Source of the DNA: Polytrichum commune
Taxonomy: Eukaryota; Streptophyta; Polytrichopsida; Polytrichales; Polytrichaceae
Reading direction: 5' to 3'
NCBI GenBank assembly: GCA_950295325.1
Contig: OX485809.1
Span: 40,765,081 to 40,829,080 of the forward strand
DNA: 64,000 nt
In this document: positions 1 through 64,000 of the stretch, piece by piece
Layout: each line of letters opens with the position of its first letter
Position numbering within the stretch: the first letter of the stretch is position 1
The notes under the pieces: model-generated
Database searches by the model: none
The model's input: only the letters and a program-made list of their open reading frames with translations
What the model was told of the DNA's origin: nothing
Position numbers and translations under genes: made by a program

Positions 1-880
1 TTTTTCTTCTCTTTTTTTGGTTGACAGAAGCCGAAATAGCACTATGTTGTAGGTTCCGAGGGCCCAAGAATGTTCAGGGGATTACGCTCCCTTCATTTCC
101 CGGGTAATTTCATAGTGTTGCAAAAGCCCGCTGGCAACCAAAAAAACATAAAATTTTGTGGCAAAACAACATGCGGGCATGGTTTTGAGTTGGTGGATGG
201 ACATCACATGTCAACGTACAACACATTGATATTCCTTTTTCTGTTCTTTCTTGTGGCAAAACCTTGTTGAAAATCGAGTTGATACAAACTATGTCATGAT
301 GGGTCCCACTGGAGCCAGTAACAACCTGGCTGTTAGCCTTTGCAGAATACCATTTACTAAACACAACCTAATAAAACAAAGGGAGCATTTTTTTATGGAA
401 AAAAGAATACTAAAACTCATCTTGAATAATTTTATGAGAATGTCAATGTCGAATAAATAAAGAAGAAGACACACCCACTTGGGGGGGAAGCAAAAGCCCT
501 CAAGCGTGCCACTTGCCCCCACCACAAGGGACTGACTCCTTGGGGAGGGTTGTATATCACGTGTGACCGAGGGGTATTAATTATTGTAGGGGGTATTTTG
601 ATGGCCTGGACTAATTAAATGAACCATTCGATTACGTCATTATCTAATCCATGGTGTTTCAAGGGTCTATGTAATTACTTACAAAGTGTAAAGGGGGGTA
701 AATTTTTGGCCCCTAAATTTATCATGATGTATTGAAGTAAATTAGAAAAGTGAGATCCAAAGATTAAAGCCATGGATAATTCTAACAGTTTGAGTGCCAA
801 AATTAAGACTAAGTTATCAAGGAATGGCATTAGGGAAGCAGTGAATTCCAAATGGTAGTTGCTTTTGTATTGATGATCAT
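1..880. other. Unrecognised AT-rich sequence, no gene seen
   Basis: Only short open frames (up to 84 codons) on both strands, mutually overlapping and without recognisable motifs. No TIR, tandem array or RNA gene was found. Probably old intergenic or repeat-derived DNA. Confidence 0.5.
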
Positions 881-1006
881 AAAATAAAATAAAATAAAAG
901 TAACATTCGGGTTTGGTTTGTACACCAACATGAATGGGAGTCCGTTCCTCTATACCATGTTCATGTTTGACACAATAAAATAAAAGTAACATTGGGGTTT
1001 TGTTTG
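881..1006 (-). repeat. LINE 3'-end fragment
   Basis: The stretch starting near 900 (GTAACATTCGGGTTTGG..., then ACACCAACATGAATGGGAG) matches the sequence at about 42235-42300, just past the 3' end of a minus-strand LINE coding fragment. I read it as an isolated LINE 3' UTR in the same orientation. An AAAAT repeat at 881-899 fits a simple-repeat tail on the minus strand. A second partial copy of the first 25 bases follows at about 972-1006. Confidence 0.5.
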
Positions 1007-2284
1007 TATTGATGATCATAAATTATAAGCTACAACAACTTAGCTTTCAGATATGTTACCATTACACACTCAATGACACAAACAACACACAAATGCTCCA
1101 ATTCGTCACAAATTCTAGGTCCAAAATTGTACAATGCTCAATGTTGCAATTGCAATGATGGTTGCACACAATTGTTAATGTTGCATCATTATGCAAAACC
1201 AAGTCTTGCACTTGTGTTACCCTTGAAATGTTTGTCAAAAACTGTATAGAGGGCAAACTTGCACCAACTCTTGCCCTCGGTCAAAAAACATGAAATGTTG
1301 TCCTTTGACATGGCCTCAAGGACAAGGATTCATAAACATGTGTGATAATAGTTGCACAATATATCATAATGATGTGATGTTGAACTTCAACTTTGAAAAT
1401 GAGGGTGGAATAGGTCTCCCGCACAAAAAGTGCTAAAGTTTAGTTCTTCAATTTACATATCCTATACCTTTGTGTGCTTTCAAACGATTTGATTTTTTGT
1501 ACTCACGAACATATTTGGCTCCCTTAAATAACTACTCAAAGCATCCTTTTGAAGGAGTAGGGGGGTGATGGTTGGCTACCGTGCACCATATGGGTGGATA
1601 CTGCTACACAATATGGAAATGACTACCATGCACATTGTAGTTGGCCACCACAAACATGGGGATCGGCTACCAAGCACAAGTCCCTCCTACTACCATCACA
1701 TGTGCGGTCGGCATCCATGATATTATGGTCGGCTATCAATTTGGCATGGATTAAAACTAAAACTTTCAAAGCAAAATTTAGATTTATGTTAGAGATGAAA
1801 CATACTTAGTGGACATGTTGGTACAAATAAAGTTATAGTTATGATATTAGTAGCGTTCCCAATTAAGGTGCTAGTAGGGTAAGGGGTAGGGTAGTGGTTG
1901 GGGTGGCAGCTAGGATTAAGTGTTAGTATGAATAAAAACATATTGCTAGAAAAGGCAAAATGGATAATGGGAGGTAGGACCATAGACCATGACAAACATT
2001 TCTAGAATGATTACATTTTAGCTGCCAAGCCCAAAGTGCCAAATGCAATTATGAATATTGGAGTGGTTTTGTTGGATGAAATTTAAAAGATCTTAGGGAC
2101 ATATGTGATTGTGTAGTGTAGCCTAGGGATTGAGAACCACCTTTACCTCTTTAGAAGATCTCACGAGCTCAAGTTTTGGTACAATTCTTGATGGCGGCAT
2201 TTGCAAATTTTGAGTGCATTTTGCAGCAAGGAGCTAAAGTAAGCACACAATCCCCCAAAAAACTCATTCCTAATGATAGATTCA
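1007..2284. other. Gene-free stretch
   Basis: No coding similarity recognised. The phrase 'ggctaccgtgcac' and close variants recur between 1570 and 1700, but not as a regular array. Confidence 0.4.
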
Positions 2285-2308
2285 TGTGTGTGTGTGTGTG
2301 TGTGTGTG
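2285..2308. repeat. (TG)n microsatellite
   Basis: Twelve TG units, followed by an interrupted TG-rich tract to about 2365. The frames that cross it encode only His/Thr or Val/Cys repeats and are not genes. Confidence 0.9.
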
Positions 2309-2746
2309 CGCGTGCATGCATGTGTCTGTCTCCGTGTGCGTGCATGTGTGTGGGTGTGTTGTGTGTCATTTGGGTTTAGGGTTTTGGGATTAAGAGTGAT
2401 TATATGAATCAAGCTAATATGAATCAAGCTACTATGAAATCTGGATTATCAAGGAGTATTAGGTATGAATGATCCTAGATTTTTATATTGATACATAGTC
2501 TAGAGACTTTGATCTTTGAGTATGAAATGCAAGTTAACAAGATCTACTATTGTCTTGTGCGTTACCTTGATTATTGTTGTTGTAGGATGTGTAGGGCAAC
2601 CTAGACTATAGCTTGATCCTGATAATTATTGTGAATTGCATAAGTTGTGAGTATTAATTAAATTTTGGAATTAATGAATAAACACTTTGTCTGGTATTGA
2701 AATTAACATTGACCAACTAATGAAGGAATTGTTGTCATTTGAAGAT

Positions 2747-3466
2747 CTCGGGGGGTGCACTGTACTAAACATGTACGAGTATACGTGAGTGCACAGAAGG
2801 GGTATTGATTTGGACCTTGCCGTATAACGTATACATATGGTATACATGTTATAATTTATAGTTACGTACATATATGGAAGGCCTTTAAAAAGTATACAAT
2901 AATTGTACTTGTATGGTATTGTTACTATACTACATATCATAAGTTTTCATATTGGATGCGGAGGAAGTTTTGTAATCGTTGGGTGCAGTATAGGGAACCA
3001 ATTGACTTGATGGACCGTCCATCAAATGTGGAGATTGGTTTATGTTGGTATCAAAAAGGGGCTAACAACAAGTGGACATATGATCTTACTGATCATTTGA
3101 TGGTAGACTTAGAGACAATAATTAATTGCATTGGCTACAATGACATATATTGGTGAATCAAATGTTTATGAGTTACATCCGAGAGATGAAAAAGTTTTCA
3201 ACGACTTTGCTGATGAAAGCTAGGATATTTTGTTATACATATTATAGGGGTTGATTATTGTTCAAAAGTATATTTGTATACTTATGTTAATGACTATATA
3301 CGAATGGATGTTTTTTTGTGTATACATATTGTCACTTGTATATTTATTGTTGCAATTGTATGTGTATTACTTCATTTCACAAAAAATAACTTGTATATAG
3401 GGGGTTTTTAGAGGATGCAGTGAACGCACGTGATTCTAGGTTTTAATGAAATGTGCACCCCCCGAG
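2747..3466. mobile_element. 720-bp TIR element with exact 8-bp TSD (family H)
   Basis: The ends are perfect 14-bp inverted repeats, CTCGGGGGGTGCAC at 2747-2760 and its reverse complement at 3453-3466. They are flanked by the identical octamer TTGAAGAT at 2739-2746 and 3467-3474. An 8-bp TSD is typical of hAT and of a few other cut-and-paste superfamilies; the terminus does not match a strict hAT consensus, so the superfamily is left open. The interior has a 66-codon frame at 2956-3156 (starting MRRKFCNRWVQYREP) that continues in another frame as ELHPRDEKVFNDFADES. This may be a decayed coding or captured segment, and I do not recognise the protein. The right end is similar to 35960-36075. Confidence 0.8.
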
Positions 3467-3474
3467 TTGAAGAT

Positions 3475-3859
3475 GCATTGGCCAATGATTATCAAGACAA
3501 TTATGATACTCAAAGACCAACAATTGTTCTCAAAAGACTATTTTTCTATAATCTCATGACGAGATGGAAACTTACAGCCCACTCATGAACAAACAATACT
3601 AAATGAGAAACATTGAAAGAAAACTTAGAAAGGAAGGGAGAGTAAAAGATGAATGAGTGATGTTTTAAAGTGGATATAACAACCCCATTGTCTAATTAAT
3701 GAACTATAATGTAACAAATGCCTGTAATAGACATTTGTAAAACCTTCTTTGAGAGTTTGTACCTTTAGTTTTGGTTTATTTGAGTTATAGCAAAAACCTA
3801 ACTACAGGGGTTTTTTTTGAGGGCATTGAACGTAATTGGAGTTTGAAATAATTTGACTT
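3475..3859. other. Gene-free stretch
   Basis: Nothing recognisable apart from AT-rich sequence between the family H element and the 80-bp repeats. Confidence 0.4.
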
Positions 3860-4035
3860 GGATCATTTGAGTGTTTAAACGATTACTTGAGAGATAAGCT
3901 AGCCATTTGAGCTCAAAAAGAGCATATTTGAATGTTTTGGGTGATTTGAGTGTTGGAAAGCACATTTGAAGAATAAGGCTAATCATTTGAGATCAAGAGG
4001 AGCATAATTGAATGTTTTGAGTGTTTCAGGTGCCA
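3860..4035. repeat. Degenerate ~80-bp tandem repeat
   Basis: The phrase GAGCATATTTGAATGTTTTG at 3920 recurs with one change at 4000, and the flanking 'catttgag' segments keep the same 80-bp spacing. About two units are visible. The array lies just upstream of the copia gag and could be part of that element's leader or LTR; this is inference. Confidence 0.5.
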
Positions 4036-4203
4036 TTTAAAAGACAGGCGTGTAATTTGATCTCAAGTACATATGACTTTATTGGTTTGAGGGTAAGAGT
4101 GTTTTATTTAAGGTGTTGAGGTACATGAGTACATTTGTGGTGCATTTTAGGTTCTAAGGGTCTAATTTGAAAGTTTTGAGCATATAAATCCATTTTCCAA
4201 ACG

Positions 4204-5490
4204 AAATATGACATATGTTGAGAGCGATGGGGCTAGAATCATGGAAGAGATCCACAAAGAGAAATTTAGCTTTTGGAAGTTTGAAATGAAGATGGTTTTG
4301 GATTCTATGAACCTTTGTGATATTGTAGACGGATCAAAGAAACTTCACCTCCCAATGCGGATCCCAAAGTGTTGAAAGAACACCAAAGACACATAAAGAA
4401 GGCCATGTCCATCATCGGCCTCAACTTGGCGGACAACCAATTTGTATACATCAAGAGTTATAAAGGATCCGCGGAGGCGTGAAAGACCCTTTGTAATATT
4501 CACAAAACGAAGAGTTTATCCAACATCCTCTTTGGTCTCCGCAAGTTCTTCACATGCAAGATACAAGAAGATGATGACTTGTTGGACCACATCCACGGGC
4601 ACGTCCACGGGTAGATCACTTAGTGCATTTTAAAAACGATGTGCGACATAATATAGAGAGGATTAAAATCATTTGAAATAAAAATTATAAAGGAATTCCA
4701 AATAATGAAGGGGCCATTAAATGTAAACAATCCCATTATAAGTAAGTTAGATGAACATAAAATATGGGCCATTATTTTTTTGTAAAATTAATATAAGGGC
4801 CGAAGATAAGGATCCTAGAAGGTATGTATAGTAGTATGGTATGTAAATGGGTTTAGGACTCACGGGGGTGGATGATAATTGGGATTTTCCGTCTGTCCAA
4901 AAATGAATGAAAAGGGAACGCGCCGTCGTTGGGGTCGTCTTCCCCACCCCATTTATTACTTAAAAGGAATATAGAGTACAAAAATTTGCAGTGACTTGGA
5001 CAATATAAGTAATGGAAGGGTGCAAACAAATGGGTCATTTTTTAAATTTAAGTAATTATAGGGAGGCTTTAATTCAGCCCTTGAAGGTAAAAAACCCCAA
5101 AACAAAAAACCCCCAGCCGCACGTGGTGCACAAAAATGCCTTAGAGTGATCTACCCGTGACCACATCAACAAGATCAAAGTGCTCACGGATTAGCTTGCG
5201 TATTCAAATGTACCCATGCAGGAAGAAAACATTGTAATGACTTTGCTTGAGAGCTTGCCGGCGTTGTATGAGTTCTTGGAGATGGTCCCGATGAAGAAGT
5301 TGATGATAAAGTATGTGACGGCGTATTTGATATATGAGATGTTAAAGTGCAAGGAGAAGGAACCCCAAGACAAAGACATGACGATGATGTTGCGTCAAAG
5401 CAAAACGAGCAATTCATGTTTGCGGCAAGGCGTAAGGTTATGCTTCTATTGCGGGAAATCAGACCACATTGCGTGGTTTTGCTATAAAAC
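4204..5490 (+). pseudogene. copia gag, disrupted
   Basis: The first part (4204-4593) reads as a UBN2-type gag, with FWKFEMKMVLDSMN, then SLSNILFGLRKFFTCK and EDDDLLDHI in frame but with stops. The second part (from 5168) resumes with KIKVLTD and continues as an open frame at 5216-5494. It ends in a nucleocapsid zinc knuckle at 5441-5482, CFYCGKSDHIAWFC, which fits CX2CX4HX4C. The gap between them is exactly the MITE at 4594-5159 plus one copy of its TSD, so gag was contiguous before that insertion. In autonomous elements Gag forms the virus-like particle and the knuckle binds RNA. Premature stops show this copy is dead. Confidence 0.85.
4594..5159. mobile_element. MITE, CACGGG family (G1), inserted in copia gag
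   Basis: The left end is CACGGG at 4594, duplicated again at 4606 as CACGGGTAGATCACT. The right end is the reverse complement of CACGGGTAGATCACT, ending at 5159. The octamer ACCACATC flanks both sides exactly (4586-4593 and 5160-5167). The insertion splits copia gag codons cleanly. The same termini, and the inner motif CCACGTGCGG, occur in the element at 32837-33244. An 8-bp TSD suggests hAT-type mobilisation by a transposase encoded elsewhere; no transposase is encoded here. Confidence 0.88.
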
Positions 5491-5593
5491 ATAAAACAAT
5501 GAGAGGGAGAACGCCAAAACTTCAAAGTACAAGGATAAATTTGCATTTGCAATCCAATACGGAGCGTATTTGAGGAGCATTTGCAAATAGATC

Positions 5594-7165
5594 ATGAATT
5601 TAGAAGCCATAATACACATTGCTTTGCATAAGGTGACATTCGACATTTATGAGGTAATTTGTCCATGCAATGTGCGTTTGGGTGATGGTAGTGTGGTCGA
5701 AGCCATCGGAATGGGGTTAATTGTCGTTGGAGTTGAAAAGAGAGGCATAAGGAATAGAGTTCGCATAACAGATGTGCTTCACATGCCGAAGTTGCAAGCC
5801 AACTTGCTTTTAGTGAGCATGCTTTTGTCGAACAGGTTGAAGGTGCAATTTCTCGTAAACAAATGCATTGTGAGAGGTGCAAACGGTGAAATGTTTACAA
5901 TAGCTCGAGGTGAAGGGAATTTATACCAAACAACCTTCATTGAGGTACACAAAGTGGATGTGGCGAACTTTGTGCATTCACATACGGGAGGCGGTCTGGT
6001 GGAGCTTTGACATCGCCGACTTGGTCATTTGAATGTGAGGAGTGTGTATGCACTTTAAAGCATAGTAAGGGTTATAAACCTAGATAAAACCTCTCATTCG
6101 ACCTCTACATTTTTTTGCAAAATGTGCATGGAGGGTAAACAATATGCGGCAAAGTTGGGCAACGATGCGAAAAGACAAGCAACATACCCCTTAGAGATTG
6201 TGCATTTGGGTGTTTGTGGCCACATGAAGAACATCTCAGTGGGAGGGGCAAATTATTTTGTTATATTGTTGATATTTTTTTAGGAATGTGTGGGTTTATA
6301 TGATGAAATTCAAAGGAAAATGATTTGATAGATTTAAGGAGCTCCGAGTATTTGTAGAAATATAATCAAAGTACAAAATCCAGGCATTTGAGTGGATGAG
6401 CGGAGGGGGCTCCATTTTGAAAGATTTTGTTTTATGGAATGTGGCATTGAGAGCACGCCTCAAGATATTGGACTAGTAAAGTGTGCAAATCAAATTATTG
6501 TTGCAATGGAAAATTAAATGCTAGAAGCTCGAAAGCTTGAGAAATTGCTTTGGGCAGAGCGGTGGCAAATGCGGTTTATATACTAAACCGATGTCCAATG
6601 AGGGCCTTGTGCTCCGTTACACCTGAAGAAATATAAAGCAAGAGGAGGCCTTGGATTATATACATACATGTGTTCGGAAGTATTGCTTATGCAATGGTTG
6701 CGAAAAAATAAATGGCAAACTCGATGCAAAAGGAATCAAATGTGTATTTCTCAAACATTGCGAAGGTATGAATGCTTATAGGTTGATTAAAAGTAGAGAT
6801 GTTGTGTTTATGGAAGATAGTGGGAGCATTGGAAACGATTTGGAGATGCATCAAGTGAGAGAAACAAATGCCCTACGATAGTAGTGGTGGACAAATCTTT
6901 CAAATTGTCGTCGTTTGATGGTGGTGGACAATTTGTGGATGACAACAAGCAAGTAAGAGATAATGAAGTCGTAATTGAAGAGGGACATGAAAGACCGCCA
7001 AACAAATCCATTGGTGTTGAGGGATTTGGCAAGGAGTGGCACCACTTGGAGAATGGTGGAAGAACCACATTTTGCCTCAACGTGGTGAAGAACACGCCAA
7101 TGTGGCAATTTTCGGAGGTCCTCTGAGTTGGAGTGAAGCAATTAGGCATAATATGCAGAAACTTA
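5594..7165 (+). pseudogene. copia pol fragment (integrase region), no reverse transcriptase
   Basis: The open frame 5594-6010 carries DVLHMPKLQANLLLVSML, the usual segment before the GAG-pre-integrase domain. HRRLGHLN follows at about 6010, immediately after a TGA where the family has Trp. CKMCMEGKQ supplies the CXXC half of the integrase zinc site. The core starts PLEIVHLGVCGHM, where the first catalytic Asp of the usual H-x-D-V-C-G pattern is Gly. The integrase tail is at 6651-6881 (LDAKGIKCVFLKH ... SRDVVFMEDS). Several stops and frameshifts lie between. It encoded proteolysis/integration functions of the retroelement and is now non-functional. Confidence 0.85.
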
Positions 7166-7974
7166 TGGGTAATGTTAGAACTTTTCAATGTAAGATTGAG
7201 AAACTAAGAAACTCAATATTAGTATTACAAGTCTTTGACTACTCGGAAAGTGGGAGTATTGAAGGTGGAGCATTAGATTACTCGTAGTCATAGAAATCTA
7301 ATATTAGAAAGAATGAGGTTGTAATAAGCCTACAAGGCTGGTCCGTAGTGGGAGAAGAGTTATCCCATATTATTTGTGAGAACCAAGTTGAAATTGATCA
7401 ATAAATGGCAAGGTAAGGGGTTAGGATGACCATCTCATTACAAGCATTGTTCACATGCCATTGTGTATGTGTTCTTGCTTGTGCAATCTCATTTCTAGTA
7501 TTATTGAGTTCCAATACTTCACCTAAACGTTCTTATTGATACATTAATCACCTACGTATCTCCATGGAAGAACCTACTTTGGGGTATTTGCTTCTTTAGA
7601 GAGTTTAGCAAACAACAAAGAAATTCCTAGAGCTAAACCCTTGGCCAACATACTAGAGGCCTTAAGGTTTCTCATTGTCTATTGACCATGTTTGCTTCTT
7701 GCTCTTATCAACACTCTAATTTTGATAGTTTTTATATTCAAATCCAATCTAGATGAAGATGTCAAATTTTAACTTCATAATCTATTATGCCAACTTCCAA
7801 AATGTTACTTCAAAAAGGAAGTGTTACCATTGACACACCCTTTTCTGGTACTATTGTGTAGCTTGCATTTATGACTTTACGCATTTATGCTCAAGAACAT
7901 TAAATCTTATTTGTTAGCAATGTGAGCTCATATCATTGTTTGGCCTTTGTCGGCAAAATTGGAGATCTGTAAAT
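7166..7974. other. Gene-free, possible LTR-like remnant
   Basis: The sequence after the broken pol includes 'aaggctggtccgtagtggga' near 7337 and a stop-rich tail that resembles plant copia LTR/3' sequence. No second copy exists in the window, so it cannot be proved. Nothing else is seen. Confidence 0.3.
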
Positions 7975-8044
7975 AAAAGTTATAGATTGTGTCATTTTCT
8001 TTGAATAGAGAGCGACACTAAATACCATAGAAAGTGTAGTACAC
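7975..8044. repeat. Fragment of palindromic MITE family C (right end)
   Basis: GACACTAAATACCATA and the following GTGTAGT match the right end of the element at 17457-17681. The preceding 'tatagattgtgtcattt' matches its inner arm. No left arm was found, so this is a truncated copy. Confidence 0.45.
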
Positions 8045-9669
8045 TCCACCTACTGAGGAACCAAAAGTCCAAGCAACTCATTCTGATGATCTTGATGTTG
8101 CAATTGTAGTCTGCTAGAAGTTGACTGCAATTTGGTCATAATACGTGAACATGAACTATTCACCAGCTGCATGACGTAGAACAATAGCTTAGATGTTTCT
8201 TGATACCTTATCAATTTCTTGTAGGACGTCATATTATCAAGATCGTTCTAAGTGTATACGATTGATTTATTTATTTGATTGTGACCACAACCTGATGACA
8301 TAACTGAGAGAGTACCTCTGTGACGGTATTGGAATTTGGTGATCAGCATAACCAATCCCATATTGGTGATATATACCATGAAAGGGTGGTTTGAGCCTCA
8401 ACATCGTCTGCAGATTGATTGAATAGATGAGCCATCGAACGACTTGATTGCTAAAATATCAGTGAATTATGAGTACTTCACATGTCAACTTTCAAGTTTG
8501 ACAGCCCGAATTCGGTGCATTTACTGTTGTCAAAGGAAATGAGTAGCAGTTGGTATCTGGCATGTACATATGTCTGAAACTAAAGCTACAACACATTCCA
8601 CGTGTTTGTATTTACAAAACACACACATGGTACGTACAACACCCTTGACGACTTCCACAGATGCATTATATATTCAAAGAATGTTGGGTGTCAAATGATT
8701 CTGAGATGCACTAGATTATCCATGCAATTGACACCCAATCGGTGCATCCATTTTTCTACAATACGTTTTCCTGCAGCTATTGAGGTTCCTGATGAAGTTC
8801 AGCATGTACCATTCTTCACCTACAGAGCCCCTTACTCATTTTCCTCCAGTTCTCATCGTATGCTGATTCCAACCAGATGCAATTGTAAGCAAAGAAGTGC
8901 TAAAGTAGTGACATTGTGCATGTGTATAATTATACATGTTTGTCCAATTGGGAGTGCATGTATGATCACAATGTCCATTAAGAACTATGTAGTGATTGCA
9001 AGGAGCCCTCCCACAGATCATAGTAAGCGCACGTGACCTAAACCCTATCGAGTCGCGATAGCGGCTAGAACAGCTGATGGCAAGGCAACACGGGGTTGAC
9101 ACATGTCTAATACTGGACGTAGTGGTCGGATCATGACAAAGTCATCCATGACGGGTGGAAATGTCACACATGCCTCCTCGTATTCCTTCAAGAGTATTTA
9201 TGTCAGCAAAATTGCTTCCTTGACCACCAAGTGCATTGTAGAATCTTTTTTGTTGGGTAATTTTTGAATACTTGAACTCATAACATTGTTCAATAGGCTA
9301 TATGATTTCTATGGGACTTAACATCATTCCCATGAGATATGAGTTTGTGGTTAGATCCAGGCTAAAGACATGTGAAGAACTTAATTTTATTTTTGAAGCA
9401 ACAATACTCAGCCTCAAGGGTGATAATGTTATGCCAACAAGATGCCATCACGGATATGTTGATGTGAATTTTGATGGCAACTTGTAAACTCCATGATTTG
9501 ATTGGATGGCACGTGCTTCCACTAAGGTAAGCATGCCTATTTCAATCACTCCTCTAGATTGGATAGACCCGAATGTTTGAATGGTGTGTGTAGGTTAAAC
9601 GTGCATCTAAGAATGGACATTTATTTTATTTTATTTTCAAATTTGTAAAATTAAAAAATTAAAAAAAAA
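8045..9669. other. Gene-free stretch with unsupported ORF
   Basis: The longest frame (8602-9036, plus, 144 codons) is Cys/Ser/His-rich with no recognisable motif and overlaps an 88-codon minus frame. I cannot support it as a gene. No repeats with clear boundaries were found. Confidence 0.4.
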
Positions 9670-9905
9670 AGTGTTCAACCATTATTGTTAACTAATCTAG
9701 GTTCCAGAATCAACATAATTGGAGAAGACATGTATGATCATTTAATAAGAAAATGTTCGATCTACACTTTGATAATGAATTAGACATTCATATAAGCTCT
9801 GAAATCAATGACGAAAATGGCTACAGCCTTTGTGTAGAGTTCCTATCAATCACACACCGGTCACATATTTCATATATTAGGAGAACCGAGAAGTAGGTGC
9901 ACAGC
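9670..9905 (+). repeat. Dispersed repeat D, copy 1
   Basis: Roughly 230 bp similar in the same orientation to 11030-11285; shared phrases include 'actttgatgataaat/aatgaat', 'gacattcatat' and 'ggctac/ggttatggcct'. A shorter match lies at about 34380-34480. Type unknown; it could be part of a larger retroelement. Confidence 0.45.
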
Positions 9906-10381
9906 TAAAAGTGCTCATTTACGGCCTGCTTACATACCTTCTACATTCTAGTGTCTACTTACAGATTTGATGTTCAGTCTTCAGGAGTCTGAAGTGTACA
10001 GGCATCAATCATCAACATCCAATCCTGAAGACTGCAATCCAGCTCTTTGACTCATCAGAGAGGAGGGGTTTCAGAATTTCCAAACCATTCCTTCCTGTTG
10101 ATGGGTGGTATCCCATAAAAGTCTCTTGCCACTTTGTTACGCGCATGGACCTGTTCTTCCCAAGGTGAACCTGGCTACACTACTAAGGAAACAAGCTAGG
10201 TAGCTACCAGCTTAAACTATGCGTTTATCTCGAGTTTCAGACTCGCTCCTGGGAACAAGAATCTAAAGTTTTGGTAAGTACCTGTGATGAAATTATGTCG
10301 GATGGGAGTGAGTACTTTACATGATAATAAGTGTTTCAAAGTAGAACATGCATGCTGCGGGTTTCATTGAATTACTGCTAG
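9906..10381. other. Gene-free stretch
   Basis: No coding or structural signal seen. Confidence 0.4.
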
Positions 10382-10389
10382 TAACAAGG

Positions 10390-10605
10390 CAGTGATCGGG
10401 GGGATTTTTGGGCAGAATCGGTTGAGATCCTAGTGTTTGCAAGTCCAACCGGTTACATGTTGACAGCCTCCGGTTTTCCTTTACTAAACTGGGGTATATT
10501 CTATAAACTCCTCTAAAATGATCCTGCAGTCTTGAACTTCAACCGGTTATTCCTCAAACTCAACCGGTTCATATGTAACTAACTGCCGGTTCTCCCCGAT
10601 CATTG
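10390..10605 (-). mobile_element. hAT-A MITE, copy A1
   Basis: Starts CAGTGATCGGGG and ends CTCCCCGATCATTG. Flanking octamers TAACAAGG (10382-10389) and AAACAGGG (10606-10613) match at 6 of 8. It is 216 bp and contains three AACCGGTT palindromes plus degenerate versions. It is non-coding. Orientation is opposite to A3 and A4. The terminal CARTG fits the hAT CARNG pattern and TSD length 8 fits hAT. Confidence 0.85.
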
Positions 10606-11029
10606 AAACAGGGTCGGTGTGAAGACTAGTATATTATAAGTGCGCTCTTCCAATAGGCATTTTCTCCTTGTCAAAGTGCACAGTAATAAGTTCTTGGGAT
10701 ATGCTGACGAGCCATAGCATTTATGAGCCCGTGTCCCAAGCGAAAGTCCGTAGCGGAAATGCCTTTTGGAATTATTGCCCAGACAAAGCTGCACTTTTTC
10801 TTAGTATTCTTGCTCCATTCATCACCGTCACTGAGAACCTCCAGCTGTGCCTTGGAAAAGGAGGCATTGCATTCACATTCCAAGGTCGCTTCCAAGTTCC
10901 ACACGTGCACTCATTTGGGGGTTAAGGTAGATATGCCTAATTTAGTTGTTTATCTTGATCGGAGATCTATATTTGAGTGGTGGTATGTGGTTTGGTGTGG
11001 TTTCAAGAACAAATATCAAAAAGACATTT

Positions 11030-11285
11030 GTGTAAAAGAGAGTGGTATGCATGTTCCAAACATGATAATCGTTCTAAGTTCAATAATCAACATTATTTGG
11101 CGTATTTATTGATCATTTAGTGATGACTTAGTAAACGCAAGACTCTTCACTTTGATGATAAATAAGATATTCATATGAACTCCAAAAATCATGAGGAAAG
11201 TGGTTATGGCCTCGATTTGCATTTGCTAATCATCTCGCACTAATTGCGTGATTCATATACTAGGACAAGTGGGTTACTTGGAATG
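11030..11285 (+). repeat. Dispersed repeat D, copy 2
   Basis: Diverged copy of 9670-9905, about 1.36 kb downstream in the same orientation. Copy A1 of the hAT-A MITE lies between them. The upstream part (10976-11030) also resembles 34305-34345. Confidence 0.45.
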
Positions 11286-14200
11286 GATTACATTAGATTA
11301 AGTAACAAGCAAAGGATGACCTTCTCCAAAGAGCATCAAATTAACGTGCACTGGTTTGATGCTCTTTCGAGAGTAAAGGTGGCATTACCTTTGAGTTTTT
11401 TTAGGCTATTTTGATCTAGTTGGGTAGTTACTTTCATTATTAAGAACTAATTATGTCGGTTTCTAGGACAAAGCTAATGCCAAGTGGCAATAAAGGTTCT
11501 AATATGAACTAAATTAGAATCTAAGCAATGTAAATAGCTACTATAAAGCAACATGAAGAGTTGGTGGGGTCAAAAAAGAAAATGTACTTTCTGAAAAAGT
11601 TCTCTAGAACCCCGCATTGGAAACCTTTTCTACAGTTTTTAAAGTTATTATTTCTTCTTAGTTTCCCATTCATTCATCTTTGCTTTGCAAGCTTTTCCCT
11701 TCTTTTGAGTAATATGATGGGTACTCAATGGGTACCCCGCTAGCATTGCTACTTAATGTTATGACTTACACACGTGAATCACAAGAAGGCGCTCATGCAT
11801 TGCTCATTATACCCTTGCCTCAAAGCACAAGTTCTTCATTCATAGATGATTTATCATCGGCTAAATTATTGATAAGTACAAAGAGGTAATGCAAATTGAC
11901 AGTCTATTTCCAATGTTTACATCATTGATTTATTGGTGTTGATATTTATTAGCATTAAGGGTACAAATTTAGGGTATGTCCATAATAAGCCAACTTCCCT
12001 CCGTACATTTAGGAATTGATAGGTCCCATGACCGTAGGGGCGTCCATTGCCTTGGTGGTAATTGCTACCTTGTTATTACTTTGGTTTGACTTTGTTGGGC
12101 AAAATGTCAAGGTTTCTTTAACCATCGTGTAAATTTGCTATTGTAAATATTCATATGTTTCTTTGTTTTACCATAGATTACATAGTTAGCTAGCAGGGAG
12201 TTTGTAGTTTCATTGTGGCACATACTTTGCAATTAATTTATCAATGCACCACATAATTTGCGGTTAAATCTTGCTGGCACTTGATATTTGCCACTTGTCA
12301 TAACTATATTGGTGTAGAGAGTGTGTATTTAATGTTGTCATTGTATGTATTACAATGAAATATATGTGATATTTGGGGTTTAGTCATTGCATCATCACAT
12401 ATATCATTTGCATATGCGTAAGTGCCATGCTATGATTGCCAAATGTGTGAAACGCAGAAAATTCCATTTTTTTTAACTACACATATATACATGTCATTCA
12501 TAGTCACAGAAAAATAGTGTTGCTTTCATGATGGCCTTTGTAATTATTGACCTTCCTCTAGGCTTGAGGAACCAAATCCATATTACTGCAATTTTTTGTG
12601 TTTCTAAGTCTACATAGGTGAATGTATGAATTCTATACAAACTATAATCATATTATATGTTCATATTTACAATCCATTGACTTGCCACATGGTGGGGACT
12701 TCGTTTCCATGTCATTTCTTTGCCCCTTCTATACTTTGCACCTTCACTGCTTCAAGCCTCCTCATGTCCTTATTGTATATAAATGCATTGTCATATTGTT
12801 AAAAATTTCCACAATCATTCGGATGAAACACTGATTCATGATCACCAAACCTTGATGTTCAACTACCTCCTATACAATCATGTTCAAGTGCACAAGCTAC
12901 TTTATATCTATGTCACAATAACATTGTCTCATTACCAAAACTCCCAAACTGCTTTGCTAATCCCATGATCATACTACCACAAGGAAAAATACATCTAGTT
13001 GCTCCACACCACCTCAAAACTTCAAAAAACAAATAACCAAGAAATCCTAAGTTGTAATCTCAAAACCCTAAATATTACATGTTGAGCTCTGCACATGACA
13101 TCAACTCTACTACAAAAACCAAATTAAGAAAATCTTTGTAACTACCTAATCTTGTTTTCAATGGCGATTGACGTTAAACATTTGATTACCATCCAAGACA
13201 TGAAAACATGTCTTCACACTAGTTAGCTAGAGCATCGATGTAGACTATATGAATATTAGCACACTTGGAAATATTGATAATTTTTAATTTTTAATTTATA
13301 TCATTTAACTTATTTATGCACCTTTCTTGCATGACATTTTTTCCTCTAGCTCCCAATTTCTAGTCTCCATAGGTATGAATAATGAACCAGACCTATGGAG
13401 ACAAACTGCCTTGTAGCATTTTCATTTTCAACACTTTGTGTGCAATCCTATTTATAACCAAAATCATATTTGATTACATATTGGTTTTTGCTTAATATTT
13501 CTTCCTATCACAACTTCAAACATTAGTCGCCTCTATTGTAAAGTGGCTCAGCAAGAGGTACATCATTTTACAACTCTACAATGATGAATAACCCATGCCA
13601 TGATCAAATCCCATGCACTCCATATGAAGGCTTACAAAACCATCATTCCACATAGTTTCCTTACAATTCCTATTAAGTAGCAATTATTTATGCCTCAACA
13701 TGTCACAATTGTTATCAACTCTTGCAGAATATGTGCATACTCCAAATTAGGATGGAAAATTGAACAGCACATATACTTCAAAATGAATTCACTGAAATCA
13801 TTGTCTCTATGAGACTCGTCTCCAGAACCGTCTTCTTCCTTTGTTGACGCCTCAAAGTTGCTTTCTTTTTCGCAATCCTTCTCGAACCTCTATGGCTATG
13901 GATTGTGACCTCCTTCCATTTCTATCCCCTATATTGATGTTCTTCATGAGTTTTTTCCAAAGCTCCCCAACCACCATATTTTGCCTCCTCCAGCTACTTT
14001 CTTGTTGGAGGTTTTTCAAATCTCTTTGCCTATTCCCATCCCCATCACATTAAACTCTAGTCAATCATTGTGGGAAAAACAAAAACTTCAATTCCTCATC
14101 ATTTCCACCCCAACATCCTATCAACATAATCAAATCTTGTCAATGCAAGTCATTTCAACATGTATATTGTTCTCCTCTATCAACCATTTACAAACTTAAG

Positions 14201-14422
14201 TATTGTCTCTTTCTCTCCCAATCTTGTATCGCCTGCCACTCAATGCCCTAGCAGAGGCGGCTCGCTTCGCAATTGTGAATCTTTTTTTCTTTTCCTCTAA
14301 TTCTTCCATCTGAACGAGTGTATTCCAAGACTCCTTAGTGCAAGACGGCCCAAGCTGCACCCTTTCCCACATGTCTAATCAAGGTTCGAACAATATTGCA
14401 CCTCTATTGCATTACCCCAACG
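11286..14422. other. Gene-free stretch
   Basis: About 3 kb of AT-rich sequence with only short frames (up to 72 codons) and no recognisable domain, TIR or tandem array. Confidence 0.45.
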
Positions 14423-14440
14423 ACTGCATCCAGGGCTGTT

Positions 14441-14625
14441 TTTTCACAAAGTTTTTACCCGTCCACGTCCCAAAACCTCGAATTGAAAGGCAAAAAAAAT
14501 TGCAACCCGTCCCAAAACCGGTAATTTCAAAACCAACCCGTCCATGGAAAGGTTGAAGAAAAAACAACCCGTCCCAAAACCGGTAATTTCTAAACCAACC
14601 CGTCCATGAAAAGGTTAAAGGAAAA
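14441..14625 (+). repeat. Subterminal 62-bp tandem repeat in the hAT element
   Basis: CAACCCGTCCCAAAACCGG at 14503 recurs at 14565, a period of 62 bp, with a degenerate earlier unit from about 14455. Related motifs lie near the right end (15595-15650). Clustered subterminal repeats are typical of hAT transposase-binding regions. Confidence 0.7.
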
Positions 14626-14820
14626 AACAAATCGATAAAGATAACCCGAAAGATGTCGGGATGTGATTGGTGCACTTGCCACTTGGAAACAATAGTATCT
14701 TACTATCTTCGTTCATTTCTGTTTTTTCTATTATAATTACCAATTTGCTAGCCTGCCACTGCCCCATTTTGTCTGTTTGTCCACAAACTAGTTCAGAGAA
14801 ACTAAACTAGACTCAATCAC

Positions 14821-15056
14821 TCAAACTCAACCGGTTCATTTGAAACTAACTCGAATTCAAGAAGTTGGAGAGTGCCGCTGGAACAATCTCCTCCTGCAAT
14901 CTTGAACTTCAACAAGTGTTTTCTCAAACTCAACCGGTTCATTTGAAACTAACTCGAATTCAAGAAGTTGAAGAGTGCCGCTGGAACAATCTTCTCTTGC
15001 AATCTTGAACTTCAACAGGTGTTTTCTCAAACTCAACCGGTTCATTTGACGACTGC
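14821..15056 (+). repeat. 103-bp tandem repeat related to hAT-A interior
   Basis: TCAAACTCAACCGGTTCATT begins at 14821, 14924 and 15027, giving a 103-bp period and about 2.2 units. About 55 bp of each unit matches the hAT-A MITE end region (tcttgaacttcaac ... ctcaaactcaaccggttc). Either a hAT-A fragment was captured and amplified here, or both descend from the same parent element. Confidence 0.85.
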
Positions 15057-15060
15057 AATC

Positions 15061-15436
15061 AAGTTATCTCTCACTGGTCTCTCAGTTGCTTTAGCTTTCA
15101 GTTGCATATGTTCGATTCATTAGCATCCTAAATCTAGAGAGTCTTATTCCTCTCTTTTGTTGTGGGTTGAGTGCAGATTCGAGGGCTGTGCAGGAAATTT
15201 CTGTCAATTCGAGTTAAACCCTAGCAAATTGTTTGGAGAAACATGTTTGGAGAAACATGAAGGATAGGAGAATTCATCCACTTCTTTGAAGGGTAAGTAG
15301 CTCTTTATTTTTAAACTTTTTAACATGTTTATATATACTAATTCTTATTCAATTACTAAGTTTACCTTCAATTGTAATCTTTGACATTATGTTAAAAAGG
15401 TTCTAAATTTTGTGGTTGATGAATTAATGTATGCAG
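15061..15436 (+). promoter_or_regulatory. Leader/intron-like segment inside the hAT element
   Basis: AAACCCTAG at 15216-15224 is a plant telo-box-type motif common near transcription starts. A donor-like GG|GTAAGT at 15292/15293 and an acceptor-like TATGCAG ending at 15436 would bound a 144-bp T-rich intron. A 14-bp duplication (tttggagaaacatg) lies at 15231-15258. No downstream coding sequence remains. I infer the 5' end of a lost transposase gene. Confidence 0.4.
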
Positions 15437-15712
15437 GTGAATCAAGCACTTCAAGATTGATAGTTTGATTGGGTATTAGTGGTTTGATTGCATTATGCTT
15501 ATATTCACATGTCATATATGACATAACGTAATTGATATTTGTACCATTTTTTTATAAAAAAAATGTTATTTTTTGAACCTGTCCAAAGTGAATTTGACAC
15601 GTCCCAAAACCGGTTCATTTTCTAAGAACCCGTCCACTGGAAATGTTTTTTTTTTATGAACATGTCCCTAGACATGTTAGGGACCTTGTGAAAAAACACC
15701 CCTGACTGCATC

Positions 15713-17456
15713 CATAACGCCTTGTATTTCCCATACTCCAAGAAATTCCTTCTAGAGGTCCTTATGAAACTACCACTTTATTTCTATGTTTTTTTCCTCC
15801 AACCTAAGTGCCAATCAAAACTCCTTGCGTCTAGGTCGTAGGCCCGACGTGGGAGTGCCTCCCAAATTCACCAATTGGGTTGCCAAGAGCGTTGGTCCGC
15901 AGTAGAGGACATTCTTCCACTCTTGCTTTGCCATAATTTGACTTCTTCAAGGACCCAATTTTTGGGGTTTCCCATGGCCACTATTCATTCCTTTTGGAGG
16001 TGAAGTTTTGTTGCTCTTTACACTCGATTTCCTTGTTGTGCCAACTATAAGCTTCATTTTGCAACACTCAATTGTTGGACTCCTCGCCTTACATTGCCTT
16101 CCTTTTTTAAAACCTTCTTAAGGATGCAACACTATTCTTTTTCAGGACCACATATTCCTTGTCCACGTTTCTTGTTTCCAATTTCATGTTCATTGTTTGT
16201 CGTCACCTTAACAAACTTCACATGTTTGGACTGCTCCCTTGCGGCATGTACACCTCCATGTCCTTGCTGCACATTTGTCTTATGTTTCTCCGTCCTCCAC
16301 TCTAGTTTTTCAATGACATTGTTACCTTTCTTTCTGTTGTGATATTGCTCTCAACATTCTATACTCCCACTATTGATTTTCATAATTGAAATGATCGGTA
16401 CCCTCCCTTAAATACATTGGGAAAAAACATAAGGATCGATGTCCTCAGTGCACACCCTCTTGCTTGCCTCCCCTATGGCTAGCCCTCATGATTCGTTTGC
16501 ATTTCATCTTTTGAACACTTTTCATTATAGCCTCCAGAGGAATGTATATTGGTGTACTTGACAAAGGTTGTTTGCCACCATCATGTCCAATAGGCTCATG
16601 AAAAGGTTTTGAGATGTATCCACAAGTGACTCATGCATCTTGCTAATGTTTGCAGGTCCCATTTGGCAAAGATGCACAAAGTTTTTATCTTCTCCAACTC
16701 TAGTTAACCCAATGCCACACTTTCTAACTCCGTGTTTGTTCCACGAGGCTCCTTCTAGACATTAGGTTTGGGTACAACCTCTTCGACTAGGTTGAACATC
16801 ACATTTTCAAATTTTGGCATGTAGCATGCTGCCTACACAATCCTCAACTCGTCCAATGTTCCTATGAGGAGCCACTCATGTCACGGTTGCAACTCAAGCC
16901 TATGGATATCACCTAACCAATCTTCAGGTGTTGGCATGCTTGAAGTCGGACTCCTTTGTCCATGGCCACAAAGTTATAAGGTTAGCCAACTCCGACCTCA
17001 CGCCTTCTCCTGTCAATGATTCTCACTTTCAAGCTCCTCTCCACACTACTCTTAGACGTGTTGTCTACCTTCATGCAATTCCTACCTTCTAGTGGTTTAG
17101 CAAACAACTAGCCATGGAGTCATCTGACATGGACAATCATGTCCCCCAAAGATGCCTCCACATGTACGCTCCATATTGATTGACGCTCTTGATGTATGGA
17201 TGAGGTTATCAACCTCCTCCAATGTTCACTTTGCTAACCTAACTATATCAACTTTCCTAGTGTAGATCTATTTGACTATGTTGATTTAAAGTGACATTTA
17301 CACGTGGCTAGAGAATATGCCTATTATGATAACATGTGATCCTACTCCCCATCCTCATTAAGTACGTTACTGGTTATTTTTATCGTTGGCTTTGTGTTCT
17401 AGTCATTCACTTCACCACGTCCATTACTCAAATGTGAGATATATGTATTGCGATAT
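15713..17456. other. Gene-free stretch, possibly old minus-strand repeat
   Basis: Pyrimidine-rich on the plus strand. Minus-strand frames are stop-rich, and isolated runs look protein-like (for example NALGNPIGEFGRHSHVGP from about 15900), but I recognise no family. Confidence 0.3.
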
Positions 17457-17681
17457 ACTACAACATTTATGGTATTTAACATCACTTACTATTTGGAGTA
17501 ACATTGTGCTACAATGTTTTACTATAAAGATCATTTTTTACCAACAAAGACCAAACATTTATTTGGACATTATATAACTTTAACAATCTATACCTGATGA
17601 AAAACTACATTAACAATTAAATGTTATAGCAATGTGTAATTCCAAACGATAAGTGACACTAAATACCATATACTATGTAGT
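17457..17681. mobile_element. Palindromic MITE, family C, copy 1
   Basis: Inverted arms of about 60 bp: the left begins ACTACA and contains TGGTATTTAACATCACTTAC; the right carries GACACTAAATACCATA and ends TGTAGT. The same arms occur at 54226-54448 and as a fragment near 7975. No convincing TSD, so the superfamily is unresolved. Non-coding. Confidence 0.65.
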
Positions 17682-17721
17682 CAATAAGCATATTTATGTA
17701 CGTTTGTATTACATTGTCTAA

Positions 17722-18234
17722 GGGGCGGTTTACACTATGGACCAAGAGCCATGACCGTGAAATTCTAAAATCTGTGATTGGAGAGTAAAGTGCTATTGGT
17801 CCCATATGGCTTTACACTACCTTGAAAAAAGGAGAATGACCATTAACTTTGAGGTCCCCAAAAACTACTAAAATCTGCCATTTGGATAATGTGCCATGGT
17901 CCAATGAGTTTTCCGTTGAGGCGAGGCAAAATGCTCGACTCAACGGAAATCAAGGGAGCCGTAAGGCTGAAAATCAGCCATTGGCCGAATTATTTTTTTT
18001 AATATTTTTTTTCCCGAATTTTTTTGACGTTACTGTAGATCGTTGGGATAGAAATTAAAAAAATCAGCCCAAAGTTGTCCTGGTCCAAATCCACTTTACA
18101 ATACAAGAGTGACCAAGCCACTCAAAAATCCATTTTTGATTTTTCATGGTCACGGCTCTTGGCCAAGAGCTGTGACCGTGAAAATGATTTAATTTTCTTG
18201 GTCATGGCTCTTGGTCCATAGTGTAAACCGCCCC
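17722..18234. mobile_element. Harbinger/Tourist-like element 1, 513 bp
   Basis: Perfect inverted termini of at least 35 bp starting GGGGCGGTTTACACTATGG, with TAA on both sides (17719-17721, 18235-18237). A TWA trinucleotide TSD with G-rich termini is the PIF/Harbinger signature. A second near-perfect palindrome built from the same CACGGCTCTTGG motif lies at about 18145-18180. No transposase is encoded. The interior is T-rich near 17990. Confidence 0.85.
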
Positions 18235-18540
18235 TAATTAAGATGACATTGTTCATTATTTGAATAACCACCTGTTTTGGTGGATTGCTTACTAGTAATA
18301 CCCATAGTTTTGGCCAATCTGCCTATAACCACATATAACTTTCTCTCACTATTAATACACACAGGAAGTTAATTGATTTGCTTATATTTTGAATTTTTGA
18401 TCAAATAGTTACCTTTCTCTATCCTCTCATTGACCGTATCTTATATATTCTTACTACACTAAATATCCCAATTAATGAGGGTGAAGATGATATTAAATTT
18501 CTTCATTACTATGAAATAATGCCACCAAAAGATCTAGGAA

Positions 18541-18705
18541 GTATTGTTCACCTTGGTACTTGACATTATTCAATTAAAGTACATGCACTTGGCATGAAAG
18601 TATCGACACTTGGCATTGTTCATCCTGGCACTTGGCACTATTCTTTTAAAGCACCGGCACCTTGCATAAAAGCATCGACACTTGGCACTATTCTCTAAAG
18701 TACTG
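18541..18705. repeat. 72-bp tandem repeat
   Basis: ATTGTTCA at 18543 and 18615 and ATCGACACTTGGCA at 18602 and 18674 both keep a 72-bp spacing, giving about 2.2 units rich in 'cacttggca'. Confidence 0.75.
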
Positions 18706-19029
18706 TTGTAGTTTCATGTCGTGACTTTCTGAAGTGTTGCACTTGTATGATTTTGCAATGGTATGTATAGATCATGCATTTTTGTTGATATGTTGTTTTG
18801 TGCCACTTTCCAATGTGTAGACTTTTAGATTATCATTATCTAATTTTAAAGAATATAGACTACCAAAAATATTATAAACATTGGCAATGTAACTAATGGT
18901 AAGGTGGAATACAATAGGTCATTTTAAAGGATGAAGTAATTACAAGTAGCTTTTAAGTCGTGTTGTGGATGTAAATAGCCCTCACCCAAATAACCCTTAT
19001 CTACACACATCGCACAAAAATCATACAGA

Positions 19030-19980
19030 GTGACCTATCTAAGAACCCAATTCAAAAATGCGGCCGATCAATTGGCCTATGACCAAAAATTAACATCTAC
19101 TCTCTTTGTTTATGATGTATTGCCTAGAGATGTTGTCCATGGTTATGATTCTTTTCAAAGATTGTGCTTAAGGAAGGTAAATGGGTCATTCATCTGCGTA
19201 GCCAATCACTTCTAGTGGCCCCACCACCACCTCCTTCTCCACCTCCAATCACACAATATCCCATCCAATGTCAAGTTGGTAGTGGTTTAGGTTCGTCTTC
19301 ATTTCTACTCATAGATTGTCGTCGTTAAGTACCCCCGCTAAGAAGGCCCACAAGATTGATAAAATTGAGTGTTGGCAAGTCTATATTAATTAGTATAAAA
19401 CTAGACGTTCAAGTACCACCACATGTTGATAGGTTGTATAACTCAATCATGCCCAAATATTGGGGAGCTTTGGCCTCACTCCCTTGAACTTCACATTCAT
19501 ATATTGGATCCACATGTACTCAGTCGAGTATGCCACTAATTCTAGCATGGGTTATGGTCTATTTTTGGAAGAAGATTTGGCTATTAACAATGGTTCATTT
19601 GTGGAATTTTTTCCATATTTTGGACCATTGTATAGTTTTAAAGATTGGCATAAATTGTTGGAATACGTATCATCTATGAGACCATTTGGCTTGGATCACA
19701 ATGTAATGCCCCATGTGAGAGAGGATGACCTTTGGATGAAATCCTTTATTGTGATGGTGATCCTGATGTTTATGGTAATGTTGCCGGTTACATTGATTCA
19801 AGTTTAGGCACTTTAATATCCCTAATGTTGAATGGGAAGAACGACACAATGGGCATTGTAGGTTACATCGTTCCATTGGTAATTTTGTTATGACTAGCGC
19901 GTCAAGGGCAATTCACCAAGGGGAAGAATTATGGGTCAAATATGTTTGTGGGTTTCAAGAAGTACGTAGAGATTGAGTTA
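19030..19980 (+). pseudogene. SET-domain-like pseudogene
   Basis: Pieces in shifting frames follow SET-domain order. GYGLFLEEDLAINNGSFVEF near 19551 resembles the N-terminal glycine-rich strand. DGDPDVYGNVAGYIDSSLGT near 19752 resembles the segment carrying the conserved Asn, and SASRAIHQGEELWVKY near 19895 resembles the C-terminal 'I..GEEL...Y' motif. SET domains methylate protein lysines. The cysteine-rich pre/post-SET parts are not seen, and at least two frameshifts separate the pieces. An upstream frame at 19030-19215 has the same orientation but is unassigned. It ends about 140 bp before the CACTA transposase remnant, so it could be cargo of that element, part of its coding region or an older neighbour. 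Family assignment is from memory of motifs only. Confidence 0.5.
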
Positions 19981-20780
19981 AACTTGTCATGTTTTAGCAT
20001 ATTTGTAATTTACTCAATCTTTTCATTTTATGATATTTTTGTTGCTAATATTTTGCAAGTTGATATGTCATAGCATATACATGTACTCATAATTTCCACT
20101 ATTTGGGGGCCTCTCCATGTGCAAAAATGGCATACATTAATTTTTCAATTTTTTGCAGGTGAAACTCTACCATTTAAAGAGGTGCAATCACATGAGGTTG
20201 ATATGTCAAAGCCAACCATGATTAATGTGCCTATATGTAGGATCTTCATAAGCATATTTTCTCCCTCACTCTCAATCCCTCATGAAAACTTTGGAGAAGA
20301 GGAAGACACATCTCAATCAATACCTACACCCAACACGGAAGAGTTTGGATTGTTAGTGGCTAGCCAAGGTGAAGTAGTAGATGAACTTATATTGAAAGCC
20401 ATTTTGAAGGTGGACAATATCCCATTACATGAGGGCTTCAATAAATCTAGATTGGAAGTAATCATGAAATTGCTTAAAATTCAAGTAGACCATGGTATTA
20501 GCAACAATGCAATTACCAAAATGAAACAACTACTTATAGAAGATTGTGTGCCCGCCCATCTAGAGACTTGTTTGCCTAAACTAGGGAGGAGGCTAGAAAC
20601 ATACTCAAGTCAATTGGTTTGGATTACACCAATATTGATGTTTGTCCATGTGATGAAACATTAAACTGTGGTTCAAAATCAAAAACCTATACATGTGCAT
20701 TGTGTGGTGTGTGCAGGTACATGATGGATACTAAAGGCAAATGTGTACCAAGAAAAGTTAGTCCACACACCCTTCAAGAC

Positions 20781-20930
20781 ACATAACATTGTTCAGATCC
20801 ATAACAGTGTTATGCAGGACCAAAAATATTTCATTGAATATTCCCATATTCATAATGAATGTAAGGAATATTTTTGTGGAATAATGTCGGTCCTGCATAA
20901 CATTGTTATGGATTTGAATAATGTTATGTA
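20781..20930. mobile_element. Palindromic MITE inside CACTA transposase
   Basis: Inverted arms of about 45 bp: ACATAACATTGTTCAGATCC at the left, and the reverse complement of the right arm reads ACATAACATTATTCAAATCC. Both reach the shared core GTTATGCAGGACC. It lies between two TNP2 segments that are adjacent in intact family members. No clear TSD was found. Confidence 0.7.
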
Positions 20931-21370
20931 TTGATGTGATTTACTTGCATGATTATAAATGTTATGTTTTTAGGCATCATGTTATGGAATATATGTGTAT
21001 AAAAAACTGCATGTATGTTTATTGCAAAAAAAACTTTTTTTTCTCCCATTGATACCTCGCATGCAAGCCTATTTGATTTGTCCGGCACTATCAACCTTAA
21101 TGAGGTGGCATAAGCATCATAGGAATGATGATGGCATATTCAAGGCTCCTTATGATGGTAAGGCATGGGGAATGTTTTTAAGAATTATGAAGTTTCTAAA
21201 AGATGGACGCTAGACATGTGTGTTTAGGAATGAGCATGGATGGAGTTAATCTATCTGGCCAACAACATACCAATCATACAATTGGGCCCATTGTCTTAGT
21301 TAATCCCAAATTACCTCTGGACTTAACCACAAAAGTTGAACATATCGCACTATCATCAATAGTACCAGGT

Positions 21371-21415
21371 ATTCAATATGATATTCAATATGATATTCAA
21401 TATGATATTCAATAT
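21371..21415 (+). repeat. 12-bp tandem repeat
   Basis: ATTCAATATGAT is repeated almost four times at the end of the RHVCLGMSMDG frame, where it adds an IQYD repeat. It probably arose after the transposase decayed. Confidence 0.9.
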
Positions 21416-22009
21416 ATATTCCTTGATGAAATTCTATAAATTACAAATTACAAAATTTAAATTTAAAAGTTGGCATACATGACTTTAGTTTGGGTTAATG
21501 TATATGATTTTTTTTCTTTTAAACAAGTTTGAAGTGCGGGCCCTCAACAAGTGAAAATATGGACACTTACATGAAACCAATGATGGATGAACTTAAACAA
21601 ATATGAAATGGAGTTTGAACATTTGATGCAGTTTCAAAAACCCAATTTTAATCAAGGGGTTAGTGATATGGATTGTGCATGATTACCCGGGTATTTAATA
21701 TTGATTCCCATGACATACAAATGATTGATATTGTAATGAGCTATATAATATGACCCAAACTCACGCAATATGGAATTGGAAGAAAGTGAGGACCATGTAA
21801 GGTATTGACTACAAACTAAGGGCTAGTGTGCATGTACGACATGTGATGAGGGTCAATAAGGTTATTATCCATATCTTCTTAAGTACTTAGATGTGAATCA
21901 TGAATATCAAAATACAAATAGATTTTTTTGGTAATAAAAGGAAACTCCAAAGCCCATATAATGCAAGTGGGACCAACTAGATGGAGCAAGTGAAGAAGGT
22001 GGAAGATGG

Positions 22010-22980
22010 AAGATGGATTGCTACTACCAGTTGATGTAGGTGTGAAGAAGTTGTATGTGTTGTACAAGCTACCTTATTGGAAGGTAATATCACAATTCCT
22101 CACTAATTTATCTTGTTTTCTAAATTTGGGGTTTTATTCTCATAAATTAATGTTCACAACTACATTCAAGCTCAAGAAATTCCAGAATCTGGAGCTTTAA
22201 CTTAAGGAAACCAAAGCAAGATTTGGAAGCGTGCCATTCATTTGATGCGATGCATACTGAAATAAATGTGTGTGATTCTATATTGAGAACCATGGCAAAC
22301 ATAGACAATAACTGAGGGGAAAAAAACAAGTTGGACTTGGAAAACTGATGGGAGATGGAGGATTTGGGATGACAAAAAGAACTATGGCAAATAAAATATA
22401 GAAGAAATGGCGAAAACGCCTTGGATATGGCCAAAACAAGAATGGGCAAAGGTGAGAAAGAGGTATGAAACCCTACACATGCTACGGTTCCTCGTTCAAG
22501 AAAAATTTGTAGATACAAAAATTCATGGGTTGAATACCCATGACTATCATAATCTACTGTTACGTATATTGCCCATGGCAATAAGGGGGATACTACATGA
22601 GGGAATAAGAAATACAATTTACAAGGTAGGTAAGATTTTCAAATGGATTGGTCAAACACATATTGTAGTATCAAAGTTGTAGGCCATGAAATGCAAGGGA
22701 AAGAAGGCTTTATGTGACGTGGAAATGTCCTCCATAGGTATTTGATCCACTTGGTGAACAAGTTTGAGATATGTGGACTTGTGCAATTACGGTGGCTATA
22801 TTGCTTAGAACACCACATAAAAGTATTGGAAAATTACGTGCAAAAAATGAACCATCCAAAGGGTTCAATGGCGGAAGGGGAAGCAGGTTTATATGTAAAT
22901 GACTATTTGAATAGGTCTAGACATGTGCCTAGACATTTGTGGAGCACTAAAGAGCAAAAAGAGTATAAAACAATATAATT
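22010..22980 (+). pseudogene. CACTA transposase C-terminal part and DUF4218
   Basis: YKLPYWK near 22065 is followed by a GT (splice-donor-like) and, after about 120 bp, by FDAMHTEINVCDSILRTMAN (about 22237), which matches the 'MH.EKNVCDS+LGTL' motif. DUF4218 follows in two frames: HGLNTHDYHNLLLRILPMA in 22407-22682, and LVQLRWLYCLEHHIKVLENY with HPKGSMAEG in 22742-22978. DUF4218 is nearly always found fused to or next to plant CACTA transposases. Stops and frameshifts between the parts mean the gene is dead. Confidence 0.85.
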
Positions 22981-23053
22981 AGGAAAACAATTTGAAAGAA
23001 TTGGGATGGGCAATATAATGTACGAGCAAGCACACTTATATAGTATTGCATAA

Positions 23054-23790
23054 ATGCATTTTTGGAAGGCTTTACATGGTGTTGAAAGTGCAAAAAGGGA
23101 GGAAGAGCGTGAACAATGGGTAGGTGGACATCCAAGTGAATTGTCTTGTTCAATAGAATTGAACACCTTGCTAAACTTTAAGGATTGGTTTAGGGGGTTT
23201 GGACAAGCAATGACATTTGACACTCACATCTTAGCCCCAAATGTGTTAGAAATAGAAAGAGGTTCTTTTTGACACGCATGTGTGTAAACCAACTGTTGGA
23301 TAGGGAATTTGCTCTATAGAACTATGTGGGTGGATCTGAAGAGGTTATCAACATCTGACTTTGGAATGGCAACAATATTTTGGAAGACTAGTCAATCACA
23401 TTGCAATGATCTAAACCCATGATAAAGTGCACTATAGTACTTTGGCAAAGTTGAGAAATTTGTATTAATAAACTATAATGCAACTCAAACAAATATTGTT
23501 TTTTAAAGGTAGATGGTATCATACACATGTAGGGGATGTAGATGTAGCAACACAATTAGTAGATATGTTTGGAGAGAGCAAGACTAGATTCAAGTGAAGA
23601 AATTGAAGACAAACCCCATGTGGACTACTTAAAATGCACACACATATTTTACATGCCTGATTTTATTATATTAGAGTGGACTATGGTAATTCGCACAAAA
23701 AGGAGACCCTTAGGTGTTGACCCAAACTGGGACAATGTCATAGAAGAGGTAAAAAAAACTTCAAGAGATTCTAAGACGTAGAGATGGACG
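23054..23790 (+). pseudogene. CACTA-associated DUF4216-like fragment
   Basis: The frame at 23569-23781 has DYLKCTHIFYMPDF and WTMVIRTKRRPLGVDP, resembling the end of DUF4216 ('..QVFYV.D....W.VV...'), which follows DUF4218 in plant CACTA elements. The frame at 23054-23272 probably belongs to the linker but has no motif I can name. Confidence 0.6.
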
Positions 23791-25779
23791 AGTTGAAGTG
23801 GTGTTTGAGTTGAAGGACCAATGGATGGTGTGAAAATGTTTCAAATAAAGGAGACGATGAAAGAGAGGAAGGAAGTGGACATGAAAATAGGTTGAAAGTT
23901 ATGTGGTTAAAAGTGAGGGAGAAGAATTATGGCAAGATGATGAAGAGGAGCCATTGGAAGCAAAGTCATTGGGTTTGTCAAACTAAACTTGTAATGAACT
24001 TATACCATATAAACAACTACTACCAAGATGGCTTTATACGGAATTAATTATACAATGTGGGTGGTTAATTTTGAAAAATTCTTATATAATATTGTAACAT
24101 CATTCGTGACAAATAATAAATTGGGCATGACTTAGTAATTCATGTGTCAATAAAAATAGTCAAATTTGTAGATAGTAAAAGGTTTTCTATGTCATTTGCC
24201 AATATGCCCAATATTGATATATTTTGAAGTTTATAAACAAATGTCTCAAACCCTCAAAAAGTCTTAAAGGATAGCACCACTTCCATATATGTGGTAGGAC
24301 TTTAGCTGAGGATAGCACCACTTCTAGATTGCACACATATTCAAGTAGTTGGAGTTGGAGTTGCAATAGGAAAGGTTGTTGTTGTGGGTGTGGAAGATCC
24401 AAAGATAGCTACAATTTTTTTTTCAACATGAATGCATGAATTCATAACAGAGTCAAACAAAAATTTGAAGATTGGTACGAGGGTCTTGATTATGGAACAA
24501 AACAATGGATTTTAGGCATCAACACGTGGCTAAGATGTGAACGATCACCACAAGCACATAGTCATCGAAGAGGATGAAGCACCTCAAGATCCATATGCAT
24601 TGGAAAGTGTCGGAGATGATGAAGAGGACACTACAACATAATGGCATAACAACAAGGAAGAAAGGATGTGCGGAAGGGTATATGTAGTTAGGTTTTTGCT
24701 ATCATTCAAACGAACCCAAGGAAACCAACCTAAGGTACAAGGTCTCAAGGAAGAGTGAGCTAATACCTATAGGGATTAATGTCACATTGGATCAAACTTA
24801 TTAGCAACTAGTTGTCTTTTATTCCTTCGTTCCTTTTTAATTATATTAGATTTGCACACTTGTGGTTCACTGGTGTTTTCTTAGTCGTGTGGTGTTCTAT
24901 CCTATGTGTGTGTGGACTTCTATCACTCTGATTCCATCCTTTATGTCAATCATGAAGTTCAAAAGCTTGGCAAGTGATCAATTGCTCATAGTCAGGACAA
25001 TGTCCAGGGTAATTTCTTTAAGTAATTGCATTGTCTTTAATTGCCATGAATTGTGCTCATGATAATCTCAAAGTTAAATCATCCTCATCAACTTACAACC
25101 ATCATGCAAATATTCATAGTTGTAATCACCACCTTCATCTTTGATGGACCTGGCGACTTGTCTCAAGGTTCACTCACACCAATTAACAAAATAACAATAC
25201 CTCAACAAAATAGGATATATCCTTTGTTCATATGATTTAGCCTAAATTTAATTAATTTAGCAATCTCCATTGGTCATGAACTTATTCCAATAAGATAAGG
25301 TTTTCCCCCTCTTAAGGTAATGTCCTTGGCAGCCTATAGCCTGCCCAACATATCTTTAATTCTCATCATCCTTGTATGCAAATTCTTTGCCTTACCATGA
25401 CAAGATGCAATAGACCTACTAGGCTATATCTTAGTTGCGATCTTACCCTCTAGTAATGTCTTTCATTTGCCTAGATATCTCTCAACCTATAGTTCGGTTG
25501 TGGCCTTTCAACTCTATCTAATCTCATGTGCGCCCATCCAAGGCTTCACGAAATTCTTTCGCCTTCATTAGGCTATTGACTCAACCTTGCATTGGTCATG
25601 CCAATATTCAATCTCTACTAGGCCATTTCCCTTCTTGAGCTTACAAACTCTTCATCTTAAGTTTTTGAACTAATTTTGTTTGGATTTTAAAGGCAATCGC
25701 CTTTCTTAGCAATTAAGCTTCACTTTCTCTCACATGCTAGGTGATCATGCTCACTTGCTTATTGCCAAGTGTGAGGCCA
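23791..25779. other. Gene-free stretch
   Basis: No domain seen. A 16-bp phrase 'ggatagcaccacttc' occurs twice (24270 and 24313). It may include the 3' end of the CACTA element, but no terminal motif was identified. Confidence 0.4.
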
Positions 25780-27665
25780 AACCCCCCACCCTTAAGCGTC
25801 CGTAGTCCGAGTAGTGGGTTTGGGCTCACATTCCTCCGCGGTATTGGATTTGGACTTGGATGAGTCCATAGTGCAAGGTTCACCCTTCAAGTGGTCTTGG
25901 ATTTAACTTTGGTCTTTGCTTCCTTTGTCTTGCCATCGCGAGAGTGCTCCACATTCTCCATTAATTTGTGCACGTGGTTTATTTTTAAAGAGAGGATGCA
26001 AATGTTAAAAAAAACACTATTCTCTATAGTCAATCTCAAATACATTTACTTGTGAAAGCCACCATAACACTAACTAGCATAATGTAACTAACTACTTGTC
26101 TATGAGCTAATTAGGTAGGCTATCTACTAAGCTCCTTCATGAACCCATCTCTTTACTTTCTAATTACATAAAACTAGTTCCTTCATAAACCCAGCTCCTT
26201 CATAAACCCAGCTTCTTAGCTTCTAACTAAACAAACCCAGCTCCTTCATAAACCCAGCTCCTTCATGAACCCAGCTCCTTAGCTTCTAACTAAACAAACT
26301 CAGGTCCTTCATAAACCCAGCTCTTTACTTTCTAACTAAACAAACCCAGCTCCTTCATAAACCCAGCTCCTTCATGAACCCAGCTCCTTAGCTTCTAACT
26401 AAACAAACCCAGGTCCTTCATAAACCCAGCTCTTTCATGAACCCACAACTTTGTAGTTGTAATCCCCAACTACCTCACTAATTATTCAAGCCCTTAACTA
26501 ATCTTCCTACCTAATTTCCCTAATTCTACTAACAACCCCTTTCTAATCACACAATTCTTCTCTAATCCTAAAATCCTAAAATCCTAGAGAGGAGAGGGGG
26601 AGAGAGAATTTCCTAACTTCACTAAGACTAACTAATCCACACAAGTATATTTTTGCACTCATCACAACATCAAGTGCTCAACTCTTAAACATGGAACTTG
26701 CAACCACGTGTATTCAAAACATGAACTTTAAGTACCACAAATTGGAATCATGAATTAACTTTAAAATCCTTCACGTCAACACTAATTCTACCAAGAGGTC
26801 AAGCCCTCTTCAAGGCTAACAAGCCTTGGCTCTCAAACTAAAAACTAAGCACACACATGTGCTCCAATATGGCTTCCCACACCCACACTTATAACTCGTG
26901 GGGTGCCTTGGAGCACAAAGAAAAGAGAGGATGAGTGAGGGAAGAATGAAGGATTATATAGTAAGCTTGAGGGGGTGAGCACCCTCAAGGCTCACGATAA
27001 GCCCTTGAGATTTCCTCCTACTTAGTAGGCGCCAATCCTATCTTCTAAGCCTTCCTCCCTCAAATGATCAACAAGGATCCTAATTCGAACATTTAACTAG
27101 CCTTGGCTTTCTACCTACCACACTTTACCAAACTTGGGATGCTTCAACCCAAACTTAGCCTCCTTCGCTTTCCGCCGCCATAACTTTCTCCCCTTACTTT
27201 CCCAAATCGTCGCTCACCACTTAATTCAAACCACGATGCTTAACTCGTGATTTGATTGGTGCTTTGAGAATTTGCTTATCCTCCACCTTGCATTCTTCCT
27301 TGGGCCTTCCCCATTAAGTGGCCATGATGAGGTGGTCCACTTGTGCGCTCCATGTGATCCTCCATTCATCCCAATTCGAATGCACTTGCCTCTTGAGTCA
27401 CTTTGGTTGTCTCCATCCATTTGTACTAGCCTACTCACTAACTACTCAATCCAAGTTCTCCTTACCTATCCTCATTCACTCAAATCCTTCCGAAGGTAAA
27501 AACACAATAACAACTCACATCCTAGCCTCTTACAACATGGTACTTCTAAGACTAACATTTCACTCTTTTTATATTTTTGTGAAGTAACATGCTACTTCAA
27601 AGTGCATCAACTAACGTTTCAAGGGTCTAAGACTAAATGTGGGCACCCTTTTGGGCTCACACCAA
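25780..27665 (-). other. Possible minus-strand LTR-like region
   Basis: Read on the minus strand, the phrase TGTGAGCCCAAA occurs at both edges (about 27640 and 25830). An ACTATATAAT TATA-like box lies at 26953-26962, followed by a C/T-rich leader. Plant LTRs often start with TGTGAG and carry such a promoter. No partner LTR or internal domain is visible, so this is tentative. Confidence 0.25.
26129..26450. repeat. Minisatellite with 17-bp subunits and ~109-bp higher-order unit
   Basis: CTCCTTCATAAACCCAG (17 bp) recurs many times. TCTAACTAAACAAAC occurs at 26222, 26285, 26331 and 26394, spacings 63, 46 and 63, so a 109-bp compound unit has itself been duplicated. Confidence 0.85.
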
Positions 27666-30600
27666 GGCTTTCCTCTTTCCTCCTCAATCACTTTTGGCTT
27701 TCACAATCTCACACTTCCTTTGCTCCTTAGGCTATCTTCAATCCGACTTGATTTAGGCTTTTAATTTGTCTCTCTCATGACTACATGCAACATTTTATTT
27801 TGTCAATCACGCCTTCTCAATGTCTTCGCTCAATCCTTCTATTCCTTGGTCTATTGCCAATTGCTTTACTCACTTGCACTCAGTTCCAAGGGCATCTTGC
27901 ATTTACTCATAGTTTAATTACTCTCATGCTATCGTCAATGTATTCCTTCTCTTAATTGTTTTCTCAATCCAACTTGCCATCTTTCTTGATAATCACTTTC
28001 TCACAAGGCTACTGTCATAACTTATGTATTTATATTCACTCCAACTTTTACAGCCTCAAACATTTCATTCGTTCACCCTTACAACCTAATTGCTCAAATC
28101 TATGGTCATCGCCGTCCCTAACATACAATTCAGTTCTTTACTAACTTCAAACTTCAACAATAAGAATTCCAATTCTCATTAACCACAAAGCTTACTCGCG
28201 TATTAGAATTACACAAGTCCACAAGTCTATAGCCTTCTCGGCCTAGCATATGTCTACCCATCTCAATCACTGAGCATCGATGATTCCTAAGTCTATTGCC
28301 TTCTATGAGATTATGTTTGATTCTACAAATGAAAATAACCACCCCCTTCCTTGGCTAACCTTCTCCTTATTAAGTCAAGAAGAAGGAGAAGGTGGTTATC
28401 ATAGCAATAACTTTCTAATCCTATTATGGATGAAACTCTAACTACCAAACACTCGATGAAAGCCACCAAAATTTGAGAATTGCCTACTTTGGTTGGGCTA
28501 TGGCCAAAAAAGGGGCTTATAGTAGCCAATGTTGTGAAACCACTGAGTGAGTACACGGAATTCCATTGGTCAAAAAAGAGGTTTTCTGTAGACACAAATA
28601 GGAGGAGGTTGGGCAATTGGGAGAACAAGGAGGATTATAGGGGATATAAGCAAGAGGATGTACCCATGGCCTCTTAAACATGTGCAATATGTTGTACCCA
28701 TTAAACTTGTGGGAAGCGTTGCACAAAGTTGTAAGAGAGAAAAACCACGACAATAATTGAAGGCGACATACCATGCAATACACAAGTTTTACATCATAAT
28801 CATGCACATGTTGAAGAAGATCCCGGTCATTTTGCACTTGCAGATCAACGGGTTTGCAAGGTGGGTGTGCATTTACGAAAGATGATTTGCCCATTTGAAC
28901 ATTGGGACTCTTGATACATTCATTAGGCGGCATATGCTATGATGGTGAAAGCTTGGAACTAAGATTATCGCAGGGAGACCCCACAATAGTCGTGGATGTA
29001 GGAGTTGTGATTGCCCACCGAGGACAAAGGGGGGGGGTGTCAAATGCAGATGTACCAAGTGTCCATTAGGGAAAGAATTGCATTCCATCCATGACGTGCT
29101 CTGAATTAAAACTTACGGTCTCTGGGACTGCATGAGTACAAATGAGTAGAGAATAGAAAAATAGATGTATGAAACAATAAGAAAATCAGCATGCAAAATG
29201 AACAAGACATAGATTTATGTAAATAGAGCAAGAATACTTGTTGATGATTCCTCAAAGTGTGGGTTGAAGAAACCCTAAGCTGGGTTGGAGCAAGACCAAG
29301 GGTGTGATACAACAACAAAGCATATACATAACAAGAGAATATCCAAACAATCATCCAACATTAATACAACTTTTCTTTTCACTAGTTACCCGTACATGAC
29401 AAGTTTCACTTTGCAATAATTGGAACTTCTCAATTTTGCGATTCTCAATCTCACCCCCAACACACTTCCTTTCCCTCTTAGATGTGTATTGACTATAACG
29501 CATGAATGGCCAATGAGGAAAACTATGATAGCAAGGGGGATGAAAAGCCCTCACATCAATGAATGGTGTAAAATTGCCTGCCTTCCTCAATGAAATGCAC
29601 CTCTTGAAGAAAAAGGGTCGCTAGCTAGCTACCGACATTTTGACCCCTTAAAGATATCCGGACCATTTCTCATGCAAGTTGCAAAAAAAAGCTGGCCGCA
29701 CTCTACAGTCCAAGGCTAAATGATGGTGACAATCACTTATTGTTTAGCTCCTCATGAGTGACTTCACCTTCACTTCTTTCTAAAAGTCAACAAAGAGTGG
29801 GTTCACGGTCAAAGTGTCAAGGGTTTAAGTGGACATTAGAGACCCGATTTTGCTTTTGAAATGGAATGAAATTGGTTTTAAATTAGCCTAGGAAGCCAAA
29901 GGGCCTATGGGACATCAAGATGGTGTCAAACATGTTAATTCCCTAGAGTAGCGGAGTGCAGTAGCCTCCATGAGATGGAAGTCATCAGGTCTTCATTTGA
30001 TAGTCCAACTTGAGACTCCTTAGTACTATATGCTTAGATACTGAAAGAACTTGTCTTTAATGGAGTTGTAGAGGGGACATTCCAACACAAAATGTATCTC
30101 GTTTTTAAGTACATTGTAAGAGTAAAAAAGTGACACAATTTGTTATCTCCGGTGATTGGGACAGTCAACCACCAACAAGTTTCAATGCCAAGTCTATGAT
30201 ACAAGATGCAATTTGCAACAATTATGATTGACATTCATTGTTGAGAAAGTCCTTGAAGTGGAGGTAATTTAACTTCTTTCGAATTCATGGACACAACATC
30301 CAACACTTGAAGTATAACCCCCCCTTCGATTTCAAGATAGGTAGCCAAATTGTCAATCAATGATAAAGTCAATTTGTAGATGAGAACACATTTTTTCATC
30401 CAATTTTATGTACATACATCTCAAATTTGACAATTCTATCCAATTGTCAAGGTGTTTTAAATTTTTTGGGCTATTTCATCCAAGGTACATGTGGAAATAG
30501 TTATGGAATGAACCATTTCTATTTGAAATTTATGACTATATACTTTTTTTGCAAAATATCCATGGACTAGATTGTAATGCCTTTGAAATGGGACATGTTA

Positions 30601-30713
30601 ATGTTAGGCATACATCATAGTCGATTTGTTTTAACCTTGGCCATTGAACACTATCCTTACAACACAATGTCTTTAAACAAATGTGGCCTCTCCTTCAATA
30701 TGAAGCTTGTTAA
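27666..30713. other. Gene-free stretch
   Basis: About 3 kb with only overlapping short frames (up to 138 codons at 28517-28933, minus, unrecognised). A G9 run lies near 29029. No TIR or array with clear edges was found. Confidence 0.4.
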
Positions 30714-31350
30714 GGTAGACGTGCTAACTTGTCACTTGAAGTGTCGAGTATAGTTATCATTATTACACCCAAAATCCAAAATCACTATTGTTAGCAACTG
30801 AGGAAGGATTATAGCACACCATAATATGTCTTATCTAAGTTCTACATGTAAAAGTTATAAGGATCCGAAGATGTATTGGTAGGTGACACAAAATGCTCAT
30901 AAGTGCATGATGTTAAGGTGGTGGATATTCTTATAACCAATATGCACTATTTATGCAAGAGTATTCGGTGTTGATTTTATGTGGGGTGATTTTTAAGTTT
31001 GAGTGATTTGGGTGTTTGTCACACTTTTAGTTTTCCAAAAGTGGTTGGAGAGTTTATGGTTAATTTGATTATTTGCTAACCATTCCTAGGATTGTAAGGT
31101 AGGATCCTTCATAGAATATGAATATTTTATTAAGATAATATTACAACAATTGTTTTGATTATATTTTCACTATTCAACATTTGATTGTACATATTTAGCG
31201 TTATTTTTGTTTTTTTTTTCCCATCATATTTTGACAGCATGACATTCCATTAACCACTAAGGATATTCACACATTTCCCACTAAATTTAGGTGTATCATA
31301 AGTATAACAACATTTTCGCCAATAGAATTGAAGCAACCAAACAGTCCAAG
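30714..31350 (+). repeat. Dispersed repeat block, copy 1 (pairs with 61357-62665)
   Basis: 30714-30980 matches 61357-61625 and 31090-31350 matches 62395-62665, in the same order and orientation. Shared phrases include GGTAGGATCC, 'catcatattttga' and 'atgaagcaacca'-like text. The middle parts differ: 31000-31085 here is LINE sequence. Diverged paralogous blocks of an unidentified repeat. Confidence 0.6.
31000..31085 (-). repeat. Short LINE fragment
   Basis: GAGTGATTTGGGTGTTTGTC and 'ccaaaagtggttggagagtt' match the LINE coding fragments at 44030-44110 and 41950-42030. On the minus strand this encodes the conserved 'KLSN.FWK' segment after RNase H. Confidence 0.6.
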
Positions 31351-32828
31351 CTTTGAAAACATGTCTAGTCTTACTTAAATAGGAGTTATTTGTAGATTTT
31401 TCCAATACCACAGAGCAATCTCTTAGTGATGCGAATCAATTGCCTAGAACTTGTATGCTTGTAGTGCACCATCAATGTTTTCAAGAATAGACATTTTGGG
31501 ACTACAAGCTCACGAAGGTGCTTCATTGTGTCGGTCGCCCTCGACAACAATACATGGTAAATCGAACTCTTTATTTGTTGTCGGGGAACAATTAGTATGT
31601 GTCATTGTATTGTATGTGTTATTGAATTGCCCACGGTCAATTGGGGATTCATTTGGTTTGTGATGACTATGAGATGAAACCGAGGCATGTATGTGTGACA
31701 CAAATCAAGTAGAGACAATGATTTGTCTTGGCAATGAATGCACAAGTCAATTGGGAGTCACCCGGTCTCAACCTTTATGCACCTAACAAGTACACACAAC
31801 AATAATGTCTAAGGGTAAGCAGTTTCTTTCAATTTCCAATCAGCCTGCATATATATCCTAAGATACAACACTCTAAAAGCTGTAATATCACGCTTGTGGC
31901 AACCGAATATCTTATACGTGATATTAAGGAGTTTTATAGTGTTAACATGCGTGCGTGATAAAATAAAATTAGTGTAGCATGTGACATTATGGAATAACAC
32001 AAATTCAACATTGCATGAATGACCATGATGACATTGTGATACGTGCGAGCGTGTGGTTTGACGTCTTTGGTGGTTTATTTTAATGTCAAAATCCATGATG
32101 TGTGGAAGGGAAATGTGACAATAAGGAGTGAGATTGAATAATGAACATTTTTTTCCCTAGGGTTTGGGATATACGGAGTTTAGAGTACATTGTAGATACA
32201 TAATTAAAATGGATAATAAGCAAGTCTGAATTAAGAACATATTCATTTTTTTCTTAATAAATGTTCAAATAATTCTTCATAATCCGTGAAATACATTTGG
32301 GGAATTTGGGCCATGTATGATTCCAAGTTTCTCATATTTTTTTGTATATTTAATCTATTCAAAATGGCAGGAGATTTAGTTAGAAGTTAGGTATAGTAAT
32401 GAAGCATCTACTATTGGGAAAAAATTTCAAATTAATAATTTTTTTCTTCTAATTAAACAAATTAATATGATTTCTTACAACTGTTACAACAAAAAAGGGT
32501 TGCACCATCCAATCAAGCCACGTACCTAAATTGGCATTAATCAACAAGTTTGCAAATCGTGTGGCGACACCTCACCAAAATAATGGTAGTCTAGGTTGGG
32601 CAATTTTACTTAGGTTTCACATGTCATAATCTTGTTACATAATAGATCTTGGCCAATTGGGCTGCACTTTTGTATGGTAACAATGATTGGCATTTTTAAA
32701 ATATCCACGAATGGATTTTCCAATTTTCTTTTTTTAGTGTCCCTACATTTGGTTAAAGTTTGGCTCATGGATGCAACATTTAGGGCTAGAGCATTGCAAC
32801 AACCAAGGGAAAATTACATTCAAATGAA
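31351..32828. other. Gene-free stretch
   Basis: No supported feature. Frames at 31451-31701 overlap on both strands and have no motif. Confidence 0.4.
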
Positions 32829-32836
32829 TTATTGAA

Positions 32837-33244
32837 CACGGGTAGATCACTCCATTGTCAAGTTGAACACCACGTGCGGCCAAAAAAATCTTCTTTTGGT
32901 AAGTTGCACCACCAAAATGGGTCAAAATTTTATCAAATTTTTTTCATGAGTAGATATACACAGTACCTATGACATAGTTAAAAGTGGTAACTAAATTTGA
33001 TGATTTGTTTTTTTCATAAAACATACCATTTCTAACTAGAATGACACAGAATTGGACTAAAAAAATTACTAAAAAAAATAAAGATGACTAAAAATTTCAA
33101 AAAAGTATACAAAAGATACTATCAATGGTTATGTATATGTAGAAAAAATATCATAAATTTAAAATTATATATGGCATGTAATATAGGGGTAGCAAACTTT
33201 GTCCGCACGTGGTGTCAACTTCACAATGAAGTGACCTCCCCGTG
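32837..33244. mobile_element. MITE, CACGGG family (G2)
   Basis: Ends CACGGGTAGATCACT (32837) and the reverse complement of CACGGGGAGGTCACT (to 33244) extend as about 45-bp inverted repeats that include CCACGTGCGG. TTATTGAA flanks both sides exactly (32829-32836, 33245-33252). It is 408 bp and non-coding, and the termini are the same as those of the MITE in copia gag. Confidence 0.9.
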
Positions 33245-33725
33245 TTATTGAATTGGTGTTTGTAATGCATTGGTAATAACATAGTAAAGAAATTTCCAGA
33301 GTTTATTTTTGCACATTTCTTAAGTTTGATAGAGAAGTCACATTTTCTTTACTCCCAACAAAAGTTGCCAATGTTGCTTATTTCATATGTCTCTTATAAA
33401 ATTGTTGTAATAAAACTAAGAAGGACATCCATGGTTGTCACCATCGCATGCCAAGAAAGACCATGTCGTCTGTCCAATCAGACATGACTAGGGAAAACAA
33501 TTCCTTTGGGATAAAATTGACCAATTAAAGCATTCCACTTGAGGAGACAAGTCAATGCATTAGTCAACCCAACCAATCAATCAACAAAATTAAAATTAAA
33601 ACATCACGTTGACCAACCGATCGATCAAAGTACTCCACCTAAATTTTCAGGTTGATCAATCAAATTTACGAATTCAATTACTCCACGTGAGTTAACCTGG
33701 TAGATCTCCTAGTCAACCTTCAACA

Positions 33726-33740
33726 CCCCCCCCCCCCCCC
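33726..33740. repeat. C15 homopolymer
   Basis: Longest of several G/C runs of 10 or more bases in an otherwise AT-rich window; others are near 44644, 44818, 46089, 46748 and 47678. Confidence 0.95.
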
Positions 33741-33895
33741 TTATATTTTCTCTCAATTGAGGAAAATAAAAAATAAAAAAATTGATCAGTGTGGTCGTTT
33801 CCAAAAGACAGAAACGTCCTAACTGATGCTCACATCTTAGGACGTCCAAAAATCAGTTAGGACTCCTAATTAAGTTAGAACAGAGTTGGTGCCCG

Positions 33896-34998
33896 ATTGG
33901 GAATAGGCGCCTCTACTATACATGTGCATGTGATGCCTCAAAGTTACTAGCAAATGAGAGCTCACAATTCATCGAAACACTTGAGATGCTCATTGCACCC
34001 ATGACGTGGGACTCTCATCAAGTGCTAACTTATGGAAACGTGCCATCCTAGCCGTGCTAAAGACAGGAGGGTTGGTGATGTCCTTCTATGGCTAACTCTA
34101 GTGGCCACCCTTCTTTCATGTGATCACAATTCGACTCCTTTGTCCAGCCCTAGACTCACTTCACGTAATTGTAACTTAAAAACTTATTCACATTGACAAG
34201 TGAGTTTCAAGCAAAATTCTTCTATAATACTACCATATTATTAACGATTTTAAGGTAGTCGGACCTGATTCAATTACTTCTCGTTAAAATCACACACCTA
34301 TTTTTGCATGGTGTGTGGTTGGTGTGGATCTAAGAACGGATACCGAAAAGCTATTAAAAGAAATCATATGACATGCCTAGAATTTGTTAGTTATTCCGAG
34401 TTCAATAATCAATGTCGCATAATTGGAGAGGCTTCTAAGATCATTCAATTCTTAATTGTACTTGGGATATTTGGGATGAAAACATGTGAGCTTGTTGACG
34501 ATGGTTTGGACTTTTTTGGAGGTCCAAATTAATGCATATTTAGTGTAAATGGATGTGAGCATCAGTTAGATGGGTGTGATTAATGCATCAGTTAGGACGT
34601 TTCCAGAAGTTAGCACTTGATGGGAGTCCCACGTCATGGGTGCAATGAGCTCCCCGACCAGTGATTGAGGAGATTTTTGGGCATAACCGGTTGAGATCCT
34701 AGGGCTTGCAAGTCCAACCGGTTATATGTTGACATCCTCCGGTTTTCCTTTATTGAACTGGGGTATATTCTATAAATTCCTCTAAAATGATCGGTAATTT
34801 CCATGCAGTCTCGAACTTCAACCGGTTATTTATCAAACTCAACCGGTTCATTTGTAACTAACTGCCGGTTCTCCCCGATCATTGTCCCAGACTGCAGCTG
34901 ATTAACATATCAAGGGTGCTAATAAATTATGAGCTCTCATTTGCTGGTAACTTTCAGGTGTCACATGCACATGTATAGTAAAGGCACCTATTCCCAAT
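33896..34998. repeat. Long inverted repeat (foldback-like), interrupted by hAT-A
   Basis: The left arm (33896-34046) reads ATTGGGAATAGG ... TACATGTGCATGTGA ... CCCATGACGTGGGACT. The same text in reverse complement appears in two pieces on the right (34597-34658 and 34885-34998), separated by MITE A2. Further out, GAAACGTCCTAACTGATG at 33812 is mirrored near 34552-34600. The loop holds a match to dispersed repeat D. It resembles a MULE/foldback-type element, but no TSD was found. Confidence 0.7.
34659..34884 (-). mobile_element. hAT-A MITE, copy A2
   Basis: Starts CAGTGATTGAGGAGA and ends CTCCCCGATCATTG. TCCCCGAC (34651-34658) and TCCCAGAC (34885-34892) match at 7 of 8. It is 226 bp with four AACCGGTT sites, inserted in one arm of the long inverted repeat. 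Confidence 0.9.
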
Positions 34999-37401
34999 GA
35001 GGACCTCATAATGGGGTACCAAAAGTTCAATCAAATTGGGATTAAATTTTCATCCCGCTCTGTATCTAGCCAGCCGGTGCTGGATGGGAGCTTGTCCCAT
35101 CTACCCCGGATGGGCGGCACCAGCTCCGGGGGGGGGGCGCACTGGCCGGGATGGTTGGGGGCTAGCTAGACCCCTTGGTGTGACCCCCGTATCATTCATA
35201 TGCTCAAAACACTTTTCACCGAAGCAATTTTTCATGGGCACCAACTGTGTTCTAATATGGGATGCTACTAAAATGCTTTTCCCGAATTTCAATGGCATTT
35301 ACTCAGCGGCTCTCCTTTTAACCTTCATTTCCTCCCCTTTTCACAACATGCATTCTCCTTTCATGACCCTCTCCATAAGCTTCTATAAATATACCCCTTC
35401 CCCAAGATGGGTGACTCACCAACCATGTTATTTCCACCATTCATTTGAAATTAATGAAAATACATGGAGAGAATAAACATACTAAACTTAGACTTCATAT
35501 GCATATTTAAAAAGGGGAGCAAAGTTCATTGATTGGGTGGTGTGTGTCTCTCATATTAAGCCATGGGCGGGGTATGTTGCTCAAAATGTTAAAAGATAAT
35601 TTATGTTTGTAATGGGCAATGACCAAAAAAGAAGAAAAACTTATGTTGGTTCTTTTCAACATGAATGTGAGACATTTGGCCCTTTTATGTTCAAGACTCC
35701 CCTTGGTACATGATAGAGTTTACTGCCTCCCTTATTGTAGGTGGGTTTTTGTTGGGGGTAATGATCATAAGCAAGCAAGCTTTGCGTGTATTGTCAAGCC
35801 TCGGTGACCTCCTATGACTTCCACCCACACATTGGAGGATGCATCTCCTCATATTTAAAGTAAAAAAAAATGATATTACATGAATTTATTGGTGAAACTC
35901 AAAGGAATGTATATCTCAAGTGAGGTGCCACCTTTGCCACATGAGGAGACCATGAAGTGTGTTTTCATATTGTATATGTATTGCTATTATTTACAAAAGA
36001 CATCTTGTATATAGGGGGCTTTTAGAGTATGTTTTGCACACATGTGATTCTTGATTTTGATGAAAGGTGCACATGTTGGCCTAATGTGTTATAAATTGAT
36101 GTCTTGGACATCGTCTAATTAACAATAATGCCAATGAAATACATATTGTCACATGTATTGTGTTGGGACCTCGTGTGAGGGTGTTGACTCCAATCAATAG
36201 TTGCCACGTCAATGCAAACATTGCATGAACATCAAAGCTATTTATTTTGGTAAGAAGTGTAGAAAAGGCCTTTGTGCTAACATCAATCATTTAGTTTAAC
36301 ATTTGGACACTCTCAAACTTTTTGCACATATATGGTTAGAGATATGGGACAATTGACATACTCCAAAAGCAAGGTGGCTAGCCTATTGACATTTTAGTAT
36401 ATTTGGACAAAGCACTTGTCCAAATTTAGTAAGGGATGTGCACTTGTGGAGACAAAAACATGACACGACACCCACAAAAGCAACAACGCAACAACCACAA
36501 CTTTGAATGTTTATAATTCATGTTCACCAACCACCATATTTGTGTAGTTTTGGGATCTAGTGTACGTCATATTGGCAGTTGGAACTGTCCAAAATGCATG
36601 CATAAATCCAAATATCCTTAAATCCTAGTAATTGTGATTTGGACATTTGGGCATAAGAATTTGTGGAGATGCTCAACCATTGAGTTGTTCTCATCTAGGG
36701 GATCACACAAGCCTTCCACTCATTTTCCACGTGCATTTGATTGGTCAAAGGTCTTTTTTTAGGCGATAAAGCATGGCATTTTCTCGTGCATCACTTCCTT
36801 CAATTGTCGTAATGAAAAATAAATTCAAAGGTTATTTGCGCCTGTTTTTTCCCTCCTTATAGCTCATCTCCCATGTTTCAACATCCTATGGACAAATCCC
36901 ATTTTAACCTCAAAACTTGTTCATGAAAATTCCACAACCAACATTGAGTGATATGCACTCAAGACAACCCCTTCATTTGCTTGAGAAGTTGAAGGGTTAA
37001 AGTCTAGTGACACTACCATACAAGTATGTATGTTGTACATGTTTTAAAGGTCCTTCGTACATGTACATAACTACAAGTTTAAATTTGTGTGTACATGCAC
37101 ACATGCACACGTTGTATGGCAAAGCTCAAATTATTACCCCTTTTGTGCACTCTCGTATAGTCATATGTGTATAGCATAATGCACCCCCTCACCCCCCCCC
37201 CAACCCAAGACACGATGTTTGCTACAAATTTTAATTTTTGACCCAATTTTCTTTAAAACATTGTCCCAAAAGATACGCACTTGTTCCCAACAACCATAAC
37301 ATAAAATATATAGACCTCACATGCTTGATTTTTTGTTTTTTTATAAACAAGAATGGAGAACAATCAAGCCCTTATGAACCCCCGTAGCACTTGGTCCGAG
37401 A
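34999..37401. other. Gene-free stretch with GC-rich spot
   Basis: 35080-35190 is locally GC-rich and partly self-complementary (CTAGCCAGCC ... GGTTGGGGGCTAG). The 146-codon frame over it (35036-35476) has no recognisable motif. 35960-36075 resembles the right end of the family H element (TTGTATATAGGGGG ... TGATGAAAGGTGCAC) but has lost the terminal bases. Confidence 0.4.
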
Positions 37402-37580
37402 TGACCCTACACTACTAGATGATGGTGGAGAGATACGCAAATCTCCAGGAAGAGGTTGGCGGTTTGATTCCCGGCTGTGAAATCTCCTCTCTACTTGACA
37501 GAAAAACTTGCCGAGTGGTCAACTGCCCCCTGTGCTTTGGCGTTGGCATGTCGGCCTTCTGTCTCCAAAAAACCATAACA
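37402..37580 (+). repeat. Candidate tRNA-derived SINE
   Basis: GGTTTGATTCCC at about 37459 resembles an RNA polymerase III B box, and TGGTGGAGAGATACG about 35 bp upstream resembles an A box. The 3' part, TTTGGCGTTGGCATGTCGG then CCTTCTGTC, recurs with changes at about 53150-53181. The 5' limit is uncertain and no TSD was found. Confidence 0.4.
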
Positions 37581-38078
37581 CTAACACATTCCCCTTCCTC
37601 CTCCAAACTCTCCTATAAAGACCACCTTCGGAAAGAAATGTAATTCCTTACCTTGAAGGTTGGTAACACATGATCATTGTGAAGGGAACGGTCTCCCATT
37701 CACGTCGGTGAACGGAACACCATTGTTTTATTTTTATTTTTTATAATCACTTGTTTATTGGAAGTAGCCACACACCCCTTCTGAAGGAAAAGGGGTGATT
37801 AGCTGGTAGCCTAGCTAGTACTACTGCCATGAGTCATCCTCTTCTTAGTTCGTTCACCAGTCAACTGAACTGATTGTGGGATCGTGGATTGAGGTTGGTA
37901 GTAAAGTCCACATTATTATGCATAAAAAGTTGCACAGCCTCATTTTAGTATGTATTTTACTGGGAATGCCACAGTTTCGCAAACTGCACTCACTTCTCAT
38001 AGGCTCTGGTGGTGATGGGCAATGTGTCGTTGTTCCTAGTGCATCATGCCGTTCATGTAACCGTAGTTTGTGGATTGA

Positions 38079-38804
38079 GGTAGAGGGTGCTAAAACCAAC
38101 ACCCCACCCAAAACCCAGACCTATAAACGCCTCCCAATCACCAACACTCTACTGTCTGGAAGTGTTTCCCACGGTGCAGGAGTGTATGGGCCCACGGGGT
38201 GACGCTTTTAGGTGTCATTAGTGGCGCCACCTCATTGCGACCTCCACTACCTCCATGTAGGGTGGGTACCGGGTTCCACTCTACCTCGGGCTGGTTCGAG
38301 GGGGGTTTAGGGTGGCTTGTCAATGCCTATTCTAGCCATTCTATACATTGCAGGGGGGAGGGGTTATAACCATTCTATTCACAAAGTCACGAAGGTAGGC
38401 CCACAAAGCACAAAGGGGGTTGGTACCCAGGATGCAAGGTGATGGTTTTGCAAGCGAACTAGGTGGGATCATGGAGGTCGCCATGTGGCTTTGCGCACCG
38501 TTATTAGTTGGTCTTTGATCTAGCTTGGGTCTGGTACCCAACTATGTTGTGCTGGTTCTAGGCAATGAAGGTGGGGGTCCTCATCATATCCAAGGTCATC
38601 GTACACGGGGCCTATATATTGGTTTAAGGAAGCTAGTGGTTTTGACTTTGAATATTCACCAAATATCTAATTGAGGCTAACAATAAAAGTCATTTCTTTA
38701 TACCTATGTTTAGAACAAAGGCTCTTTTATATATATATATATATATACCATGTAGCCGTATGTATGTGCAATAGCTTAAAGTGTTGATTTAAGCACCCTC
38801 TACC
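38079..38804. mobile_element. Harbinger-like TIR element (family E), 726 bp
   Basis: GGTAGAGGGTGCTAAAACC at the left mirrors GGTAGAGGGTGCTTAAATC at the right. Flanks are TGA (38076-38078) and TTA (38805-38807), compatible with a decayed 3-bp TSD. A (TA)n tract lies at 38728-38747. The same terminus occurs at 53966, 54194, 60150 and 61358. Confidence 0.6.
38728..38747. repeat. (TA)n microsatellite
   Basis: Ten TA units inside the family E element. Confidence 0.9.
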
Positions 38805-38844
38805 TTATTGGGGACTCTCACCTCTACCTATCAATGTAATTTTA

Positions 38845-39343
38845 GGGCCACTTCACACACGAGACTGAGAGCCCAAGACCATTACACTTCAAGCACTCTC
38901 ATTGGTGGAAAAGGCGGAGCCAGTCCAAGTTCGCTTCACACTACACTTGAGGGACCAACGGAGCATGTGGATGCAAGATGGGTGTACAGTCTACACGGAC
39001 TCCTACATGGCATCGAATGGATCACGTGTCATGGTCACTTGGATTATTTTCAAAAACCACTTCTTGGAGGTAAACCCAATACAAAACCGGGAGACCATGG
39101 CACTCCAAACGCTCACAACCTTCGATTTATTCTATGTGATCATGTGTGAAGACTCGCATGAATAGAAATTCATTGAAATAGCATTTGGTTGAGGACCCAG
39201 TCACATATGGCTTCACACTACACTTGAGGGTCCGTGAGCACACTACATGATTTTGAAGGTGTGTTGGGATGGCCTTTGGACACTTTCTTTTGGGCTCTCA
39301 CAATTACATGGTCACGGCTCTTGGCTCGTGTGTGAAGTGGTCC
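38845..39343. mobile_element. Harbinger/Tourist-like element 2, 499 bp
   Basis: Termini GGGCCACTTCACACACGAG and GGACCACTTCACACACGAG (reverse complement of the right end), flanked by TTA on both sides (38842-38844, 39344-39346). It shares GGTCACGGCTCTTGG with element 1 at 17722. Frames inside (38808-39165) overlap each other and show no transposase motif. Confidence 0.85.
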
Positions 39344-39409
39344 TTAGTAGGGGTTACATTCATGGGGGGATTTTGCTTTCTGCGGTGAATTTGGATCATG
39401 TTCGGAGTA

Positions 39410-40608
39410 CAGTCTAACCTTGATAATGTCACCCTTGTTAATGGGACACCTTGATACTGTCACCTAAAAGTTTGAAACCGATTTTCTTAGTGTAAAACTC
39501 CCTCGTTATTATCCCTATCACCCTTGTTAATGTCACTATTTTTTTCCAAAATCCGTAGTGTAAATGTGATAATATCAAATATGGATGGATTGTATGTGAT
39601 GGTTGGATGGACATATTGTAGTAGCCAAAAGGGTCATGAGCCACCCCTGTGATAAATGCAATGTTATTCAAAGGGTCATGAGCCGCCTCTGTGCACCAAC
39701 CCTGAACGGTGCTGTCTATACACGGCACTCAAAGGTGTTGTCTTTGACGGCGCTGCCAAGACTTCTTGGCCTCTATGCACCCCACCTTCCGTCACATGTG
39801 TTCACCTATGTGTCTTTGAGGGTTTCAGCTTGTGTGAAGTAATTTAGGATGTTAAGTTCTACGGTTTAGCTGAGCTGGTACATAATAGTGTCGACTTAAG
39901 CTAAATTAGTTCAATTGGTTTGCAATGTAGAAATCTCAAGATATGTGGCACGGTCTTCACTGTTTCTATAGTCAATAGTCGCATAGGAGAATCTAGTAAG
40001 ATCATAAGTGTTAGCCGCTCATCCTAAGTGGGCATTCAATTAGGAACAATCTTCTAGATTAGTTAGTCAAGCTCATAAGTAGAAACAATCTTCTAGGTAG
40101 GTTAGTCAAGCTCATAAGTAGAAACAGTCTTCTAGGTAGGTTAGTCAAGCTCATAAGTAGAAACAGTCTCCTAGGTAGGTTAGTCAAGCTCATGGTCGAG
40201 CTCACTTGTATATAATGAACCATTGTTCATTTGGAATTTAAATGCACACTTTCTATCATAGGCTTGTGTTTCTTCATGCAGTGCAGGTGTTCTTCGTTGT
40301 GTTGTTGTTTTTGTTGTTGTTGCTACATTGGAAGCTAGTGATTGGCTGATCTCAATGACACATTGTGATGTGCTCATGTTGGTATTCACAATTTTGAATT
40401 ATATTTTACATTCAAAAACATTGAAGTCTTGTGTTTGTTTTTTGTTTTTTTTACATTGTAATTTCATTTTGATTTTCTACCTTTTTTTTTTTGATAATAT
40501 CACATTATGCACAAATCTTCAAAATGTGACATTATCAAATATGTCACACCTTGTTTATGTCACACTTTATGGTGAAACGGATGGTGTGATATTATCAAGG
40601 TTAGACTG
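39410..40608. mobile_element. Non-autonomous pogo/Tc1-mariner-like element, 1,199 bp
   Basis: CAGTCTAACCTTGATAATGT at the left and its near-identical inverse at the right (22 of 23 bases) are flanked by TA on both sides (39408-39409, 40609-40610). TIRs of the form CAGT..AACCTCGATAAT with TA TSDs are typical of pogo/Tigger. GATAATRTCAC-like motifs recur subterminally (39540-39575, 40530-40590). No transposase frame is left; the interior contains a 39-bp tandem array. Confidence 0.88.
40042..40194. repeat. 39-bp tandem repeat, about 4 units
   Basis: TAGTCAAGCTCATAAGTAGA begins at 40064, 40103 and 40142, and its first part again at 40181, a constant 39-bp period with few substitutions. It lies inside the pogo-like element. 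Units abut directly without variable spacers, so it is not a CRISPR. Confidence 0.92.
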
Positions 40609-40610
40609 TA

Positions 40611-41039
40611 CAACTTTACTTTGTAGTGAGTGATAGGGGACTCAGGAAAAAATGCGCCACTGGCAAAAAGTTGAAATGTCTGTGAATTGGGAGCACATGA
40701 TGAAAGCTTTTGGAGTTGCCGCAGGCTTTAACTCTTTGATGATCCTATCTTCATCGTAACATTTAGTAAGCACTAGGGCGTTGTTCCCCTAGTGCCATGA
40801 ATTTTGGAGGACCAATCTCCCACTCATGTTGGTCATACTTGCAAACTGAAGAATACTCAACATGAGTATTATTTACTTTGGAAGGGGAGCACGAACATGT
40901 GGGGAAGCTTGGGTTTAGCCACCATATATATACAGGTGGATTTTGTTGTGAAAAATGAAAATAATTAAGAATAATTAAAAACTCATGAATATTTGATGCC
41001 AGGTTGGCTGCTTGCAAGAAAGAAAAGAAAAGAAAAAAT
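40611..41039. other. Gene-free stretch
   Basis: No recognisable feature except an AAAAG-rich tract near 41018-41038. Confidence 0.4.
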
Positions 41040-42125
41040 AACGCCCGTACCTTGGTACCGGCATGAATGTGAGCCCGTTAACCTTATATTGATCACGGTG
41101 TTCCGAGGTGCAATATAGGGTGTTTTACCTCCCTAGGAGGTGGGCTCTAATATTATATTAGCATGTCCAACTTTATTATGGCGGGGAGATAGGTGTTTGT
41201 TTGTTATCTAGTTTTCTTTTATTTAGGACTAGGTATGTGAGGTATTTGATGACGTTTTGGTGTATATGTTTCATGAGGAGTTTGATGTTGGGTTTAGGGA
41301 TTTTTAGTTGGGTTAATTTATCGATGGAGTGTTCGTGTATGGCTCCTCTAACTCCAGCTGTGATAGTAATGATGGGGTTAGCCTGCCAACCATTGTTTTG
41401 TAGGGTGTTGATTAATGGGTCATATTTCGTGTGTTTTCGGGTGAGTGCTCGTTCTGGGAATCTATTGTGGCAGTATGTAAATTCTATAAATTGGATTGTG
41501 CGTGTGGGGGAGGGTGACATGGGTGTTTGTGTATGGTTAGGGGCACCAATTATGCATAGAATGTATGGTCTTAGTTTAGCTTGGCATCTGCATGGTCTTG
41601 TGGGCATGAGCATTTAACAAGCCAATCGGGAATTGTTTGTTCTGGTGTTTGTATTGTTAAGTGTCCCTGCATTGGTTAGTGTGAAGAACCGGGTGTTTTT
41701 GTTGGCTTGGAGCGTCTGGGTAATAAGGTGTAAGGCACAACAAAGCAAGGCACAACAAAGCAAAGTGTACTGCTTTGTTGTGCCTTGCAATTCTTAGTCC
41801 TTTTAGGTATGGGTGTTCACATGTTGACAGAAGATGGGGCCATGTGTCTCTTTTGTTTTTATGGCATAGGATGTAGTTGGGGTTTTGGTGTGTGAGAGGC
41901 CAAAAAATGTTTTTCCTGTGATTGCCCATATATTGAGCATATATGAATTTTAGCGCTTGGGTGATTTGTGCGTCGGTTACTGTGTCGCTTTTCCAAAAGT
42001 AGTTAGAGAGTTTTTGGTTTATTTGGTCATTTGATAGCCATTCGTCAACATATGGGAATTTGTGTTTGGCTAGTATCGTTTCTTGGGTTTCGTGTTCTTT
42101 TGTTATGAATGTGTTGCTTGCAAAC
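41040..42125 (-). pseudogene. LINE fragment L1: C-terminal ORF and 3' UTR
   Basis: On the minus strand the coding order is KEHETQETILAKHKFPYVDE then QINQKLSNYFWK (about 42120-41950), then a Cys/His stretch LCHKNKRDTWPHLLSTCEH (about 41870-41810), then the frame 41613-41176 with FTYCHNRFPERALT, TITAGVRGAIHE and KYLTYLVLNKRKLDNK. This is the region after RNase H in a non-LTR retrotransposon. A palindromic insertion at 41733-41796 breaks the reading frame. Below 41165 the sequence is non-coding and resembles the 3' UTR at 42235. In active LINEs this tail follows the reverse transcriptase, which is absent here. Confidence 0.75.
41733..41796. repeat. Hairpin-forming insertion in LINE L1
   Basis: AAGGCACAACAAAGCA occurs twice in tandem, followed by its reverse complement TGCTTTGTTGTGCCTT. 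It sits where LINE copy L2 has uninterrupted coding sequence. Confidence 0.8.
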
Positions 42126-42231
42126 TATGGTGACGCATGGGGCCGACACTTGCACATCCAATTATGACTTGCCAACCGGGTAAGTGGACCTTGAAATCTT
42201 GAGCATTTTGCATCCCCAATAAATACATGAA

Positions 42232-42975
42232 AGTAACGTCGGGGTTTGGTTTATACACCGACGTGAATGGGAGCATGTTCCTCTGTACCGTGTTCGTCAC
42301 AATATGGGTATTTCCTCCCTCTCAGAAGGTGGGCTCCTTTAGTTTTAAAAGTGCAGAACCTAACATTTAGGGGGGGCGGTCTATGGTGGGTTATTTGTCT
42401 AGTTTTTTTTTGTTTAGTATTAGGTATATGAGGTATTTGATGGCAATTTGGTGTAGTTGTTTCATGAATGTTTTGATCTCATTTTTGGGTATTTTGAGTT
42501 TTCTAAATCTTTAATTGGTTGTTCGTGGATATCCCCTCTAACACCTGTTGTGATGGTGATGAGGGGATTGACTTGCCAGCGGCGTTCTAAGTGCTTGTAT
42601 GAGTGGGTTGTATTTAGCATTTTCTTTATTGTGGGTGGTGTTTGGGAATCTATCGTGGCAATAAATGAATTTAGTGAATTGTATGACATTTGGTGGAGCT
42701 GGCTGTCTGTGGGAGTGCCTAGTACGCATAGTATGTCCGGTCTAAGTCTGGCTAGGCATGTGCACAATATAGTGGGCCATGTGCATTGGAGTAACCATTG
42801 TGGGATTGTGTTATCTTGGGGTCTAGAGTTTTGGTTGCCTGCATTGATGAGTGTGTAATATCTCATATGTTCATTTGATTATAGTGTATGTGCGATTTGG
42901 TGTACTACTTTATTGTGGCGTGCTATACGTAGGCCCTTTATGTGGGGGTTTGAGCATGTAGAGAGTAAGGGCAAG
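42232..42975 (-). pseudogene. LINE fragment L2: C-terminal ORF and 3' UTR
   Basis: The minus frame 42866-42462 carries a C-terminal region parallel to L1 (WQVNPLITITTGVRGDIHEQ). 42235-42390 corresponds to the 3' UTR, and 42890-42960 encodes the region just after the Cys/His stretch. It has the same orientation as L1. The fragment starts within the zinc-like region, consistent with 5' truncation at insertion. Stops are present. Confidence 0.75.
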
Positions 42976-43816
42976 GTTTCATGTACCGGTTCCAGTCCAT
43001 TTTTTGAAAAATATGTGTGGGCGGGTGGGAAAAGGGTGGTTCCATGTGCCCATCCCCCTCACCCAAGGACCGGTACCCCCCATGGATGGGTGTCCCACAT
43101 TGTACGTTGTGCAAGGACCGGTACCAAAGGACCCGCGGTCCTAACGGCCATAAGAAGGACATGTGCCGGTTAGAGAGCTCCGGTGACCGGATTGGCTAGT
43201 CACCTTGGGTACTAAAGGCCATATTGTTCTCCAAGTACTCTCTTTTGGGGTACTCCTAGGGCTCCTTGGTCTTGCATCATGCACTCTTTGTACACTCAAA
43301 GCCTAGTTTGTGAGAAGAAATGAAAAGGAAATAAGAGACAGGAAATGATTGTATGTTATATCGTTGGAGTTCTCATCATGAATCCATGGGAATGTGTACC
43401 TCATGATGTTTTCAAGAATTTTGATCTTAATAACAAAAAATACATACAGAAAATGCAATGTGATAGTAAGTGTTGGGTTTAGTAAATATAAATAAAATAA
43501 AAGACTATTCAAATGTACAAAAAATCACTTATAAATAATGTATTATCATGATTTCAACTAAAAGAAAAAAAAAAGGAATTATATATTCCCATAGATGACA
43601 TCCGTACCAACCTATGGACACCAAGAACACATAATTTTAAATTCATTCAATAAATGTACAGGGATTCTTGTACAAGTCAAATCTCAAAAGTTAAATGATG
43701 ATGACCCTCATTACCAGTCATCTTCACTAAGTGTGACATCTTGTTATTCACCAAATTTGGTAAGAAAGTAGGTAATTGAAATAAACCGGCACCCGACATA
43801 GAAGTACCCCTCCATC

Positions 43817-43859
43817 AAATGGGTGACATCACCCATTTTTTGGATGATGTCACCCGTTT
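43817..43859. repeat. 15-bp hairpin
   Basis: AAATGGGTGACATCA is followed after 13 bases by TGATGTCACCCGTTT, a stem with one mismatch. Function unknown. Confidence 0.8.
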
Positions 43860-43929
43860 CTCACCCACTTAAAGAATGAACCGGGACCAACACATGTAAT
43901 TTGGCCCTAAGTGTGGCCATATATTTATG

Positions 43930-44950
43930 GCATTGTTGGGGCATAGTGTACAAATCATGTTTGGGTGTAAGTTAGGCCAGAAGATGTTTCTACAGTGATA
44001 ACCCATATATTGAGCGTACCGGAATCATAGAGTTTGTGTGATTTGGGTGTCTGTGGTCCCGGGATTTTTCCAAAATTGGTTGGAGAGTTTGTGGTTGATT
44101 TGGTCGTTGGATGTTTATTTGTCTATATATGTGAATTTGATTTGGGCCAGTCTTGGTTGTTGGATCCTGTGTTCTTTGTTGATGTATGGTTGTAGTTTGT
44201 GTATAGCGCCCGTGTGGGTGTCGGTTGGGACCCCGTTGAGCCAGTATGGTGTAGTATGGGCCATATGTATTATGGGAGTGTTGGCGGGTTTGTCTACGAG
44301 GGCTTCATCATTTGCTAGTTGGTCCGCGTTTTCATTTCCTATTATGCTTGGGTGTGGACCATGTTATTTGATTGACTATAGCGGCAATGAGTCATTTATC
44401 CAGGTGTTGTGCTGGGATGATGGATGTCATATGTGGTCATGCATTAGGTATATATTATTAAGGCTACCCATAAAGATGTGGGTATCTTGTGTGTGGTGTT
44501 GTGCACCTTGTACTGCTATTAGGATGGCATTAGTTCAGCCTTGAGTATGTTTTTGTAATCTTGGGAGTCTCTCTGCAATCCGAGGGTTGTTGGCGGGGCA
44601 ATAGACACATGACCCGGCTATGTTGCCTATGCCATTTTCATCCGGGGGGGGGGGGTATAAATGAATCATCGGTGTATATGCATTGTTGAGGTTTGAATTT
44701 AAGGGGATGGGCATTGTATAGTTCTATTGGTAGGGGTTGTGTCGAGTGGTTGATTTATAAGTGGTTATATTTTGGGGCTTTATGCCATGTGTGGGGGTAT
44801 TTCACTTTATTCTGAAGGGGGGGGGGGTTGGGTTAAGTTAGTTTTGACTTTTATATTATATAGTCCAAATGTGTTGGATGTGATTGTGTTGGGTGTCCGT
44901 GGGTTGCCTAGTGGGGGACTTTGATTGTGTATGCTTATTATGGTGGTATA
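43930..44950 (-). pseudogene. LINE fragment L3: RNase H domain
   Basis: Minus-strand frames give THIFMGSLNNIYLMHDHI near 44455 and IIGNENADQLANDEALVDKP near 44330; the latter is the C-terminal 'GNE.AD.LA' signature of RNase H. Then follow HTTPYWLNGVP and NDQINHKLSNQFWK, overlapping the part seen in L1. The first motif has Gly where the family usually has the catalytic Asp (DS), and there are stops. RNase H in LINEs removes RNA from the cDNA hybrid. The region 44560-44950 is probably upstream LINE sequence, but I recognise no reverse transcriptase motif. Confidence 0.75.
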
Positions 44951-47882
44951 TTGGTTTTCTAGTTGATGTAGATGTTTTGGCTATTCCGGTGTGGCATCCC
45001 CATTAAGAATGCATCAAGCATAATATCTTACATGATTCACTACATGCCTAGGGTTCTCCATAGAAATAAGACCATACAAAGCAACCTTGTAATGTAATGA
45101 TCTTGGGCATCTTTAAATTGGATAATTGTTTCAAGGTTTGTGGCTGTTATTCGGAATAATGGTGGAATTGTGAAAACCCAATGAACTACCACATAGCTTG
45201 ACAATAGCTATTACACGTTGCTTTGTTTCAAAAAATAAAACACAGGCCTTAAATAAGTCTAGTGGCATATGTGTACCTATTATGAATTGGTGCTCATTGA
45301 AGTCCCAAGGGTTTGATCTTAGTAGAACCCCTTTTACTTCAATGGGTGAATGTAGCTAGAAGATGCCAAGTTACTTGTTTCAGTTGGCATATCATGCTAA
45401 ATATGTAGGCTCACTGCCATATGCAAAGTTATACATTATTTTGTTATAGAGTGATTTCTTGTATAATCACATATAACTTGGCAACATGGGCCCTCAGAAT
45501 ATAATAACTTGATGTTGGAAGTTTATTTTGAATCTTAGTCTCCCTACGCAACTTTTTGAGCTCCCTGTTGTTATATTATGATGGCACACGGAACGAAAGT
45601 TGCACGTTGAGTAATGTCATGCAAGAATGAATACACATTCCTTTTATTTAGATGTTATGTTGAGGTTCCCATTCTTTTCTTTATTATGTAGGTTTTTGAT
45701 TTTTGATTTTTGATTTTTGTTTTTTAAACTTGTTTACGCCTTGAAACACTCAAAATCAAACATGCATTAAAAAATGAACTTCAAGCTCAATTGTATGAGA
45801 AATACCCATCATCCAACAATGAAGCTCAACCCCCTTTTGACCACCAAGTTTGAAATTTCTAATCCCCAAATTTTGTGTTTTGATCCTATACAACTATATC
45901 CCTCTCTAACTGTAGTCCTCACTCCAAACTAATTAAAAAAAAAGTAACAATATTGCAATATTGTAATGTTTGAAAATTGTAAAGTGGCATGCAAGTAACC
46001 CAAAACATTTATATGGGAAGACTCGTGGTCATGGGGGGTGCACCTACACTTGATTTATGTATAAATGTGTAAGAGTCCCCTGTTTATTGGGGGGGGGGGG
46101 GTATTTACCTTCCTTCATTGAATGTTTTCCACCCTATAAGTAGCTAGATTTCTACTCGATAGTATTTTCTAACACCCTATCTTTAAATATAAAATTTAGA
46201 GTCCAATAATTATTATAACCCTATGTTATTATAAGTAGTAGAATTTTTGTGTGAACAATCTGCACATACATTACACATACAATACACTATGCATATATTA
46301 CACTATGCAAATATTACTTTGCATGTTATACACATACAACCATCATACTATAAACTTTAGCATATTGTGTATGGTTCTTGAACCCCCTAGGAAACCCTAA
46401 ATAAGCCATACAACACTTTCATCGCCGGATGACGATATTTTTCATCCAAAGGCAACCGTTTCAACAAATCCATTCACATGTTCACATATATTTTTCTTAT
46501 TTATCATCCAATGCCACTAATGGTAGATGATTTATGTTGAGTCTATAAATAAAAATTAAAACGTAATTTTATTCATGCTACTTTACATCTAAATAAAAAA
46601 ATACCACGACTTAAACCACACCGTAGTTTATATAATTCCCATATCACATTTATAAGATGCTACTGTATATCTTAATAAAATATAAAAATTATGTGTCTTG
46701 AGTAAAATCCACCCGACATTTTCTCGCACGTGGTTTTCTACATTTTTGCCAGCCCCCCCCCCCAACTCATGGTGTAAATTTTGCATTCAGTTTTAGTAAC
46801 ATGATTTGAGTAGAAAAACTTCAAATTTGAGGGGATAATAGAGTTATCCTTTAACTCAACCGGAGTTTTAGTAGGGAGTTGGTTGTTTCGCATGCATAAC
46901 TTTCCATGTTCGGTAAGTTGTGGGTGCATGCTTGGAGTCAATGTGGAGGTTTGAACGAAGAACCTTCCATATTAGTTCATTGGGTACCAAACTCATTTTG
47001 GCGTCTCACTTTAGGGTGTCCTACGAACAGACACTCTATTCACCCTGGCCCCTAAAAAGGGGCCGGAGTTCTTCTTCTATACAATAACAAAGATAATAAG
47101 GTTCTAAGTGTAATGACCATGGAATTCTTCGTATTGCCATCTGCAACATACAACATGCACATCAAACACCAAACAAGGGCTATAATGCAAAAAATAAATG
47201 CATGTTTTGCAAGAGTGTAGAAGTCTGAAGTTCATAATTGTTTCATCATGCATAAATGGGTGGCTAAACCCAAGTTGTGACAGAGTGTTGAAATCTATCA
47301 ATTATGGTGTATGTTTGAAGGTATCATTCACGGAGGCATGAACCAAGAATAATCGTATTAAATAAAATTTGAGGGGGTTTGTGGCCTTGGATCCTATAAA
47401 AGGGTATGGATTATTGGTATGGCCTTGGAAAGAATAGAACATGATTGGTCACCACATTCTTAGTTTTTTTTGCCTTCCATCCAAGTCATTTCACAACCCC
47501 ACAAAATTCATTCCCCCACCACCCACTAAATCAATTGGGTTTTGGCAAGGCCTAATATTTTGTTGTAAGTTTGAAAATATTTGCTTCCTATATGGAAATT
47601 TCATAGGGCATGTTTGAGGTCAACAAAAAAACATACGTATGCCCAAAGATGTTTAATGAATGGAAGGAAATGGGGGAGGGGGGGGGGGGGGATTGTAATG
47701 TTCTATATACATACATTTCAAATTTTAGATTTGACACCATGGTGGAATTGAATATGTTCTTCAAGTTTCTAGTAGTTGTAGTCGAACCGGTGGAGGTGTG
47801 GGGATAGAAAGAGAAGAGATGAAGTGAAGTGAAGATAAATTGGTCGTCAACACCAGTTTAAAACAATGGCGATCAATTGGGC
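44951..47882. other. Gene-free stretch
   Basis: No supported gene. Contains G13 (46089-46101) and G14 (47678-47691) runs, a C10 run near 46748, and a short hairpin GGCCCCTAAAAAGGGGCC at 47047-47064. 'tgatttttgattttt' repeats occur at 45696-45722. Confidence 0.4.
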
Positions 47883-48460
47883 TCATCTATCCCGGCCCGA
47901 TGTTGGAAGTGGCCAATCAATAGTCCCAATGTTGGTTTGTAACATTTTTGCTCAATCTTTCTAGGGGCCAAGGTAGATTTAAATCATCATATGAGGTTCA
48001 AAGGATGCCTTAAACATGGCCGCGAACGGCCATCAATCGAGGCCATCTCTACCGATGTTGGAAGCGGCCAGTTAGTGGTGTCAGTGCTGCTTTGTAAAAC
48101 AAATTCCTAGATTTTCTAGTGGCCAAGGTGGATTTCAAATCATAATGTGAAGTTTAAAGGGTGGCCCAGAACATGGCCACCAACAACCATCAGTTTGGCC
48201 CCATCTCTCGCAATGTTAGAAGCGGCACTGCCAATGCTAATTTGTAACATTTTTGTGCGAACTTTCTTAGGGCCAAGGTGGATTTGAAACATACTATGAG
48301 GCTATGACATTGCCCCGAAATTTTTCCACCAATGGCCATTGATTTGGGTTGTCCCCCATGATGTTAGAGATGGTCCCTCAACAATGTTAGTGCCGGTTTG
48401 TAATGTTTTTGGCAAAACTCCATGGGGGTCAAGGTGAATTGAACACTTGAATATGAGGAT
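47883..48460. repeat. Diverged ~155-bp tandem array, four units
   Basis: The anchor GATGTTGGAAG and variants recur at 47899, 48054, 48212 and 48360 (spacings 155, 158, 148). Each is followed by GGCCA, 'gtttgtaa' and GGCCAAGGTGGATT-like text at matching offsets. Units have diverged considerably, so the array is old. Satellite-like or duplicated exon-like; no conserved reading frame was recognised. Confidence 0.75.
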
Positions 48461-50016
48461 TTTCTCTTGAATTTTCCCTATTGTCTATCGTGGAAATATT
48501 TCTCTTTATTGACCTTGTGCCTTCAAAATGTTGGATGGATTGTTTTGGTTTATTTCTAAATGTGGTTTATGAATCTATGTTTTGGGTGCTTATGGACTTG
48601 GGTTGGACACGAGGCATTGCATTTGGGGTAAAGGAATATGGCTTGGTTGTCAATGGCCATACAAATTTTTTCCCCGTGCGAAGTATTTCATATGACAAAA
48701 GGAAAGGGGGTAGTGGGAGGTTCAAAATTAGCAGGTAAGGAGGTCTATTTAATTTTATACATTCAATGATTTTATTATAGATTAGAATACTTGTATCCTT
48801 GACAATTCAAAACTTGATTATGATCTTTATTTCCAACTCTTTTAAGTCCCTCAAATATAGCTTCCTAAGGAAGAATATTTAATTAGTGTTCTCATCTTGA
48901 GAGCAAAACTAATTCATGAGTTGACTCTCCCTTGCATGGTTTGTAGATGGTATTAACAAGGACGTGTTAACATTTCATTACATAATACCTCATTTAGGAG
49001 GAGATACATGCTTGGGGGACCAACAAACATGGATCAATTAACGATCTAGATGCGGGCAATAAATCACAAACCCCACCGTGTGAGTTTTAGTATCCCCAAT
49101 AAGATCTCTTGGTGTTCTTTATGGCCGGAACCTTATAGTTATGTTATGAAGGCCATAGTCACATGAATGACTAACACATTGCATGTCAATTTGGCATTGT
49201 ATTCCTCACATGAACAAAGACCATGTGCCATGATGAAATTGGGCATTCAATTTGAATGCCATGTTATGAAGGCCTCTTCAAGGCCAAAAATATATAATGT
49301 AAAATGTCATTTACAAATCTTTCTTGATTTGCCAAAAATAGACAAAGATGTGTGTGTTGGGCCAAATTGACAGCAACATTTTGCGTAACCCTCGTATACA
49401 TGGGGGTTTGTCATGTGTAAATAGATACTAAATTGACAAAGTATTGCACCCTAGCAAAACAAATGTTTAATGTATTTATTATTTTATCATGTGACCATGT
49501 GACTCCCATGTGATCATGCCACTAGCCATACACTTCATAATTTGGATGATGTGTGTTCATCTTCTACCATATTAAGCCAACATACCCTATATTGTGTCAT
49601 ACAATTATAAAACCGGTGTTCATCAATTATCATAATATTCCATAGCAATAGACTCACTCATTGATTTCCAAGAGTTCCGTGTTTAACCCTTCAATGCGTA
49701 GAGGAGTAGACCAAAACCAAGGTTGTTTCATAAAGTGTGTGTTAAATATTCAATTTGACTTTGGCTTACAAATGGAACGTGTAGAGCTTGAAATTTGGAG
49801 CACATTTCTATGGATGAAATCTAAAATCCAATAAGAATCTGATACATAACAACTTTATTTGAATGTGGAATTTCTATTATTTTCATAATAATATATTTTT
49901 ACATGAACTCTTGTATAATTGGATGAAGTGCGAGGTCTACAACAATATCAAAAAAACTCAAGTGAGTGAATTTCATCTTAGATATTTAAAGCCTTTAAAA
50001 CCTCCTCATATAATGA
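48461..50016. other. Gene-free stretch
   Basis: No supported feature. The 85-codon frame at 48481-48738 has no recognisable motif. Confidence 0.4.
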
Positions 50017-50408
50017 GGGTTGGTTCACACAAGGTCCCAAGTCCTAATTCCCAGTTCACTTGAGGTCACTCTGTGCAATCTCAACTGTTGAGAAGCATGG
50101 AAGTTGGGACTTACCACTTCACATGAGATCCCAAGTCCTAAGTCCCAAGTATGACATGGATGCCTAGATGGCAACATTTTTTGGAGGCAAGGCTCGGAAT
50201 TGTGTTGAGGATTGAGCAAAAAGCTAGACCCAACTCTCAACACAAATTATGATAATGTTGTTGCATAAAATAATCAAGATCTTACCTTAACGGATATAAA
50301 CCATGCTATAATGGTATATTGAGGCTCTAAAGTTGTGACTTTACATCCATGTTGGAACTTGATAACATGAGTGGGACTTGGGACTTGGGACTCTATGTGA
50401 ATAGGCCC
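50017..50408. mobile_element. Harbinger/Tourist-like element 3, 392 bp
   Basis: The left end GGGTTGGTTCACACAAGGTC and right end (reverse complement GGGCCTATTCACATAGAGTC) both run into CCCAAGTCC repeats. Flanks TGA and TAA fit a decayed TWA TSD. The GGGCC..TTCACA pattern matches element 2. Confidence 0.65.
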
Positions 50409-50411
50409 TAA

Positions 50412-52259
50412 GTTCTCCGACAAATGAACTTTATTGACATAAATAACTTTTGTGTTATGTAACTTTTGTGTTAACTTTTGAGAAATATGTATATGTCACT
50501 CGATCATGAGAAGGTTATGTGACATATGCCATTCGCAAATCAAATTCTCTTTTGATTCCAATGATGTATGGAATGACCTTCCATGAAGCTTCCATTTCAT
50601 GAAAAAATGTGTCCAAAATCATCCATGAACTACTATATGGCATCATTGGCACTCAATGGTTAAGAAATAAAGTTGTTCAGAAGTAGAAGAATGAAGAACC
50701 AACCTTGGGCAATCCGACCTGAATTTGAGCATGTTGCCCTACCTTGCTCAATAATCCCCTTGGTGCAAGGTGGGGTTTATGGCCTACCTTGTAGTGGATG
50801 GGCTCTTTAAAGTTGTCCACTCTAGCACCGTTATGATGTAATTGGAAAAGTGAATGGAAGAGTTGTCTTAAATCATGTGGCTTTGTTTGATTATAAGTTG
50901 TCTATTTATGATTACAATAGTACAATGTAGGCCTACCCTATCATGTGGTTACTTTGAAACGTTCGCATGATTTGCTTCATACACAGACACATGCACGCAT
51001 AGATGTTATGTTCATAAACAATTATGGGCAATAAATAAATAATCTACATATGATAATTATTGCCACATGACACAATCCCACAAAGGAACCTCTCAAACCG
51101 TGAACAATAAGTCATCTAAGATCTACTCATGGTAATAGTACGCAATGCATATCCTAAATAGATAATTGAGTTAAGAATAAACGAAATAGTCAAATATGTG
51201 TTACCAATTTCAAATAATGTGGTATGTTTTACGACTTCCACATTAATGTACCATACGTGAGAGTTGAAGGGTTCAAGGATTATTTTAATCTATTCTAAAA
51301 TTGGTGCACATGCCAAATAAAGATGTGTGTAAAAATCAATATCCAAAGGAGAAATCAAATCTATATTCTGCACAATTGCCATTCGGTACAAACGCGCCAC
51401 TATCATTTGATGATAATAGAGCCCATAAGCTTCTCTGTAGCAAAGTGCCTCTCCTTCTCAATTTTGGGGTGTTCTTCAATGGGGCCACCATGTTGGATTG
51501 CAAGGTCTTCTAAAAATCAAGTAATTGATAAATTGTTTCTTGTCCCACGATAAGTATGCAACAATCAACAAGTGGCAACCAGTGAGGGTATATATGCTTG
51601 ACATAGTTTGTGGGCATATGATATGTGAATATTACCTTTATGGTAACAAGGTTGTAATAAAGTCACCATAAAATGAATCAAATCCTTAATAATATAGTGA
51701 GAGAAATGATAGGTACAACTTTATCATACATTATTTATTTATTTATTTCATTAGTATCTCTAGCTATGTTTAAATGAAATTGCATGTCATTTACATAAAT
51801 ATTTTAATTAATAACAATGTTTGGTTTGGGTTTTGGGTAGCATGTTTCAAAAGTTATCATTGCTTGGGCAACCCAAAAAACAATCATATTTTCGGGGCAA
51901 CCCATTAAAAATGAAATCCTTCAAGCAACCTTTACTTGAAAGGTTTACATATAGACCTTCAAATCCACAGGTCTAGGCCCCTACTGATGCTCTTGCTCAT
52001 GTCCTACCTTCACTCTATTGCAAATCTTGGACCAAGTATTTTCAAAGACAATGTTTCAAAATGGAACTTTTGGGGGTCAATATTATGAGCCTAAGAATTT
52101 AACAAGGACTTAAAGTTTGAGGAACTTCTCATTCCACATCTTCATTATAAAGTACAATTTGACATACAAGTAATCGATCAAAATAAATGTCAGTGAGAAT
52201 GAACCCAATATAAGTACAATACAAAAAGTTGGGATAAATGCCCTCGACCTCAAAGGTGA
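50412..52259. other. Gene-free stretch
   Basis: Nothing beyond a TTATTTATTTATTTATTT tract near 51728 was noticed. Confidence 0.4.
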
Positions 52260-52476
52260 GGAGAGAGGTAATTATTGCATGCAAGGGCACATCTCATTCA
52301 TCCAACATAAAAACTCTGGAATAATGTGCACTACTTTTAGTTGATTTGACATCATAATTAACATGGAAAATCTGACAATAATCTACTATAAGTCAATTGA
52401 AATGAATCGACCACAAACTTACAATGTTGTTGGATGGATGAGAGGCATGCTTGTATGCAATAACTCCCTCTCTCCT
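52260..52476. mobile_element. Palindromic MITE, family B, copy 1
   Basis: Ends GGAGAGAGGTAATTATTGCA and (reverse complement) GGAGAGAGGGAGTTATTGCA continue to CTCATTCATCCAACAT, about 50 bp of inverted repeat. Flanks AAAGGTGA and AAAGCCGA match at 6 of 8. It is 217 bp and non-coding. Confidence 0.7.
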
Positions 52477-53084
52477 AAAGCCGATACAAAAGCTCCAAGT
52501 TCATCGGAATGGCCGTGAGGGTTACTAATGTGCCAAAAAGGTAGTATACAAAAATGGAATATGTGCGAACTATACTACGCACTAGAAGGTTCATTTCTTA
52601 ACACTAACTTATTAGTATAAAACGGTGAAGTCATGAACCCCCATGGCCTCGTCCTTCAGCAGTGTTGGAGGAAGGGGCTAAGCCAAGCCAATGGAACGCG
52701 GTTGCCAAATTGCATGTTCAGGAATCCAGCATAACACTTTGAAACTTTGCTATGAATGACGTAAGTTGGGGAGACTATAATCTTGTGCTTTCGAGCTGTA
52801 TTAGTTTGCATGCACTTGGGCCCGGGGAATGATTGAAGAAGGCCAGGGGATGCGAAGCAAAATTATTGAAGGGGCTCCTGGTCAAAACCGGACGTCGTCA
52901 AGGGACATATAATACTGTAAAGCCCACATTTTCTCATAATTTATCTTCATATAATCCAAACCCAAAGGCCTAAATCTCCTCAACTGGTGCTGCAGCTGTT
53001 GGGGCTAAGGCTATATTTATAGCGCCAAACCTAACTTACTAGATGTGTTCAATGGACTAAGGAGAAAGCAGGCCCGTTTACGTG

Positions 53085-53200
53085 GCGGTGTTTCGCGTCC
53101 GAGGGGCCCCGCTTCCCCTCTTTGTGGGCGTGTCTTTCTGGTTTTTATGCATTTGGCGCTGGCCGTGTTGGCCTTCTGTCGAAAAAGAAAAAGAAAAAGA
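53085..53200 (+). repeat. SINE-like fragment with shared 3' tail
   Basis: TTTGGCGCTGGCCGTGTTGG then CCTTCTGTC parallels 37537-37563, and is followed by a GAAAAA-repeat tail at 53178-53201. The upstream GC-rich part does not align, so the assignment rests on about 35 bp plus the tail. Confidence 0.35.
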
Positions 53201-53965
53201 AGGAAAGCAAGCCCGTCCATATAATAAAGGCATGTCTTGTTCAGTGATTGGACATATTACCTACACGATGTAGTATGTATATTATATATATGTACATATT
53301 CTTTGCACACTTGAAAAAACACTATCTTTTTTCCTTCTTTTTTCTTTTCTTTTTTCCCGGAGCCTGGCAAGAAGTTATGCATGTGTATGTGGACCTGTTG
53401 TGGAAGGCTTTACTAGACATAATTTTACATGTTGCTATTACACGAGAAGCTTGACATCCCCTCGGCACTAGGTCATCTTGGGGTTAGACCCTCGTTTATA
53501 GATTTGTGGATGAACTTGGGGTACGGACGTTCATGTCTTTCGAGGCGGGCATCCCTTTTGGGGAGATAGATGAAGAAAGAATACTTTACAAAGAAAATTG
53601 GGAATTGGGAGTGGGAGTGGGAGGACAAAGTTTCCAATGGAGTTCTTGAATTGTTCCCACTCTTCCACTCTCTTGCTCTTGAACTCCATTAGGAGTTGTT
53701 TGGATGATTTTTGGAGGTGCCCAAGAAGAAGTTTGGAAAGTGGATGGTTTTTGTGAGTGCACGGGCTGCCCATACCCCAAAAAGGATGATCGATCTCAAC
53801 CATCCGTTCAAATTGGACGGCCAGGGTCCCAAGTCCATCCATGCATGGACCAATTTCAATAGGAACTAGGGACTTGGGGTTACATCCTTCAACTTAGAAG
53901 TCAATTACAAATAGACAATCCATGGTAATGTAGGGTTGCCAACACTAGCCAAAAGTGTATGTTTA

Positions 53966-54194
53966 GGTTAGATGGTGTTCAAACCAACACCCCACCAAAA
54001 TCAACACCTTAAAATCAAGCTATTATATAGCAATACGAGTTTGAGCCTTTATAACTTTTACATGGGCAGTTCCATAAATACATACTTTAACGCGTTGAGA
54101 TCTCTTCTCAATTCAACCAACGATTTAGAGCTTTCAGTCCAATAATAATATCCATATTGAGGGCTCAACATGACATTTTTTAGCACCATCTACC
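53966..54194 (-). mobile_element. Family E TIR element, short copy
   Basis: GGTTAGATGGTGTTCAAACC at the left is mirrored by GGTAGATGGTGCTAAAAAAT at the right (reverse complement). Flanks are TTA and ATA. The minus-strand interior resembles 60150-60430 ('cgcgttaaagtatgt', 'aaaagttataaaggctc'). Confidence 0.55.
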
Positions 54195-54225
54195 ATAGGC
54201 CTAATTAGTACTTACCTTATAGGTA

Positions 54226-54448
54226 ACTACACTAATTATGATATTTGATGTCACTTACTATTTGGAGCTACACAATGCTATTTATTTTTACTATTGTTGT
54301 AAATTTTTATGAAATAAAATTGTTAATGCTCTATACTATCCAAACTACCAATTTCACCTTTGTTGGTAAAATATGAGATGCATAGTGAATTTATATAGCA
54401 TTGCATAATTTCAAATAGTGGGTGACATTAAGTATCACATTTAGTGTA
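54226..54448. mobile_element. Palindromic MITE, family C, copy 2
   Basis: The left arm ACTACACTAATTATGATATT and the right arm (GTGACATTAAGTATCACATT then TAGTGTA) pair as in 17457-17681, including the inner GCTACACAATGCTAT. It is 223 bp against 225 bp for copy 1. TSD unresolved. Confidence 0.65.
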
Positions 54449-54818
54449 CCATGATGGCTATCTTGAATGTACTTATGGGAAGGCACAAATGGTGCTTATC
54501 CTCATTGCATTATCCCCTAAGCTTCTAAGAGGCCTTGTCCAAGCCTTCGCATGCATAATATCGTGAATTTGAGCTACATACGTTCATGTTTAGTCAATTA
54601 TGTCAAAAGTGACCCAATCTAAAATCATTTCAAATCGGTTGACAACCCTAATGTTTTTGTTTTTTCCTCGACATAAAATAGTGCACAAAACAAAGCACAA
54701 AATCCAAAATTTGGAAACTATGTTCTTTGAACTTGATGAAATTGTGTATTTAGCTGTAAATGTAGCCCCTTGGTCCTCTAAGGATTAATGAGCAAGCACA
54801 TTACTTACTAGCCCTATC

Positions 54819-55255
54819 CAATGAATAGGAAGTACCGATTGCTGGTTACAAATGAACCAGTTGAGTTTGAGAAACAAGTGGTTAAAATTCAAAACCTCAT
54901 GAAAATCACCAATCATTTTGGAGGAATTCATAGACTATAGCCTTGCCCACACCTACTAGTGGTCATAGCCAGTGGATGACTTCCACCAGTTGGGGGCACT
55001 TCATTGTTGCTTTTAGCTAGCGACTAGATGTAATGTACTCAATTTTGAGCTTTTTCTAGCTAAAAGCAACGAAAAGGTGGCCCCCTAATGCTGGGAACCA
55101 CCCACTGGCTCTGACCACCAACAAGTAGGAGTAGAGCATATTTCCCCCAATTCAATAAAGAAAAACCGAAAGATGTCAACATGGAACTTGTTGGACTATG
55201 AAACATTAGGATCTCCACCGACTAGCTTAAGCACAAAAACCCCCTGAACATTGAT
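54819..55255 (+). mobile_element. hAT-A MITE, copy A5, with a nested insertion
   Basis: Starts CAATGAATAGGAAGTACCG and ends near ACCCCCTGAACATTGAT. GCCCTATC flanks both sides exactly (54811-54818, 55256-55263). The sequence follows A3/A4 but is diverged (AACCAGTTGAG for AACCGGTTGAG) and is split by about 180 bp of unrelated palindrome. It is the oldest-looking full copy, since no AACCGGTT survives. Confidence 0.88.
54952..55129. mobile_element. Palindromic MITE nested in hAT-A copy A5
   Basis: CCTACTAGTGGTCATAGCC ... GTTGCTTTTAGCTAG is mirrored by CTAGCTAAAAGCAAC ... GGCTCTGACCACCAACAAG. Arms are about 70 bp. It falls between 'ggaattcata' and 'catatttccccc', which are adjacent in other hAT-A copies. 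Its own TSD is unclear (AGACTATA versus AGAGCATA is one possibility). Confidence 0.75.
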
Positions 55256-55326
55256 GCCCTATCAACCCCAAAGGAAGCTTCCCCCCTCCCCAAAGTTCAC
55301 TCGGTGGGGAAACTGACCACCCCATC

Positions 55327-55719
55327 GTGTGGGGACTGCACATGTTCAAAAGTGCTAGTTTTGAGACATAGAATGGCAAGGCAAGGTAGAATTTTCTTTG
55401 ACCTAGACATGTGCCTAGCTTCAAGGAGTTTGGTTTCAAGGTTGGATCCTTTTTTATTTCTTATTCTTTTAATTGTGGTATAAATGTCTGTTTTCAACTC
55501 CGATCTAAGATGGCAGTTTTGCAAGTCTTAAAACCTATGTTTATGACCAAAGTTAGAAACAAACATTTTTAACAAAAGAAGAAGAAGAAGGGGCCAACCT
55601 TGAAACCAAACTCCTGGAAGTTAGGCACATGCAAAGGCCGAAATTCTTTTACCTTGGCTCACCAAACTCCGTCTCAAAACCTAGCATTTCGAACATGTGT
55701 GGTCTCCCCTTCACTACAC
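55327..55719. repeat. Long inverted repeat (foldback)
   Basis: The left arm (55327-55445) contains GCACATGTTC ... GCTAGTTTTGAGAC ... CATGTGCCTAGCTTCAAGG. The right arm (55592-55719) repeats it in reverse complement, ending GGAGTTTGGTTTCAAGGTTG near the loop. Loop about 145 bp with a GAA repeat. No TSD found. Non-coding. Confidence 0.7.
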
Positions 55720-56102
55720 TAAACAAGATATTGAGTGTTTGATTATATTTTAATGTTGTTACCACCCTACCTTGCTCAACACTAATTTTTGATTTTTTCG
55801 ACAACTAGCGTTAGAAGATATGCTAGAGGATATGCTGGCATTCTCCTCTTATCATTGTTATTTAATCTTTTTCATATCCTTACTCTCACACTAAATTCAA
55901 CACATGTAACTTCCACATATTACCATAATCAATACGTAGTGTTTGAGTTTACATTCAATGCTACTTACTCTCATAGGGTTATTAATATATAGTGTATCAA
56001 ACACTAAATATCGTATTTAGTGCACTAAGTTCTAAAGTGGAATGCCAACTTCATTCCTCCCTTCCTTCCTAGCCAACTTCTTTCACAACCCAATACCTTA
56101 CA

Positions 56103-56132
56103 TACCTACCTACCTACCTACCTACCTACCTA
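56103..56132. repeat. (CTAC)n microsatellite
   Basis: Seven tetranucleotide units of CTAC/ACCT. Confidence 0.92.
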
Positions 56133-56507
56133 TACGTGCAAGCCAAGCTTCACGTGACGACCCCAATTTAGCCATGGATTCGTCTTCATTACAAGTCCCA
56201 ACAAGCGCATGCGGTGACCGATGATGCACCTTCCACTTCACTTAAATTCCTCGAATTCCTCCCATTAAAGCCACCATTCATTAATGGGCGGCCGGGATCG
56301 GCTGAGGGAATGGCGATCCAACGGCCCATGCGCGGCGCCTCCTCCACACCAACATTCTCACCCCTTGGACCCGGTCCACCTGCCTTCCTTCCTTGGCCTC
56401 TTCTCTAAACCCCGGGCCCGTCTATCATGGACGCAAGGGGTCTAGTAAAAACGGAGCATGGGAACGGAGAGCAAGGAAGGAATGGGGAGAGCCGGTCACC
56501 ACACTAA

Positions 56508-56880
56508 AAGGTAGGGGTGGCTATTTCCGTCCAAATTTCAGATGTGCCTAGTTGGGATGCTGAAACTATTTTTTTTATAAATTTTGAGCGCTCTGCAAAG
56601 CTGGTGCAAGAGCAACTATGAAAAAATCAAAAATTTCCAGCATGTTTATGATTTCCTACAAGTTTTTAAAGGAAACCTTGTAGAGTGACCAACACTCGCA
56701 CATAGGGTACATGGTATATCCACGGGGTGGATTTCTAAAACCGACCGCTGGCAGCATTAAACCGACCGTTGGCAGCCAATGAAATGTTGGCAGCGCTGTG
56801 AACGTTAAAAGCACCTAAAAAGGTGCTTCTGATATAGAGGTCAACTTTAGGACCCGCACGGAAATTGCCACCCCTACCTT
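56508..56880. mobile_element. TIR element, family F, 373 bp
   Basis: AAGGTAGGGGTGGCTATTTC at the left is mirrored at the right (reverse complement AAGGTAGGGGTGGCAATTTC). Direct repeats ACCGACCG.TGGCAGC lie near the right end (56740-56780). Flanks 'cactaa' and 'atataa' give no clear TSD, so the superfamily is open. Non-coding. Confidence 0.7.
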
Positions 56881-57270
56881 ATATAACATAGTGCCGTGTG
56901 TGTGTGGGTGGATGGTTAGCGTGGGTCACACTAATTTTCTACACAAGGTGGAATTAGTGTGGGGTCCAAGACTCCCCGGATCTTCCCTTAAGTGTCTAAG
57001 AAGATTCCCGACCAACACATTGAACGTTAGTTGTAGGATGAAAGTAGCGTCAAATGAATATTCATCCACGCTAGTTTTCTAGAACAACAATCAACCAATT
57101 CATTTGTAACTACACTAAGTAGTCGTGTCATTGTGGGCAAGAATAAAATTTTAGGGCCCGTGATATTTCTCATGATGAAAATTAATATGGGTCACATTAA
57201 AATCAACACCAACAGTAAATTTATAGTAGAAAATTAGTGTGGTCCACATCATGATTACGTTTGAAAAGTA

Positions 57271-57442
57271 GCCGGTTGAGTTCAAGACTTCAAGAAGATT
57301 GCCAATCTTCTTTGAGGAATCCATAGCATGTTCCCCACTTTTGATAAAGAAACAGCCGGAAGATGTCAACATGGAATTGGTGGGACTCGGAAACACTAGG
57401 CTAGCATCGACCCTTTCTGCCCAAAAACCTCCCTGGATATTG
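57271..57442 (+). repeat. Diverged hAT-A-related fragment
   Basis: GCCGGTTGAGTTCAAGACTT, then GGAAGATGTCAACATGGAA, then TGCCCAAAAACCTCCC follow the order of copies A3/A4, ending at the expected ATATTG terminus. The left end could not be found. Confidence 0.6.
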
Positions 57443-57469
57443 GTTGAGAGCTCCGCAAGAAGTTGAACT

Positions 57470-57705
57470 GGAGAGAGTGAAGTAGCGCATACCTCTTATC
57501 CGTCCAACGTACAACAAAAACTTGACTCCCTACATGTTTGTGGTTGATTAATCTCAAACGACTTGGTCTAGATTCATTCTGGACTCTAACGCTAATTCCA
57601 GTGTCAAATCAACTTAAATAGTAACCTCCGCAGTGTATATCATTTCAAAGGGATCATGTTGGATGAATGAGAGCTACGCTTGTACGCGATAATCCCCTCT
57701 CTCCA
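57470..57705. mobile_element. Palindromic MITE, family B, copy 2
   Basis: GGAGAGAGTGAAGTAGCGC ... CCGTCCAACGT at the left pairs with (reverse complement) GGAGAGAGGGGATTATCGCG ... CTCATTCATCCAACAT. GTTGAACT (57462-57469) and ATTGAACT (57706-57713) match at 7 of 8. Confidence 0.75.
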
Positions 57706-58096
57706 ATTGAACTTGACCAATTTATTCCATTAAACTTCTTTATTTCTTCATTTATTTTTGGGTTTGGCGGTGGGGTGGGGAGGGTGACATCATTTTAGGA
57801 AATTGTCCACAACACTACTAAACCTATGGGGATGGTTCTCTTGCCAAAAGGGGACGGGACGGGACGGGAGGGGGCATGCCCTACGTCCTAAACCATAGCC
57901 AGGGATTCCTCGTGGTGTCTACATACACACACTCACCCACTATTCGGCGACGCAAAACGCACCAAACTATTCTACAACTTCAAAACTATTCTACAACTTT
58001 TGTAGAATGTAACTCCACTCAGAAAATAGCATAAAAACACCCCCCATGTTAATCTAGTAATAGTCAGATTGAAGTAGCATCTAGAGCTGCTTCGCC

Positions 58097-58329
58097 CAAT
58101 GATCGGGGAGAACCGGCAGTTAGTTACAAATGAACCGGTGGAATTGGGGAAAGAACCGGTTGAAGTTCAAGAGTGCAGGAAAATTACCCATCATTTTAGA
58201 GGAATTTGTTGAAGAATATACCCCGATTTAATGAAGGAAAAGCGGAGGATGTCCTCTAACATGTAACCGGTTGGACTTTCAAACACTCGGATCTCGACCA
58301 ATTGTGCCCTAAAATCCCCCCGACCACTG
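58097..58329 (+). mobile_element. hAT-A MITE, copy A3
   Basis: Starts CAATGATCGGGGAGAACCGG and ends CCCCCCGACCACTG. GCTTCGCC (58089-58096) and GCTTCGTC (58330-58337) match at 7 of 8. It is 233 bp with two perfect AACCGGTT sites. Confidence 0.92.
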
Positions 58330-58404
58330 GCTTCGTCCACGATGGAGGATAAGTTTAGCACGCATCCCTAGCCCGCCCCCTTCCCCCAACGTGTAACTAC
58401 ACTC

Positions 58405-58650
58405 ATGTATATCTCGGGCAGCTGCAAAATACTTGGACCGAGCGGGCGGGATACCCTCCCCGTGGGCTTGGGGGACCGGGCCGCCAGGGAAAATTTTGAG
58501 GGACGTGGAATCTCGCCCCCCTCACGCCTGTCGCTTGCCTTGGCTCCGAATGCTTTCAGGCGGGCAGGCGGGCAGGAAGGAAGGGAGGGAGGGAGGAAGT
58601 GGCGGAGGAGGTGTCCTGCAAGTCGTCGTAAAGGAAACTGGGAGTAGTCC
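58405..58650. other. GC- and purine-rich patch
   Basis: Local GC rise with GGGCGGGAT and GGCAGGCGGGCAGG tracts and a GGGAGGGAGGGAGG run at 58582-58595. Two overlapping frames (58405-58647, 58433-58780) are low-complexity, with no recognised domain. It could be a decayed CpG-rich host fragment. Confidence 0.4.
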
Positions 58651-58751
58651 AGGAGTCAATCACCAGGCTCCTGGGAATGGGAACAATATCACATCATATC
58701 GGGAAAGGAAAGGGGTAAAGGTAAAAAAAATTAAAAAAATTAAAAAAAAAA

Positions 58752-59337
58752 TTGGAAGAAATATTGGGTTCTCTTTTTAATGAAGGGGGAGAACCGGCTG
58801 TTGCACTGCTTATCCCAGTGACTGAGTGAGTGTCAATGATCGGGGAGAACCGGCAGTTAGTTACAAATGAACCGGTTGAGTTTGAGAAATAACCGGTTGA
58901 AGTTCAAGACTTCAGGAAAATTACCGATCATTTTAGAGGAATTTGTAGAATATACCCCAATTTAATGAAGGAAAACTGAAGGATGTCAATATGTAACCGG
59001 TTAGACTTGCAAACACTAGGATCTCTACCAATTATGCCCAAAAATCTCCCCGATCACTGGTGAGTGTGTGCGTGCTACTACCTATTTGGAGTGGGGTTAT
59101 ATGCAGTGCAAGAACGGCGGAGTTCGACTTTGTAGTCTACAAAGTTCAGTAGGTTGTTTGGACATTAGAAGAACATGCACTTTGACGTTGGCTTGATGAA
59201 ATATTACATTCTCGTCAAGTGGTTCTAGCAATGTGTAATTTCGAATAGTGACACGCATATCGGGATGATCAGTGTAGGTCCGCATGAACTGGCTGCGTTC
59301 GAGAAAAGTAGCGATTGTTTGAGAGGAATATATATAC
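58752..59337 (+). repeat. Tandem duplication, unit 1 (contains hAT-A copy A4)
   Basis: TTGGAAGAAATATTGGGTTC through GAGAGGAATATAT matches unit 2 base for base with scattered changes, once the 226-bp MITE and one 8-bp TSD are set aside. The units are head to tail with no spacer. Confidence 0.9.
58834..59059 (+). mobile_element. hAT-A MITE, copy A4 (reference copy)
   Basis: CAATGATCGGGGAGA at the left and CTCCCCGATCACTG at the right are inverted repeats. GTGAGTGT flanks both sides exactly (58826-58833, 59060-59067). It is 226 bp with three perfect AACCGGTT palindromes and no coding capacity. The adjacent unit 2 lacks it and keeps a single GTGAGTGC/T site, which fixes the boundaries. Confidence 0.96.
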
Positions 59338-59686
59338 TTGGAAGAAATTTTGGGTTCTCTTTTTTAATGAAGGGGGAGAAATGGCTGTTGCACGGATTAT
59401 CCCAGTGAGTGAGTGAGTGCGTGCGTGCTACTACCTATTTGGAGTGGAGTTATATGCAGTGCAAGAATGGCGGAGTTCGACTTTGTAGTCTACAAAGTTC
59501 AATAGGTTGTTTGGACATTAGAGGAACATGCACTTTGACGTTGGCTCGATGAAATATTACATTCTCGTCAAGTAGTTCTAGCAATGCGTAGCTTCGAATA
59601 GTGACATGCTTATGGGGATGATCAGTGTAGTTACGCATGAGCCGGTTGCGTTTGAGAAAAGTAGCGATTGTTTGAGAGGAATATAT
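59338..59686 (+). repeat. Tandem duplication, unit 2 (empty site)
   Basis: Same sequence as unit 1 without the MITE. The target region reads CCCAGTGAGTGAGTGAGTGC, where unit 1 minus element and one TSD reads CCCAGTGACTGAGTGAGTGT. The short minus frames in both units (59097-59285 and the end of 59450-59860) are duplicated relics, not genes. Confidence 0.9.
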
Positions 59687-59799
59687 GTGGAATATGCCTC
59701 CCATTAGTAAGGAAAACCGAAAGACCACAACATGGAACCACCAGTTCGACTTGGAAGAGGGTGTCGACCGGTTCTGCCCAAAAACCTCCCGGGACATTG
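59616..59799 (+). repeat. Diverged hAT-A-related fragment at duplication boundary
   Basis: GCCGGTTGCGTTTGAGAAAA, AAACCGAAAGACCACAACAT and TCTGCCCAAAAACCTCCCG follow hAT-A order and end at ACATTG. Unit 1 of the tandem duplication breaks off inside its first part (at 59337), so the duplication junction lies within this fragment. Confidence 0.6.
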
Positions 59800-60149
59800 C
59801 TTTCCTTGCAGTGAATATCGAGGAAAGGGAATATATATATACACACGTAGCTGTTTCCAAGGATGCTTTATGATGCTTACTTGAGTTTGAGCCCCACTAC
59901 CATCGCCCGAGGTGAATGTTGATTATTCAATGGTGTGATTCTTGTTATTTTTAGATGATTTGACCCCATAATCAAAAACAAGGATGTTGAATTAGACAAG
60001 CGGGACTGAGCGGGGATTAGTTTATCACAAATATGTGTGGGTCATGGTTTTTCTAAACTCCTTTGTACCTCTGTAATGTTGGTGGGGGGTCCAACCCAAA
60101 GAGGTGGGGTGTTTAGCCCTAGCCAACATGCTCATCCTTATGGTTGTAA

Positions 60150-60430
60150 GGTAGATGGTGCTAAAACCTTTATTTTAGATGTTGAGCAGGGATACGATTA
60201 TTATATCTAAAATGTTCTAAATGGTTATTGGAAGCAATTGACATGGGACTCCAACGCACCGAAGTATGTCTTTTGAATTTGAAATGCAAAAACAATAGCG
60301 GCTCAAAGTTTCATTGGTAGGTGACCCAAAAGCAACATAAAGCCGTGATACTAAGGTGGTGAACATTCTCATATTAATACTCATTGTGCAAGATTTTTGA
60401 GCGTTGGTTTTAACATGCTCAATCTTAGCA
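60150..60430 (+). repeat. Family E copy, right end degraded
   Basis: GGTAGATGGTGCTAAAACC preceded by TAA. The interior (GACTCCAACGCACCGAAGTA, 'tcaaagtttcattgg') matches 61358-61625 and 30714-30980. The expected right terminus is only weakly visible near 60405-60430. Confidence 0.5.
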
Positions 60431-61356
60431 CGGTTTGGGAATGTTTTAAGTAAGTATTGAATGAGTTGCCATTTGAGTAAATGGAGTCAATCAAAATGCT
60501 CGGTAGAAAAATGGAGCACGATTGCATTACATAAGACAAATACTTGGAGAAGTCGAGTTTTGTTTAATCGAAATATCAACGAATGTACACATATGTATTG
60601 TTCAAGCATGAGTTGCTCCTGACGTGCAGTGTTGACAGACGAATAATGATCATGTGGACATGGACTAAAGGCAGTGAACGGACATCATATGTTATGTAAA
60701 ATGAATATTGACGTTCCCTTTACTTTCTTTCTTGTTCAAGCATGATGGTTTACCATGCTCATCTATCGCTTTTAAGACACGTGCACATGGCATTCATATC
60801 AGGTGAGATTACTAATAGGCAAATTTGCGTAAACAAATGCCCCAATCACCTCATTCAGTGTTTCAACGTCAAGGTGGTGCCTCAATGTTTTAGTGTTTCT
60901 AGAACCAAGTGTTTTATCAAGTTAGCGCAAACCTGAAACAATAAAATGTGTGTGTGTGTTTTAATTTTTAATTTTTTAATTTTTTCTTCTTAAAATGGGT
61001 TGTTCAGGCCACTTGCATTTCATGAGAGTATTTCAAGTGTGTTTGTGGGTGGGGAGAGTCAAGCAATAACTTCTCCATTCCAAAGAGCCACCCACAAAAT
61101 CTGCTAATTGCCTACTTTGAAGAATTATGAAAGCATTTTGTTTATTCCTCAATTCTAAGTAGCATTGATGGGGGTGGATTTTTTTAATGTCATCCAAAGA
61201 TAAATTGCATGGAAAACATGAGGGCCGCTTCCATCTTGATTTGATTATGTGGAATATTTTAGGAACAAATGGGAACACCATTATTATTCAAAAAATAATT
61301 CTAGCATTGGCCCAACACTATTCAACGTCAAAACATTGGCAAAAACACAATTTATA

Positions 61357-62665
61357 AGGTAGAGGGTGTAAAAATCGCGCCGTGCACAAATCTTATTATT
61401 ATATTTGGGAAAATTAAAGTGTCTCTTGCTAGCGATTGACAGGGGAGTCCAACGCACCAAAGTATGTTTTCTTTGGTTTTTGTACGCAAAAATTATAAGG
61501 GTTCAAAGTTTCATTGGCGGATTACCCAAAACCGTTACATGAGCCTCATGTTCACATGGTGAACATTCTCATAATTAATATCTACTTATTCTACAAGATT
61601 ACAAGGTGTTGATTTTGACGTATTTGACATATTATGACATCCTCTATAGTTACCACATAGTGATCAATAGACGATTAATGTGGGTTGATGATGAATATTG
61701 TGGGCCACACGACATAAAGTTTAATGTAGTGGAGAGACCTTTATCACGATGTTTAGTTTGGGTGCAAAATGTGACTTGGTAGAAACAACCATATTTGTGG
61801 CCTCCAGGGTTTGGTTGGTCAACCTTTAAGTGGGACTCATTTGAGATCATTAATCAACCACAAACTCATAGAGGGCATGATGACTTATTACGGTACCTTG
61901 CATATAAGGTCGGTCCACTAAGATATACTCATGGTGGCAACATGTTGCACAAATTAATGTATGTGAATGTGATAACATTTTTTTTTTTTTTTTTAAACGA
62001 GTTGGACTATTTAGAAGACAAACGAAATGAGCTCTATTTCATTGGTAAAATACACACATGACCACGGGGACCCAAAAAAGTGAGTAGAGAAACTCTATTG
62101 GGTGCACTTGGTGGAACCACATAACCCAAATAAGGGGTGAACATCCTTGTTCATGTCGATTGACTAAAGTAACATTATGAGACAACCAATTGTTCCACAT
62201 AATCTTAGAGTTCGATTTATGATATAAGAGGTTAAAACTGCCCCACGTAGTGTCAAAGTTTGCAAGGACATTATCATGGACAACCTCCCTCTTTGAGTCT
62301 TTGAGAGTTTTTTCCTAGAGAAATCGATATTTAAGGAAAACATGACTAAATCCAAGTCCATAATTATAACAGGCTAAAATTCTATAGTAACATCCTCCAT
62401 TAGGATTGTACGGTAGGATCCAACAGAACATGCAAAGTTGGTTATTATGATATAAAAGTAGTTTCTCTGAATAGATATTGAATTCTTAAATTTAAATATA
62501 TTTATTATAACATAAAATTAATAAATATTTTATTTTATCCATCATATTTTGATAGCATAGCATTCAAGTATTCATTGAATAAATTTCAAACATCTCCCTT
62601 GAATTTAGGTATAATAGAAGTGTATTAATGGATGCACCCATAGAAATGAAGCAACCAAAAAGTAA
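61357..62665 (+). repeat. Dispersed repeat block, copy 2
   Basis: Begins with TAA plus a family E-type terminus at 61358. The first 270 bp and last 270 bp align with copy 1 at 30714-31350. The middle 760 bp (61626-62390) has no counterpart there. A T17 run lies at 61978-61994. No coding domain. Confidence 0.55.
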
Positions 62666-63233
62666 AAATTATGAGAATTATGTCCATATTTACTTAAAAC
62701 AATTAGAGCGCAATAAGTCATCAATATACCTAGTTGAAAGTTTGGGAGATGTCATAGTAATTTGTAAAGTAAAGCAAATGAAATTGTGGGATAGGTCCCA
62801 AACCTTGAGTTTCTGAGAATTAACACAAAGTCACCCAAGTTTTCTTAATGCTTAAACTACCAAGCACACAAAGTGGTGTCAAGCTATTGAAAATTGGCTT
62901 TCTAGCTTGTCCAAGGGTGAGTGGGCCAAGCTAGCCTTGCATAGGCTAATTGGGGATTTAGGACAATGGGTCCCATGTGCATACCCTACTTTAAATCTTA
63001 TAATTCTCTCAAAGTTTGAGAGGTGAAAAGAAGAGGTCCCCAAAGTTTCACCTAACTTTTAAAATAAGCTCCAACACACAACGAGCTAATGAGCTCTTAA
63101 TATAAAGTTGTATGAAAGAAACATTGAACCCACGGTTTTGTCCCTATTTGAGGGACTTTACGGATAAATCTATCTTTAGCCTGAAAATTATTTTCAAAGA
63201 CATGATATCAATGTTGGAAGTAACTTTGTATTA

Positions 63234-63311
63234 GGTAATTGTTTTATTGGAACCGGTTATCGGTGCAGAACCGGTTCTGCACCGATAACCGGTTCCAATA
63301 AAACAATTACC
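63234..63311. repeat. Perfect 78-bp palindrome with three AACCGGTT sites
   Basis: The dyad centre lies between 63272 and 63273; 39 bases on each side are exactly complementary with no spacer. AACCGGTT occurs at the centre and once in each arm. It would form a cruciform or hairpin. Confidence 0.97.
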
Positions 63312-63504
63312 GGACGTAACCGGTTGGCCGCTTTGTTGAGCCGCACAGGTGACCTAAACAGTGGGTCACCTGTCGTCATATCCGATTTAGATGATCATAA
63401 CCGGCTGGGATGTCGAGGTTATCGTCTGCAAACCTGTGTTCTCAGAGCCAATCGTGTAGTGCCACCTCGGCGAAACAAAGAAGCCAACCGGTTACGTAGA
63501 CGAA
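63312..63504. repeat. Second nested inverted repeat in the loop
   Basis: GTAACCGGTTGGCCGCTTTG near 63317 is mirrored by GAAGCCAACCGGTTAC ending near 63497. Inside, ACAGGTGACC and GGTCACCTGT form a 10-bp stem (63345-63373). A 61-codon frame (63324-63509) crosses it with no recognisable domain. Confidence 0.6.
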
Positions 63505-63904
63505 GTTAAGTGTATACAATAGAGTTAAAGTCCCTCAAAGAGGGATGAAACTGTGGGTTTGATGCATCTTCGAGAAAGCTTTCTATCAAGAGCTTGTTAG
63601 CACATGGTGTATCGGAGCCTATTTTGAAACTTGGGTAACTTTTGAGACCTCCTTTTTCCACCTCTCGAAATTTGTGAAAATTTTAGGATTTAAAAAAGGA
63701 TATGTGCATGGGACTTGTTGTCCTAAATCCCGGATTAGCTTATGCAAGGGTAGTTTGGCCCACCTATCCTAAGTAAAACAAGTTAGAGATAAAATTATTA
63801 ATAATCCGTGACCACTCTTTATGTTTGATAATTTAAACATTAAAAATTTTGGACAACTTTGTGTTAATTTTCATAAACTCAAGGTTTGAGACTAAACCCA
63901 TGAT

Positions 63905-64000
63905 TTCATCTGCTTTACTGTACAAGTAACTCCAGTACAGTAGTGGGGATGAATCCACCAAATCTTTTAAGTACGCTTGCACGCAACAATCCCCTCTCGC
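63905..64000. mobile_element. Partial family B MITE at window edge
   Basis: ACGCTTGCACGCAACAATCC then CCTCTCGC matches the right end of the family B copies (ACGCTTGTACGCGATAATCC then CCTCTCTCC). It is cut by the end of the window. Confidence 0.45.

Follow-up and report, generated by a model that had tools for sequence, protein, structure and literature searches.

BraHAT-1 and BraHAT-2, two hAT MITEs of Brassica, are described as short, non-autonomous elements with high copy numbers, 8-bp target site duplications (TSDs), and related empty sites (PMC3991616). The use of empty sites as evidence of transposition is standard (PMC3991616). Such related empty sites are called RESites in PMC2213677, and the term "paralogous empty site" is used in PMC4495683 and others. 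A table for rice gives 8-bp TSDs and CA ends for hAT (PMC4423477), and the target consensus reported for Hermes, a member of hAT, is nTnnnnAn (PMC2803484).

Here, the element A4 of Polytrichum commune is described. It lies in a window of 64,000 nucleotides, the whole stretch of DNA that was analysed (C7:40765081-40829080 of a 408-Mb assembly; seven contigs total about 406 Mb). A4 shares with BraHAT-1 and BraHAT-2 the properties listed above, a likeness of features alone, but its empty site is a tandem neighbour within one genome. The logic is that of the paralogous-empty-site method and there is no difference in principle; here the host sequence is a relative of the element.

A Tandem Duplication with One Filled and One Empty Unit

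As the earlier note on this DNA had claimed, 58752-59686 holds two head-to-tail copies of a segment some 350 bp long (Table 1). Between the two units, 59060-59333 matches 59413-59686 at 93% over 274 nt, and 58774-58832 matches 59361-59419 at 92%. The note also placed a 226-bp element with exact flanking octamers in unit 1, and GTGAGTGT is indeed exact on both sides of A4.

Table 1. Positions of A4, the two tandem units and the surrounding relative in the window.
Feature	Position	Strand	Remark
Tandem unit 1, filled	58752..59337	+	352 bases without the element and one TSD
Tandem unit 2, empty site	59338..59686	+	349 bases
Element A4, 226 bp	58834..59059	+	no ORF of at least 150 aa
Left TSD of A4, GTGAGTGT	58826..58833	+	exact octamer
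Right TSD of A4, GTGAGTGT	59060..59067	+	exact octamer; 8/8 match to left TSD
Left terminal inverted repeat of A4, CAATGATCGGGGAGA	58834..58848	+	15 bp
Right terminal inverted repeat of A4, CAGTGATCGGGGAGA on the - strand	59045..59059	-	15 bp
Empty-site octamer of unit 2, GTGAGTGC	59413..59420	+	differs by one base from GTGAGTGT
Older long-form relative of the A4 family (probable)	59365..59799	+	left end TAATGAAGGGGGAGA
Long-form left end in unit 1, TAATGAAGGGGGAGA	58778..58792	+	same end as at 59365

The pairwise alignment of 58752-59337 with 59338-59686, proposed in the earlier note, is gapless at the site and shows neither extra bases nor a footprint there. With the element and one octamer removed from unit 1, it has 348 columns and 25 substitutions, 16 of which are transitions. 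The sole gap column falls some 60 columns to the left of the insertion site, in a T-run; at the site no base is gained or lost. No element bases are left in unit 2 in this alignment. The octamer of unit 2 had been said to be the same as that of unit 1. Unit 2 does have one octamer and no element, but the octamer reads GTGAGTGC, one base off GTGAGTGT, and a second substitution lies 4 bp to its left (C at 58822, G at 59409). The units are thus equal in length at the site, yet not letter-identical. Read as tetranucleotides, the joined target is GTGA CTGA GTGA GTGT GTGC GTGC in unit 1 and GTGA GTGA GTGA GTGC GTGC GTGC in unit 2. The count is six in both, and the TSD spans two tetranucleotides.

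The octamer GTGAGTGT occurs 4 times in the window against a mean of 1.92 in shuffled windows, and 14 of 100 shuffles reach 4. Rarity of the octamer was rejected as evidence, since by itself it is not rare; it gains its meaning from its position at both ends of a multicopy element.

Outside the window, the other copies of the duplicated unit among the matches listed are partial and at most 80-81% identical. For the left flank together with the start of the unit, the matches listed comprise only the sequence itself, unit 2, and one 41-bp stretch on C6. Both searches scored only the best candidates and skipped common words. A near-perfect 19-base palindrome, ACTTTGTAGTCTACAAAGT, is present mid-unit at 59127-59145 and 59480-59498, and it belongs to a widespread segment present elsewhere at 70-80%.

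Ends and TSDs of the Family across the Genome

The genome search with A4 gave 42 rows, the best 40 of 4949 first-look candidates (a rough count) having been scored. From this search 39 loci were fetched, and 20 more came from a second search that started from another copy; the copies are thus best matches to two queries and not a random sample of the family. The copy C1:26086460, listed in the second search, was left out of the sample. Rows of family alignments were dropped below 150 columns for the TSD tabulation and below 180 for the state comparison and the target-preference counts. For the 61-copy TSD tally and the self-insertion counts, rows below 200 columns or 85% identity were dropped. 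A spurious second L001 row is contained in the majority sequence of the state comparison and was removed by the later cut-off.

In 43 of 61 copies besides A4 the two flanking octamers are identical (8/8); 12 copies agree at 7 positions, 4 at 6, one at 5, and one at 3 (L014, where a one-base shift is visible), so that 55/61 agree at 7 or 8 positions. When left and right octamers of different copies are paired as a control, the mean agreement is 2.4 positions and at least 7 agree in 4 of 1892 pairings. Because of these 55 other copies, the length of 226 bp and the 8-bp TSD are family properties established without the tandem pair. The claim that the ends and the TSD length of A4 are fixed is borne out at the tandem locus and, independently, by the family. 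The family is short and non-coding, with many near-uniform copies carrying terminal inverted repeats (TIRs) and TSDs, as expected of a MITE. The copy closest to A4 among the matches listed is L001 (97%), and most of the others listed are at 93-95%.

Three further copies are present in the window, at 10390-10605, 34659-34884, and 58097-58330. They are about 88-91% identical to A4, and their flanking octamers agree at 6, 7, and 7 of 8 positions, respectively. Shorter or more diverged matches are found at 54819-54942, 55140-55256, 57259-57444, and 14892-15048, several of which form a cluster in the 5 kb to the left of A4. Elsewhere, L020 (G000:C3:2629150-2629900) contains two oppositely oriented family copies separated by about 80 bp, both with a perfect 8-bp TSD of their own, and L099 (G000:C2:17343932-17344667) contains two copies in the same orientation, at most 310 bp from start to start.

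Relationship to hAT Transposons

The TIRs of the family are 15 bp long, CA(A/G)TGATCGGGGAGA, and are short and start with CA as in hAT. The TSD has the 8-bp length of hAT in A4 (8/8) and, at the agreement given above, in the family. In the target octamers, T is seen at position 2 in 20/40 and A at position 7 in 21/40. Pooled, these are 41/80 (P 1.3e-4 if the base frequency is taken as 0.31), an effect that is weak in size. As in Hermes, the TSD is 8 bp, and the most frequent base is T at position 2 and A at position 7. The preference in the A4 family is weak, however, and the octamer of A4 itself has T at position 2 but G at position 7. The TSD length, the CA...TG ends, and the weak nTnnnnAn preference are together consistent with the membership of the A4 family in hAT. 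The assignment to hAT-A in the earlier note was firmer than these features, which fit hAT; a transposase gene flanked by the same ends was not found in the 28 loci examined.

hAT transposase domains are numerous in the genome: a search for PF05699 lists 150 matches among 1060 candidates. The 28 eight-kb loci (12 + 16) are a non-random choice from these 150, favouring long frames or a high score. None of them (0/28) has a transposase between family ends, and for this reason the mobilising enzyme is only inferred. Family copies or fragments occur near the PF05699 matches of L055, L068, L071, L074, L076, L079, and L080, and weak traces near those of L067 and L078, with the transposase never inside. 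L055 is the only locus with both a left-type and a right-type TIR (at most 3 mismatches), but they are in the wrong order, and it was rejected as the partner. In L081, the segment 2029-6785 contains a transposase domain between perfect 12-bp ends, CAGTGTTGGTCT, with the TSD GTTGATAC. Its ends, however, diverge from those of the A4 family after CAGTG. L081 2029-6785 and L072 2661-4585 are probable hAT elements of other families, with near-perfect 12-bp ends and exact 8-bp TSDs.

The Host Segment Is Probably an Older Relative of A4

The sequence TAATGAAGGGGGAGA, at 58778 and 59365, shares 12/15 bases with the terminal repeat of the family. The right 144 bp of the segment starting at 59365 (59656-59799) share about 70% identity with 58916-59059, the right part of A4. 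Sequence like the middle of the unit (about 59421-59650) is found at 70-80% in many other places, and in L021, L023, and L025 it runs on into the right part of the family. L022 is a 444-bp long form with the left end of the family and an exact TSD, ATCAAAAG (8/8); its right end is shortened, and its terminal repeats agree at only 5/15 bases. Among 14 loci searched for long forms elsewhere, L022 is the only one with the family left end and an 8/8 TSD. The kinship between the host sequence and its insert is observed directly. Based on the family left end, the likeness of the right part, and the 444-bp form of L022, the segment 59365-59799 probably represents an older and longer relative of the A4 family. 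The octamers beside it (59357-59364 and 59800-59807) match at only 5/8 positions, so a TSD was not counted as demonstrated for it. Most of the duplicated segment is made up of the left part of this long form, a point that the earlier note overlooked. Whereas unit 1 breaks off within the long form, unit 2 runs on as far as the right end of the latter.

The sister copy of A4, L001 (G000:C3:42244680-42245305), is also inserted within another copy of the family, which the earlier note likewise passed over. When its flanks are joined, 185 positions align to the element, and the alignment crosses the junction without a gap there; L001 is a second, independent paralogous empty site. L004 likewise lies within another family copy, with an alignment over 45 positions. 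In the first sample, A4 included, family sequence is present in a flank of 3/41 copies versus 18/2000 control 100-mers. In the enlarged sample without A4, the junction is spanned in 2/61 copies versus 1/600 control 200-mers, which were taken from the 28 transposase loci and not from the random genome. An insertion of the family into its own relatives above chance, by self-targeting or through a shared target motif, seems rather doubtful on these counts. It is treated as a lead only, because the cases are few, the control is non-random, and the pattern was noticed post hoc.

Order of the Duplication and the Insertion

A4 and L001 share 7 states against the family majority and differ at 6 positions, which the majority state assigns as 2 changes in A4 and 4 in L001. 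The two private states of A4 recur in 12 and 4 other copies, and 2 is therefore an upper bound. On the assumption that A4 dates back to the split of the units (25 changes in 2 x 348), finding at most 2 changes in its 226 bp has P 0.024, and the comparison over two branches (6 in 452 versus 25 in 696) yields P 0.015. Ten outgroup segments assign 9 unit differences to unit 1 and 5 to unit 2, leaving 11/25 unassigned. The one-branch test gives P 0.18, 0.09, and 0.04 with 8, 10, and 12 unit-1 changes, and is not significant with the 9 assigned (P between 0.09 and 0.18). All these tests assume equal rates, and some of the divergence of the units may be older than the duplication if the recombining alleles already differed. 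The earlier note regarded the order, duplication and then insertion, as proved. With at most 2 private substitutions in A4 against 25 between the units, this order is the more likely one and is favoured, though not proved, the one-branch test being not significant.

The explanation that we consider likely, with good confidence, is that the tandem duplication already existed when a hAT-like non-autonomous MITE entered its unit 1 by cut-and-paste. Before that, the locus would have carried an older long form related to the family, and 26-27 bp of its flank together with its left part would have been duplicated in tandem. A4 would then have landed in the left copy, copying 8 bp of the target on both sides. 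We infer both the earlier date of the duplication and the agent, a hAT transposase supplied in trans.

If the insertion came first, an unequal recombination between a filled and an empty allele could also give one filled and one empty unit. The final structure would be exactly alike, and the pair alone does not discriminate between the two histories. After such an exchange A4 could not be younger than the split of the units, however, and the 2 versus 25 changes (P 0.024) speak against it; the one-branch test does not reach significance. Recombination of this kind is considered unlikely. It is very improbable that haplotypes with and without A4 were joined head to tail by the assembly. The assembly is a single unphased one, but the units are only about 350 bp long and differ at 25/348 positions. 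Moreover, unit 1 stops within the long form and unit 2 reaches its right end, which is unexpected for two whole alleles.

Another possibility is that both units were once filled, and that A4 left unit 2 precisely or the leftover octamer was lost by slippage. Precise excision is reported to occur and to be inseparable from insertion or absence by comparison alone (PMC4423477). For mPing, which belongs to another superfamily, precise excision is described as aided by TSD microhomology (PMC4561436). The site suits such a loss, being made of six GTGA/GTGC-type tetranucleotides with a TSD two of them long. The absence of a footprint, on which the earlier note relied, holds at the unit 2 site, but the argument is weaker than it was taken to be because in this target a leftover octamer could slip away without trace. 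On the other hand, unit 2 is free of element bases, it has as many tetranucleotides as unit 1 when joined, more events are needed, and A4 appears younger than the split of the units. Excision from unit 2 is quite improbable; the best reading, as it needs fewer events, is that the site of unit 2 was never filled, with A4 inserted into unit 1 alone.

This hAT-like insertion of a small transposon is a clear but ordinary example, and the known understanding of such elements is unchanged. Tetranucleotide targets weaken footprint arguments. The ends and the TSD of a large MITE family are fixed by these data, and from the tandem pair one insertion can be usefully dated in relative terms. Seemingly plain duplicated DNA around a transposon can be transposon too.
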